Below are positions 1 to 64,000 of a stretch of 64,000 nt of DNA, in pieces (within the stretch, counting starts at the first letter, position 1; every line of letters starts with the position of its first letter). This DNA is from Chrysoperla carnea (Eukaryota; Arthropoda; Insecta; Neuroptera; Chrysopidae). The position numbers and the translations under genes are program-made. The notes under the pieces are model-generated. The model was not told the DNA's origin. It did no database searches and was given only the letters and a program-made list of their open reading frames with translations. The DNA lies in NCBI RefSeq assembly GCF_905475395.1, contig NC_058337.1:28854983-28918982 (forward strand), read 5' to 3'.

Positions 1-6
1 CACGAG

Positions 7-61
7 GTATTCTCGTAGTCAATCCTCTGTATTCTCGTAGTCAATCCTCTGTATTCTCGTA
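7..61. repeat. 22-bp tandem repeat, about 2.5 copies
   Basis: The unit beginning GTATTCTCGTAG and ending CAATCCTCT occurs at 7-28 and 29-50, followed by a partial copy at 51-61. The copies are identical, so the duplication is recent. The array may continue to the left beyond the window edge. Confidence 0.85.
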
Positions 62-449
62 TTAATAAAGTCTATATTATAATAGACATCTCTGTTCAAG
101 TACTTACACTATAAATATAGTTGTTTCTGTTCAACAATAAAATTTAATAACTTTGAGTAATTATATCTCAAGAATGAAACGATCAAAAAATTTGGTTTTT
201 TTTTTTCAAACTCAGAAGAAATACATCAATATTCAGTTAGTTTTTTGAAAATATCTTAAATCTGATTTTTGTTCTAGGATTAAAAAACTTGTTAAAAACT
301 ATTAAAACCCAACTTCTCCAATACTCCCCATGTTAATTATCGATGAACTTTAATTAAATTTGCATCGAGTTAGAGACGGCCAATCGACTTAAAATTTTTA
401 TGGTAATTGTATTATTATATTTTTAATAAATAGGTATACACAAATTTAG

Positions 450-1770
450 AATGACACGCTAATTCATTAGTATAATTGTATGGATGAACATATAAGTCTG
501 TGGATACAAAAATGTAATACAATTTTCTAACAAATTTAAATTAATAATTATGTTAATTCTCATTGAAAAATATTATTTAGAGCAATTTAGTCTTTTATTT
601 TCCACAATTTCCAATGCAACAAGTTTAATGAAGTGTTATTTTTCAAATATTTTAATTTGACCTTTACTATACCATTTATATGTAAACAATTGAAAATCAG
701 TTACATTTTAAATAAAACGCATGATTTATTTAAAATTTTATAAGAAAACTGCGCTACGCTCGATTTAGCTGCCCCATATAATGCTCTCTGCCAGTCCGTT
801 ACATAATACCTATAATATTGTACAATTTTCCACGAAAAAATTTGTTTTATCATTCCCTTTTACTGCTGTTAAAAATTTCCTTTTACTGGTACTAAGCCAT
901 TTACCTTACTTTGACTTAAAACCTAATGCGATAAGGTTTCATGGAGCCCCGCTAACAGTCAAAATTTTAAATTGATTATCATCGTTTGGCCCAAATTGTG
1001 AAAAAAAAAAATCATAATGAGGCCAAACTTTATTTCGAATTTCAGGATAAAAATAAATGTACTTTCTAACACAAAATAAATAATAACTTAATTATAACAA
1101 ATTGAAAATGATTCAATTATTAAATTAGAATAATGATTATTTGTTAAAACGTGTGTGCGTGTGTACCTATATCACTAAATGTGTGTGGAAATTGTTACTA
1201 TAATATTCTAAAAATATCAAACGTCAAATACCTATGTAATAAATTTATAATCTTAATAATAAACATGTTCTAATCCGTTAAAATTGAGGTATTTCGAAAA
1301 TTTCTATAAATACTTTCATTATTAAATAATTTACTAAGAAGAAAATATTTACGCTTTTCATTCATAGCAACATAGCTACTTAACTGCCTATATTCACTGG
1401 CAGGGAACATAGTAGATGCGGAGGGGACAGCTAAATCGAACGCAACGCAGTTTTCTTATAAAATTTTCAATAAATCATGCATTTTATTTAAAATATGACT
1501 AATTTTGTAAAATATGACTAATATTAATGGTATAGTAAATGTCAAATTAAAATAATTGAAAAATAACAATAAATTAACTTGTTGCACTAGAAATTGTGGA
1601 AATAAAAGACTGAATTGCACAAGCAATATTTTTTAAATGTAAATTATCATAATTATTAATTTAAATTTGTTAGAAAATAGCATTAATATTTCAATGTAAA
1701 ACATTTATATAGAATCCACAGAATTATATGTCCATCCATAAAATTATACTATAAAGTAGTGTGTCGTTAC
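450..1770. mobile_element. Fold-back element, arms of about 320 bp
   Basis: The left arm (about 465-790) and right arm (about 1,412-1,765) are imperfect reverse complements of each other. Matching landmarks are the ACTGCG(C/T)-containing inner edges near 750 and 1,447, the CAACAAGTT block near 616 and 1,580, and the ATGGATG(A/G)ACATATAA outer block near 480 and 1,730. No coding sequence is supported inside. The structure fits a non-autonomous inverted-repeat DNA transposon. The family is not known to me. Confidence 0.7.
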
Positions 1771-4039
1771 TATGGTAACTCCCTTGTTCATCCTATTTAT
1801 TTACAAATTAGAAAATTTTTAACAAGAATATGAGCATAGAAATGAATAGCAAGAAGAGTCGTAAAGGGGAGTAAACCGGGCTGCACATTCTGTATGAATA
1901 ATAAATTCTCTGTCACCAATGGTACCACTAGTTGGGATGGACTGATCTCCATTCAAGACAAAATTTATTAATACACCAGGTCTTTTAAGAGTCTAAGACT
2001 TGCTCCTATCTTACAAGTAGATATGACGAAAAAAATTGTTCTACATTTCCACCAAAAACAAGACAATTAATTTTAAAAAAAAAACTATTTTTTAAAGACG
2101 ATTGATTTGATTTTTACCAAACATCGGTAGAAACTACGCTAAAAATACTCTTAAAAAAAAAACCACAACGTTAAAACTACCCTTGAAAAAAAAGTGTAAT
2201 CGATAGTTTTCCGGTCTAATTTCGTTCGAAAATTTAGACTTATGGATTGTTTTAAAGATCAACGAGGAGAAATAAAACCCAAATGTAGCTAATCTTTTTT
2301 TTTTCAGTAAAATTTTCCTCGAAAAATTAGAAATATGTACTACATTGAAGAACAGCGGGAAGGAGTGAAGACACGTTATAAATATGTTTTATAACTAGCC
2401 CCTAGGGCCTAGAGCATTATTTATGGTGTTTTGAAGTTATCTGATTCCGAATAGCTAGACAATGTTATGAAAATGGCTGATGATCGAATTGTCTAGAAAA
2501 TGGCATTAGCCGCTGCCTAGCACTAGACGAAGAAAAGATCACCTGGAAAACAGAGTCTCTTGAGTAGGCAGACCGGAAAAAGAATGTCATGTAAAAGGGG
2601 CAGTAGCATTTAGTGGAAACAGAAAAGTACGTAAAGATCTTTCCTGGGCTTCAATGCTTTTTACTTAGTTCTATAATCATCATTTATCAAATTGACGCTA
2701 ATTGTTTCATTTAAGACGGTTCTCTATACATTTTTCAATTGCGTGAAATCATTGTTAGCTTGACGTGATACTTTATAGTTTTTTTAATACTCCCCTTAAA
2801 TATTCATTGGTGGAAAAAAATATTTATAAAGAAAAACGGTTTTCCAGATAAGAATGGTTAAAGTAACATTTGAATTTCAAGCACTGCGATTATACCCTTT
2901 ACTCTATCGATTTGAAATTTGGATATGTTAGGTACATAGGTACTCTTATTCTTTCTACCTGCCCTTACTTTTCGAAAATCCTGTTAATTTTCCCAATTTT
3001 CTTTGTTGTTACAAATGTGAGGCGTGAAAGTGGGAATAAACAATCGATTATTTTTAAACAAACCCAAGTCTGATATGAAATAAAAGTGCATGATGTACAT
3101 TCAAAAACTGTAAATTACATGAAAGCTAGTTTAGCCGTTTGAATTCTTTTATCGGGGGTATAGACTAAGCTATAGCCTTCAAAATATGGGTCTAAGTACT
3201 AGGTACTTATCCGATTCGAAAAATTGTTTCACGTATAGAAAGCTTCATTATCAGCGAGCACAATGGGCTGTTTTCAAAGAAAATTAGGGTTCCGCTCCAA
3301 AATAATAAAATCGACGAAATTGTGAACAAAAAGAGGATAAGTGACGGCATATGATAAGTGAAGGCCATGAAGGTTATAAAGAAGGAGAAAGATCGCTATG
3401 TACTAAAACATTAGCGCACCTGTCCCTGAAAATTTGTAGAATTTATAGTTCATTTTTAGCCACCAGCCGCGCTGTCATCAAGAAGTAGTATCTGTGAAGT
3501 TAGCTGTTGTTGTTAGCATAATGTACAAATTGATATATCATTTCAAATTAGCGCACAACAGCCCGCTTTTATTGATACTACTTAGCGGTCGCAGCGCCTC
3601 ACTTATTTTATCCATATTTTGGAGACAATATTTTCTATAGCGATCGTTCTCCTTCTTATAAGCTTCATGGTGAAGGCTATAACATAATAATCTTTACATT
3701 TAAAATTGAAGTTGCCCAATGAAGCGGGTAGTTCACAGCTAGTATACCTAATAAAATATAATGCGCCCAGCGTTAAACATAAACAGATTTTTAATATGAA
3801 TTGCAAGTAATACTAATAAAAACAAACAATAAACAAATAATCTATTTTTATAAAAATTAGGTTATGTATCTTGATAAAAATAAATATGACAACAAGTAAA
3901 GTTTGTGTGGGTAGATAGGTGTTTTTTCATATTATAAGTCACTTTAGTTATAAGTTAGCTAGCTAGCTACATTCAACATATTGCTTGCTTATTTTAACAG
4001 TAACTCTTATTGTTGTTATTCGCTCCGAGCGTGAATTTC
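1771..4039. other. Intergenic, no gene recognised
   Basis: AT-rich sequence with only short chance reading frames. A weak imperfect inverted repeat links about 3,355-3,400 with 3,640-3,690, sharing an AAGAAGGAGAA...GATCGCTAT block. No family was recognised. Confidence 0.5.
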
Positions 4040-4335
4040 GTTTCCATGACAACGATACACTACTTTAATTATAGAATTAATGGATGCATATATAATTGTG
4101 TGGATTGCATTGAAAACTTACATTTAAAATTTAATATTCTTGTTTCACAAATTTAAATAAATAATTACGATAATTAACATTTGAAAAATAATATTTGTAC
4201 AATTTGATTTCTTATTTTCACAATTTTTAATGCATTAAGTTTAATTAATTAGTGTTTTTCAATCATTTTAATTTGACAGTTTCTATATCATTAACATGTA
4301 AATAATTGCAAATTAGTCATAACAGCCCACTTTAT
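4040..4335 (+). repeat. Solo arm of the 450-1,770 fold-back family
   Basis: The segment aligns with one arm of the fold-back element at 450-1,770. It carries the CGATACACTACTTTA edge, the ATGGATGCATATATAATTG block, the TTTCACAATTTTTAATGCA block and the TTAATTTGACAGT block in the same order. No opposing arm is seen nearby, so this is a solo or truncated copy. Confidence 0.65.
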
Positions 4336-6446
4336 CTCCAAAATTTTTCACTTAAAGCGCTGGCATCGATTTTATTATCCCTACCATGACTACGCACACA
4401 ACGAATACCTTGAATTCTATCATTTACATAGGTATGCAGTTTATTTTTTAAATTAATAGCATTCCAATCTGATGATGATGCTAACTGAAATACCTTTAAA
4501 TATTATGCATCACCAGTGCTGATATTAAGGGATGTCATCTTAAAAACTTAGCACTGCGTTCTTAGAAAGTATTCAAAATGGTTCTATGCAAAATTTTTTA
4601 ATCTAAGTACAACCGAAATTGGATATATATTGGATGGGTAATTTTAATCTATAATGGCGAATAACTCGTAGTTAACCAGTGAACATATAACTTAAGCAAA
4701 AACTGTGGAGTTTGATGGGAACACCAAGTTCTGATATCAGACTGGATCTAGTTTTTAATAGCCAATTTAGATTCTAAACGGTGATAGATAGAATAACATT
4801 TTAAATCAAAAAGTTGATCCTCATAAAAAACTCACAATTTTTGTTTAAAACATTTTTTCGAAAATCGTTAGTTTTGGGAGGAAATGCGACTTAAAAATAT
4901 GCCATTATTGCATTTATTCGAAAAAAAACAATCCAACAATCGTGGGACAAACAATTGTGGTTGTTATTATCGATAGTCGTTATAAGCAACATGTAAATTT
5001 TTATATCAAAATGAAAGTTTGTGCATTGTAAACTTATTCCAATGACAATTAGTAGCTATAACCAATATATGAGTTCATAAGGTTCAAAAGAGTATTATGA
5101 TATTGTTTTGATTAGCTGAAAAGTACATTATATAATTTCAATGAATATTGGCGGCTTTAGCCGATATGTCATTATAGTCGATACAATCATATATGTGTTG
5201 TTTTCTATATCTTGCCATTTCGTTGTTATAACCGGTTCGTCGTAATATGGGATTATAACTGTAATATCAAGAGAACTGTTGCTCCATGTATTTTAAATTC
5301 TTTATAATTCTGCGAGTGTATGTGAATGAACTCCTCTTAAACGGCTGCACCGATTTTGATGAAATTTTCTGTGTGTCTTCAAGTGGGCTCGAGAATGGTT
5401 TAGATTCACAATTCAGTCTTGTTTTAAAAAAAATTAGTGTTTCGCATTAAAAATTAAAACGGAAATTAAGGCTATAACTCGATAGTCTGAACCACAGAAA
5501 CGCATGGCCGAGCGACTATTTTTAAATTAAAAACGACCGCTCTCATTAACTGTATACAGGGGGAGGCAAGGAATCTTTTCTAATCTAAAACGTTTCTAGC
5601 TCTTGTGTCAGTATAAAGTATTATATGGTTATGGAATATTGTAAATATAAAAATTCATTTTATTTATTTATTTATTGATATTGCCAAACAGTAGTAACAA
5701 AACGATATAGGTACAATGTTAAATTTACATAGTCATAAAAATTTATCTGATAAGTTTATTATAATAATAATAATAATATAATACTGACTTTTCAATTTGT
5801 TTCTTAGAAACAATCATACTAAAACGGATCTTATAACCTTTTAACATTTTGATGATGGCTAAAACGATAGGTAAACGTAAAACATCAATTTCAATATACA
5901 GGCAATGTATTTATTGTTGTTATGTCTATTGTCAATAGCACAAGCAATCGAGAAATTAATTTACTTTGGCCCTAAGAAATTTGCTACATTTCATGAGTCA
6001 AATTTCAGTATTATTTCTACAGGAATGAAACTTTATCGAATTACTTTGTTATTTTATGAGATTTATAGTGAAATCATCCTTTTTCAATTAGATCTATGGT
6101 TTTTGAATTATTAGTGAAAGATTATTAACATTTGATTATAGTTTCACACATATCATACCAATTTTTAATTATAACATGAAAAAGAACTTATCGTAAAAAG
6201 TATATCTCAGTCGATTTTTATGCTAGAAAGTCGAATAAAAATTAAATTGTGCAGTATAGTTCAAGTCGGAGGAAAGCTACTTATTTATTTCTCAATTTTC
6301 CAAAAGCTCCACGTGACAGCAATTAGTAAGCATTTTAGTTTTTCCTTTTTTTAACCCTTTTTAAAAAGTGAGATTTTATATGTATATAATCTCAGTCTCA
6401 ATATAAGGTAATACATACCTCAAAAAAGACAGACTGTGATATTTTA
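4336..6446. other. Intergenic, no gene recognised
   Basis: AT-rich DNA. It includes a copy of a roughly 60-bp dispersed repeat at 4,454-4,516, entered separately, and simple ATT/ATA runs near 5,655-5,680 and 5,757-5,780. The open frame at 5,905-6,114 has no recognisable domain and is treated as chance. Confidence 0.5.
4454..4516 (+). repeat. Dispersed repeat of about 60 bp, copy 1
   Basis: The block running from AATAGCATTCCAATCTGATG to TATGCATCACCAGT also occurs, nearly identical, at 9,370-9,430 inside the core of the fold-back element that hosts the Polinton. The pair shows a shared small mobile unit or nested insertion. Confidence 0.75.
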
Positions 6447-7157
6447 AAACAAGTGAAAACAAACAATTGACTGAATTAATTGTTGAAATACCATGTATAG
6501 GCAGTGTTGATAACTCTGTCACATTTCACATACATACATATCTGACATATTTAACTGATATTCTCATATAATGCGCAAGTGTTGATGCGCACTCGTTTGT
6601 TTTTTTGACGTCACGTAAATAACAAAAGATACTCACTTTGATATTAATACATACTATAAAATTTGTACCTAATTAACGCCCTCGTGGGTAAACAGTGATG
6701 TTTACAAAAAAATGTTTCAAACAAAAGTTGTTTATTTTTTTGTAAGGAACATTTTTTACATTTAAACTTTTATTCTATCTCTAACGGTTTACAAGATGGG
6801 TACTACGGACCCATGACCCAATTGACCCATGTTGCTCATTTACGAACTTGACCTCACTTTTTACGTCCTAAACACGCTGTAAAAATTTCAGCTTGATATC
6901 TCTTTTCGTTTTTGAGTAATCGTGACCACAGACGGACGGACGGCCGGACGGCCGGACAGCCGGACGGACGGACAACCGGAAATGGATTAATTAGGTGATT
7001 TTATGAACACCTATACCAATTTTTTTTTTGTAACATCAATATTTTTAGGCGTTACAAACTTGGGACTAAACTTATAATACTATGTATATTTCATATATAC
7101 ATGGTATAATAAACTTATAATACTATGTATATTTCATATATACATGGTATAAAAAGC
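6447..7157 (+). mobile_element. Dispersed repeat family A, full-length copy
   Basis: The copy starts at ACAAGTGAAAACAAACAATT and ends at CATGGTATAAAAAG. It includes the CGGACGGACGG-rich block (6,935-6,980) and the CTTGGGACTAAACTTATAATA block near the 3' end. The last roughly 43 bp (about 7,068-7,153) are tandemly doubled. Other copies lie at 39.2, 42.6, 43.8, 48.3, 62.6 and 63.5 kb. It has no coding capacity, so a non-autonomous element is likely, but the class is unknown. Confidence 0.75.
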
Positions 7158-7299
7158 ACATCACACAAGTCAAATTGAAAACAAAAAATTTTACTTACTT
7201 AAAATGATCAAGTGAAATCAACATATTTTTACCTGTAACAGAAAAATTCAAAAAATAAGTATAATATACCTAATTCAAATTTCAATTCAAATTACATCA

Positions 7300-7395
7300 G
7301 TTAACCAATGGTTTAAAAAAATCATGTAATAATCTGTTATAAACGTGATCTAAGAAATGGAGGTTAAACCCCATTATTATTATTATAAAAAAACA
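7300..7395 (+). repeat. Fragment of the second SINE-like family
   Basis: The block GGAGGTTAAACCCCATTAT with its CTGTTATA...AGAAA leader matches the reverse complement of 61,330-61,372, which lies just beside a tRNA-like head at 61,441-61,535. It is therefore read as a headless fragment of that family. Confidence 0.5.
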
Positions 7396-7456
7396 TCTGT
7401 TTACGCAGTATTCGTGGAGAAAATATATTTGGTCATTGGGTGTGAATTATTAAAAG

Positions 7457-8005
7457 ACCACTAGCCCATGCTAAACTTTTTCGGGTGAAATGACCCACCA
7501 GGAATCATGTTAAAAAGATGCTCCTATTTGTAAAAGTGAGTTTAAGAACCATTTTTTCGCGGTACAGGTGAGAATATGAATGTCACACTCCTTGCTGTCT
7601 CACCCCTGCCTAGCAAATATGTACAGCGTTGCTGGATACTAACCCTGCATAGGTATTCTAAGCGTATTACATATATGCCGTAAAGAAATTAATCTTGTAA
7701 CTTCGGGCTCCCGTCAATTTCCGAAGTCATAGATGTTTATTTCTGTACGGCATTTATGTAATTCGCTTCGAATTACATAATACTTATGCAGGATTTGGTA
7801 TCCAACAACACCTTACATATATATTTGGTGGCCCAGGAGAGAGACACCAAGGAGTATGACATTCAATTCTAACTTGTACTCATCTGTACCGCACAAAACT
7901 GACACCATGGTGCTTAAACTTACTTTTTCATATATAGGAGCATCTTTTTGAACATGTTTCCTGGTGAATCATTTCACCCGATTAATTTCAGTATGGTCTT
8001 CTGGT
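7457..8005. mobile_element. Fold-back element of about 550 bp
   Basis: Two arms of about 260 bp meet near 7,730. Paired landmarks are CGGGTGAAATGA (7,482) with its complement near 7,967-7,980, AAAGATGCTCCTAT (7,513) with its complement near 7,937-7,950, the TGCCGTA block on each side of the centre, and GACTTCGG/CCGAAGTC at the centre. The reading frame at 7,948-8,154 overlaps one arm and is not regarded as a gene. Confidence 0.8.
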
Positions 8006-8523
8006 CTATTATGGTTGATAGTAGTTATAAATCAAAAAAAAATTATCTTTATAAATTAAAATTGACAATGATAAAAACAAAGTTTAATGTTATATATTTA
8101 TTAATTATTATTCACAATATCACAATGACAAAAAACATATGTTATATGTCCTAATATAATTAATTTATATACATTTGTATTTGACAAAATAATATTTGTG
8201 AAATTTAACCCCAAACAAACAAAATATCTTCAAAGGATTTCTACATACAATGATTATTGGATGGCATCATTATTATTGTCTTGTTGTTGTTTAAATGAAG
8301 TCATAAATTAATTAATGTTATTTAGAAAAAAAATGTGTTTGATTGTCCTGCTTTTTTTTTTAATTTTAAATATTTTTTAGATGACGATATTACTTACTTA
8401 CTTTAGTGGAATTTTTTGACGTATATTGAAACACTAAAATCGTAAATAAATTTTTTGCTAGATGCAAAATGGAAATATTCAAATCCCACTTTTTTACTTT
8501 ACCAACATACGAAGAATCTTTAT

Positions 8524-8795
8524 ACAGTGTGTCGCATTTAAGATGAAAACACTCTCATATTTTCATTATTTATAGAAATATCGATTTGAAATTTTGAAAG
8601 TCTTACAGCTAGGATGATGGGTCCCATTTCTTAAGATACATGAACTTTAAACTCAGCCTAAAGTTCTGATTTCTGTTTAGTACCTTAAAAAATGTGACCC
8701 ATCGTTCTGTATAACTTTGTAAAATTTCTCATCGATATTCCTATTTATACCGAAAATATGAAGGTGTTATAATATTAAAAGCGACACACGGTACA
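8524..8795. mobile_element. Palindromic MITE-like element of about 270 bp
   Basis: Ends read CAGTGTGTCGC... and, in reverse complement, ...CCGTGTGTCGC. The arms continue to pair through a TCATATTTTC block, an AATATCGAT block and a GATGGGTC(C/A)CAT block almost to the centre. It is non-coding and fits a miniature inverted-repeat transposable element. Confidence 0.75.
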
Positions 8796-9052
8796 TAGGT
8801 AAAGTATAGTAAAAAATAATTTTCTGGTTTTCTTCAATATTTCATGTTTCAAGGAACCTTGCTCAAATTTACTTTTCTCATTGTAGTCCTGTTTTCGCCA
8901 AACGTACAAAATGATCTTTTACGTTAAAAGCAATATAGATCACTTTTATTTTTAAAAGACTTTTAACTGTTATTAAAAACTTAAAAGATTTGCGTTAACA
9001 AGAACATTAAAACAATTTACTTTTGTAGATGTTAAAACTCAGTTATAGAGGG

Positions 9053-9935
9053 AGAGCCAGTGACCAATTTTAGGTGGTCATTTCAAAAGTCACGAAACTT
9101 TTCATGGTAAAACCTCAATACTTACAGATACTAAAAAGGCACTTCTGGCCGCCCTGTGTGGTCGGGGTGGACTATCCTAAATTTTTAAGGAGGGTAAGAA
9201 ATAAGACTTATTATTGTTAAAGTATAAGTCATAAAATTTTAGGAAATTACTGATGACAGTACTTTTACTTCATAGAATTTTTGCCAGAGCATTTAAATCC
9301 CTGCTGCTAGAGCGAAAAACGTGCCCTTGCGAGTGTGAGCAATGCATATGGAAAATTGTAAGTTGGAATAATAGCATTCCAATCTGATGATGATGCTAAC
9401 CGAAATCTTTAAATATTATGCATCACCAGTAGTAGTTTACGAACATTTACAAATGTTCGTAAACGACAATTGAGATGTTGAATCGTATGCAACAATGCCC
9501 AATAAGCGCGCTCACTCTAACTCACAAGTTTTCATATGCATAGCTCGCAGTCGCACGGGCACGTTTTTCGATCTGGCAGACTGTTGGTGATGGAAATTCG
9601 TTCTGGCATTAGATATTATGAATTATTAATTTATTTAATTTACTCTGTTAAAATTTCAACACAGATGAAATGACTAAATTGGATTTATTTTTAATAAATA
9701 TTTTATAACGTTCTGTCAACAATTGGGAGGGGTATAAATGTACTGGCAAAAATTCTATGAATTAAAAATACTGTCGAAAGTAATTTTCTTAAATTTTATA
9801 ACTTATACTTTAGCAAAAATAAGTCTTATTTCTTACCCTCCTTAAAAATTTAGGGTAGTCCATCCCGGTCACACAGGGTTGCCAGAAGTGGCTTTTTAAT
9901 ATCTGTAAGTATTCAGGTTTTACTATGAAAAGTTT
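9053..9935 (+). mobile_element. Left part of the fold-back element that hosts the Polinton
   Basis: The outer end begins AGAGCCAGTGACCAATTTTA. The left arm (about 9,053-9,345) is mirrored by the right arm (about 9,500-9,935), including the paired ATAAGTCTTATT/AATAAGACTTAT, CATAGAATTTTTGCCAG and CGAAAAACGTGCCC blocks. The rest of the right arm, ending TAAAATTGGTAACTGGCTCT, lies at 25,884-25,930, on the far side of the Polinton. The core holds a copy of the 60-bp dispersed repeat and a perfect 14-bp-stem hairpin at 9,435-9,464. Confidence 0.8.
9370..9430 (+). repeat. Dispersed repeat of about 60 bp, copy 2
   Basis: Near-identical to 4,454-4,516. It sits in the core of the fold-back element and is directly followed by the perfect hairpin at 9,435-9,464. 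Confidence 0.75.
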
Positions 9936-11180
9936 AGAAGAGTCGTGTAGAAGAGTCACAGCGTTCCTGGCGCAGTTTGACCTCAAGTAACCCCGCTTGG
10001 ATGGTACACTTTTCAAAAAAGGGCAAACCTAGGTGAATGTTGGAAACCTCGGAAGTTGGATGACGTCATTGACCAATAGTAAATCAAGATGGCGTTGGGA
10101 GGTGTGGTGGGGCGTGGCTGACAGAGCGTTAGTGTGTTTCTTGGCGGAAGTGGGGCTTAAAGTGGTGGGCGTGGTTTTGGAAGTGGGGGTTAAAGGGGGG
10201 CGGGAATTGGACGTTAGATGAGATAATCGAATTCAGCCCAGTTGGATGGTACACTTTTCCAAAAAGGGCAAACCTCGGTTGAATGCGAAGTTGGAGGGGG
10301 GACGTCATTGGGTTTGACCAATAGTAGCGCTGTAAAAATCAAGATGGCGTCGGGAGGTGTGGTGGGGGAAGGAATGGCTGCCTAAGCATTGATGACGTCA
10401 TTGGCTTTGACCAATAGTGGCGGAGAGTGAACAGGGGGCGGGACGTAAGGGCAAACCTAGGTGAATGTTGGAAACCTCGGCATTGGCCAATAGTAAATTA
10501 AGATGGCGTCGGGAGGTGTGGTGGATGAGAATAATGGCTGCCTAAGCATTGATGACGTCATTGGCTTTAACCAATAGTGGCGGAGAGTGAACGGGGGGCG
10601 GGACGTTGACATTAATCTGCAATTTTCAAGAATATGTTAATTTAACCTTGAAAAATATTGTAATTTGACACTTTATACATGATAAAATTCAAGATACGTG
10701 ACCGGATGTTAATATTTTTTTTTTTATTGAGTCAGCATTGTAATATGACACTTGAAATTTACATAATAAAAATACATGTTCAAACTTGTTTGAATGGACT
10801 TTGATCTTAAAATAATTTCACACGTGTCAGCAATTTTCAAGAATATGTTAATTTGACCTTGAAAAATATGATATCATCATCTTGTAACAAGTTCAAACTT
10901 GTTTGAAATAATTTTACATGTGTCAAAACACGTGACCGGATGTTAATATTTTTTTTTATTGAATTAGCAATGTAATATGACACTTGAAATTTACATAATA
11001 AAAATACATGTTCAAACTTGTTTGAATGGACTTTGATCTTAAAATAATTTTACACGTGTCAGCTATTTTCAATAATATGTTAATTTGACCTTGAAAAATA
11101 TGATATCATCATCCTGCTACAAGTTCAAACTTGTTTGAACATGTTCAAACTTGTTTGAACATGTTTAAACTTGTCTGAAT
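9936..11180 (+). repeat. Left terminal inverted repeat of the Polinton
   Basis: Reverse-complement match to 24,638-25,883. The outer part (to about 10,610) is GC-rich with modular repeats. The inner part is AT-rich, with a block from GACCGGATGTTAATATT to the CACGTGTCAGC element repeated twice, and ends in palindromic TTCAAACTTGTTTGAA motifs at 11,120-11,180. The extreme end carries AGAAGAGTC twice (9,936-9,944 and 9,949-9,957), whereas the right end has it once. The arms are not identical: the left holds extra sequence near 10,325-10,335. Confidence 0.9.
10061..10608 (+). promoter_or_regulatory. GC-rich enhancer-like modules in the left TIR
   Basis: Repeated modules combine TGACGTCA (10,061, 10,393, 10,553; CRE/ATF consensus), inverted CCAAT boxes within the following CCAATAG, AAGATGGCG (10,085, 10,341, 10,500; YY1-like) and GGGCGGGA (near 10,198, 10,434 and 10,597; GC-box or E2F-like). 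The same motifs recur in the right TIR. By analogy with adenovirus terminal repeats, which bind cellular transcription factors, this may be a promoter/enhancer or an origin auxiliary region. Binding is inferred, not shown. Confidence 0.5.
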
Positions 11181-11348
11181 TCCAAGAAAAAATAATTAGT
11201 TTGAATTACGATTATAAAAATATCAAATTACAACTTTTTTAGTGGTGGGGATAATGCTATAAAAAGTGATGTACGTAGCTGTTGAAGTATCTCTTTTGAA
11301 ATTCACCTTTGCTTCAGTTAGTTTTTTCCGCATATATTTTTTACGTTA

Positions 11349-11353
<5 letters not shown>

Positions 11354-11407
<54 letters not shown>

Positions 11408-11408
11408 T
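11354..11408 (+). repeat. (ATT)n microsatellite
   Basis: About 18 uninterrupted ATT units followed by T-rich sequence, between the left TIR and the PolB gene. It produces a spurious poly-tyrosine frame. Confidence 0.95.
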
Positions 11409-11445
11409 TTTTTGTTTTTTTTGTTTTGGTATTCTAAACTTAGTC

Positions 11446-11480
11446 TATATATTTTATACAAAAAACAAATATTACTCAGT
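11446..11480 (+). promoter_or_regulatory. Likely core promoter of the PolB gene
   Basis: TATATA starts at 11,446 and an arthropod-type initiator TCAGT lies at 11,476-11,480, placing the initiator A 32 bases downstream, the canonical TATA-to-start spacing. The PolB ATG follows at 11,603. A donor-like GGTAAGTG near 11,545 and an AG just before the ATG could mark a 5' leader intron. A second TATAAAAAG at 11,260 with a TCAGT at 11,314 is less well spaced. Confidence 0.5.
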
Positions 11481-11602
11481 TGTAAGTTAACTTTAGTGTT
11501 GAACGTTCGGTAACGTATATTTTGCTTAGTATTTGAAAATATAACGGTAAGTGTAAAATTTTTTAAATATTATTGTGAAACTTAAATATAATTTTTTGAA
11601 AG

Positions 11603-14600
11603 ATGGACACCTACGAACGAAATGTTATGCAGACGCTAAACGTGGTACCTCAAGGTGGTAGCACTGATATGATGAAGAAAGTGGAGAGAGCGTTGAGGCT
11701 CATCAAGACGGTGGAGGAAGCTGAGCGATGGATGATACTTAATAAGCAGAACATCCGCTTATTCAAAAAGATGTTGATGTTAAAGAAAGAAAATCCTCTG
11801 CGTCTTGAAGCTAATATTGGACTTTGTAAATCATACCAGCGGCAACTTCACCGACTGCGATTAGATTTAGTTAAGCAAGGTGGTGGTGTCACCAAAAAAC
11901 AAAATCGACATCTAATCTGGGAGACAATTGAAACCCACCACCAGGGCAGGGTGAAGACTGGTATGATTACCAATTTGGATTATAAAGATCCAAATATATT
12001 TTTCAACCGGGCATTTCCAATGTTTAGAAGACACGTTCGGCGTGAGCTAGTGAATCATCCCCTCAAGGTAAGTAAAATTTAAGATTTATAATTTAAATAG
12101 TCTAATGAGATTTTATTTCAGGTGTATATTATGTTCACGGGCAATTTCATTAAGCCCAGCACCAAAGAGGAGGATTTGAAAACTTTTATAACGTCGGCTA
12201 AGGAAATGTATCTGACAACGGACATGCAGGAGTGGTACATTGATCATGTCAAAAACTATTTGTTGAAAAAATTGGAAGAATTCCAGGAACGCGATAGCGG
12301 TTGGGCTCTTGACATGATCATAAATATTCGAGTCCACATGAATAAGTACTCTCCGATCACAGCTGGAACATTTTGCGAACTACCATCTGCAATTAAATGT
12401 AGAAAAGCTGTGATTAATGTCCGGAATGATGACCAACATTGCTTTTTATGGTCGATAATGTCAGCACTTTACCCGGTTGAAAAGGATCCTCAACGTTTAA
12501 CTAAGTACCAGCACTATAAATATCATTTAAAATTTGATGGATTAAAGTTTCCCATGTCTCTGGATCAAATTAATAAATTTGAAAAGATGAACCCGCATTT
12601 ATCGATTAACGTGTACGGCTACAAAGATACGTTTCTACATGGTTTGGAAATTTTCCCTGTACGCGTTAGTTCGAACACTGCGGGGCAGAAAATTCATCTA
12701 TTGGCTGTGGAGAATGGGAACAGTCACCACTTTTGCTGGATAAAAAATTTAGCAAAGTTGGCTCGATCGGGTGTAACAAAATTCGAGCATAAAATTTATT
12801 TATGTGATCGATGTCTCAACTATTTTGCTACAGAAGGCAAACTCCAACAGCATTCAGTAAATTGTGGTGAAAAAGAAGCGGTGCGGGTACGAATGCCTGA
12901 AACTGATGACGAGCGGTTCGTTGAGTTCAAAGATTTCAACAGCAAGGAACGTGTTGAGTATATGGTGTACGCTGACTTTGAGGCACTATTGGTACCACAA
13001 CATCATGAAGACATGGAAATGGATCATGGGTCTTATACAAAAAATATTCAAAAACATGTACCCTACAGTGTAGGTTACTATGTTCATTGTACCCATGATC
13101 CCAACCAATCGTTTTATAAGGCATACCGTGGTGCTGATTGTGTCAAGTGGTTTGTTCATGAACTGGAACAAGTAGCGTACTCATTAGAGCAAAAAATAAA
13201 ACACGTTAAACCAATGTATCCGCTCACCGTCGAACAAGAACTGGATTTTATGTCAGCAGAGAAGTGTCACATTTGTGGTAAAGATTTCGTATCCAATTCC
13301 ATACGTGTTCGCGACCATTCACATCGCACAGGTAATGCAGGTTATTTATTATTTTTTAATTTCATCTAATTTTATATTAATCTATTTTAGGTATCTACCG
13401 TGGAGCAGCACACCAATTTTGTAATCTGCATTATCAAGATTCAAGGGTGATACCTGTTGTGATGCACAACTTAAGTGGATACGATTCGCATTTTATTATT
13501 GAAGCTCTGCTGACGGAAATCGACGGTCAAGTTGATGTGTTGCCCATCAACAAAGAAAAGTACATCAGTTTCACAAAGCACGTCTCGGACATTCAATTAA
13601 GATTCATTGATTCCTTCCGATTTCTCGCAGACAAGTTGGAAAATCTGGCCTCATATTTAGATAATGATAAAAAATCCATTTTACATAAAGAGGTAAATGA
13701 TAAAAAATAATTAATTTTTAATACAGGGTTGTAATTTGTTTTTTAATTTTTTATAGGTCAGTAATGATGAACAATTTCAATTGCTAACGAGAAAAGGTGT
13801 ATTTCCATATGAATACATGAGTAGCTGGGGACGTCTCCAAGAGACAAAATTACCACCAAAGGAGGCGTTCTACAGTGTGTTAACAGATGAACACATAACG
13901 GATGAGGATTATAACCATGCGATACAGGTATGGAACACATTCAATTTACATACACTAGGTGATTATTCAGACCTGTATATGAAAACTGATGTGTTACTAC
14001 TTGCGGATATTTTTGAAAATTTCCGTAACACTTGTATTCATAGCTATAGTCTCGATCCTAGTCACTATTACACACTTCCTGGCTATACGTGGAGCGCCAT
14101 GTTGAAATACACCAATATCAAATTGGAATTGTTCACGGATATTGATGACTTGTTGTTTATCGAGAAAGGAATCAGAGGCGGTGTAAGTCAATGTTCTAAT
14201 CGCTATGCTAAGGCAAACAATAAGTACATGGAAGAGGGGTATGATAAAACTCAAGAAGATGTCTACCTTATGTATTACGATGTGGTGAACCTATATGGTG
14301 CAGCAATGTGTGGATACCTACCAACAGGAAATTTTAAGTGGGTTGACACACCAAACATCGAGGATGTTGCAGATGATTCACCAGTCGGGTACATTTTAGA
14401 AGTAGACCTTGAAATACCCCAACATCTACATGATAACTTTAGCGATTTACCGCCATGTCCGGAGACAACGAAACCACCTGGATCAAAACAAAAATATCTT
14501 CTGTCAACCCTTTACAATAAGACCAACTATGTCGTGCACTACAGGAATTTAAAACTGTATACACAACTCGGTGTTAAGGTAACAAAATACCACCGTGTGT

Positions 14601-15484
14601 TACAATTCGATCAATCTGCATGGTTGAAACCATATATTGATTTCAATACCGAGATGCGCAAGAACGCCTCAAATGAGTTTGAAAAAGCATTATTCAAACT
14701 CATGATTAATGCCATCTTCGGTAAAACCATGGAGAATGTGAGGAAACATCGGGTTGTGTACATACGAAAAAATTGGGATGGAAAACATGGTGTGAAGAAA
14801 TTAATTGCCAACCCCAATTTTCACAGTATGATGGTGCTCGACAATGACGTCAGTATTGTTGAAATGAAAAAATCACAGATACGTTTCAACAAACCCATCT
14901 ACATAGGCTTCACAATTTTAGACATATCGAAAACGTTTGTGTATGACTTCCACTACAACTACATGTACCAACGGTACAACCCCACAAATGTCAGGTTATT
15001 ATACACAGACACCGATAGTCTAATTTATAGCGTGAGAAATACTGACGTCTATGAGGTCATGAAACAGGATATTAATCGTTTTGATACGGCTGACTATGCA
15101 CCCGACAACATCTATGGTATGCCACTACGTAATAAGAAAGTCAAGGGTTTAATGTCCGATGAAAATAATGGTGATGTTATGCTAGAATTTGTCGGATTAC
15201 GTTGCAAAATGTATGCTATTCGGGTGCAAAATAAAAAAGAGACTAAACGATCCAAGGGTCTCAAGAAGTCAGCTATCCGAAAACTTACTTTTGAGGACTA
15301 TAAGCGGTGTTTGCTTGAGAACCGTAACTTTTACCGTGTTCAGCAAAGCATCCAATCCAAGCGACACCGCTTACATACCATCAAACAGCAGAAAGTGGGC
15401 TTATCACCATTTGACCAAAAACGACACATTACTCACAATTCATGTGAAACAAAACCATGGGGCCACTATAGCATTATTTGTTGA
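11603..15484 (+). CDS. polB: Protein-primed DNA polymerase B, four exons
   Basis: Family B DNA polymerase of the protein-primed type, expected to replicate the element in the nucleus. Exons are 11,603-12,067, 12,122-13,331, 13,391-13,692 and 13,757-15,484. The introns are 54, 59 and 64 bp with GT...AG ends and rejoin family sequence in frame, giving about 1,234 residues. Visible motifs: a C2H2-like finger (exon 2, YLCDRC...H), exonuclease motifs YADFEAL (about residue 440), NLSGYDSHF and YMKTD, the GIRGG linker motif, palm motif DVVNLYG (about 834), [11 protein letters not shown] (about 974) and YTDTDS (about 1,077). Catalytic aspartates are all present. [13 protein letters not shown] zinc-binding cluster spans the exon 2-3 junction. 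The start is the first ATG after the TATA/initiator pair. The gene ends in a typical GHYSII tail. Confidence 0.93.
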
Positions 15485-15724
15485 GTGTAAGTATTTTATA
15501 TTTTATGTTTTTAATATTTAGCTAATTTTTGCTGTTGTTTCAGAAATGTGTCCTGCTGTTGTTGTGATGATCCTCAAAGTGGTTCGGTATTGTGATAGGT
15601 GTACAAACAATTGATAGAGTAGTGCGCATGAACAATTGATAGAGTAGTGGTGGGGGTGTAAAAAAATTGATAGTTAGGTAGAATTATTATAGAAAACAAT
15701 TTAGTGTTAGTTTAAACATACAAA
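15485..15724 (+). other. Gap between PolB and the small acidic gene
   Basis: Holds a short direct repeat of ACAATTGATAGAGTAGTG-like units (about 15,606-15,680, three copies, the last degenerate). A donor-like GTAAGT follows the PolB stop by two bases and a TTGTTTCAG acceptor lies near 15,541, so a 3' untranslated intron is possible. Confidence 0.4.
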
Positions 15725-16150
15725 ATGCAAGACTTTGGTAATCATACTAGTGATAATAACTGTATTGTTAATATGATTAAAGAAAATTGTAGTTTAAGTA
15801 CTATAAACAATGTGTTAACAAAGTATTTTAAAACATTAGTTAATATGGCAATTAAATGTGGTCGACCGGAAACTTTAAACTACCTTATTGATAAGGTAGA
15901 ACAAATGGACTTAGAAGTGAAATTTTCCCCATCGTCAGACGATGAAGACAAACAAATTTGGAACTGGATTTTAAAAAATATCCACTCTGGACAAAAAGAT
16001 GGAATTGTAGGACTATCCATTTTTGAACAATCTTACTACAGTGTATTTACATCAGACGAGTTATCCGACTATGTTCAAGTGAAAGAAATAATTGAAAATT
16101 ATCTTATGAAGAAAGATGATGATGGTGACAATGGACACTTTTCAGAATAA
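15725..16150 (+). CDS. Small acidic protein of unknown function (141 aa)
   Basis: I do not recognise this protein. It is single-exon, starts at an ATG in a CAAAATGC context, and follows PolB on the same strand. The N-terminal half (residues 15-60) looks helical, with a cysteine- and leucine-rich pattern. The middle holds an acidic SSDDED cluster (residues 69-74) and the C-terminus is strongly acidic (KKDDDGDNG). No membrane segment or zinc-binding pattern is evident. Accessory genes near PolB vary between Polintons and often act early, so a regulatory or host-interaction role is possible but speculative. The open frame is much longer than chance in this AT-rich sequence. Confidence 0.65.
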   Translation: MQDFGNHTSDNNCIVNMIKENCSLSTINNVLTKYFKTLVNMAIKCGRPETLNYLIDKVEQMDLEVKFSPSSDDEDKQIWNWILKNIHSGQKDGIVGLSIFEQSYYSVFTSDELSDYVQVKEIIENYLMKKDDDGDNGHFSE

Positions 16151-16245
16151 TAATTATAATGTATTTTCGATAATTTATAAATATATATTTTTTAAATATT
16201 ATTATAATACAACTCTGTTTTTATATGTTATAGATAAAATTTTAC

Positions 16246-16251
16246 AATAAA
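16246..16251 (+). terminator. Polyadenylation signal AATAAA (+ strand genes)
   Basis: AATAAA about 95 bases after the stop of the 141-residue gene, near the meeting point with the oppositely oriented integrase gene. It suits PolB or small-gene transcripts. Confidence 0.5.
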
Positions 16252-16338
16252 AATAATATTTTTACAATGTGATATTTTTTATTTATTTTTTTATAAAACA
16301 CAAATATGTTCACAAAAACGGTCCACTATAACAAATTT

Positions 16339-16344
16339 TTTATT
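16339..16344 (-). terminator. Polyadenylation signal AATAAA (- strand, after integrase)
   Basis: AATAAA on the - strand about 30 bases past the integrase stop codon. The surrounding sequence (about 16,300-16,375) contains two tandem copies of a TATAGTGGA(A/C)CGTTTTT(A/G)TGAACAT block. Confidence 0.5.
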
Positions 16345-16373
16345 GTTACAAGTATGTTCATAAAAACGTTCCA

Positions 16374-17297
16374 CTATAAAAGGAGACTTTTTTTATCAAT
16401 ATATGAATCGTGTAAAGAGTCGAACCCTAACCACCGGACTTTAACTTTGGATCCATGTTTAGCTAAGACCTTTTCCACTAAATAAATGTTTGGATCGCGA
16501 ACTTTTTGTAATTCTTCGGCATAGAAACCACCCTTTATATCTTCGTTGTTGTAGTCCTTCAGTAAATATGTTCTTGGGTTTGTAAGTTTCACCTCGCGAA
16601 TGGTGAATATTTCTGGTGTCCATGATGGATGAAAACCACGAGCAAACGTCGTTCTAAATTTACTTATCCTTACATGATCGCCAACTGTAAATTTTTGTTT
16701 TGGACCCACCATCTTAATATGATTGTATGAATCTTTTAAAATCCGTTTTTCGTTTCGTGTATTGACTTGTGATGGCTTCATCCTGATTGTCCGATGGTAT
16801 GAATTATTGTACTGTTTAATCAATTCCGGTAATACTTTTATCCATTTATAATTACCATACAAACTGAAATGTTTGTACATCATCGATTTCAGTGTGCGTA
16901 TAAATCTTTCCACAATACACGCCTTTTTAGTTGAATATACAGAATAATGGTTTATGTTGTACTCTTTCATCAATCTCTTAAATTTTTCATTATAGAATTC
17001 CGTACCATTATCAGTTTGAAGGTTTTTAGGTGTACGATCTTTTATAATCTGTTCCATGGCATTAGTGACATCCACAGCACTCTTGGACTTTAGTGGCATA
17101 GCCCAGCTATATTTGGAGAAGCAATCGATGACCACCAAAATATATTTAAAGTTGGTATTTTGTCTTGCATACGGGATCATTTCTACCAAATCAGCTTGAA
17201 ATAAATCATTGAGCCCCTTAATGATTACACGCCTTCTTGGATAATTACGTCGAGCTGGTTTATGTAGCTCATTCACAACAATTCGTCTTTTATCCAT
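16374..17297 (-). CDS. int: Polinton integrase (DDE, retroviral-like, with chromodomain)
   Basis: Retrovirus-like integrase of 307 residues, expected to insert the element into the chromosome. The start MDKRR leads into the PARRNYPRRRV block typical of Polinton integrases. The catalytic triad is D36 (FQADLVEM), D96 (LQTDNGTEF) and E130 (ACIVERF), with 33 residues between the last two, close to the usual 34-35. An SH3-like region follows (about 205-265), then a C-terminal chromodomain-like segment (about 272-305, YLVEKVLAKH...VRWLGF). A stop lies directly before the ATG, so this start is firm unless translation enters from the upstream gene. The ATG overlaps the end of the fibre-like gene by eight bases in the +1 frame. 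Confidence 0.93.
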   Translation of the reverse strand: MDKRRIVVNELHKPARRNYPRRRVIIKGLNDLFQADLVEMIPYARQNTNFKYILVVIDCFSKYSWAMPLKSKSAVDVTNAMEQIIKDRTPKNLQTDNGTEFYNEKFKRLMKEYNINHYSVYSTKKACIVERFIRTLKSMMYKHFSLYGNYKWIKVLPELIKQYNNSYHRTIRMKPSQVNTRNEKRILKDSYNHIKMVGPKQKFTVGDHVRISKFRTTFARGFHPSWTPEIFTIREVKLTNPRTYLLKDYNNEDIKGGFYAEELQKVRDPNIYLVEKVLAKHGSKVKVRWLGFDSLHDSYIDKKSLLL

Positions 17298-17985
17298 CTA
17301 TTAATTTATATTTTATACCAATGTCAACATATAATAACATGGAATCAGAGTTTGTAGTCATGAAACTTTTAGGAATACCAAACGTTAAATAATCGTTTGA
17401 TTTTAATGTATTAAGTTTATTTTTATCTATAATAGTATCGTTTTTGAAGACCTCACAGTATGTTGGTTTAATATCTAAATGATGTATCATCACAGAGATT
17501 GGGAATCTAAATACATAAACTCTTGTATTATTTTCCAATATATACCATGCAAAATCAGCAGTTGGATCTGAATAAAATTTTGTTGGTTGTGTATTACGTA
17601 TTGATATTCGAAAATAACCATTTAATTTTTTCAGACTCTCGTTAAATATTTCAGTAGTGTTATTGATTTTATCACTAACATGATTGATAAGGGTGTATAA
17701 ATCCACAGCATCAGTTGAAAATTCTGGACTTGCTACATTACTTATTTTTTTATTTTTTGCGTCAAAGTATGATTCTTTATCATCTAATGACAAACACTGC
17801 CCAAGACTTTCCAAGTTCACAACATCTTGCTTATTTATAGGTTTCCCAACATTCACAATTCGTCTTTGTTTTGCATCGAAGCAATTATTTCCGCCATTAC
17901 ATCGAAGTATTGATTCATTATGTGATGTATATGAATCTTGATAATTTTTGAAGAGAGGACTTCCAAATTTATCTATACCATTCAT
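17290..17985 (-). CDS. Fibre-like structural protein with two phage-tail-type repeats (231 aa)
   Basis: The N-terminal half carries two repeats, about residues 36-62 and 74-100, with the pattern FDAKxxxIxNVxxPxxxxDxVxLxxL. This resembles the trimerising repeats of phage tail fibres (xIxNVxxPxxxxDAVxxxxL). A helical stretch with heptad-like spacing follows (about 98-120), then a C-terminal domain of about 110 residues that looks beta-rich. That layout (shaft then head) suggests a trimeric spike or fibre on the capsid vertex. The frame ends eight bases inside the integrase gene. Upstream lies the 16-bp repeat array. The function is inferred from the repeat pattern only; no fibre family hit was tested. 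Confidence 0.6.
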   Translation of the reverse strand: MNGIDKFGSPLFKNYQDSYTSHNESILRCNGGNNCFDAKQRRIVNVGKPINKQDVVNLESLGQCLSLDDKESYFDAKNKKISNVASPEFSTDAVDLYTLINHVSDKINNTTEIFNESLKKLNGYFRISIRNTQPTKFYSDPTADFAWYILENNTRVYVFRFPISVMIHHLDIKPTYCEVFKNDTIIDKNKLNTLKSNDYLTFGIPKSFMTTNSDSMLLYVDIGIKYKLIDG

Positions 17986-18042
17986 AATGAGTTCTCAATA
18001 GGTTATGATGTAATTTAAATAATTACATATAATAAATATAAA

Positions 18043-18540
18043 ATCTAAACAGGTCTAATAAGAAACAGGTCTCTTTCTAAACAGGTCTGTTTCTAAACAG
18101 GTCTGTTTCTAAACAGGTCTGTATCTAAACAGGTCTGTATCTAAACAGGTCTCTTTCTAAACAGGTCTGTATCTAAACAGGTCTCTTTCTAAACAGGTCT
18201 GTATCTAAACAGGTCTGTTTCTAAACAGGTCTGTTTCTAAACAGGTCTCTTTCTAAACAGGTCTCTTTCTAAACAGGTCTCTTTCTAAACAGGTCTCTTT
18301 CTAAACAGGTCTGTTTCTAAACAGGTCTGTATCTAAACAGGTCTCTTTCTAAACAGGTCTCTTTCTAAACAGGTCTCTTTCTAAACAGGTCTCTTTCTAA
18401 ACAGGTCTGTTTCTAAACAGGTCTGTTTCTAAACAGGTCTGTTTCTAAACAGGTCTGTATCTAAACAGGTCTCTTTCTAAACAGGTCTGTATCTAAACAG
18501 ATCTGTATCTAAACAGGTCTGTATGTAAACAGGTCTGTTT
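18043..18540. repeat. 16-bp tandem array, 31 copies
   Basis: The unit is AAACAGGTCT(C/G)T(T/A)TCT. I count 31 occurrences of the AAACAG(G/A)T core between about 18,045 and 18,540. Variants alternate between CTTT, GTTT and GTAT at positions 11-14. It lies between the fibre-like gene (start 17,985) and the stop of the 324-residue gene. Confidence 0.95.
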
Positions 18541-18656
18541 AATACTGGCCTGTACCTGTTTAATACTGGTTTTAACCTGTTTAATACTGGTCTGTATCTG
18601 TTTAATACAGGTTTTGACCTGTTTAATACTGGTCTGTTTAGAAACCGGTATGGTTT
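18541..18656. repeat. Degenerate inverted tail of the 16-bp array
   Basis: Here the core appears as its complement, ACCTGTTT, within units of about 20 bases of the form ACCTGTTTAATACTGGT. The tail opposes the main array, so single strands could fold into long hairpins. It ends at the stop of the 324-residue gene. Confidence 0.75.
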
Positions 18657-19631
18657 TCAGTATATTATATTTTCTTCCCTTAACTCTTGTATCAAACTAT
18701 TGATTTCATTTTGATGGTTGAAATTTCCCGCGTCACGTGATGCGCATAACAGCCGTAATCTGTCACAAAGTTCATCGATTGTATTCCAGTACACATAGTC
18801 TATGGGATTATTAGTTACTCGTGATAATGTTAGACCGCTACCAGAAGCAGGAGCCGATGGGTATAGATGTTTCTTAATGATATTTTTATACTTAAAACTT
18901 TTAGTTCCTTGAATTTGACCCTGAGAGTCATAATTCCGTCTATTAGCGTTTGTTGATGTTACAATTTCCAAATAGTTACGCATGTCTTGCTCTGAATAAT
19001 TTTTTGGTATCTGTTTTACTAAAAGCTCATATAAACCTGATGTTCCGTCATACCATTTTTCGTTGACTTGTATATTGTTATGCTTAATGTAAACAACTGA
19101 ATTACCTACATATAATCTATCAGCAGCATTATCATAACGTAATCCGTAAATATTATCGATAAGCTTATCATCTTTATTCGATAATATAAAATAAATGTAT
19201 TTACCAGCCACATCTCCATAAGTCTTTGTAAAATGTTGAAGTGCATGATGATTATTCTCTTGTGATTTTATAACCTCCCTAAATACAACATCAGGAGTGT
19301 GTAATGCCTCATCCTCATAGGTGTCTGATAGATTTTGTTTTGTGACTACTGGAGTATCTTCAAATAATTTTCGAGCCTTCATTGGCGTATAATTTAATAG
19401 TTCATCTTTATTGTCTTCTAAGGTATCATCTTCTATCTTGCGTTTTATATTAATTCGAGTAAAATCGTTTTCGTTCTCTTGTTTTTCTACTAGCTGATTC
19501 AGCGGATCAGTGATGGGCTTAAATGTTTTTTCTAATGAAATGGTCGCTCTTTGTTCATCAGCTTTGAGTGCGTTATACTTTTTCTGTATAATATCGCTCA
19601 ACTTAGCTAGCTGTTTCGTTGTCTGAAGCAT
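18657..19631 (-). CDS. Conserved Polinton protein with C-terminal helical module (324 aa)
   Basis: The N-terminal 60 residues look like a coiled coil (LAKLSDIIQKKYNAL...), followed by a charged, probably disordered region with a basic NIKRKIEDD stretch and a KARKLFEDTP block. The central domain (about 140-240) has the pattern YGLRYDNAADRLYVGNS...KWYDGTSGLYELLVKQIP. The last 45 residues form a helical module, DELCDRLRLLCASRDAGN...EINSLIQELREENII. I recall both central and C-terminal blocks recurring in Polinton-type and related insect sequences, but no biochemical role is known to me. A structural or scaffold role is possible. It has its own TATA-like signal upstream. Confidence 0.75.
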   Translation of the reverse strand: MLQTTKQLAKLSDIIQKKYNALKADEQRATISLEKTFKPITDPLNQLVEKQENENDFTRINIKRKIEDDTLEDNKDELLNYTPMKARKLFEDTPVVTKQNLSDTYEDEALHTPDVVFREVIKSQENNHHALQHFTKTYGDVAGKYIYFILSNKDDKLIDNIYGLRYDNAADRLYVGNSVVYIKHNNIQVNEKWYDGTSGLYELLVKQIPKNYSEQDMRNYLEIVTSTNANRRNYDSQGQIQGTKSFKYKNIIKKHLYPSAPASGSGLTLSRVTNNPIDYVYWNTIDELCDRLRLLCASRDAGNFNHQNEINSLIQELREENIIY

Positions 19632-19730
19632 GTTATCACATGAAAGCTCACAAGTTAAATGATCTATACAGTTAATAAACAGCGCTTAATAACCTAACAA
19701 GCATCATCAATCAACCTATATAATATGCTC

Positions 19731-19736
19731 TTTATA
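19731..19736 (-). promoter_or_regulatory. TATA box for the 324-residue gene
   Basis: TATAAA on the - strand, about 100 bases before the ATG at 19,631. The gap since the previous gene (ending 19,902) holds that gene's AATAAA, so a separate transcription unit is plausible. Confidence 0.4.
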
Positions 19737-19862
19737 AGGAATAATAAATCAACTTGTACTACAGATAAGATAAAAAAAATTTTTATTTAAAAAAAATTAC
19801 AATTTTAGATTAAAACAAAATACAAAATATGAATAAAGACAATTATTTTATTTTTAATATTA

Positions 19863-19868
19863 TTTATT
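19863..19868 (-). terminator. Polyadenylation signal AATAAA (- strand capsid cluster)
   Basis: AATAAA on the - strand about 35 bases after the stop of the 162-residue gene. It may end the transcript of the capsid gene cluster. Confidence 0.5.
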
Positions 19869-19901
19869 GTTAAAACTTTTTTAATCATTAACACTAATTT
19901 A

Positions 19902-20390
19902 TCAACAACAAGCACCTCCGTATAAAGATCTATTAAAAAAATAATGTAATAAATACATAATAATATTTGTGGTACAATGTTTATGTTGATAGATGCATAG
20001 AGCTTTTGATACACTGTCATTCCTATGAAGTGGTTTTCCACCATCCAAATTTTCAATGTGGACTGCCCTTGTTGAATTTCGAATTAATTTTTTAATCCAA
20101 ATTTTCTTTTCTTCACCTTTGCAGTATATTACATTATGATTAGCAATATGTGTTAAAATGGTTGATAACTCACAATAATCGGTGGCTCCTTGATTCCAGT
20201 ATAAGCCATGGTAATTATTTGAGAGCCAAATTGTTTGTTTCTTATCTGAATCACTTAATGTGTTAAATGGAAATGGTGGTTTGAATACATAATGTCCAAA
20301 ATGGTTCCCATTTGTATCCACAAAACTAAGTTCTTTAACGATGAATTCATTGTTTACTTTGAAACCCTGTACGTCCACTATGTACGCCAT
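19902..20390 (-). CDS. Conserved Polinton-associated protein, possible nuclease-like fold (162 aa)
   Basis: The N-terminus (VDVQGFKVNNEFIVKELSFVD) has the beta-strand, acidic residue, hairpin and second acidic-strand arrangement seen in RNase H-like exonucleases, with D6 and E20 as possible metal ligands. The block FKPPFPFNTLSDSDKKQTIWLSNN is one I associate with conserved unnamed proteins of insect virus-like elements. The C-terminal part is rich in Cys and His (CIYQHKHCTT). The start codon lies one base after the major capsid stop (TAA-A-ATG), which suggests coupled translation. The nuclease idea rests on pattern only. Confidence 0.7.
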   Translation of the reverse strand: MAYIVDVQGFKVNNEFIVKELSFVDTNGNHFGHYVFKPPFPFNTLSDSDKKQTIWLSNNYHGLYWNQGATDYCELSTILTHIANHNVIYCKGEEKKIWIKKLIRNSTRAVHIENLDGGKPLHRNDSVSKALCIYQHKHCTTNIIMYLLHYFFNRSLYGGACC

Positions 20391-20391
20391 T

Positions 20392-21588
20392 TTAAACCAC
20401 TCTATTCACAATATTCGTGAGTGGATTGTATTTAAATAATCGATCATGGAACACTATACAATACGCACGCGTTTTAGCTGGGAAATTAACACTAGCTTCA
20501 AACTCAACGCGCAAGTCCACTGTTGTAGATTTAAGTGACTCTGGGTGCTTCGAACAGTCAATGACAAATAGAGGTGATTTATTTATAAACGTTTCTTTAT
20601 CTAGCAATGGTTCTGTTATAGAGCGTCTATAGTACGATTTTTGAAAATTGCAATACATTTCATACAGTAACGCTGTTTGATTATTTGTGTAATTTAGATT
20701 CAAATTCACATATGGGTAGGCTTCACCATTTAAATAGACTTTCAAATTTGTTATGTTACAATGGTCGAACTGACTGGAATCTTTTAAAATGTTGCGGTCA
20801 CGATTTGTTTGGAAACAGATAACAGCGTAGTTAGGACATTCTACACTAGTTTTAACACTCCACACATGTCTATCAGTTAATGGTAGTTCTGGTATAAGTA
20901 GACATTCCATTGATCGAAACCATAACCTCAAATCATCATTTTGATTGACTAAGTTGTATAATTCGACTCGCATTTTATCAGACACTTTAACGTATGGAAC
21001 ACACCATTCTAATTTGTTGATTTTAATTTTAGGTTTGCTTGTTGCGACAGTTGAGGTAAAACAATTAATATCATCATTTGCACGAACAATAACGATTTCT
21101 TGTTTCATGTTTACGAGAATTTTAGGATAATCTTCAAAAAAACCCATATACATTTTCAACGGAATACGAACATTGAAGTAACCAGCAGCATTCTTTTTAA
21201 AATTTTCACCAAAGCCAGCATTCTCTAAAGCTTTACTTTGATTTTCGTTTAGGGATAGATAGTTTTTTATAGTGCTAACGATGCCTACGTTATTAATCAC
21301 ATCAATTACCTTACCACCAATTTCATAACGAATTTCATGAAACATAAATGATATAGCATTCGATATGAAGCTGGCTACATTTGTATCATCATCATCAGTC
21401 ACTTGACCTTCGATATTTAAAACACTTTCACTTGGTAATGTGTACAAGTCTTGTGATTGAATGCAAATTCTACTCTCATCGCTTGATTCAAATTTCGATG
21501 AATTATAAGCTTGGTGGTTGTGATACTCTAATCCTGTAATAACATTATCGTACTCAGGTACATTGGTCACTTCTAGTATTTCTGCCAT
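20392..21588 (-). CDS. mcp: Major capsid protein, double jelly-roll
   Basis: Major capsid protein (398 residues) of the adenovirus/PRD1-type double jelly-roll lineage, forming trimeric capsomers. Family blocks include IQSQDLYTLPSESVLNIEGQ (about 43-62), a FMFHEIRYEIGGKVID stretch (about 81-96), VGIVSTIKNYLSLNENQS (about 101-118), AAGYFNVRIPLKMYMGFFED (about 134-153) and a KINKLEWCVPYVKVSD block (about 188-203) at the start of the second jelly roll. The start MAEILEV follows a GAAGAAGAAGAA tract. The upstream gap of 75 bases separates it from a 59-residue gene. Its stop is one base from the next ATG. The frame is fully open, and I rate the identification as strong. Confidence 0.92.
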   Translation of the reverse strand: MAEILEVTNVPEYDNVITGLEYHNHQAYNSSKFESSDESRICIQSQDLYTLPSESVLNIEGQVTDDDDTNVASFISNAISFMFHEIRYEIGGKVIDVINNVGIVSTIKNYLSLNENQSKALENAGFGENFKKNAAGYFNVRIPLKMYMGFFEDYPKILVNMKQEIVIVRANDDINCFTSTVATSKPKIKINKLEWCVPYVKVSDKMRVELYNLVNQNDDLRLWFRSMECLLIPELPLTDRHVWSVKTSVECPNYAVICFQTNRDRNILKDSSQFDHCNITNLKVYLNGEAYPYVNLNLNYTNNQTALLYEMYCNFQKSYYRRSITEPLLDKETFINKSPLFVIDCSKHPESLKSTTVDLRVEFEASVNFPAKTRAYCIVFHDRLFKYNPLTNIVNRVV

Positions 21589-21663
21589 TCTTCTTCTTCT
21601 TCTTAATACAATTGAATTTTATTCGTATAACTGATTTCTTTATTTTAAACCAGCAACTAAATT

Positions 21664-21843
21664 TTACCCAACAATTGGCCGTTTTAGTTTTAAGCCAATT
21701 GATTGAAGAAATTTTCTATTTTCGTATGATAACTGTTTGTGATTATTTATTCTATTGTTGCTCGATTGAGGTTGTTTTATGAGACGGTTTGTAGAAACAC
21801 TGCCTCCAGCATAACGTGTAGGATGATTAAATACAAAACCCAT
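21664..21843 (-). CDS. Small conserved-looking protein between penton and capsid genes (59 aa)
   Basis: The ATG at 21,843-21,841 shares its A with the penton stop codon (TAATG). The 59-codon frame ends at 21,664. The N-terminal half is Gly/Ser/Asn-rich and the C-terminal third is a likely helix ending in a basic stretch (NRKFLQSIGLKLKRP). I have seen similar short tails beside capsid genes in Polintons, but cannot name a family. The start/stop overlap and the position between two capsid genes support a real minor structural protein or cement peptide. Its short length leaves some doubt. Confidence 0.6.
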   Translation of the reverse strand: MGFVFNHPTRYAGGSVSTNRLIKQPQSSNNRINNHKQLSYENRKFLQSIGLKLKRPIVG

Positions 21844-22520
21844 TATATCTTTTTCAAGTGTAATCCAATTGTAATGTTTTCACCTCGAAAGTTAACTAAT
21901 TTACCAGTTTGGTCCACTAACGTGAGCGTAATGTTGCTTATAGTTTGACAGTTGATTGGTAAATAAATAACATTCATAGGATGTATCACAATTTTATAAC
22001 CTGGTGGTAGATTTGGTGAAAAATGAAACAATGTGTGACTGATTTCATTGTTATGATACGATCCATTTGTAATATTACATTGAACATAAATTGTTTCTAC
22101 AGGTAAAATATTAACTGTATTGTCACTTTCATGTCTTTTATTTGCATCTAGTTTTCGTTTATTAAATCCCAACATGCGACAAACAGAATCTGATGGTTCA
22201 CAGTTTATTATCACGGTACACTTTATTTCACATTTTAATGTATTTGTATTAGCATTTATTTGTAGTGTCACCTCATCGCCTACAGCTTCTTTTAAATAAC
22301 GTTCAATATCTTCAACTTCATAAGACCCTGGTGGTATTTCTATAACTTTATCATCGTAATAAAACATGTTATTGTGGCTGTGTATATTAGGTATGGAATT
22401 GTACCCTTGTAAATCTACTAGACCCATTTCATAATTTTCATTTTTATCTAATTCAATTGGTGGAGAATAGTCTGTTGTTAAAAAAGAGCTATTCCCTGTA
22501 AATGTAAGCATGTATGACAT
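21843..22520 (-). CDS. Penton / minor capsid protein, single jelly-roll
   Basis: Penton base homologue of 225 residues, expected to close the capsid vertices. Recognisable blocks are YEMGLVDLQGYNSIPNI (about 30-46), the PPGSYEVEDIERYL strand-helix unit (about 63-76), CRMLGFNKRKL (about 113-123) and the C-terminal ISNITLTLVDQTGKLVNFRG (about 190-209) followed by an ENITIGLHL strand. The gene starts 37 bases after the protease stop. Its own stop overlaps the ATG of the 59-residue gene. The frame is intact. Confidence 0.9.
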   Translation of the reverse strand: MSYMLTFTGNSSFLTTDYSPPIELDKNENYEMGLVDLQGYNSIPNIHSHNNMFYYDDKVIEIPPGSYEVEDIERYLKEAVGDEVTLQINANTNTLKCEIKCTVIINCEPSDSVCRMLGFNKRKLDANKRHESDNTVNILPVETIYVQCNITNGSYHNNEISHTLFHFSPNLPPGYKIVIHPMNVIYLPINCQTISNITLTLVDQTGKLVNFRGENITIGLHLKKI

Positions 22521-22557
22521 CTTGATTTTGAATGAAGTGAATACAAGATTTGCTGGT

Positions 22558-22920
22558 TTATTTATTTAATAAAAATTGTATACATAGATGTCCACAAATC
22601 GGAGTATTAAACTGTTGTTGTCTATCAAAATTATATTGAATGTCACATCCGTTAAAATATTTAATGACTTCCACTGGCGGTCTCAAATTTCCAAAACTAT
22701 CATAATAGATGACACTTCGATTGTACTTTTTATATGCCGTCCAGTGTGTACCACTATTTTTGGATACATCATGGTTGATAATTCCTGTTTCATATTTATA
22801 TGGTCTTTTGGGTAGGGTGTCACGCATAAATACACCACGAAAATACGGAATTTTAAATTGTTTAGCATACGCACGTAGCTCCGTATCGTAAAGTGCTCTA
22901 CGTGGTAGCGTTTCAATTAG
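22558..22920 (-). CDS. Adenain-like cysteine protease, probably entered by -1 frameshift
   Basis: Maturation protease of the adenovirus protease type, cutting capsid precursors. Numbered from the ATG at 22,827, catalytic residues are H28 (GTHW), D43 (YYDSFG), Q70-72 (RQQQ) and C78 (CGHLC), in the family order. The conserved family N-terminal part, ending in IPYFRGVFMRDTLP, begins before this ATG. The open frame continues upstream to at least 22,920 with no ATG, starting exactly where a -1 shift at the A-AAA-AAC heptamer of the preceding gene would place the ribosome. From the ATG alone the product is 89 residues; from the shift site, 120. Alternatives are splicing or a non-AUG start. Confidence 0.85.
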   Translation of the reverse strand, partial: LIETLPRRALYDTELRAYAKQFKIPYFRGVFMRDTLPKRPYKYETGIINHDVSKNSGTHWTAYKKYNRSVIYYDSFGNLRPPVEVIKYFNGCDIQYNFDRQQQFNTPICGHLCIQFLLNK

Positions 22921-23702
22921 TTTTTTGCTAAATATAACCCCATGCCTTTGTTGTACGGTCTTAAATACAAGCCTTTACCCATTGCTATAGCTTCCATTGT
23001 TTTGTTGTGTCTTTGACTCTCATTAAGTTGATCACGAGCACTTTTATAATTTGTAACGGCTTTAGCAATACCCGACGCTCCACCAGCCAAAGCACCTAAA
23101 GCAGAGAGTCCTGCGAATATTGGAATTAATGGAAGTACACCACCAGACTTTGGAACTGGTATTACACGTGTGGGTGCTTTAATACGTTGACCTCGCACGG
23201 CTGCTTTTGCTATTTTTACAGCTGCTTTTAAGTCCGTTGGTTGTGATTTTTTCAATGCATTTCGTGCCTTTCGCACTGATGCTGTAAAGTTTATAGTTTT
23301 CTTTGTCTTTTTCGTCTTTTTCTTTTTTAATCCCATACCAAGTGAAGTTTTTGTCTTCATGGCGCCTGTAACGAATAAAGCGGATGCTTTTTCACCAATT
23401 GTTGAATCAGATGCTTTGGCACGTTTCCAAGCGGCTTCAGCTAATTGTTTATCTGCTAGATGACGCTCCTTTAAGTCTTTACTTTTTGAATATGCTATAT
23501 CATGTACCATACAAGCCTGATCCAATGCGTTTTTTGGTTTATCACCACGCGCTAATCGTTCAGCCAGCTTAGTTCCAGGTCCACAATATTGATAAGTTGG
23601 TATGTGTAACTCAAACGGTAATTTATTTATAAGTGTGTTAACAATACCTCTTCCTTTGTGTTGTTGCTTCTGATGTGACATACTACTAAATGATTTAAAC
23701 AA
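22917..23702 (-). CDS. Phospholipase A2 / pVI-like capsid-interior protein
   Basis: Residues 33-95 match the viral PLA2 fold: calcium loop YCGPGTKL (39-46), catalytic H67-D68 in HDIAY with Y71, and a later acidic D84. Parvovirus capsids use such a domain to leave endosomes. A lysine-rich tract follows (126-136), then basic helices, a hydrophobic segment (187-215, LPLIPIFAGLSALGALAGG) and a pVI/pX-like tail (RHNKTMEAIAMGKGLYLRPY). The protein therefore combines PLA2 with a pVI-type membrane-lytic and DNA-binding region. The second Met (M8, 23,681) is a likely true start given the TATA-like sequence at about 23,709-23,723. The frame ends in A-AAA-AAC-TAA and may be extended into the protease. 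Confidence 0.85.
   Translation of the reverse strand: MFKSFSSMSHQKQQHKGRGIVNTLINKLPFELHIPTYQYCGPGTKLAERLARGDKPKNALDQACMVHDIAYSKSKDLKERHLADKQLAEAAWKRAKASDSTIGEKASALFVTGAMKTKTSLGMGLKKKKTKKTKKTINFTASVRKARNALKKSQPTDLKAAVKIAKAAVRGQRIKAPTRVIPVPKSGGVLPLIPIFAGLSALGALAGGASGIAKAVTNYKSARDQLNESQRHNKTMEAIAMGKGLYLRPYNKGMGLYLAKN
22920..22926 (-). promoter_or_regulatory. Candidate -1 ribosomal frameshift heptamer A-AAA-AAC
   Basis: On the - strand the last codons of the PLA2/pVI-like gene read GCA AAA AAC TAA. The heptamer A AAA AAC is in the X XXY YYZ phase required for -1 slippage, and the stop is the very next codon. A 7-bp stem CACGTAG/CTACGTG lies 15 bases downstream, farther than the usual 5-9. The -1 frame is open through the protease. 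Confidence 0.6.
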
Positions 23703-23772
23703 TTAAGTTCACATATATTTAAATGTTTATAAAATGGGTTGTATTGAAATTTTAGTCTTAGTTACATTAAAA
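23703..23772. promoter_or_regulatory. Compact divergent promoter between the PLA2/pVI-like gene and the ATPase
   Basis: The two genes diverge with only 31 bases between their first ATGs. TATAAA at about 23,727 on the + strand directly abuts the ATG at 23,734, so transcription would begin after that codon and the ATPase start is better placed at 23,773. On the - strand a TTAAATATAT element likewise favours the second Met of the PLA2/pVI-like gene. Confidence 0.45.
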
Positions 23773-24456
23773 ATGCGTTTTCATAAACAACAACCCGCTC
23801 TGAGTGTTGAAAATTTAATACCAGAAAATACAGACACACAAACATATCATGGTCCTCTATTTTCAGATTCACTACGAACAATAATATGTGGCCCTAGTGG
23901 TTGTGGTAAAACCAATGTTATGTTGAATTTAATTTATGATGAAAACGGTTTACGCTTTGAAAACATTTATGTGTATAGTAAATCTCTTTACCAACCGAAA
24001 TATCAATTACTAGAAGAGACTTTAAAATTAGTGGAAGGGGTTGGATATTTTCCATTTAGTGATACTAGTGAAATTCTTAGTCCGAATGAAGCTCGAGAAA
24101 AAAGTCTTTTCATTTTTGATGATGTGAGCTGTCATTCACAACAGAGAATTAGAGAATACTTTAGTATGGGCCGTCATCGAAAAATTGATTGTTTCTATCT
24201 ATGTCAAAGCTACGCACGTGTTCCAAAGCATAACATAAGGGACAATGTTAATTGCTTGGTGTTATTCAAAACGGACGAAATGAATCTAAAACACATATTC
24301 TACGATCATGTTGGCTCTGATATGAATTTTCAAAAATTTCATGATTTATGTCGACATTGTTGGAGTTTACCAAATGGATTTGTTGTAATAATGAAAAATT
24401 TCTCTATGAATGCAGGTCGTTATAGGAATGGATTTGATGAATTTATTGAACTGTAG
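23773..24456 (+). CDS. Packaging ATPase (FtsK/HerA-type)
   Basis: Genome-packaging ATPase of the PRD1/adenovirus IVa2-like lineage. The longest frame begins at 23,734 (240 residues), but the first 13 residues are hydrophobic and unlike the family, and a TATA box abuts that ATG; the second Met (MRFHKQQ, 23,773) gives 227 residues. Numbering from the longer frame, Walker A is GPSGCGKT (53-60), Walker B is LFIFDD (125-130), and a CQSYARVPKHNIRDNVN block (156-172) matches the sensor region. The C-terminal GRYRNGFDEFIEL is a typical end. It is the rightmost gene before the right TIR. Confidence 0.92.
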   Translation: MRFHKQQPALSVENLIPENTDTQTYHGPLFSDSLRTIICGPSGCGKTNVMLNLIYDENGLRFENIYVYSKSLYQPKYQLLEETLKLVEGVGYFPFSDTSEILSPNEAREKSLFIFDDVSCHSQQRIREYFSMGRHRKIDCFYLCQSYARVPKHNIRDNVNCLVLFKTDEMNLKHIFYDHVGSDMNFQKFHDLCRHCWSLPNGFVVIMKNFSMNAGRYRNGFDEFIEL

Positions 24457-24542
24457 TGTCACCAATACTTTGTGTGTTTTTTCAGATTCATAATAATAAT
24501 TTTTTTCTGTAAATTTTTTTTAAAATGTAAATTTTAATCATT

Positions 24543-24548
24543 AATAAA
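24543..24548 (+). terminator. Polyadenylation signal AATAAA (ATPase)
   Basis: AATAAA about 90 bases after the ATPase stop, followed by an A-rich run and a second AATAAA near 24,580. Confidence 0.5.
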
Positions 24549-24637
24549 TAAAAAAAAAATATTTATAAGATTTTTATTAAATAAAACCTTTATTCTAATC
24601 TCATAACACGTGTAAAATTATTTTAAGATCTAATGCG

Positions 24638-25883
24638 ATTCAAACAAGTTTAAACATGTTCAAACAAGTTTGAACATGTTCAAACAAGTTTGAACTTGTA
24701 GCAGGATGATGATATCATATTTTTCAAGGTCAAATTAACATATTATTGAAAATAGCTGACACGTGTAAAATTATTTTAAGATCAAAGTCCATTCAAACAA
24801 GTTTGAACATGTATTTTTATTATGTAAATTTCAAGTGTCATATTACATTGCTAATTCAATAAAAAAAAAAAAATATTAACATCCGGTCACGTGTTTTGAC
24901 ACATGTAAAATTATTTCAAACAAGTTTGAACTTGTTACAAGATGATGATATCATATTTTTCAAGGTCAAATTAACATATTCTTGAAAATTGCTGACACGT
25001 GTGAAATTATTTTAAGATCAAAGTCCATTCAAACAAGTTTGAACATGTATTTTTATTATGTAAATTTCAAGTGTCATATTACAATGCTGACTCAATAAAA
25101 AAAAAAAAAAAAAAAAATATTAACATCCGGTCACGTATCTTGAATTTTATCATGTATATTTAAAGTGTCAAATTACAATATTTTTCAAGGTCAAATTAAC
25201 ATATTCTTGAAAATTGCTGATTAATGTCAACGTCCCGCCCCCCGTTCACTCCCCGTCAAGCACCACTATTGGTCAAAGCCAATGACGTCATCAATGCTTA
25301 GGCAGCCATTATTCTCCTCCACCACGCCTCCCGACGCCATCTTGATTTACTATTGGCCAATGTCGAGGTTTCCAACATTCACCTAGGTTTGCCCTTACGT
25401 CCCGCCCCCTGTTCACTCTCCGCCACTATTGGTCAAAGCCAATGACGTCATCAATGCTTAGGCAGCCATTCCTTCCCCCACCACACCTCCCGACGCCATC
25501 TTGATTTACTATTGGTCAATGATGTCCCCCCCTCCAACTTCGCATTCAACCGAGGTTTGCCCTTTTTGGAAAAGTGTACCATTCTTTGGGGTTGAAAGTG
25601 GGCTCGATTATCTAACGTCCAATTCCCGCCCCCCTTTAACCCCCACTTCCAAAACCACGCCCACCACTTTAAGCCCCACTTCCGCCAAGAAACACACTAA
25701 CGCTCTGTCAGCCACGCCCCACCACACCTCCCAACGCCATCTTGATTTACTATTGGTCAATGACGTCATCCAACTTCCGAGGTTTCCAACATTCACCTAG
25801 GTTTGCCCTTTTTTGAAAAGTGTACCATCCAAGCGGGGTTACTTGAGGTCAAACTGCGCCAGGAACGCTGTGACTCTTCTACT
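24638..25883 (-). repeat. Right terminal inverted repeat of the Polinton
   Basis: Reverse complement of 9,936-11,180, with the same order of palindromes, AT-rich doubled block and GC-rich CRE/CCAAT/AAGATGGCG modules. It ends in a single GACTCTTCT copy, and several module boundaries differ from the left arm. Confidence 0.9.
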
Positions 25884-25930
25884 AGTTTCGTGACTTTTGA
25901 AATGACCACCTAAAATTGGTAACTGGCTCT
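25884..25930 (+). mobile_element. Remainder of the fold-back element hosting the Polinton
   Basis: Begins AGTTTCGTGACTTTTG, which continues the right arm broken at 9,935, and ends AACTGGCTCT, the complement of the outer end at 9,053. Confidence 0.8.
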
Positions 25931-25984
25931 TGGTCTATTATTAAATATTTCATTATATTAATAAATATATAAAAGGTAGGAATA

Positions 25985-26475
25985 TAATTTCTTATGGTAT
26001 TTCCAGCATGATATTTGCAGCTTCTATGCTAAAGCTATGGCAATTTATTTTCCGACAGAATTTAACGAGAAATTAAATTTTAGAACATAAAATAGGGCTT
26101 ACTTTTGAATCCCAAAATTTCAGAAAATTTGATCGTTTAAAACACGAGATAATTATGCCTACGTTCCACAATTTTTACCACTTTATTATTTTTGTCAAAA
26201 TTAATATCTCGAAAACGAAAATTAATATCAAAAACATTTTTTTTTTAATTATATTCTAAAAATATTCCTTTCTAACTCTTCTGTCTTTTTATTAAAATTC
26301 TGCCCAGATATTTTTTAAATATCGTTAAAAAAAACTTGGAGAACAGTGACTTTTACATGTTTTGACCATAGAAATTGCGAACTTTGCAAATGGTTATCAC
26401 GCGATCTAAACGACCAAAAATTCTGCAACTTCGGGATCTCACAGCTAACATTCTGAGCCTGTGAAAAAAAAATAG
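25985..26475 (+). repeat. Dispersed repeat family B, copy 1
   Basis: Begins GGTATTTCCAGCATGATATT and includes AATAGGGCTTACTTTTGAATC, ATCGTTTAAAACACGAGATA and AATTGCGAACTTTGCAAATG blocks. Matching copies lie at 46,456-46,690 and 54,374-54,790. It is non-coding, and the element class is unknown. Confidence 0.7.
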
Positions 26476-27224
26476 GCCAAATCTTTCAACAAGTGCATTC
26501 ATGCTGAAAATATATTAATGTCGGACGTTTGATCTTAATTAAAAAATTTTACTTAAATAACAGTAATTTAGTAATCATACAATTTAATTAGTTATAGAAA
26601 CTGCACCAAAATGATACAGCTGACGATTTTGTCAGACTAATTACTAGTGCAAATTTTTATTATGAAGTGTTAATTTCAAATTAATTGAATGCAATTTTTT
26701 TCATAAAACATTTTTTGTTGTAATTATTTAGATTATAAATAATTACTAGTCCAAAAAAAATCTGCATAGTTTTTTTCTTACATTGAATTGAACACTTTAA
26801 TTATATATTATTTCATTTTTAGTTAATTACTTTTTTTTTTAAATTATATACATTAATATTTGTCTATCAAAATATCAAGGTTTGTGTCTGATTTCATTTC
26901 CTTGTTCGAAAACAAATAATAACGATTAACTCTTTATTCCAATTCATTCTCTTAGCAAAGGATATACCAACGTCTTTAAATCCAAACGGAGACCCTTTAG
27001 AGATGGAAAGCCTTTAATTTATTCAGATTTCTGAAGAAAATTATTATTTATTAAAGACACTTATTTTTAATCTATTTTCGGAACGGAAACAAAACTACAC
27101 AATCACATATTTTCGAATTATGAGTGTAATGAATTGAAAAAAAAAACGAAAGCTTCTGTCGTTAATAATTCACGAGATCGAACAATTCTTAATAATTTTT
27201 TCTGTTTAGAATTTTATTTTCTAC
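26476..27224. other. Intergenic, no gene recognised
   Basis: AT-rich sequence with simple A/T runs and no supported feature. Confidence 0.5.
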
Positions 27225-27735
27225 TAGAGTGATACCCACCCGCTTCGCTGCGTTTAAAAGTAAAGATTGATAAAGATTGCTGTGGCTTATCCCCTTTCTA
27301 TAACACTCGAAATAATGGTAAGGATTGTTTTACACAGGTAAAATATATGTATGGTTTTCTATTTTTTTAAATAAATAAAATAATTTTAAATAAAATTTTT
27401 AAATGTATAATAGTAAATATTCATTGAGTATATCAGAGAAGATGGCCGTGAAATATTTTATATTGAGTATTTTTACAGAAATCTGTAATTTATGGTAATG
27501 TCAAATGACTACTTTTACAGAAATCTGTAATTTATGGTAATGTCAAATTAAATTAGTTTTTAAATTTTTTTTAATTCTTTATTAATATATCTTTATAAGT
27601 TGTGTTATTCTGATATATCATCTATATTGCTGTGCAGTTTCATTAAAAACCATTCGCTAGTTTAAGCGTGAAAGCGTAACAAACAAACAACCAAACAAAC
27701 GTGCTTACTTTCGCATTTATAATATATAGAGATAG
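27225..27735 (+). repeat. Non-LTR-retrotransposon-like 3' tail
   Basis: The segment begins ACCCACCCGCTTCGCTGCG and ends with the GTTTAAGCGTGAAAGCGTAA...CAAACAAACAAC...TTTCGCATTTATAATAT pattern, which I associate with 3' ends of insect non-LTR elements. An internal 38-bp tandem duplication (about 27,466-27,545, core ACAGAAATCTGTAATTTATG) is present. No reverse transcriptase remains. Confidence 0.5.
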
Positions 27736-28059
27736 AGATAGAAATGTCCTTTACATTCACTTAAAAATTTTGATCGTTTTGCAGCTTTTTCCACAGACAA
27801 TTTACACAATTCGGAAATTAATGTATTTTACCTGCGTTTCCACCATATTTATATTACAAAACCATGATGATAATGAAAAGAAATTTTCATGTTTTTTTTT
27901 GACGATCTTCTTAAATTCAGGTTATTAAAAGTATGAAAGGCGAATGAAGTTTTAGCCTTAACTCGAATGTCGAATTTATGGAAATGGAATTTTTCCAAAT
28001 TCCGTAATCCTTATTTTATTCGCCCCTTATGTTTATAATACGTATTTCTTGTCAACACA

Positions 28060-28600
28060 ACAGTTAAAAAAAAGTTTGAAACTGGAAGTATTGAAAAATA
28101 GCTTTTTTTACAATTATTTATTACATTCAGACTGTCTAGCTAAGTGGGCTGCAAATAGAAAACTTTTTTATTATAAGGTTTACGAAAAAAATTTATTCTA
28201 TATAAAAAGCTCTGCTTTCAAAAATATTAACATTCAGCTATTCACTTTTGACATCGAATATACAGGGTTCGTTTTTGCCTCAACGTATCCACCGCCGTTC
28301 CATAAATGTAATTGTTCTTTTACAAAATTGTTTAAATACACTCCTACATATCTCGGGAATGATTTCTTGAACCGTTTTCCTTATTATCTGTTCTAAATGG
28401 TCTACATTTCTAAACGACCATTAACATTCCTATCTAATTTTCTCAATTTGTCAACACCCTGTATATTCGATGTCAAAAGTGAATAGCTGAATGTTAATAT
28501 TTTTGAAAGCAGAGCTTTTTATAAAGAATAAATTTTTTTCGTAAACCTTATAATCAAAAAGTTTTCCATATGCAGCCAACTTGGCTAGCACCCTGTGTAC
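28060..28600. mobile_element. Inverted-repeat element of about 540 bp
   Basis: About 150 bases at 28,120-28,270 are mirrored at 28,450-28,600, with paired AAAGCTCTGCTTTCAAAAAT and TTCACTTTTGACATCGAATA blocks. The reading frame at 28,049-28,396 lies inside and is not treated as a gene. Confidence 0.75.
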
Positions 28601-29239
28601 GATAGACAAATTTGCATCGACACTCATCTTTCTTTATTAACAAATTTATCTTTAACGACCCTACAAAAGGATGACAAAAAAGTAATCGAAATTGTGCTTT
28701 ATTACGGACTCACGGTCACTCTTAAACTGTCACCCATAATCGTATATGTCAGCTTAGCACCAAAAATAGAAGGAACATTTTCTTCGCACAGCATCTTTCA
28801 TTTCATTATTTCAAAAAATAGCACAATATAAACGTTTTTAGATATTCAATTTATGTGAATTAAATGATAATTAATATTTAATGATTATCAATAAATAATA
28901 ACAATGAAATGTTTTTTAATTTATTTAAGTAAGTATTTATAATATTTTAAATGCCATGAAGTTACGTCATTATTTAAATGAGTTATGTATGACAGCAATC
29001 CATAACGTACATATAAAACATATATAAATAATACATTCAAGAATTTTTTCATCTTATTTAATAATTATTTATTAGTTCAAAACCTTGAATACGATCAAGG
29101 TATTTTATTTTATAATAATATGAAAACTTGTTAGTGAGCATATGTAAACTTTTACTACAAGGTGGACGAGAAGTACTTTCTGCACTAGGGACTAAAATTT
29201 TTGAATCACAAATCACTACAATATATGTCATATACAATA
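28601..29239. other. Intergenic, no gene recognised
   Basis: AT-rich DNA with a chance frame at 28,595-28,831 and nothing else I can support. Confidence 0.45.
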
Positions 29240-29735
29240 CATATAATAACTAGCAGATACCCGATTTACTGGGTAATTTCAACTTTAAAAACAAAGACTA
29301 TCGCGTTATAGCCCTCACTTATTCTGCCTTTTGTTCCCAATTTTATGGATTTTAATTTTTTGGTGTGGAACCCTAATTTTTTTTAAATAAAATACAGTCG
29401 ATGTTACTTGTTGACAATGTAGCATTCTATAGGTGAAAGAATTTTTAAAATCGGTTGAGTAGTGGACTCAAAAATGGTGGATTATCATAGAAAATTTCAT
29501 CCCCTATTTCACCCCCTTAGCGGTAGTAATTCGAAAAATCCTTTCTAATCGGGTTCTTACGTCATACAAAGAACACACCCTTCAAGGAACAGGTCTCAAC
29601 CTCCAAGCGTAACCTCCACACACTCTCCGAGCATAAGAACAAATCAGCGGCTTAGGCTGTGCGTTGATCCGAGAGTCAGTCAGTTAATCAATCAATCAGT
29701 CATTTAGGAACAAGCACTTTATATGTATAGAAGAT
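29240..29735 (+). repeat. Second non-LTR-like remnant
   Basis: Begins CTAGCAGATACCCGATTTACTG and holds ATCGGTTGAGTAGT and a GAGTCAGTCAGTTAATCAATC run, in the order seen in non-LTR 3' regions. A further piece with GTTTTTGCGTGAAAGCGTAAG and ACATTCGCGTT lies at about 30,255-30,365. Confidence 0.45.
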
Positions 29736-30714
29736 TATAAAACGAAATTCAGCCTGCCAGATTATACTACTGTAAACTGAGTGTTGCGCATGCAACTCGC
29801 AGTACCTTTGAATTCAACCCAAACAACAAGCTATAAATTTTGCAAAATTTCACAAAATAAAACTCACAATGTTTTATACCAACAGTTACCGACCTACTTT
29901 CCTGCGCAATTCCAACTGTAGGACAAAGACTACCACTTCAAAGCCTTCATCTCCTTTGTCCCCGCTTATCCCCCCTCCATAACATTCGCAATATAAACAA
30001 TGCCAACTTTAAAGGCAAATCAGCACGTACTACCCTTCAATTAACTTTCCTCCGCTTAACCCGCGAGAGAAACCACCAACTTTACTTCCATCCCTTTGAC
30101 AATTGGATGAACTTAGAGCTATTGAATTCGCTACATTCTTATTTAATATAGGCAATAGTTTAGAATGTATAAGTATAATGGGTTAATAATGCCTACGTAT
30201 TGTAAGAGCACGTGATTTTATCGTATTAAGATAAATTATATCTCTTGTCTTACTCTAATCTATAATATTGAAAAATTTCATCAAAACCATCAAATAGTTT
30301 TTGCGTGAAAGCGTAAGAACAAACAAACTCACATTCGCGTTAGGCGTACACACCGATATAAAGCACGTTTTCACTGCAGTCTTAGATAGCTGTAATAAAA
30401 ATAATGAAAAAAGCTTTTCCAGCACATTTAATTTGCAAGTAATGAAATAGTTTTCAAAAAGAATGCACATATCGAATGTTTGGTAAATTCAACGTTATTT
30501 TCTTGAAAAAACTAGTTAAAGAAGACTTAAAATATATAATTATGTTTAATGAACTAAAAAGGTTAAATAATTACAATTTCCTAACAATTTGAAGCTCAAG
30601 AAAACATTAATAACTACAGTTTTTTTATGCATATATTTCATTTGCAGTCGCAGAGATAAACTTTTTTCACCAAACGTGACCTAAGCAAGCGAAGAGGTTG
30701 GACACCCTGCTTTA

Positions 30715-31375
30715 TAGCAGGGTGTATTGAGTGTTTATACACTCAATACACAATAATAATAGTGCAAGAGAGACATGCAAGTTTTACTATCGAACAGGTA
30801 CGTGAGTTTTCTGTTGCGGAAAGTAAAGATTTAAGGTTACTCTAACAAATGTCGGAACATCAGTCAGGCAACCGGGGATCGTACGTCTGAGTGGATAGTT
30901 AAACATGCAAATAAAAGTTTTTTGCAACGGGCATGTACGAGGTTGATGATTTGCGATAATGTTAAAAGTAATGTTACAAACAGTTTGTCAAAATATCAGC
31001 CAGGCAACCGGATACCGCAACTCTGAGTGAAGAGCCAAACATACACCAAAAAAACTGTGAAATTTTTTTACATATTTGGCTTTCCACTGAGACTTACGGT
31101 CCCCGGTTACCTGGCTGATGATTTGGCAAACTGTTTTTAGCATTTCTGTTAACATTCTGACAAAACATCAGCGACGTACCGGTTCGTTTCAAAAAAAAAA
31201 ATTTTTTTTTCATGTTTGGTTTCCGCCAAGCCTTACGGTCCCCGGTTGCCTGGCTGATGTTCATGCATTTGTTAGAGTAACCTTAAATCTTTATTCTCCG
31301 CTAGAGAAAACTCATGTACCTGTTCGATAGTAAAACTTGCATGCCCCTCTTAGTCTATAAACACACTGTGTACAT
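30715..31375. mobile_element. Fold-back element of about 660 bp
   Basis: Arms 30,715-31,040 and 31,060-31,375 are reverse complements, with paired CATGCAAGTTTTACTATCGA, AGATTTAAGGTTACTCTAAC and CCAGGCAACCGG blocks. It contains two nested ACCGG/CCGGT sets per arm. No coding capacity. Confidence 0.8.
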
Positions 31376-31760
31376 CGATATAAATATGTATAAATGTATC
31401 GATACAATTTAATTACTCAACAACTAAAACAACAGTTAAATAATGATATTTGATATATTTTGCATATATTCAAAGGATATTTAATATTTCTTCTATTTTA
31501 TTAATATCTTATTTGCTACAAACGATACAGTCAAACTGATTAATAAATAAGTCATGTATTCGATTTTAATTGTAAATAGACACAAAGACGGGGCAGGCTA
31601 TTTATTTGATATAAAAAAGTTTTTATTTTTATACTCCAAAATATTTAATCACATTTCCTATTTTAATAAAGCTACTTTTAAATAGTTATACTTTAAAATA
31701 TAAATATTCCAATATAACAAAATACAATACCAAATCTCGGGAATTTGGACAATAATATAT
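31376..31760. other. Intergenic, no gene recognised
   Basis: AT-rich sequence without a supported feature. Confidence 0.45.
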
Positions 31761-31764
31761 TAAA

Positions 31765-31950
31765 TTTTCAAAGTTTTATCAACGTTTCGTTAGTGTTTAT
31801 TTTCAACTTCTTCTGGAGATCTAAAACATATTATTACATTACAATAATTACATATTTTTCATTACAAAAATAGTAATATGTAATATGTTTTAGATCTCCA
31901 GAAGAAATTGGAAATAAACACCAACGAAACGTTAAGAAAACTTTTCATTC
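31765..31950. mobile_element. Palindromic element of about 185 bp
   Basis: The right arm (ATGTTTTAGATCTCCAGAAG to AACGAAACGTTAA) mirrors the left arm almost exactly around about 31,855. A solo right arm is found at about 32,476-32,552. Confidence 0.8.
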
Positions 31951-32475
31951 CAATATATTTATATTTTTTACTTTAATTGAAATATACTCCTAAATAAATA
32001 TGATTAACAAATTAAAATATACTTATATATTTTTTATTGGAAAATAATACTACTCTTAAATATTTATACTTTTTACTATTCCTCCTTTTATGATTAATAC
32101 TTTTAAATATTTCTTTCGAAGATCACCTGTCAAATTATATTCTATCAAGTGCCACAAAAAATCTCATTTTTTATAAGTTTCCCGCCTTTTGAAATTCAAA
32201 CTCAAACGGATTCAAATTTTAATGGGTCACAAAAATTAATGGGAGTCATAATTCGTTCCTGGCCAGAATATTATTTGGATTAGTATTTTTTTGGAGTAGA
32301 CAAAGAATGTTTAATTTGAGTATAATTGAAATAGAAATATTTAGAAACATTTCTATTTAAAAATCATCTTATTAAAATTTTCGAGTAGAAAAATAACAAG
32401 TAGAGTTCTTTTTATACCATTTATTTTCCTGCGTTCAAAATTTATATCAGTCCAAATTTTGATCTTAGCTTACAA

Positions 32476-32552
32476 AATTACAAAAATAGTAATATGTAAT
32501 ATGTTTTAGATATCCAGAAGAAATTGGAAATAAACACCAACGAAACGTTAAT
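32476..32552 (+). repeat. Solo arm of the 31,765-31,950 palindromic family
   Basis: Carries TTACAAAAATAGTAATATGT through CACCAACGAAACGTTAA, matching the right arm at about 31,862-31,935 with one substitution in the AGATATCC block. Confidence 0.8.
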
Positions 32553-34065
32553 GCGTTTGCTTATAATACGTTTGCTTATATCTGGGTGACATGGCAAATT
32601 TAAATTGCCCCTTTCCCTTAAAATTGATGAATTATCTGTTTAAAATCTTATTTTAATAAGTAGATAATCAACTCTTCGTTGCTCGTTATCGGATATTTTG
32701 AAATTTGGTACATCATTTACTATATCTGCAAGATTGAGATCTAGGCTTTCGTAATCTAGCAATTTTCAAGAATAGCATCTATGTTCTATGATTTCTCACT
32801 GCATTACATTTAGATATACAAAATTGAGAATTTGTGCCTCAAAAATTTCTCGATGGATTTAAATATTTTCCTTTTATCCAGATTTAACTGTATTACATAG
32901 ATCCGTATATATTTTATCTTTTTCTAATTTAAACGGACATACATAAGAAAAAACAAATACAAAAATATTGAGTTCATTTTATTTAAATACGTCATTAATT
33001 GTTAGGAATTTCAAACTAGTTTCTATAAATTTTTGTATGTGACATGTAAATTGTCAACTTAAATGTCACGAGTTTGAAGAAAAAAAAACGCAAGCATGAC
33101 ATGACTCTTTCGTACCAGATGCAATAATTTTATGTAAAACTAGGTGTGTGAGTCGACTTCGAACTATTAAATTAGGTTTATTGTTTTGATGCATTATTGC
33201 AGATTCTAAATCTTTATTAACCAAGAGTTATTGAACGAGGTAAACTTAAATTAATTTTGTTTAATTACACCGTCATTTATACTAGATAAAATTTTAAGGA
33301 TCATGTCAAACCTTCATTACCAAATCTATACATACTAATTATCCAAATTTTTCGAGTAAAAAACTGTATAAAAAGGTCCTGATGCCATTCGATTGAAGCG
33401 ATGATCATCGCACATTAATTTAAAGTATTGGGAAAATATATCAAATTTTGGCATATTTGTGTTGTTTTACATTTTTTTATACGAAAAAAACCTTTATTAC
33501 AATTTCTGTGACGTTATTTCGCCTTTTCGAAGAGGCGAAAATCGTAGGCACACAATCAAATTGAAGGTACAGAGCTACCAGTTCGAATTAAATGGAAGTT
33601 CCAATTCCAGAGTTCCAAATAAATTGAAACTAAAGACAAAAATCAATGATCAATCGAAATAACCATACATAAAAAAATCCTTTTTTTTTTAAATTTTATC
33701 GCCTTTATGCGTTTGTGTATTTATTGTTTGTAGTTCCCAATCATATGGCCAGATCTCAATAAGGTTTTTTTTGGAAATTTCGTTCAAACAGAATGTCTCT
33801 TAGACCTATTTAAGGAAAATATCTTCAATCGTAAAAAAATTATCAGCTTTCTGAGTGTGATGGGATCCTAATTGATTTTCCATATCTCAAAAACTATTTA
33901 TTTTACTGTGCCATATTTTATATACTGATCGATACAGCATTTTATACTCTATACATTGATGCTGTTGGTTTTTTGAGATAAGGAGTTACAGAAACACATG
34001 ACCTTTAAACGGACAAACCTATTGAAACAACCTAATCAATTGTTATATTCAATATACTTATTTTC
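32553..34065. other. Intergenic, no gene recognised
   Basis: AT-rich. The frame at 33,459-33,662 has no recognised domain. Nothing else is supported. Confidence 0.45.
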
Positions 34066-34735
34066 TCTGCCGAATAGCGCCGCCGAAACAGTCCGAAAAA
34101 TTAACCAGGCAATTGGCCTCGATAGTGTTAATGAACGCACTGTTTAACATTGGTTTGCAAAATTTATATTCTGGAGATCTTAGCCTCGAAGATGAGTCCC
34201 GAAGTGGTCGACCTAGAGTAATCAAAGACGAGGATATGGAGATCCTGGTGGAGACTGACCCATCACAAATGAAGCGTGGAGTGCCTAAAGAACTGAGAGT
34301 CAGCTCTTATGCGATTTTTAATTGTTTAAAACGTATTGGAAAGTTGTAAAAGCTCGAAAAGTGGGCACACTATAACTTTCTGCAACCTACTGTGAGAAAA
34401 ACCACCAAATATACCGAAAATTGTGTCAGCAGCAGCCAGCACTGATCAACAGAAGAGGTCCGATCCTGCGCCACGACACCGGTCATCCATACGTTTCACA
34501 AATCACTGTCCGAAATTTAAACTTTGAAGCTCAATCTTACCCATAATACTCGATTTTCAAGCACTTCGATAACTTTCTCATCGGTAGCACCTTCGCCAAT
34601 CAAGGCCAGGCAAAAACGCCTTCGCCTTTGTCAATTTCAACGAATCCTGAACACCCGATTTTTTGCCGACGGAATTAACCAACTTGTTACGTTGGCAAAA
34701 ATGCACTGCTACAAATGGCCCTTATTTTGATTAAA
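34066..34735 (+). pseudogene. Mariner transposase pseudogene, frameshifted
   Basis: Pieces of a mariner transposase appear in order in different frames: AAETVRKIN...VNERTV followed by a stop, then a shifted YSGDLSLEDESRSGRPRVI block (helix-turn-helix linker, 34,160-34,220), a degenerate middle, ILRHDTGHPYVSQ (second catalytic Asp region, about 34,460), LFADGINQ-like sequence and a final NGPYF-like end near 34,725. At least two frameshifts and one stop make it inactive. Terminal repeats were not identified. Confidence 0.8.
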
Positions 34736-34915
34736 TTGAATAAGTATTCAATTCTCTTTACTTAAGATTACTAGACAAGATATTTGTCAATATTTAGTTT
34801 ACGCCTGTATGTAGCATATTACATCAAAAATAATCGAATAGACCATGATGTTAATATCGTATGCATAATTATAAGTAAACAACAACAATAAGTAATAATA
34901 ATGAATAAGTATTCA
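34736..34915 (+). repeat. SINE-like family 1, tail fragment
   Basis: Shares CAATTCTCTTTACTTAAGAT, CTAGACAAGATATTTGTCAA, TAGTTTACGC and AGACCATGATG blocks with the reverse complement of 37,790-37,955. It directly follows the mariner remnant and lacks a tRNA head. Confidence 0.65.
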
Positions 34916-35984
34916 CTGAGATATTAAAGATTAAAATAGATTCATAAAAACGGACAAAACTTTTGAATCAACCTATATTAAAAAACTTAATGTAGGTACT
35001 AAATAATTCGACCACAATTGAATTTTATTTTTTACAACTTTCCAAAAATTTTCTCTTAACTAAAAATGATAGTCAAAAAAGTCCTATACCTTATTAATAG
35101 TATATCAGATCCATAAGAACCTCTTAGAATTTTATCTTCTATATCATTGCATTCCCCGAATGTTGCGATATTTACAGGGCGCCTTATACAGATAAATAGA
35201 ATCATTTATCGTTATTTACGCTGATAAGAAGCTGTCTTCCCGAGAGCATTTTTAATTTTGTTAATATTTTTTAAGTTATGTCATGTAACCTTTTCAAAGT
35301 TAGGTTTTTAATTCAGTAATGCGTGTCTTTATGAAATTATATGCAAATTGACTTTTTCATAAAGTTTACCCACATAATAAAATCCAAATCTCTTAATATT
35401 CCAGTTATGTTAAATTTTATTCTAGTTTATTCACTCTTACAACTTCCTCGCCACCACAGGCTCTTATGCTCTAATAATAAACTAATAAAAAATGTGATTT
35501 ATCTAATCTTAATTTAGTCGAGTTAGAAATAGTGTGAAAACTATACAACCTCTATATACAGTTAACTTCTAAGACTAGAATCAATTTAGTTTAAAAGTGT
35601 AAATAAAATTTTGTTCAAAAAGTAAATAACGCGAATGGAAACACTTATGTCTCAACACCGCCCTGGGGCAAAAAACAAATTTTTTTTATCGATGCTATAT
35701 GCTTAAGAATTTGTCATTATTTCAAAAAACGTATGAAACAGGATTTAAAAATTATACATTTGGTTGAAAATATATTTATGAAATTCAAAAGGAACCTTCA
35801 ACAAGAAACATTCACCATGTCGAAGATCAAATTTACATGTACGCAAAAATATTTTGACCTTTCGATCAATTTGCCGCACTCAAAATTTGCCGCCTAGGGC
35901 CATAGAAGATCAATTTTCCGCCTTGTGGCACAATATGTATATCCAGGCCTAGAGCCTCGTGAAAATAGCTCCCTAAATTTCTCC
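34916..35984. other. Intergenic, no gene recognised
   Basis: AT-rich with no supported gene or repeat family. Confidence 0.45.
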
Positions 35985-36370
35985 ATCCATCATTTGTCCA
36001 CCAAAAATATTCGGTTGTTCAACCTCTAATTGGCAGTTAAGGCACAGTTAAAAATTTTTACGTTTAAAAATAATTTGTCCACCCAAAATTTTTATTTATC
36101 CAACCTTCAACTTTAAGTTATGAAGAAATTTAAATTTACTTTAGCTCTTCAGCTCCTCTAAATGCGAGTTTGAAAATGACAGTCGTTCGGTAACGATTTA
36201 TCCACGTTTGTCCACCTAAGATTTTTGTTCGTCTACCCTTCTATTTAAAATTCATAAAGTACAGATTCTATTCGTTTGACAACGATTTGTCTACGTTTGT
36301 CCACCAAGAATTTTTGTTTGCCAGTTCGTCAAAATAAAGTTATGACAAAAATCTAATTTTACTTCAGCAT
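35985..36370 (+). repeat. Diverged tandem repeat, about four units
   Basis: A TTTGTCCACC(A/C/T)AAAATTTTT-like block recurs near 35,995, 36,076, 36,199 and 36,297, each followed by a TT(G/A)T(C/T)CAACC-like and a pyrimidine-rich stretch. Units are roughly 85-120 bases and strongly diverged. Confidence 0.6.
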
Positions 36371-37784
36371 TCCCAAATTTAAATTTTCCTTCATGACATT
36401 TCCTTAGTTTTTTTAACCTCATTGGCCTCATGGAAATTCGTGTTTAGGGGTGCTATTTCCACAGAGGCTTAAAACAGCCTTTTAATAGACAATTTTCGTT
36501 TTTAATTTTTTTTTCAATTTTTACCTAATATTTGTTACATTCGATGACTTCTTTTTCAAAACAATGTATTTCCTCGAATTTTTCGATGGTTTTCATATAT
36601 TCCTGAATTATTCAAGGATTCTTAACTTTATAAAATTGATTTAAAAAAAACCTGTAGAAATACACAATCGAGCGAAAAGTCTGTATATAGAAGTTAAAAC
36701 TTTAAATAATCTTATTACGAGTAAGTATATAAATATAATATAATATTATTTAATTTATCGAAGGTTGGCAGCTTGGCACCATTAGATTAATTAAGCAAAT
36801 AATACAAAATAATAATTTTATAATGAAGATTGTAATTAAAAACATATTTTTTTTCAGTTGCAGACTCTAAAATATACTCAGCCATCATTTTGATCTATCT
36901 TATCTACTCACATTATCTATACACACTAAAGTTTCATAATATTTTTATAACTAAATTAATTCGATGATGCGAACATAATAACGAATGAATATATATACTT
37001 ACAGCCAAAATGGTTATAAAGTCAGCTGAGGTACTTTTTTGAATTATTTGCAACAAGTCTAGCATTTGTTGCTGAAATGGCCCTTAGATAGTCCAGTAAC
37101 ACTGAGTAAACACGCTGTTTGGGTACGAGTATGACTTAATTTCAATGTAACGAACTTAAAATTGATGAATATCTGTGTTTAAAAGAATATTCCTTTTTAG
37201 TATGTCCTAGCAGGGAAATAATTAAATAATAAATGCAAAAATTTTGCCCGTAAGTGATGTCCAGATAGGACAGGCAGATACCCAAAAAAATTCTATTTTT
37301 GGGATATCCAGCAACGTAAGCCGTTCGTTATAATCGCGTGTTGGACTGGTAAATGTTTTTAGCATTTATTATTCAATTATTTGCTTACTGAAACATATAA
37401 AAGGAACATTCTTTAAATTTAAGCCCGTAGTGCAATTAAAAATCTGTTACGGAAATGAAAACGTACCATGCATCATTGGAAAAATCAAGTAAAAATTTTT
37501 CTTTTACATGAAACGATGTCTCTACCTGTTTCAGTTCTGTATTCATAACATACATAAAATCGATCAATTTGTTCAACCTGACTAATTTATTGGATTCTAC
37601 TCCGTCCTCAAGGTACTTAGCACAAAGGCAATAGAATAGATGCTTTGACTTAAAAAAATAATAGCTTCGATTTCAAACAGTTTTGCAGTTATTAATCTAC
37701 TTGCCCAAAACCCAATAGTTAAGGAATTATGGGCACTATTGAATTTAACTAATAATAATAAAATGAAGACACTGTCGAGCAAAA
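36371..37784. other. Intergenic, no gene recognised
   Basis: AT-rich. A CAATAGTTAAGGAATTATG block near 37,710 also occurs near 60,006, indicating a further low-copy repeat. No gene is supported. Confidence 0.45.
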
Positions 37785-38035
37785 AAGTTTAATATTTTAT
37801 TACTTTTTGTTTTTGTTTACTTTTAATCATGTATACGATATTTATTTACATCATGGTCTCTCGATTATAATTGATGATTTTTAATATGAAACATACAGCG
37901 TAAACTAATTATTGACAAATATCTTGTCTAGTAATCTTAATTAAAGAAAATTGAAAAAAATACACTCGAACCCGGACTTCTTGGGTTCATGTCAAGCGCC
38001 CTACCAATTAGACCATTCGAGTTCTAGACACAGAG
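37785..38035 (-). repeat. SINE-like family 1, copy with tRNA head
   Basis: Reading on the - strand, a tRNA-like head starts CTCTGTGTCTAGAAC near 38,035, with an A-box-like TGGTCTAATTGG and a B-box-like GGGTTCGAGTG (37,963-37,973). A body follows, ending in an AAGTAATAAAATATT-type tail near 37,785. It is not a functional tRNA: the acceptor end does not pair and no CCA-compatible stem is seen. Confidence 0.6.
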
Positions 38036-38135
38036 TAAATAAATATACATGATTAAAAGTAAACAAAAACAAAAAGTAATAATAATAAATAAGTGAATAA
38101 ACAAAGTAAAAATAAAAATTCAATATGTTGAAAAA

Positions 38136-38220
38136 ATTGCACTCTGTGTCTAGAACTCGAATACCCTAATTGGTTGGGCGCTTGACATGTTCGAGTTTAT
38201 TTTGTTCAATTCTGTTTAAT
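38136..38220 (+). repeat. SINE-like family 1, tRNA head only
   Basis: Carries CTCTGTGTCTAGAACTCGAA and TAATTGGTTGGGCGCTTGAC, then a shortened B-box region. It lies head-to-head with the copy at 37,785-38,035, forming an inverted pair. Confidence 0.6.
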
Positions 38221-39205
38221 GTTTTATTTACTTAAAATTTTCATTCAAAAGCTGAGGCACTAACGACTTTATTCAACATTATCCAAAGAATACTTTCTTA
38301 AGCTATATCCATCGAATCACCGGACACCTTGTATGCATTAAGGTCCTTATAAGTACCATCATATCCCATTTTGTTTGGCTCTATGGATGCTTATAACACT
38401 AAGTTTTAAGTATTAAAACTTTTAAAAAACACATTATGATTGTTAAATTTGGAAAATTTAATAACCAAGCAAAAAACTCCAATAATTAAAAAACTTAAAG
38501 TGTTGTTGGACATAAAAATTACATTAAGGTATACATTTTTTTTTATGGAATATGTAATATTATGTACAAATACATTCGACAACAAAAATATCATAATTAA
38601 TAAACCGTCCTTGATTTTTTTTTAATTATATGGCGTCAAAATTCTTTTTAAATGAATGCATCGAAACATTTTATTTTTATTTATTTATATATATATTAAA
38701 TATAAGAATAAAAATAAAATATCGAATTATCATCACGAAAGGATCATAATATATATATAGTATTGTATTCGTATATAATTTAACCTACTTAAATTAATGA
38801 GTTAACAGTTTTTATTCTCTTAATAATACATTTTATTGCAATTTGATTCATTGATTTATGATTTCAATGGTCCATGATTAATTACTTTTTTTATGAGTAT
38901 GTTAAAATGTTCAATATACTTTTTATAATTATCTTTAATTTTTTACGCTGTGTATTGTCACACACTAGCACGAAAGTACATAGTTTTCATCACGTCAGAA
39001 ATAATTTCGAAATATCTTCTTCAGACACTGCCTGTCCACAACCAAATATAAAGTAGGCTATAAAAGGTTTTTTATTTAAATTGTTATTTTTAAATACTTG
39101 AAATTTGCTCTCATTAATCGTTTATGATAACTTTTTTTCTAACTTCAGGCAAATATTGTCTGCTTTACGATGCTAAAGTTTAATTTAAAAAAAAGAAGGA
39201 AAAAA
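38221..39205. other. Intergenic, no gene recognised
   Basis: Very AT-rich. Overlapping frames at 38,406-38,625 on both strands have no recognised domain. Confidence 0.45.
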
Positions 39206-39838
39206 ACAAAACAAATGAAAATAAACATTTGACTGAGTTAATTGTTGAAAAACCCTGTATAGAAACTATTGAATGCCAGTGCTAGCATCATTTTTTATAA
39301 ATAAAAAGAAAAAACAGAGATGCTTACGAAAAATTTTTTAAATTAAAGTTTATTTTATAAGGAACATATTTTACATAGAAACTTTTGTTCTATCTCTAAC
39401 GGTTTACAAAACCCAATTGACCTATGTTGCTCATTTACGAACTTGACCTCACTTTTTAAGTCCTGAGTACGCTGTAAAAATTTCAGCTCGATATCTTTTT
39501 CCGTTTTTGAGTTATCGTGTCCACAGACGGACGGACGGACGGACGGACAACCGGAAATGGACTAATTAGGTGATTTACAAACTCAGTCTGACTTTTTACG
39601 CCCAGAGGACGCTAAAAAATTTTCAACATGGTATCTCTTTTCGTTTTTGGATTATCTTTTTAACGGCCAAACAGACAGGCAAACGGACAGGTAGACAACC
39701 AGGACTGGGCTAATTAGGAAATTTTTTGAAAAACTATATAAAAATTTTGTTCGTATCATCAATATTTTTAAGCATTACAAACTTGGGGCTAAACTTATAA
39801 TACCTTGGTATATATAACATGTATACAGGGTATAAAAA
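39206..39838 (+). mobile_element. Dispersed repeat family A, diverged copy
   Basis: Carries the ACAAATGAAAATAAACATTT start, the GACGGACGGACGGACGGAC block near 39,530 and the CTTGGGGCTAAACTTATAAT end. The middle (GCTGTAAAAATTTCAGC...GGACTAATTAGG) is partly duplicated at 39,575-39,720. Confidence 0.65.
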
Positions 39839-40995
39839 CATTAATATTTAATTATATCATTATTTCAGCAAAAAACTATATAAGATAAAATTTGAGAATT
39901 CATTCACTCAGAAGCATCCACGTGTTACATGCCTGACTAATTATTTCAGAATAACACATTATGCGGGAAATTTACGAACCAGAACGTTACATTTTGCAGG
40001 AAATTAAAAAAAAAATTATTCACAAATTTATTTTCCGACCCCAAACAACCGAGATATCGCACTAATTTAGAAACGGGTAAAGAAAAACTAAAAACGGGTA
40101 AAAAAATTTACCGTATCTTCAAACAAATTTTGTCTACTTTCAATGCTATAGTTTTATTTTTTAATCATTTTTCGTATCCTTTTTAAGCAAAAAAAAATAT
40201 GAAAAAAAAAAAAAATTAAAACATTCTTTGAGAAGCATTTACGAATTACACATCTAATTAACAAATAATTCCAGACTACAGATGTTGTAGGAAATTCATT
40301 TTCGATTTTCTTTTTGCTCTCAACCAATCACATTATCGCACTTTCTGTGTAAAGGCACAAAAATTAAATGTATTTTCAAATTTTCTTATCTTATCAAGCA
40401 TCCCGATTGATCCAGATAATTCGATGTTGACCAATACAAGCGAAGAATCTGTGCCACTAAGCGAAAAATCAGGAAACTAAATGATATATAATATATTCAA
40501 AACTTAAAGTAAATTCAGAGCATTTCATTCATGCAATCTTACAATAAAATGCTAGCATGTAAATAGTCAGGCAAAATAATATAATAAATCGTTAAATATA
40601 TTATCTTTATAAAAAGGTTGTTTTTTTAAACTAAATATAAACCAACTTTAAAGCATTTGGTATTTTTTTCTGAATCTGTTTCTAAAATAACCTATGCTTC
40701 TATGATATAATTCAATTATTTAATAAATATTAATCGAATTTTTTTGAAGAATAATTAATTGACTCAAGGTTAAGTAATATTTGGCGCCTATATTGGGGTC
40801 TTTGTGCTCAGTGATAAAAAAAATGAACCTCGATGTCAAGCTCCAAAGTGGAAGGTGTATTTTATATAATTAAAGATTTTTTTTAGAAAGGATGAAAAAA
40901 ATATCAATGAAACGTCAACGTAATTAATTAAAAAATTTATCATTTTCAGTTGATATCCTTTAATCTCAAGGGTAAGATTGGAGGGCTATTTTTAC
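39839..40995. other. Intergenic, no gene recognised
   Basis: AT-rich, with no supported gene or named repeat. Confidence 0.45.
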
Positions 40996-41335
40996 CCGAC
41001 TGCGCAACGCAAAGTAGTTCTATATAAGTAGGTATGTATGCATGTGTGTTCCATTAAGACATACTAAAGAGTAAATGCGCAAGCTGATTTTGATGATTAT
41101 AATGTTAATCTAAATTTAATATGTTGACCACCAGACGCCATATTGTGAAAAAAAAATGAAATTCGACGAACCATTTAAAGTGAGGTCCCATTGAATAGAC
41201 TACTCGATTGACGTAAGAATTATAGCGCGTTTGGTCTCTATTAAAATCTAGACCGGCTGAAATTTTGCCAATAATGGGCTCCGACTGTTAAGGCGCTATG
41301 TACACTACTCAACTGGTTTTTTCTTTTCACTCTTT
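40996..41335 (+). repeat. Dispersed repeat family C, copy 1
   Basis: Shares GCTGATTTTGATGATT, CCAGACGCCATA(T/A)TGT, CATTGAATAG, TTTGGTCTCT and an ACTGTTAA...GCTATGTA end with 50,795-51,305. The repeat is old and diverged. Confidence 0.55.
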
Positions 41336-41339
41336 ATAT

Positions 41340-41525
41340 TTCTTTTAATAAATATCGATTTTTGCCCCAATTTCCTATATCAGTTTTTTGTATTTTATAA
41401 ATACGTATTTCGATTACCAAGTAGTCATCATCAGTATAAATTAAATAATCGTAATTAATCTTATCATGTATGTTACTCGTTGCTAATTTGATGGCGGACT
41501 GCACAGTCGGGTTTTTTGATTTTTT
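41340..41525 (+). repeat. Dispersed repeat family D, half copy
   Basis: Matches one terminal arm of the element at 48,940-49,340 (CCAATTTCCTATATCA, AATACGTATTTCGATTACCA, GTCATCATCAGTATAA) plus the TTACTCGTTGCTAATTTG block. Confidence 0.6.
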
Positions 41526-42590
41526 AAATTAATTTATTTAATCCTATAAAAATATCTCATTCGTTCAAGAAAGTTCTTAGGAGAATTTAAGAAGCAATTA
41601 GTTTATATAAAATACTACCTCGCTTTTCTTGTCTTCAATTATTCCCACTTTTGTTCAAAATTTCATAGGTTTTACTTGTTGGATAGAGATAATGGATTCA
41701 AAAAAGGTTGGTTTTCAAAAACTTTCATCTCTTTTTTTTCGGTTTTTTGTATTTTCAGTTCCTGTGGGATCTTTAGGATACTTACAAAGTATATAAAAAC
41801 ACTCTTAGCAAAAATATAACAACTTGTCAAAATTTCAATCAATCCATCGACTACTTTTCTAGTTTTGAGGACATAAACATACAGAAGCTAAATTTTCTTT
41901 CGCTTCTACTATTATGAGCATTTTTTGAATACCTTAAGTTAATAATTTAACTTTTCGTGTTTTAATTTGTTTCGTTGCATATTGACACAAGATCTTAAGT
42001 TTTACTTTAAAAAACTAAAATCAATTTCAATTTAGAACTGAATGAAAAATTTATGGGATATCGAACAAATAAATTGCTCCGAAATATTCCTTTTCGAATA
42101 CGGTTTTAGAATATGTTTCAGAATAGCCCAAATTATAAAAAAAAAAATTTTTTGTTACCACGCTTTAATTAACTTCTTTTGAAAAAAATGATTTTGCAAA
42201 ATTTCACCAGATTTCGAACAGAAATATACAAAGAAATCAAATTCGAAATTTTTCCTAATTAACAAGCCCGTATGTGCGCCTCTGTTATGAGTAAGCGGTA
42301 TAGCCTCGGGAAAAACTGTTTTATGTTTAATAACGAATACAGATGCAGTTATATACTTAGCGTTAAAACTCGAATGTTTTTAATCATAATATTTTGTTTG
42401 ATTATGTTTATGTTAAAGTAAGTATACAGTTGAATATGGATGATAAATTATCTTACATATAATTAACTAAGTACAATGTTTTTCTTAATTATTATTTAAC
42501 GTATTTCTTTATTAATATTTTACTTAATCATCATTAAAATAATACAGAAATATTTATTTTAAATTTAAATGAATGACATCTAGAATTTTA
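41526..42590. other. Intergenic, no gene recognised
   Basis: AT-rich with no supported feature. Confidence 0.45.
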
Positions 42591-42715
42591 TACAATCAAA
42601 CTTGACTAAAATTTTATTCATATCATCAATATTTCTAAGCGTTACAAACTTGGCACTTAATATATCTTGATAAATATTTCATATACATATCCAGCTTATA
42701 AAAATTTATTATTAT
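42591..42715 (+). repeat. Dispersed repeat family A, 3' fragment
   Basis: Carries ATATCATCAATATTTCTAAG, CGTTACAAACTTGGCACTTA and a degraded CATATACAT...CTTATAAAAA end. Confidence 0.6.
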
Positions 42716-43824
42716 TAAATTTTCAAATTCCAATCCAAGATCCCTGTAAAATGACCTTTCGATACAAATAATTTTCGATTTAAACATTTTTCTGTATCGG
42801 GCTTACATTAAACCAAAATTTCATTATAAGTGAAATTTACAAAATATAAAAAAAAACCGACAAATTTTTCTGATACCGAACCTTAAACTCGCATTTGAAA
42901 CATATGAAAGAACTCTCTGCATTAAATTACCTTTCAAACAAAACCAAAAAACTCAAAATCGGTTCATCCGTTTAGGCGCTACGATGGCACAGACAACACA
43001 CAGACACACATACATAGCGGTCAAACTTATAACACCTTTTTTTTTAGTTCGTGGATTAAAAAGGTGGCTAAGGATTTCTGGGACATTCTGTATACGGACT
43101 ATTTCAATAATTAATTCTATTAATTGTTTAATTATAAAGTTATTTTAAAATTGATTTTACGATGTACTAAAAAAATGCCAGTAATAAAACTTTTACACTT
43201 GGCAATGCGAATCGTGATCGAACTAAGTTCGACTGTAAAATTATAATTAATTAAAAATAAAATTATATGTTGTTGCACATATGTTAATATATTCTTACGA
43301 TCTTTGATAAGATTGATAATATCATGTTTATCTTAATTTTAAATTAATTGCAGTATTTCTATACCTCAAAATAATGCCGACAAAAATGAATTAAAAATTC
43401 CGGATTTGGCAAATGTAATCAAAATATTTATATATAAAATTTTATTAAGATAACAGTCGAAACTTGCTTAAAATTTAAACCAGGACTGAAGTTATTTTAA
43501 AATGTAAGATGATAAAGCGTGACAAGTCGAGGCACATATCGGAAATTTCGTTTTCAACTTTCCAAAGTAACTAATATTTTGACAGCTCTACGATGTTTAG
43601 AAATACTAAGATGATTAGTGTTACACGGTGGCAACACTTGCAGAAGGCGAAGGAGAAAATTTTTCTACACAGAAAATACTTTTGGCAAAGACCTTCGAAA
43701 TTATAAACACAACCTTATCTACAAAAAATATCTTTACCAAAATTTTTTTGTCTTTCACACGAATCGAATAAAGGAGTTAGGAAAGAAGTATAATTTGTTA
43801 TATGTTTAAGATTTCTATTTTAAT
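42716..43824. other. Intergenic, no gene recognised
   Basis: AT-rich. A segment near 43,617-43,665 (GTGTTACACGGTGGCAACAC) is mirrored near 44,690-44,740, suggesting the ends of a larger, interrupted inverted-repeat element. Confidence 0.4.
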
Positions 43825-44092
43825 GTTTTTATACTATGTATTTATGAAATATATCAAGGTATATTAAGTTTAGTCCCAAGTATGTAACTTTTAAAAACAT
43901 TGATGCTTCGATGAATTTTCTGGTATAGGTGATCATAAAATCACCTAAAAAGTTCATTTCTAGTTGTCTGTCTGCCTGCCTGTCTGTAATCACGATAACT
44001 CAAAAGCGAAAAGAGATATCAAGCTGAAATTTTTATACCGTCCTCAGGGCTTAAAAAGTGAGGTCCAGTTCGTAAATGAGCAAAATAGGTCA
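43825..44092 (-). repeat. Dispersed repeat family A, reverse-oriented fragment
   Basis: Begins TTTTATACTATGTATTTATG and carries TTAAGTTTAGTCCCAAG, ACGATAACTCAAAAGCGAAA and GTCCAGTTCGTAAATGAGCA blocks on the + strand, i.e. the reverse of the 6,447-7,157 copy. Confidence 0.7.
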
Positions 44093-44345
44093 TTTATTTA
44101 TTTATTTAGAATCTCGGAAACGGCTCTGTCATAAAATTTAGTATGTAGGGGGTTTCGAGAGCGAAAAATCGATCTAACTAGGTTTAATTTTTAGAATACG
44201 TCGTTTTATCACGGAAATGGCTCTAACAAATTGCATGTAATTTTTATGTTAGGTATTTAGGGGCGAAAAATCGATCTAGCCAGATTTCATTATTATAAAA
44301 CGTTGTTTTATCTAGGTGTCTTTTAGCTAGGTTTTTTCGTATCTA
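44093..44345 (+). repeat. Diverged tandem duplication
   Basis: The block GGGCGAAAAATCGATCTAGCC with the following GTTGTTTTATC (44,260-44,325) repeats GAGCGAAAAATCGATCTAAC with CGTCGTTTTATC (44,158-44,220), about 103 bases earlier. Confidence 0.65.
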
Positions 44346-44856
44346 AAATAGGTACTAGTAATTATGCGGCGACCATTTACAAAACTAATAGTAATTAATA
44401 ACTTGGAATGGACATTAGACATAAATTTTAATATTTTAACCATTTAATTAGTCTAAATAACTGAAGATAAAAATAAATTAAATTTTAATAATAATAATAA
44501 TAATTAATTATAATATTATGTAAAACGCATAAAACCAATAATAAAATATAAAAACAAATACAACTTTCAAATGAGTTTTACTCGATTCCTGTTAAAATAT
44601 GAAAATTTGGCTACACAATTTTTCTTCTTTAATATTAATGCCCATATTTTCGGAGATATTTACAAAAGAGTGTTTTTTGGGGCTGAAAAATCTTTCTTTC
44701 CCGACTCCTGTAAGTGTTGCCGCTGTGACAACACTTCTTAAAAATATTCTTAAGACATGAACTTTGCGGAAAATTTCGAGGCTTTCTGTCACTAACCTCC
44801 CTAGTATTATGAAATGGAAATGAAGCAATTAATGCTGCAATTCTATGGAACAATAT

Positions 44857-45415
44857 GAATTTTTATGGGACCAGGCTCAAAATGTTCGTCTGAGTGTGTA
44901 GAACAAAGTCATGTTGGTTAAAAAGTGTGCTTTTACTATGCGCACGCCCGCGTGCGCTTAGAAGTTCGCACAAGCTACTTCTGCTGAAACATCATGAAAT
45001 TTGAAAAATTTTCTCATGCATTTTTTCCTAAAACGCACTATTTTTGAGATACAAGTGATTGAAAAAAAAAACACAAAACCTAATTTTGATTAATATTTGA
45101 TATTGTCGAAATTAACGAGTGTGGTTTCGATCAAATATTTCGACTTCAAACTCGTTGTATATTTTGGATGATTTTAAACAATTTTTTTCTTTCGGCTCTT
45201 TTTACCTCTACTCATCGTTCCAAATGATAAAAATTAAAGAAAATAAGTTTCAATGACTTTTTTCTCAAATTTCATTATTTTACAGAAGAATTAGCTTGGG
45301 CGAACTTCTAAACAAGCGCGAGCGTGTGCGTAGTAAAAGCACACTTTCTTACCAATATGACTATGTTCCGCATACTCATATGAACTATTTGAGTCGAGTC
45401 CCATAAAAATTTCCG
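44857..45415. mobile_element. Fold-back element of about 560 bp
   Basis: Arms pair through TTTTTATGGGAC at 44,860 with its complement near 45,398-45,412, AAAGTGTGCTTTTACTA at 44,921 with its complement near 45,330-45,350, and AGAAGTTCGC(A/C)CAAGCTA at 44,961 with its complement near 45,292-45,311. The frame at 45,291-45,500 runs through one arm. Confidence 0.8.
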
Positions 45416-46455
45416 GCTTTATTTCTAACAGTATATAAATAAAACAACATGATAGAACCTCTAGCATAAATTTCATCGAAGCAAATCTCGTAAGTGGCAA
45501 AAGGGTTGATATAAGGACCTGGTTAGATTCAAATTGGATAATTTTCTCAGTTAAACATTAAGAATGTAATTAGATCTAAATTCTTTCCATATAGGATATA
45601 TGCCGCATTTTATTTCAATAACCAAGAATTTTGAATAAACTCGGTACCAAATGTGAGATTAATTATAAAATCTTCTAAATAGATTTGTAATAGAATAGAC
45701 TGGCAAAATTCCATGTCATTACATACATTAGGTACATATTTTGTAAGAATTAATGTAATTGTATGTAATATATAAGTAAATAGATGTATTTCATTTGTTT
45801 ATTTGACAAAAATCAGTGAACTAAATGGAATCTTGCATATAAATTCCCTCAGGAACATAACACTACATTTATATATCATCGTGTCACGATTTGTATCGTA
45901 AATTTCATTTACAAAAAAAGTAAAAATATTTAACTAAAAATAATTACACTTTGAAACTATTTGAAATATTTTGAAAACAAAACTATCGCTAAATATAGAA
46001 TTTTATCATTTTATTTTTAATAATAAATATTATGCTACTTTTTTCATAATAATTAAATAATCGTGCATAAAATTCTTATAACAGTTACAAAAAACTATGT
46101 GTCAATGAACTGTTAAAGGTTATAGATGCCCTTTTGCGGACACACTTAAAAAGAAGCGTGAAAATAAACTTCAAAACACTCTTTCCTGTAGAAAAAATGT
46201 CAATGTAGGTACCTATAGGGTAGATAAGCAAAATTGCGTATCGTTGCCTAAAACGTATTTAATCTAGATTTAACAAAAATTTCGGTTAAATTTAAAATAT
46301 AATAATTACTTTGAAATACTCATACTTGATTATTCAGTATTCAGAGCACCTCAAGCTTTTACAATTAGCCAAGTAAGAGTCACTCATAGAATTTTTTTTT
46401 TACTTTTTAGTACAAAAAAGCTTGTTTCTTAAAAATATTTATTTAAATTTTTTAT
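45416..46455. other. Intergenic, no gene recognised
   Basis: AT-rich with no supported feature. Confidence 0.45.
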
Positions 46456-46690
46456 TGGTATTTCCATCATAGTATTTGAATTTCTTATGCTAAAACTATG
46501 GAAAAGCCCACTTTTCAAAAGAATTTAACGATTGTTTTTTACAAACTAAGAAAAGGGCTTACTATAAAATTACAAAGTTTCAGAAATTTCGACCGCTTAA
46601 AACATGAGATAATTAATAGCTAAGTTCCAAATTTTGACAGTTTCGTCAAAATTAATATCTCGAAAAATGGCAACCAAACCCATAAAACAA
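46456..46690 (+). repeat. Dispersed repeat family B, copy 2
   Basis: Carries GGTATTTCCATCATAGTATT, AAAAGGGCTTACTATAAAAT and CGACCGCTTAAAACATGAGA blocks, matching 25,985-26,475. Confidence 0.65.
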
Positions 46691-48273
46691 TGAGCTATGG
46701 CAACCCTACCAGACCAATTGCAAAAATGAAGGAGGGGAAATTTGCAATCCATAACTGGGATACCGACTTGATCCATAAGGTAACCGGATAAGTTTTACGT
46801 AAAATTATAGCTTTCAATGTACCTTTGCAAGAAAAAATAGGTTGCCAAGCCAGAACGGTTGCAAAAGTTAGACAATTCTCCAATTAAAATTTGGTGAAAT
46901 AGTAGGTATGAAAAATGTTTATTTTAGTTAAGTAAAATGTCAATATATGATTACGAAAAAAAGTATCAAGTTAATTAAAAAAGCAGTGTGCAACGTGTAA
47001 AAAAAAATTCGGATTTTCGCTGAACACTCTTTGTTGATGCAAATATTATAAGATTATTTTGTGGTTTCGGTCAAAAATTTAATTAAAAAGCCATTAGTTT
47101 TCATCAAGCCTCGCCATTTTCTATATATAAGCGTTTGAAAAAAAAAATACGTGTTTTTGAAGAAAATTCGTTATTGAGCAAAATAATAATTATTTTGTGG
47201 TTCTGGTCAAAATTTTGATCACTCACAATTCCATACAATAATTCTAATTAATTTTAGAGGTTATTTGATTTGTTTAAAATTATTCCATGATTTCCTAAAT
47301 GGTACCACCAAGTTGCTGAAAGCATGAATTTAAATTCATGCCCGGATCATAACTATAAAGTACAACGTAAGCAGAATGAATTCTGTATTATATTTTGACC
47401 AACAGAAATATTTTAGTTTATACATAAATTTTTGCAATATCTAGTTATGTTTATTTAGCGATTAATCTAAGTACAGATGTTCAATTTCTATTCACAGATT
47501 ATATTCAGTTTTATTTATGAATTCATAAATTATTAAATTTCATTTTTTATATAATAAATTTTTATATATTTAAACATTTTTATTTAAAAATAATTCATTG
47601 TCGTTAGCAAAAATATATTTTTTATATCTTATGTAGTAGTCTAAAGTTTACTATGCATAATGCTGACACAGGAATGTACCACCATTTAAAATGAAATAAG
47701 AAACTCAATACTTACACCTCTCATAATAAATACTTAATCAAAATAAGTATATGGGAGAAAGTTAATTACGCTTTTTGTACCCATAAGGGACAGTAGCCAT
47801 TAATAGTTATGCGTAACTTTAAGGAGTCAGTGCAATTTGTTTTCCAAAAGATTTTCCAAACGTTCCTAGCCGAAAATTTTATTTTATTTTATTTTAAATC
47901 AAATTGTTGTTATTATTTTCACTTCTATGCATAAAAAAGTACCATTTTGGCAACCGATTTCATAAATAAATTTCCTAAATGGTACGTCAGTATTGCACAT
48001 AAGGAGCTCATAGATTTCCAAAATTAAACTTTTGCTTGTTGATAATAAAACAAAGTTGGTAATAATACACAGTTAATCATCAATTTAACTGGTTATATTA
48101 GATAAAAATTTCACAAAAACTGAATCAAATCCCTAAAATATATATTATAGGTTTAGTCTAGAAATCTCAATGTAGGTATGTTTTCAGCAACTCTAAGTAT
48201 AATGGTACGATTTATTAAACAATTAAGATATTTTTTATAATTAATTGAAATTATTATATGAAATTGATAATAT
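46691..48273. other. Intergenic, no gene recognised
   Basis: AT-rich. A perfect 20-bp palindrome (GCATGAATTTAAATTCATGC) occurs at 47,322-47,341, and a TTTCCTAAATGGTAC block is shared between about 47,291 and 47,972. No gene is supported. Confidence 0.45.
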
Positions 48274-48887
48274 AACAAGTGAAAACAAACAATTGACTGA
48301 GTTAATTGTTTAAATACCATGTACAGACAGTGTTGATAACGCAATCGTTTGTTTTTTGACGTAACGTAAATAAAGAAAGATATCCACTCTTAAATAGCCA
48401 AACACACATAACTGATTTTCCGATATTAATAAATACTAGAAAATTTGCACCTAATTAGCGCCCTCACGGGTCAACAGTGATGTTTACGAAAAAATGTTTC
48501 AAATAAAAGTTGTTTATTTTTTGATAAGAAAGATTTACATTTAAACTTTTGTTCTATCTTTAACGGTTTACAAGATGGGTCCTACGGACCCATAGGTCAA
48601 GACCCAATTGACCTATGTTGCTCATTTAACTTGAAAATGAACTTGAAGTCACTTTTTACGTCCTGAGTACGCTGTAAAAATTTCAGCTTGATATCTTTTT
48701 TCGTTTTTGAGTTATCGTGTTGGCAGACAGACGGACAGACGGACAGACAATCGAAAATGGACTAATTAGGTGATTTTATAAACACCTATACCAAAATTTT
48801 GTTCATAGCATCAATATTTTTAAGCCGTACAAACTTGGGACTAAACTTAGTATACCTTACATATTACATATATGCATGGTATAAAAA
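48274..48887 (+). mobile_element. Dispersed repeat family A, near full-length copy
   Basis: Starts ACAAGTGAAAACAAACAATT, has a GGCAGACAGACGGACAGACG block near 48,721 and ends ATGCATGGTATAAAAAG. It closely resembles 6,447-7,157. Confidence 0.75.
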
Positions 48888-48939
48888 GTAGAAATACGAA
48901 ATATATAAGTAAAGATAATAAATGATAATTCTAGGGTAT

Positions 48940-49340
48940 TTCGAATTAAATTTCGATTTTGCTCCAATTTCCTATATCAATTTTTGTATTATATAAATAC
49001 ATATTTCGATTACCATGTATTCATCATCAGTATAACTAATTTATAATCATTATTAGATAATCGGCCATCCTTATTGGACTATAAAAGATCACACTCATTG
49101 GTCAAACACTGATCGATGTTGATTGATCGACGTCACAATGTGTAAAATATTTGGAAAATTATAAACTTTGCACGCACCAAATCACCAGTGTGCAAACCGT
49201 CAACAAATTAGCAACGAGTAACACTATAAGAGCTTAACTACGATTAGCTAATTCATAGTGATGATGACTACACAGTAGCCGAAATACGTATTTATATAAT
49301 TGATCTAGGAAATTGGGGCAAAGTCAAAATTTAATATATT
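48940..49340. mobile_element. Dispersed repeat family D, copy with inverted ends
   Basis: The left end (about 48,945-49,040: CCAATTTCCTATATCA, TATTTCGATTACCATG, TTCATCATCAGTATAACT) is mirrored by 49,250-49,335. The middle includes a TTGATCGACGTCACAATG block. Non-coding. Confidence 0.7.
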
Positions 49341-50794
49341 AATTAATTCTTACAAATCTTTTTAATACTTAGTGTCAATAGGGTCGGTTAATATAGCATA
49401 TTTATTCACTTTAACCGTAACAGATATAGCTACAAAAACAAAAGGCTAATATTAGAAACTAGTTTTAAACAAAATATACAACAAAAGAGGAACCAGACAA
49501 CAACAGTCACAAAACGTTATAAATTATTTAATAATAATTTATAATCAATTGTAGAAACACAAAATATATTTTTACTAAAATGTCCTTGAAATTTTTTAAA
49601 AGTTAACTACTATAATATAAACTAAAATATTCATTCAGTTTCATTCTAATAATGTCTCAATTTTATTCTTTTGGCTATTTTATTAAATCAGTTAATTTGA
49701 GAAGAATAAAATATATACGAATACATTTAAATTAAAATATATTTATTTTTATTTAAATATGATGCCTCTGGAATTAATTAAATATGCATTTAAAAAATTA
49801 TTATTATAATGCAATAAATAATTAATTTGATAATGACCTTCAACCATATGTTAAATAATTATTGCAATAGTTATAATTATTTTGTTATTATTAAATAAAA
49901 CATGAAGTGAGAAAAAAGGTTGTGTAATTTAACAGCACTTAATGAAAAATAAAAAGAGAGTTTTTAAACATTTATATTTATTGCCCGAAATGCATGAGCC
50001 CAGTTTTTGAAGACAGGGAATAAGGCTTGTATTTTACCGTACTTATTTGATTTAATTTCCTGGCTGGACATTGGTTAGTGCGATAAAATAAACTTCTAAA
50101 CAATAGGAAGAAATAGAATTAGCTCAAATCGTCGAAATATGTGTCAAATAGTATTTAATCATTAGAAAATGTATGTATAACACGTATTTGGACAAGAGAA
50201 GATGAAAGCAGCCTAGGGTAACAGTAGTTTGATCGATTTCTCTCTTTTCGATTTCTGTACCAAAAATACTATGGCACTTTAAGCTAAAATCAATAATATT
50301 TTTAATTCAAGACTTTAATTAGTCTCAAATAAAATCACGGAAAGTGCTGCATTTGTTAAAAGATTGTATAAATCACAACTGGTTTTTTACTATTCCGGTT
50401 TTTTATCCAAATTATTTCTATTATCATTTTTATTAACAAGTTTGCTATTAATAAAAAATAATGGGCTATTTCTTGATGACTGACAACTTTCTAATACAGG
50501 AAAATACAGGATGCATAAGCAGATATACCGTATACAGTTACAGAAGTTATGATTTTCTTTATTACTAGTTGTCGATTTGCAACGAATCTTAATTCTATCA
50601 ATTTGTAAACTATTGGAATGATGATGGAATTTAAAGTTTATTATTTATTAATAATTGCTTTGTGAAGCTTGCAAAAATGATGTGTACAGTTAGTGTAGGC
50701 GCAGGGAAGTCGTGAATATATTACCTATTTTCTGTAACTGAAACCTTTTGCATTAGGGAATTAGGAGTATGGATTTGTAAGAAATTGACCAAAC
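49341..50794. other. Intergenic, no gene recognised
   Basis: AT-rich with no supported feature. Confidence 0.45.
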
Positions 50795-51305
50795 GCGTGG
50801 GCTGATTTTGATGATTCTAACGCCAAGCGATTTGTAATAACCTTTGGAATGGTACTGAAGATATGGCAGTAATGAAAATTCAATATGACGACCAGCAGAC
50901 GCCATAATGTAAAAAAGAAAAAATGACAGTCGGAAAATTAAAGGGGTGTCATTGAATAGCTATTAAATAGACAAATTCATTAACGTAATAATCTTTAAAA
51001 TCAGCTTTTGGTCTCTAAAGCGCCCTAAAGTACCAAACATACATATACCTTTGTGTCACAAATCATATAGGATTACATATAGTGCTATACGTAATCCGTG
51101 TCTTTTTTGTGACACAGTGGCACGTAGGCTGAAAATGAAAGCCGACGAATTATGGTAAGTGAGATATCATTGAATAGATAGTTGAAAATCCTAACTAAAA
51201 ACTAAAAAGAAAAAAAAAACAAGCCCAGAATCTTCGCAATAATGAAACCAAATCTTCTCAATAATGAGTTCCTACTGTTAAAGTCGCTATGTAAACTGCT
51301 GGACT
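50795..51305 (+). repeat. Dispersed repeat family C, copy 2
   Basis: Matches 40,996-41,335 in block order, but is interrupted near 51,020-51,130 by a small inverted repeat with TTGTGTCACAAA and TTTGTGACACAG ends, probably a nested insertion. Confidence 0.5.
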
Positions 51306-54300
51306 CGATTATTTCTTTTCAGTTTATATTAACGCAGTTTTTTTAATTTTTTTTATATTTTTTTTATTTCGTGAAACCGCTTTCTTAAACAACAATGATT
51401 TCTCATAAACCGTACAGAGAATCGATATGAATTTTTCACAAAAGATGTAGGTATGTACGAATGATTGATAAACAAAATTTTAAAATTTTGGAATCCTTTT
51501 AAATTTTACATTTATATTGGGTCTCAAACTACTTTAATTAATTTAGAATTTATAAATTATAAAGAGAAATAACCAAATACTATTTAAATTAATATTGCAT
51601 AAGCAGTAGCTGTAGCCTCGTGACTTTAAAAGAGCCCCTTGAAGAGTAGAAATGCGTTCTTATGCACACACTCTTTTTCATAATCGTTGCCGACCGTAAT
51701 CCAAACTATATACTTTCAATAAAGTTTTGTTAGAGAAAAATAAATTAAATTATTCCATCCCGCAACATAAATTTGTATAAATATATCCAATTAACAATAG
51801 TTTTTATTACATCCGGCCAATTTGTTAGTGGATTTAGACGTAAATTCAAAATTTAAAATAGATATGATAAAATTTGTCATATTATAGAATCACACCTATA
51901 AAAAATAAACTTTTTTTTTTTAAAAAAAACAACAAATTTAAAAAATATGTGATATTCCATTAAAAATAAATCTTAAAAATTTAGCATTTTAATTCTAGGG
52001 TACTGTTTAAGTCAGTGTGAAAGGCATTAAGTAAGATTATAAAGTAACAACAATATTAATTCAAAAGTAATATACATTAAATTGTGTACACTCTTATTAA
52101 AAACATTTGAACACATTTCAAATGATTATGGTATGAAATACAATCAATCAGTTTAAATTAATTTATCTGAATTGTTCTGCAGACGATTTATTATTCATCC
52201 GCAGAGGCGAACTTAACTTTTTTCTGCCTCTGTGTAAATCAACCTAGAGTTACAAACGAGGAAAAAAAATGTGTATGCTTCTTTCTTCTTTCCTTCTATT
52301 TGTACACTTTTTCCTTTTTTTTCTTATTTCTCGTAAATCTATCTGGAAAAAAGCTTTGTCGCTCATTTTTACCTGCCGCCCCTTCACCACGACGTTGTTG
52401 GGATAGGCCAACTGTTCATAGAGCTTCAAATGTTATTAATCATATATAAAAAGAAATTTCATAATTTCGATATTATCTCACATTAGTGTACAAATTTCCA
52501 TTCATCTAAGTTCTATACTTTCCCAGAAAAACCATGGAAAAATATTGTATTTCAACATTTTGAAGATTTTCACAGCTTTTTTTCAAAACTATAAATAATA
52601 GAAGTTTGAAAATGCATTCAACAACGTTTACTTGGCTGTTCTTGTTCTTATAACAAGTAAAAATTTATTGAGTCAACGATCTCAATATTTAATTCAAGAA
52701 AATAAGTATTATTGAATGCTTACTTCTTGAATCAACAAACAAATATTTACTTGCTGTCATTATGAGAACTGTTTTTCTTTTTAATTTTCAGATTTTACTA
52801 GTGTCAGTTATTTGTAATTTTGACTATCTCCCCGTATAGGAACCACCAGGCATGCAATTTGCCAATGATAGACCGGTAAATGGCTTACAATGATTGGCCA
52901 ATAATTGAAATACCAGTACTGGGCCATTAACGTTTGGTGAGCGGCCCATGGATCCCAAATCGAATCAACCAGTTAAACAATCGGCCAGTCATTCAGCTGA
53001 TATTTGATCGACCAATTAATAGCAATGGTTGGTCAATGATCGAATTGCATTAAAGAACCACAATTTCCAATAACTGGCCGGTGAATAGCTTAATATTAAT
53101 TTTTAATCAACAGCATAATTGCTTAAACAGCATATTAAATTAAAAATTGAACGTTAGGACGATGTAAATATTCATAGTAAGTAAATTGGAAGGAAACTGT
53201 AACGTGGGGTGGAGATGTAACTGCAATATATAAATTTTTTTCATTCATTTTGAGAAATCTTTGACGATGATTACTTGCCAGGTCTGGGCTATTTCATTTG
53301 AAAATGCTTGATCGATAATTGCTTGCCATGTCTGAACCAAAGTTAGATTCCAAGCATAAGACATTGTACGACCAGTCCTAGCTACCATGACTGAGCCAGG
53401 CTAGTCTGGCTGGCACTCAATCCTGCCCAAGTGTTGGCGGCCGTTCATAAAACCCTATGCGAGTCTGAATCCGTTATGTGGTGGTCACAACAGATTTTTA
53501 AACTTATCGTCAAAAAAGTAAAATAATTTTTTCATTGAGAGAAGTTCACTTTTACGATTAGGATTGTAAATAAAAGTAAATTAATAATAATATTTTTTAA
53601 TCTATATTACTTATCCTACCTTGACATAAACAAACTTACGGAATATTATGTATTTTTTTTTTAAAAGACACTAAGCTATAGCAGACTCCTACCTTATTTA
53701 AATCGTATACACGCATACAAATAATTTGTCATGCGCTAGATTTATGATAATTAATATTTTATTGTAATAATTGTTCTCGTTAAATAAACTTTATTATCTG
53801 TTACAAATTTTTTTTTGTATTCTTCCAAAAAGTACACTCTTAATAAGAAAATGTTAACTTGGTCTAATTAGAAATATACAAACTAGAAACGATCCAAATG
53901 ACAAAATTAAGTTTTCATTTCAAAATCCAAAATGGCATAATATAAATCCAATATTAAACGCTATATATACAAATAAACACTTCAGTAATTAAAACGTGAT
54001 TGAGGCAAGCGAAAGTGCCAAATATACTAATTGAAAATAAGCCTATATATAGTTTTTGTACATGGTAAGAAATGTATAGCGTTTACTACAATTCTGGTAT
54101 GGTATAGAGGCGGATACTATAGTATCTATATTAACATAAGTAAAATTACAGTATTGAATAGGGCTATCCACCTGAAGTATTGTTAGTATCGGCAACCAGT
54201 ATGGGTTTGACGCCTATCATAACTATTACTAATATTACTGGTCTTTCAAGGGACAAATCACAGGGACACTGACAGCATTCACAGCGATACTGACACAGTG

Positions 54301-54373
54301 ATATTCACAAAAAGATTTCCTACCGTGTTGTTGCTAGACACTTTTTAGCACATTTTAAAACAAGTCCATTTTA
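51306..54373. other. Intergenic, no gene recognised
   Basis: About 3 kb of AT-rich DNA. The part at 52,840-53,460 is richer in GGCC and CCAAT-type words (TTGGCCAATNATTG, ACTGGCCGG), which hints at an old unrecognised element. No coding region is supported. Confidence 0.4.
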
Positions 54374-54790
54374 AGGTATTTCCAGCATGGTATTTGCAGT
54401 TCGTATGCTAAAATCAGGGTAAAACTCACTTTTCGAAAAGTACAAGAATTGAACAAATTTTTTGCACAGACTAAAAATAGGGCTTACTATTAAATCCCAA
54501 AGATTCAGAAATTTTAACCTTTTAAAACACGAAATAATTAATACCAAGATTCCATTTTTAACAATTTACGTCAAAATTTATAATTATAATTCGAGAGAAA
54601 TTTTCAATATCATAAAAAATAGCTGGCAGGACAGTGAGTTTTACGTGTTTTGACCCTCGAAATTGCGAACTTTGCAACTGATTATCTCACGATCTAAACG
54701 ACCAAAAATTCCACAACTTGGAGATCTCACACTTAAAAAAATAGTACAAATCTGTCTGTACAAATAGTACAAATTCTAGAAATACCTTAA
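54374..54790 (+). repeat. Dispersed repeat family B, copy 3
   Basis: Begins AAGGTATTTCCAGCATGGTA and ends with the complement-like TAGAAATACCTTA, so this copy shows short inverted ends. It includes AAATAGGGCTTACTATTAAA and AATTGCGAACTTTGCAACTG blocks. The frame at 54,462-54,653 is chance. Confidence 0.65.
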
Positions 54791-56181
54791 GAATTTATTT
54801 ATTTTTGAACATACAATAATTACTATAATACACTTTCTGAACATATCTAATACACGATTTTTAAGAAGAGACCTTCCTTACTCGAGAAAATACTTTATTT
54901 TTTTTAAATCATATAAATATTTCAGTCCAAATAAATATATTTCAAAGCTGCAACTTCAAATTCTTTTGGATGCAGCGAAGCAACAACTTTTGTTAATAAT
55001 ATGGGCTGTTTTTGAATAGGGTGGTATATGCATGAAATTTTATTCACAATTCTTAACAAAATATGAAAATACTGTAAAAAGATGATAAAAAGTGCAATTA
55101 AAATCAAAATCAGCCAAGAAAAACGGATGATATAAGCATTTTACACTTCTAATTAGACAGATATTAGACTGGGAGATCGGATATTGTATTTGACGTCATA
55201 TACTATGTTTTTCTTAAAACTCTATGCTAAATTCTGTTTGGCTATAGAAAAAGAGAGGTACAAACAAATCTATGATGGCTCTCATCTTAGTTTTTAACAT
55301 AGTTTTTCAAAAAATAATTTTTCTATTTCTTTCTGTTTCTTGCATGAATGAGCTTAATACAAGCAGAACAAAATCACGTATATTTCTTATTATATGGTTT
55401 CTACTTGGTACAGAATAATTATAAAGACGTTTCAAAACATCCTGTGGAACACCATTTTTATATTTCGCGACTGATTTGCAACAATATATGAAAAAAATCA
55501 TGGATTAAACAAAAATTGAAAGTGGATTGTTTCTTGTATAAGATCAATAAATTCGTTTAATTATTTCATAAAATTATTCTGTACATTGATTACAAATGAT
55601 TTTAATGTTGCATTGGTATCACTTTTTGTAATTCGAATTTATCTTTTCAATGAGAATTAGTTATGGAAGGTGATGAAATAAGCTTTTGTGTCATATATTT
55701 ATTGTATTTATATTATTGAAAAGCTCATAAAACATTTATTTAGATAATAGCAAATTAGCGAGAAAGTGTGGATAGCATTAACCTTGGTTCGAGGCTAGTA
55801 AGCCCACATCTTTGTTATTCAAACAATTGATTGACAAACTAATTGATTTCGTTTTTGTTTGGAAAAAATTAAACAACATAAAAAATAAGCTTTAAGAAAA
55901 TTTAATAACATATTTGCACCAACGCCATGTGTTTTGTGAAAGTTGTAGAATCATTTTACTGCAGTGATCATCAGGAGATAACGCGTATATACGCTACCTT
56001 CCATTTGCAAGTTCATCAATGTTATGGAGAGAATCCATTATAAATAAAATAATAAATATTTCTAAAACCAGACGTGATAGATTTAAATCAACTAATTGAC
56101 AACTTTCAGTTATAGTAAAAAAATCATGTAATGTCCATTTATGATTACAGGATACTTCGTATATATTCATTGATGGTATAA
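54791..56181. other. Intergenic, no gene recognised
   Basis: AT-rich. The - strand frame at 55,307-55,501 has no recognised domain. Confidence 0.45.
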
Positions 56182-56739
56182 TACTGTGTCCAAAAAATAA
56201 GGTGACATTTGAATTTAAACTGCGCGCGTTTGTTGTGCATTATGAATTCCTTCCGCCCAGCCAAACAGTCGACAAGGAATATTATTTAAACGTTATGCGT
56301 CATTTGTGTAACGCTATCCGCCTAAAAAGGGCGGAATTGTGGAAAGACAATTCACGGTTTTTACACCACGATAATGCACCATCCCATACTGCACTCATAA
56401 TTCGTGATCATTTCGTCAAAAACTCAACCCATATCGTTCCGCAACCACCGTATTCAACTGATCTGGCGCCGTTCGAATTCTGGCTGTTCAGCAAGCTCAA
56501 AAGACTGGTCCGGGGACACCGTTTTGATACCATAGAGGAGATTCAAGCCGCAGCGAAGGCGGAACTGAAGGAAATGCCGGTAAGTTACTACAACCAGTGT
56601 TTCGAAGATTTGAAAATCCGTTGACATAAGTTCATTGCATCGGGAGGGGATTACTTTGAAGGGGATGAAATTGATTTGGAAGAATAAGTAAAGAATTTTC
56701 AAAATAAATACAATGTCACCTTATTTTTTGGGCACAGTA
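56182..56739 (+). mobile_element. Internally deleted mariner element with intact terminal repeats
   Basis: The ends read ACTGTGTCCAAAAAATAAGG (from 56,183) and, in reverse complement, ACTGTGCCCAAAAAATAAGG (to about 56,738), continuing as TGACATT. TA-rich flanks fit mariner insertion at TA. The element is only about 560 bp against roughly 1.3 kb for a complete one, so the 5' half of the transposase gene is gone. Confidence 0.85.
56202..56685 (+). pseudogene. Mariner transposase, C-terminal half
   Basis: The frame at 56,202-56,624 (140 residues) carries the transposase catalytic core: VVHYEFLPP, LHHDNAPSHT with the second catalytic Asp, and PPYSTDLAPFEFWLF, where the third catalytic position, 35 residues after the second Asp, is Glu instead of the mariner Asp. 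A TGA replaces what is normally Trp after KIR, and family sequence (HKFIASGGDYFEGDEIDLEE) continues in frame to a stop near 56,685. The DNA-binding N-terminal half is deleted, so the product could not be active. Confidence 0.85.
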
Positions 56740-59700
56740 GTATAACACTCACTGGAAAAACTTGTCTCAAAGAAATCTCTTGGCCAGTCTAGTGAAGAAT
56801 ACAAATATTTTCGCTATTACATCATCGATTTATTTATTCTTATTAGGACAGTTTTAATAGGTAATAATGTATTTATGACTACAGGTCAAGCCGCAAACTA
56901 TTTAAGTATTCAAAAGATAACACGCAAAAATAAAAATTATAATAAATCCTAAAAAAATCCCGTTAAACTTATTTAAATAGTGATTTAATAAAAAAAAAAC
57001 AAACAAGGCATGGTCACCGAACTGAAATGACATTTTAAAATATAATAACAAAAATTACTTAATTTAATCTATTTTATTGTTTTATTAATAATATTAAACA
57101 TCTTATTTGCATTATTATTAAATTTTTTTGTGACAAAAAATATAACGAAAAATGGATTGGATCCCTGATTTGGACGCCCGATTGGAAAATAGTGATCATT
57201 AAACATGTTGAATAAGTGCTTAGCGATCATTTTTTCATTAACAGAAAAACGAAAACGGAGTCAACAGATAACAAAAAAAATCACTCTAGAAAAATGCCAA
57301 AAGAAATCAGTAACTGCAGAGTTATTTGTTGTGATTTCTCGAAACTCAACCATTCAAAACCTCTATTTTCACATTCAAGAACTCGGTTCTTGCCTTCTCT
57401 GTTCGAACTCTTCTGATTGAGTTAAAAATAATTAAAAAATTTTAGATAATAGATAAAATATATTAATTACAGCATTATTATAATTTCTACAAAAAAATAA
57501 CTTTTCTCATTTCGATATTAATACATATTAAATTAAGGTATTGATATATCTAGGTACTATTTAGAATTATTATGTTTCAATCTAATGATACAAATTTTTA
57601 TATCTCAAAAAAAAATATTCTAATAGTATTTTTCGATAGAAAAGCGAAGCTTTCTAAGCAAGAATTCAACGAAAAAATGTTTCTGAGATGCAAGGTTTTC
57701 ATTCTACGCTTACTTATATTGTTTTAAATACATAATTAGATAAAAAATGCGAGATTTTCTATCTAAAAAAATTTTTCAGTTACGAGATTTTTATTCTAAG
57801 CCGATAATAAATACCATGGCAGTCGCTTTAAAATTGTATACCGAAATCTTAATATTTCATACGGTGTGTTTCATGAGCCCTAGAACACGATTTATGAAGT
57901 TTTCGGGATATCTACTTTTTTTTCTAGCGGCCTGTGCTAATAGTTGATTCTCTTGAGGTGACAATTTCCCAATTTATTGTCCTTTTTTTGGCTTAGTAAT
58001 ATCATGACTATAGCAGTTTTTCGAGATTTGCTCGCCTCTAGAGCCTTCATAAATAAAACTAGAGAGTTGTAAATATTTACCTAGGTTGGATTATTCAAGG
58101 AAGTGCATTTTAGAGGTGTCAACTTCCTAGACCCCCTCTACTCCTTTTTTGTTGAAAAATCATGAATTTTCCCTGTTTCTCGAAAACTCTCCTAAATTAA
58201 GCTTGAAAATTAAAAATGTATATGAGAAATAAGTTAGTGAAGAAAATGCCTATTTGGGTTTTCTTCCAAGCCTTTTATTTATTCAACATTTCTTGTCTAC
58301 AAAAATTTAAATAGAAAATATTAAATAATAAAAAGCACGTAATAAATGGAAAGTATGGCCTTACTGTTTGATTTCTGCTGCTTATTTTTGAATTATTACG
58401 AATTATTTTTGAATTATTTGAACATTTATTTGAAAATTAATGATTATTAAAAGTAAAATTTTTTTTAAATGCAATGTTTGGATAAACTTATAGATATACA
58501 AATTACAGGCATTATATCTAAGTTAATGTTGCATATTAGCAGATTAGTTTCATCGATTCTAACAATTTGAACGTTTGGAAGCAATGGCGTTCTTCGTTGG
58601 GTGTAATTGAAAGGTCGGTTAGAATGTTTATTTGTTTACATGGGATGTTGTTACAGATGGTATAATTCTGTTTTTGAAGGAACTGGTGTACTCTCTTAGG
58701 CTTGTATGGTTGTTGTCTTTTTGTTCAAGGAATAGGAAGGGTAGGGGGATTGGTGAAGGAGGAAGTTGGTTGGAGGACGGGAGGGGGAAGCTGAGACTTC
58801 CACTAATAGGGTCCGTTTCGGATTCGGATCCAGATGACTATCCGGTTTTTTCAACGGGAGGAAGGTTGAATTCCTCGGTAATTATGTTTCTTAACTTTGT
58901 GAATCTGGTTTTGGACTCCTCTATTTGGTAAGTTGTTGTAGAGATTTGTCATAATGGACCTGGTCACGATTGGATCGAGTCAGCATTCATCAAACACCTC
59001 CTTTAGAAATGTTTTTCTTACGCCTTTTATTTACTTTTTTTTTAAATAAAATAAATAAAAATTTTATGGTCGTCAGGTTTATATAAAAAACTATTCGGTG
59101 TAAATAAAAAACTATTCTGTTTAGAATTTCTATATACAGCACTATTCTCTATGAATCTATAAAATGACTATATTAGAATATTGTCTAATATAATGTGAGC
59201 GAAACCGCTAATAAAAGCTTGTTATCTATAAATGCTTCGCTTAATTATCAGTCATGCATATGCCAACAAACCTTATAAATATATTTATTACAACCTGTCT
59301 GTATTTTTTATTTATCCATGACGGAAAATTAATAATCCATTTCTTTGCTATTATTAGAAAAAAGTGCATACCAATCATTTTTTATACATTTTTTCAGTAA
59401 ACAAATCATTAAAATTAGATATAAAATTATTGATAATTCGTTGAATTTTTTTAATAAATTGTTGAATGTCTTCTGTCTGATAATTGATATCCTTTCATGT
59501 CTAAAAACTATAGAGATACTCGTAATTCCATAGATCTATAAAGTCGCCGTCCAAACTGTTAATCGCGAGACAGATAAAGTAGGTGCGTACAATTTCGGAC
59601 TCTTTCTACCTGTCCCACTCTACCTGGCTCCCAAGCTTCAAGTTGATCGATATATATTCGTTTTTTCATCATCGAATAATAAATAGAAAATGATTTTTTC

Positions 59701-60815
59701 CAACATTCAATAAAAAGATGACTTAATTGAACGACATCTTCAAAATTTCAATTTTCTGAGTGTCGATTAACGAACACCCCATTGTTATTGCAAGTCGAAA
59801 AAATTTGTTATTATATATTCTTTATGTATAGAATAACAAAAAACGGTACCCCTTAATTGGAACCTCAAGGTCGTAATCTCATCTACCTATTACCAAAAAT
59901 TTTCTTATAGAGGAAATCCCGTGACTCGATAGCCATAGTTTAAGAGCGTATTCTTTTGACAATTTTGTAAAAAAAAGTGCTTTATATACTTTTATCCAAA
60001 ATTCAATAGTTAAGGAATTATGTGCAAGGGCAAATCTAGACTATAATTGATATCCGATTTTTTTTAAAATTAAGGCGACTAGTGGAATTATTCGTTAGAA
60101 AAATTATTTGAATTGAAATGCTAATAAATTACTAACCACATGAGTAGTATATTCACTTAGAAATCGAAGCATTGGGCTAGATTCTACCTCAAAATATAAA
60201 TATAACGTTATTCAGACAAGGTACAAATGGATTTTATGCTTTGAACTTTTATTGGTTGTAGGAAAAATAATATTGGCAACCTGGCGGGCGGGAATCTTGC
60301 TCCTCTTACTTATATGCAAAAGACAAATTCGTTGGTATAATCATTCATTTTTCAATGAGTTTCTTGTATTTAATAAAGAAAATTTATAATTATTTTAAAA
60401 AACTTTATCATAAACTTTTTAAATAAAAATGAAAAATTATATCATTTTTTGTAAATAATACATTTAAAAAAATTACCTAAACATTATTTTTAAATTTTCC
60501 AAAGTTTATAGATAATTAGTTGAGATTTTCCAAGAATTGTCACTATCAAACAATTAGAAAAGAATCCCGTTTAACATGTTATTATTCATATTAATTACCT
60601 GTTTTATAATTAAATCCCTAGAAATTCGTTATATTGGATTTCCATACTAAATCAACAAGGAAGACAAGGTCTATTAAGCCAGCAAGATCTATTACTAATT
60701 TAGTGTAAACAAAAATTTTATTGCTTTAATTTTCTTTAAGATAAATAAAATTATGTATGCCTAGATTAAGCTAACAATGCATGACATAAACATTGGAGTA
60801 CACAAAAAATTGAAA
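56740..60815. other. Intergenic, no gene recognised
   Basis: About 4 kb of AT-rich DNA. A segment at 58,560-58,990 is clearly less AT-rich than its surroundings (GGAAGGGTAGGGGG, GGATTCGGATCC) and holds a 99-codon frame without a recognisable domain, perhaps part of an old transposon. Nothing else is supported. Confidence 0.45.
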
Positions 60816-61078
60816 ACTATATTAAAATCAAGCATATTTAGTGCTAAATTAATACATCAAACAAATTTTATAACTATGGTTTTAAAATGAAATAAGTTTT
60901 TGCGAGTCCTAGCTTAATATTAAGTTGGCACACACATTACACAAATTCGCAAATCTAAAAGTTTATTAAAATCAATAAATAACATTTAGCGCTAATTTAG
61001 TTCATCAAAAACAAATTTATAACTTTAATGGTTTTAAAATTACGAGTGCTAGCTTAATATTAGGGTAACACACGCTTT
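60816..61078 (+). repeat. Diverged tandem duplication of about 145 bp
   Basis: Unit 1 (about 60,821-60,935) and unit 2 (about 60,966-61,075) share ATTAAAATCAA, TTTAG(T/C)GCTAA(A/T)TTA, ATGGTTTTAAAAT and GCTAGCTTAATATTA-like blocks in the same order. Confidence 0.7.
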
Positions 61079-61225
61079 CCAAGATATAATTTATCAAATT
61101 AAGGGTTCGAGTCCTGGTATGAGCATATTTTTTTCAATTCTCTTTAATTAAGTTTACTTGATATTTGTCTATAGGTATATGTTTACGCCATTGTATGATA
61201 AATAAACATCAAATATAACCGAAAG
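61079..61225 (+). repeat. SINE-like family 1, 3' part
   Basis: Contains a B-box-like GGGTTCGAGTCC followed by TTTTCAATTCTCTTTAATTA, TTTGTCTATAGG and a GTTTACGCC block, matching the body of the copy at 37,785-38,035. Confidence 0.6.
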
Positions 61226-61299
61226 TCTTTGACGTTTACAAAAAATTGTATACAAGTTTAATAAAAAAAAAAAAACATAAATAATAAATTACGATAAGT

Positions 61300-61535
61300 A
61301 GTTTAGAAGTTATAAGGTAAAAAATAATCATAATGGGGTTTAACCTCCGTTTCTCTGACATATAAGTGTATAACAGAGGCCACACACATTTTTAATTTAA
61401 GTCAACTTTATCGTCCCATTAATTATATTTGTTTACATTACCGCTGCCTGGATTCGATCCCGCAACCTAAGTCTAGGCAGACAAACGGTTAAAGTCGATT
61501 GCGCTTTAACACGCTCAACTACTTAGCCTCAGGTA
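61300..61535 (-). repeat. SINE-like family 2 with tRNA head
   Basis: On the - strand a tRNA-like head starts near 61,535 (TGAGGCTAAGTAGTTGAGCG, A-box-like) with a B-box-like GGGATCGAATCC (61,450-61,461), followed by a body carrying GGAGGTTAAACCCCATTAT (61,335-61,353). The anticodon-arm equivalent pairs GTTAAAG with CTTTAAC around a 9-base loop, so it is tRNA-derived rather than a normal tRNA gene. Confidence 0.55.
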
Positions 61536-62612
61536 AAAAATAAAAAAGCTTTAAAACAAAATTTGTAGGTTTCTGATTAGTACATTTTCAAAAATTAAAA
61601 ATCTTTTAAGATTTATTGGAAAATTTATCACCAGCTTCTCGAATATCTGTTTTCTGTCTATCTATTCTGAAATCTGGGTTCTGGCGGAATCACTATTTAA
61701 CTATTATCTTCTAATAAACACGAGTTAGTAAACTAATAAAAAATTTCGGATTTTTCACTGCGGAAATCGTATTCTACTATCATTTTTTCTGTTCAAAGTA
61801 ACGGATATGTCATTTTCATCTGAAAAACCGTACTATATAATTACGAGCCGCATTTTTCTGATTCATACTCAAATTCAAATAGAACAATAATGACCCACAT
61901 AAATTCTTTTAAATCACATTCAAAAACTTCAAAATATTTGTATAATATGACGTATAACGTCTACATATTTCAAAAAATTTATATTCGTAATCTTATCTTT
62001 AAAAAAAATTTCAAAACAAGACAATAATTTTTTATACCTTCAATGATAATTAAAACGTAAACTTTCCCAAAAATAAAAAATTATTTAATAATTAAACTAA
62101 CCTGAATAATTTTATTACAAAAACGAAAATAAAATTTAAATCACAAAAAATGAAATATAATATAAATCACACACTTAAGTCACTATCCAAATTAATTTAA
62201 ATGAGATTACGCGCGCTACGCGACTTAATTGTTGTCGCAATAATAAAATACGAAAAAACAAAATTTTGAATTTGTTTATTGCAAAATAATATAAAATACA
62301 CAACACTGCGATCAAACTTGTGATGTTGTGCTTGTGTTGTTCAAAAGAATACACTTTCAACTGTTTTGTTGCGGCGCTGCTGATAACAGTCACAACATTA
62401 AGCGAGATTTTAGCGACGCTTGATGTTTTTAAATACATTTGAGAGTGTTTTGTTTATAGGTGCGTGGTATGTATATCATCACAATCATATTATATATAAT
62501 TTAGATGATTATCCAATGTGCAATGGAAGAGTGTACTATCGGTTTCCCCAGAGATTGAAAGAATAACACATTTTCTTTAAATCGAATATTACATTTTTAG
62601 TTTTCCAATAAT
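61536..62612. other. Intergenic, no gene recognised
   Basis: AT-rich. The - strand frame at 62,175-62,438 lacks a recognised domain. Confidence 0.45.
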
Positions 62613-63192
62613 TTTTATACCATGTATAAATGAAATATACATAGTATATTAAGTTTAGTCCAAAGTTTGTAACACCTATAAATATTCATGCTACGAAAAA
62701 AATTTTGGTATAGGTGTTCCTAGAATCACCTAATTAGTCCATTTCCGGTTGTCAGTCCGTCCGTCCGTCCGTCTGTGGACACGATAACTCAAAAACGAAA
62801 AGAGATATCAAGATTAAATTTTTATAGCGTACTCAGGACCTAAAAACTGAGGTCAAGTTCGTAAATGAGCAATATGGGTCAATTGGGTCTTGTAAACCGT
62901 TAAAGATAGAACAAAAGTTTAAATGTAAAAAATGTTCTTTATAAAAAAATAAACAACTTTTGTTTGAAAAATTTTTTTGTAAACTTCACTGTTTACCCAC
63001 GAGGGCGCTTATTAGGTGCAAATTTTATAGTATGCATTAATATGGGAATATCAGTGTGTGTGTGTAGCTATTTAAAAGTGGATATCTTTTTTTATTAACG
63101 TGACGTCAAAAAACAAACGATTGCTTCATCAACACTGTCTATACATGGTATTTCAACAATTAACTCAGTCAATTGTTTGTTTTCACTTGTTA
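62613..63192 (-). mobile_element. Dispersed repeat family A, reverse-oriented copy
   Basis: Runs from TTTTATACCATGTATAAATG to TTGTTTGTTTTCACTTGTT on the + strand, with the CCGTCCGTCCGTCCGTCTGT block near 62,757. It is a near full-length reverse copy of the 48,274-48,887 element. Confidence 0.75.
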
Positions 63193-63478
63193 TTTCTAAA
63201 ACTAAACGCCTAGAGAAAAAATTACAAGACTACTTCATCAGTACAAAAGCAATAGCTCCATTTCCTTCGGCAATTCGGTAAAAAAAATAATATCAAGCTT
63301 TTATTTTACTAAAAAGTAGAACCTTGAACCATATAAGGCCCACTTATCAAAGCGCCATAATTTCTCTAAATTAATATTTTTCAAAAAATGACTATGAGTA
63401 AAATAATGACTAATTCACTGGTAATACAAATTATATAAACTTGAAAAATATTTAAGCGATTCTATAGAACTAAATTTA

Positions 63479-63755
63479 AAACAAGTGATAACAAACAATT
63501 GACTGAGGTACCATATATAGACATTGGTGATTACGGAATCGTTTCTTTTTTACGTCATGTAAGTAAATAATGATAGTCACTCTTAAATAGCCACAGTTGT
63601 GTATATAAAACAAGACTGTGTTGTCACACTGATATTCGTATAAAATACATACTACATAATGTCCTACCTAATTTGTGCCTTCACGGGTAAAAGGTGATTT
63701 TTACGCAAAAATTATTTCAAACAAAAATTGTTTATTTTTTTATAAGGCACCTAAA
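63479..63755 (+). repeat. Dispersed repeat family A, 5' part
   Basis: Starts AAACAAGTGATAACAAACAA and carries TTTTTTACGTCATGTAAGTA and CTTCACGGGTAAAAGGTGAT blocks, then loses similarity near 63,755. It faces the reverse copy ending at 63,192. Confidence 0.65.
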
Positions 63756-64000
63756 CAAACTACGACGCTCATTTTAACATTGTTTTCTGGAATAGTCATT
63801 CGATTTGAAATTGGTATGAAACTAAGAACAATAAATTAATCCTGCCGCTGAGCCTATTTTCATGACCAATTGACCCCACGAAAACGACCAACGGTTTTCG
63901 GCGTAGTAAAATTTGATGATTTTACACCGATGTATCTTTTAGCAACATTTGGGCATTGCATGATATTTAAATTAAATGCTTAGACATTTAGCTTGAAAAT
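63756..64000. other. Intergenic, no gene recognised
   Basis: Short terminal stretch without a supported feature. Confidence 0.4.

Follow-up and report, generated by a model that had tools for sequence, protein, structure and literature searches.

A probable programmed -1 ribosomal frameshift joining a PLA2-domain core protein to an adenain-like protease in lacewing Polintons

Introduction

Retroviruses make Gag-Pro by -1 frameshifting at the slippery heptamer A-AAA-AAC, as in MMTV, and in adenoviruses the protease adenain is activated by a peptide of pVI. Among related DNA elements, -1 sites have been suggested in the Penton gene of adintoviruses, together with a possible Hexon-Adenain ('Hexain') fusion, from KnotInFrame predictions (PMC11071296). 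In our search of PubMed Central full text that article alone combined 'polinton' with 'slippery'; PMC12567637 contains the words 'Polinton' and 'ribosomal frameshift', and the passages considered of PMC8363768, PMC5803895, PMC3671162, and PMC8097293 describe no frameshift between the PLA2-domain core protein (PX) and the protease (PRO). The same search turned up no account of a frameshift between PX and the protease, in line with an earlier note on this DNA that knew of none in Polintons; an earlier mention is possible, as subscription journals fall mostly outside the scope of that search. Maverick particles have so far gone unobserved, according to the abstract of PMC8097293, a gap that bears on the dosing and packaging of a protease by such elements. 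Here we describe a junction in a lacewing element that is very probably a programmed -1 ribosomal frameshift site yielding a PX-PRO fusion besides PX, a reading that the earlier note had put forward and that comparison among copies and relatives supports well.

Results

The window, by which we mean the whole 64,000-nucleotide stretch analysed (G000:C1:28854983-28918982, within a 559-Mb genome that is very probably that of the green lacewing Chrysoperla carnea), carries a Polinton/Maverick, recognized by its rve integrase, double-jelly-roll (DJR) capsid protein, and A32-type ATPase, all identified by Pfam along with PLA2, and by long terminal inverted repeats (e.g., 9947-10219 paired with 25610-25882). 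Two further open reading frames, which matched no polymerase model in a Pfam scan, are presumably PolB, a name we assign from motifs. This gene seems to be spliced, with two likely GT-AG introns at about 13332-13390 and 13693-13756 on the plus strand whose removal restores the frame, although PMC8097293 describes vertebrate Mavericks that are intact as lacking introns.

PX is encoded on the minus strand (22917..23681), from an ATG beginning at 23681 to a TAA at 22919-22917, as a 254-aa protein with a PLA2-like domain (Pfam PF08398, E 7.1e-15) and the C-terminus LAKN. Its 3' end reads TTA GCA AAA AAC TAA, placing a slippery heptamer A-AAA-AAC (22920..22926) directly against the PX stop with its first A as the third base of GCA, the correct phase for a -1 shift. 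The -1 frame resumes at CTA (22920-22918) and stays open for 120 codons until a TAA at 22560-22558; this frame, PRO (22558..22920, minus strand), is adenain-type by profile and by the fold of a relative, L016. Its first 31 codons lack an ATG, and the first one, opening the residues MRD, lies at 22825..22827, the predicted start of the protein P0001, which is identical to window PRO from that methionine. The heptamer, its phase, and the 120-codon frame with 31 ATG-less codons thus stand as the earlier note had read them. Upstream of the ATG lie the conserved residues LPRRAL...FRGVF (22828..22908), marked out by alignment, entry windows, fold, and codon-position differences; the earlier note had taken IPYFRG in this segment as typical of the family, and a 32-row alignment agrees: R46, G47, and V48 never vary in it, and conservation is at least 90% at I42 and F45. 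The segment can be reached only by a frameshift, a non-ATG start, or splicing.

We propose that most ribosomes would terminate at the TAA after A-AAA-AAC, releasing PX, the PLA2-domain core protein, and that some would move back by one base at the heptamer and continue into PRO, producing a fusion of PX and PRO about 374 aa long. If retroviral Gag-Pro is a guide, such a fusion would hold the protease dose low and bring the protease into the particle with PX. The sequences themselves show an in-phase heptamer, a PRO frame that lacks an upstream ATG yet is under coding constraint, conservation across families, other slippery heptamers in related families, and one-frame PX-PRO chains elsewhere; the slip, its rate, packaging, and dose are what we infer.

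A first survey of the same genome gave 194 candidates; 150 of these received a score, and the 108 copies that were read fall into nine families when grouped at 85% DNA identity. An in-phase X-XXY-YYZ heptamer lies inside the PX/PRO overlap in 91 of the 108, with all nine families represented: A-AAA-AAC in 60 copies, G-GGT-TTT in 26, and T-TTT-TTT in five, the last five also carrying an overlapping A-AAT-TTT. The 60 A-AAA-AAC copies share one phase across six families, and the proteases of the five such families other than the window's are just 48-59% identical to window PRO. PX is extended by one or two codons in some copies, and the heptamer nevertheless remains in phase. G-GGT-TTT is the weakest case among the three heptamers; it lies 37-40 bases 5' of the PX stop, and some of these copies have other in-phase matches. 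The remaining 17 copies comprise one with A-TTT-TTT (L047), seven with damage or without the right phase (L033, L035, L066, L067, L096, L100, and L101), in several of which AAAAAAC is still present, one with PX and PRO in a single frame (L016, 396 aa), and eight without the junction (L025, L031, L032, L042, L043, L103, L104, and L108). In these eight a PRO segment is fused directly to the beginning of the ATPase region from the opposite strand, an arrangement that recurs at several places, and they are an internal-deletion derivative that has multiplied.

L016 belongs to the same family as L011-L014, its siblings, which need a -1 shift, and would fit a history in which a fusion gene was broken in two by decay or by misassembly of the A run. 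The identical phase of 60 copies in six families speaks against such an origin, as does a PX tail signature that is identical in relatives from other sources (below), and we regard decay or error as ruled out by the copies and families, with a very small probability. For chance, we used as control the PX frames 5' of the overlap in one copy per family, 1697 codon positions in all. Any in-phase heptamer occurred at 34 of these positions and A-AAA-AAC at three, in the window's own PX (23535-23529, minus strand) and in the upstream sequence of L024 and L009; G-GGT-TTT, T-TTT-TTT, and A-AAT-TTT were in phase at none of the 1697. Because one control A-AAA-AAC sits within the window's PX, a heptamer by itself proves nothing; it is the recurrent position at the PX end, as read in these sequences, that is evidence beyond chance.

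How ribosomes might enter PRO otherwise can be judged from the entry window, which follows the last upstream stop in this frame and ends at the protease domain. An ATG is absent from this interval in seven of the nine families, so the ATG-less region that the earlier note proposed to compare is present in those seven and not in two, the L010 and L017 families, where an ATG stands five bases 3' of a heptamer that is itself retained. One stray ATG, far upstream, occurs in L093, a member of the window family. These two families lend some support to an alternative in which the heptamer is a by-product and PRO is made alone by internal initiation, be it at a near-cognate codon (ACG, for instance), by leaky scanning, or by reinitiation past the PX stop. 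In its favor, too, the window has an ACG (22909..22911, minus strand) one codon before the domain, a possible near-cognate start at the position of the predicted initiator methionine in P0002, a close relative, and L011 has an ACG two codons before. Among the 120 PRO relatives listed, judged as proteins only, the predicted start lies within about six residues of the domain in 65, further upstream in 40, inside it in 12, and at MRD in three. However, the ACG is not common to L009, L024, L036, or L049, the heptamer persists in the families that have an ATG, and internal initiation leaves the KN signature and the one-frame fusions described below unexplained. The entry windows of L049 and L065 consist only of CAA or CCA followed by AAA TTT TTT TTA AGT CGC and contain no ATG, near-cognate start, or YAG, which would make frameshifting close to the sole route to a whole protease in that family. 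We thus consider internal initiation unlikely as the explanation of the junction. Free PRO is probably made besides the fusion where an ATG directly follows the heptamer, and may be an additional product in part of the listed relatives.

Splicing of an upstream ATG exon onto the PRO frame would fit a window whose PolB looks spliced, with two apparent GT-AG gaps restoring the frame, and in which TATATTTAG lies immediately 5' of the heptamer. A YAG acceptor, however, occurs at no common position, being absent from the entry windows of L010, L011, L017, L049, and L065 and scattered elsewhere, and splicing would leave the conserved heptamer unexplained; we give it a lower probability still than internal initiation. 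With no common acceptor and an ACG that is not conserved, we rejected both splicing and the ACG start as general routes. Differences within the ATG-less segment fall on PRO codon positions 1, 2, and 3 in the ratio 288:155:438, a pattern indicating that its PRO frame is under coding constraint.

Beyond the lacewing, relatives were judged from protein sequence, and the rows are not independent. A search with PX gave 2659 matches, of which the best 120 were used, and one with the natural fusion L016 gave 1241, of which the best 120 were used and 89 were new; LOC123298951 of Chrysoperla carnea is among the relatives found. After 33 proteins containing protease were set aside from the 209 in P0121-P0329, KN occurred in the last eight residues, followed by 0-5 residues to the end, in 162 of the 176 unfused PX relatives among these best listed matches, the other 14 lacking it. 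The position after KN was a stop in 51, F in 50, Y in 32, C in 18, S in six, L in four, and V in one (n=162), so that in 161 the residue or stop allows a codon beginning with T, although S and L have other codons too. The residue before the terminal KN could in every case have a codon ending in A (0/162 exceptions, vs 81/332 at other KN sites). These flanking residues suggest that what PX relatives conserve is the nucleotide string A AAA AAC T and not the two amino acids. The comparison of junctions that the earlier note had called for finds an in-phase heptamer in 91 of 108 copies in the genome and tail residues compatible with A AAA AAC T in 161 of 176 unfused PX relatives elsewhere. Proteins of the contig pairs P0010/P0192 and P0067/P0210, overlaid by hand and paired solely by equal source-contig size, fit A-AAA-AA(C/T).

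PX and PRO also occur in one frame. Among the 89 new relatives, again from the best listed matches, 27 are one-frame PX-PRO chains by motif, and a further six have the protease core at their C-terminal end; examples come from Temnothorax and Trichogramma. Their lengths are 329-443 aa, with one of 579, compared with 374 expected for the window fusion. Fifteen derive from unannotated contigs, whose gene calls are probably intron-free, and 12 from insect genomes with annotation, in which a frameshift might have been bridged by the gene model. KKN is retained between PX tail and PRO in 12 of the 27 (P0249, P0256, P0260, P0276, P0279, P0281, P0284, P0286, P0295, P0299, P0306, and P0315), as if the slippery A run had been kept; a -1 slip there would exit the PRO frame. 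One PX-protease chain, P0243 of Lucilia cuprina, is deposited as 'Capsid protein VP1', a name that probably derives from the PLA2 domain.

The earlier note held that frameshifting would be refuted by relatives that lack the heptamer and start their protease at an ATG, and such relatives exist in part. A search of genome contigs returned a single locus, L109 (JAKSCW010000563.1), whose adenain-like protease begins with an ATG of its own and is not preceded by PX, and the 65 of 120 proteins with starts near the domain point the same way; the two lacewing families with an ATG, by contrast, keep the heptamer. The L109 contig is assigned to a Balneolales bacterium bin and probably represents eukaryotic contamination of it. 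Scans of IMG/VR with PRO, PX, A1, and A3 found no Polinton junction; L110-L112 match PX over just 36-42 residues, and their plus-strand open reading frames showed no protease motif.

In the structural model of L016, the ATG-less residues form part of an adenain fold, and by this predicted fold and its His/Cys core PRO fits adenain (peptidase C5), the match covering residues 2-137 of adenain only. The PX tail (residues 255-274 of L016) has pLDDT below 50 and is disordered in the model, in which no docking of the tail on the protease is seen; the earlier note's suggestion that fusing a pVI-like tail to the protease would tether activator and enzyme therefore lacks support. Adenain-type cleavage motifs occur in 190 of 209 PX proteins, vs 124 of 209 after one shuffle, a difference that is too weak to use.

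A possible stimulatory hairpin (22865..22909, minus strand) lies 10 nt 3' of the window heptamer, with a z-score of -2.0 over 60 nt and -0.5 over 100 nt. Downstream folding was evaluated in 14 copies, four of which were wrongly anchored and excluded; over 60 nt, z was about -3.1 in L024 and L027 and 0.3 to 1.2 in seven other copies, and no conserved stimulatory RNA structure 3' of the heptamer emerged among the correctly anchored copies. A pseudoknot scan returned nothing in nine of nine, and since shuffles gave zero too, it had no power.

Discussion

The candidate frameshift signal is conserved, at the DNA level among lacewing families and by protein inference elsewhere. We further suggest, with somewhat better than even confidence, that insect Polintons depend on a PX-protease fusion much as retroviruses depend on Gag-Pro, and that they reach it by interchangeable routes, either in one frame or by a -1 shift at A-AAA-AAC, T-TTT-TTT/A-AAT-TTT, or G-GGT-TTT. 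On this view, different heptamers have replaced one another with the -1 phase and the fusion unchanged, so that selection would be keeping the fusion and its dose. A conserved fusion of this kind would offer a testable answer to how the protease is dosed and packaged, would support the view of Polintons as particle builders, and would place a retrovirus-style translational trick in an adenovirus-like DNA lineage. For annotation, calling the protease from its first ATG can remove folded sequence.

Among known systems, adenovirus adenain with pVI differs from the lacewing pair in that only adenain residues 2-137 are matched here and the tail of PX has no ordered structure in the model. The one-frame insect PX-PRO chains have the same two domains in the same order, in an arrangement that makes a frameshift unnecessary. 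The possible 'Hexain' of adintoviruses comes from related elements, in which a suggested -1 shift would join a capsid protein to this protease, although its partner is the major capsid protein rather than PX. Retroviral Gag-Pro shares with the lacewing junction the class and phase of the heptamer, an inner-particle protein followed by a protease, and an unshifted product that stops near the slip site. In contrast to the retroviral case, the lacewing junction showed no conserved stimulator, belongs to an adenovirus-like DNA element, and would couple an adenain-type cysteine protease to a PLA2-domain partner.
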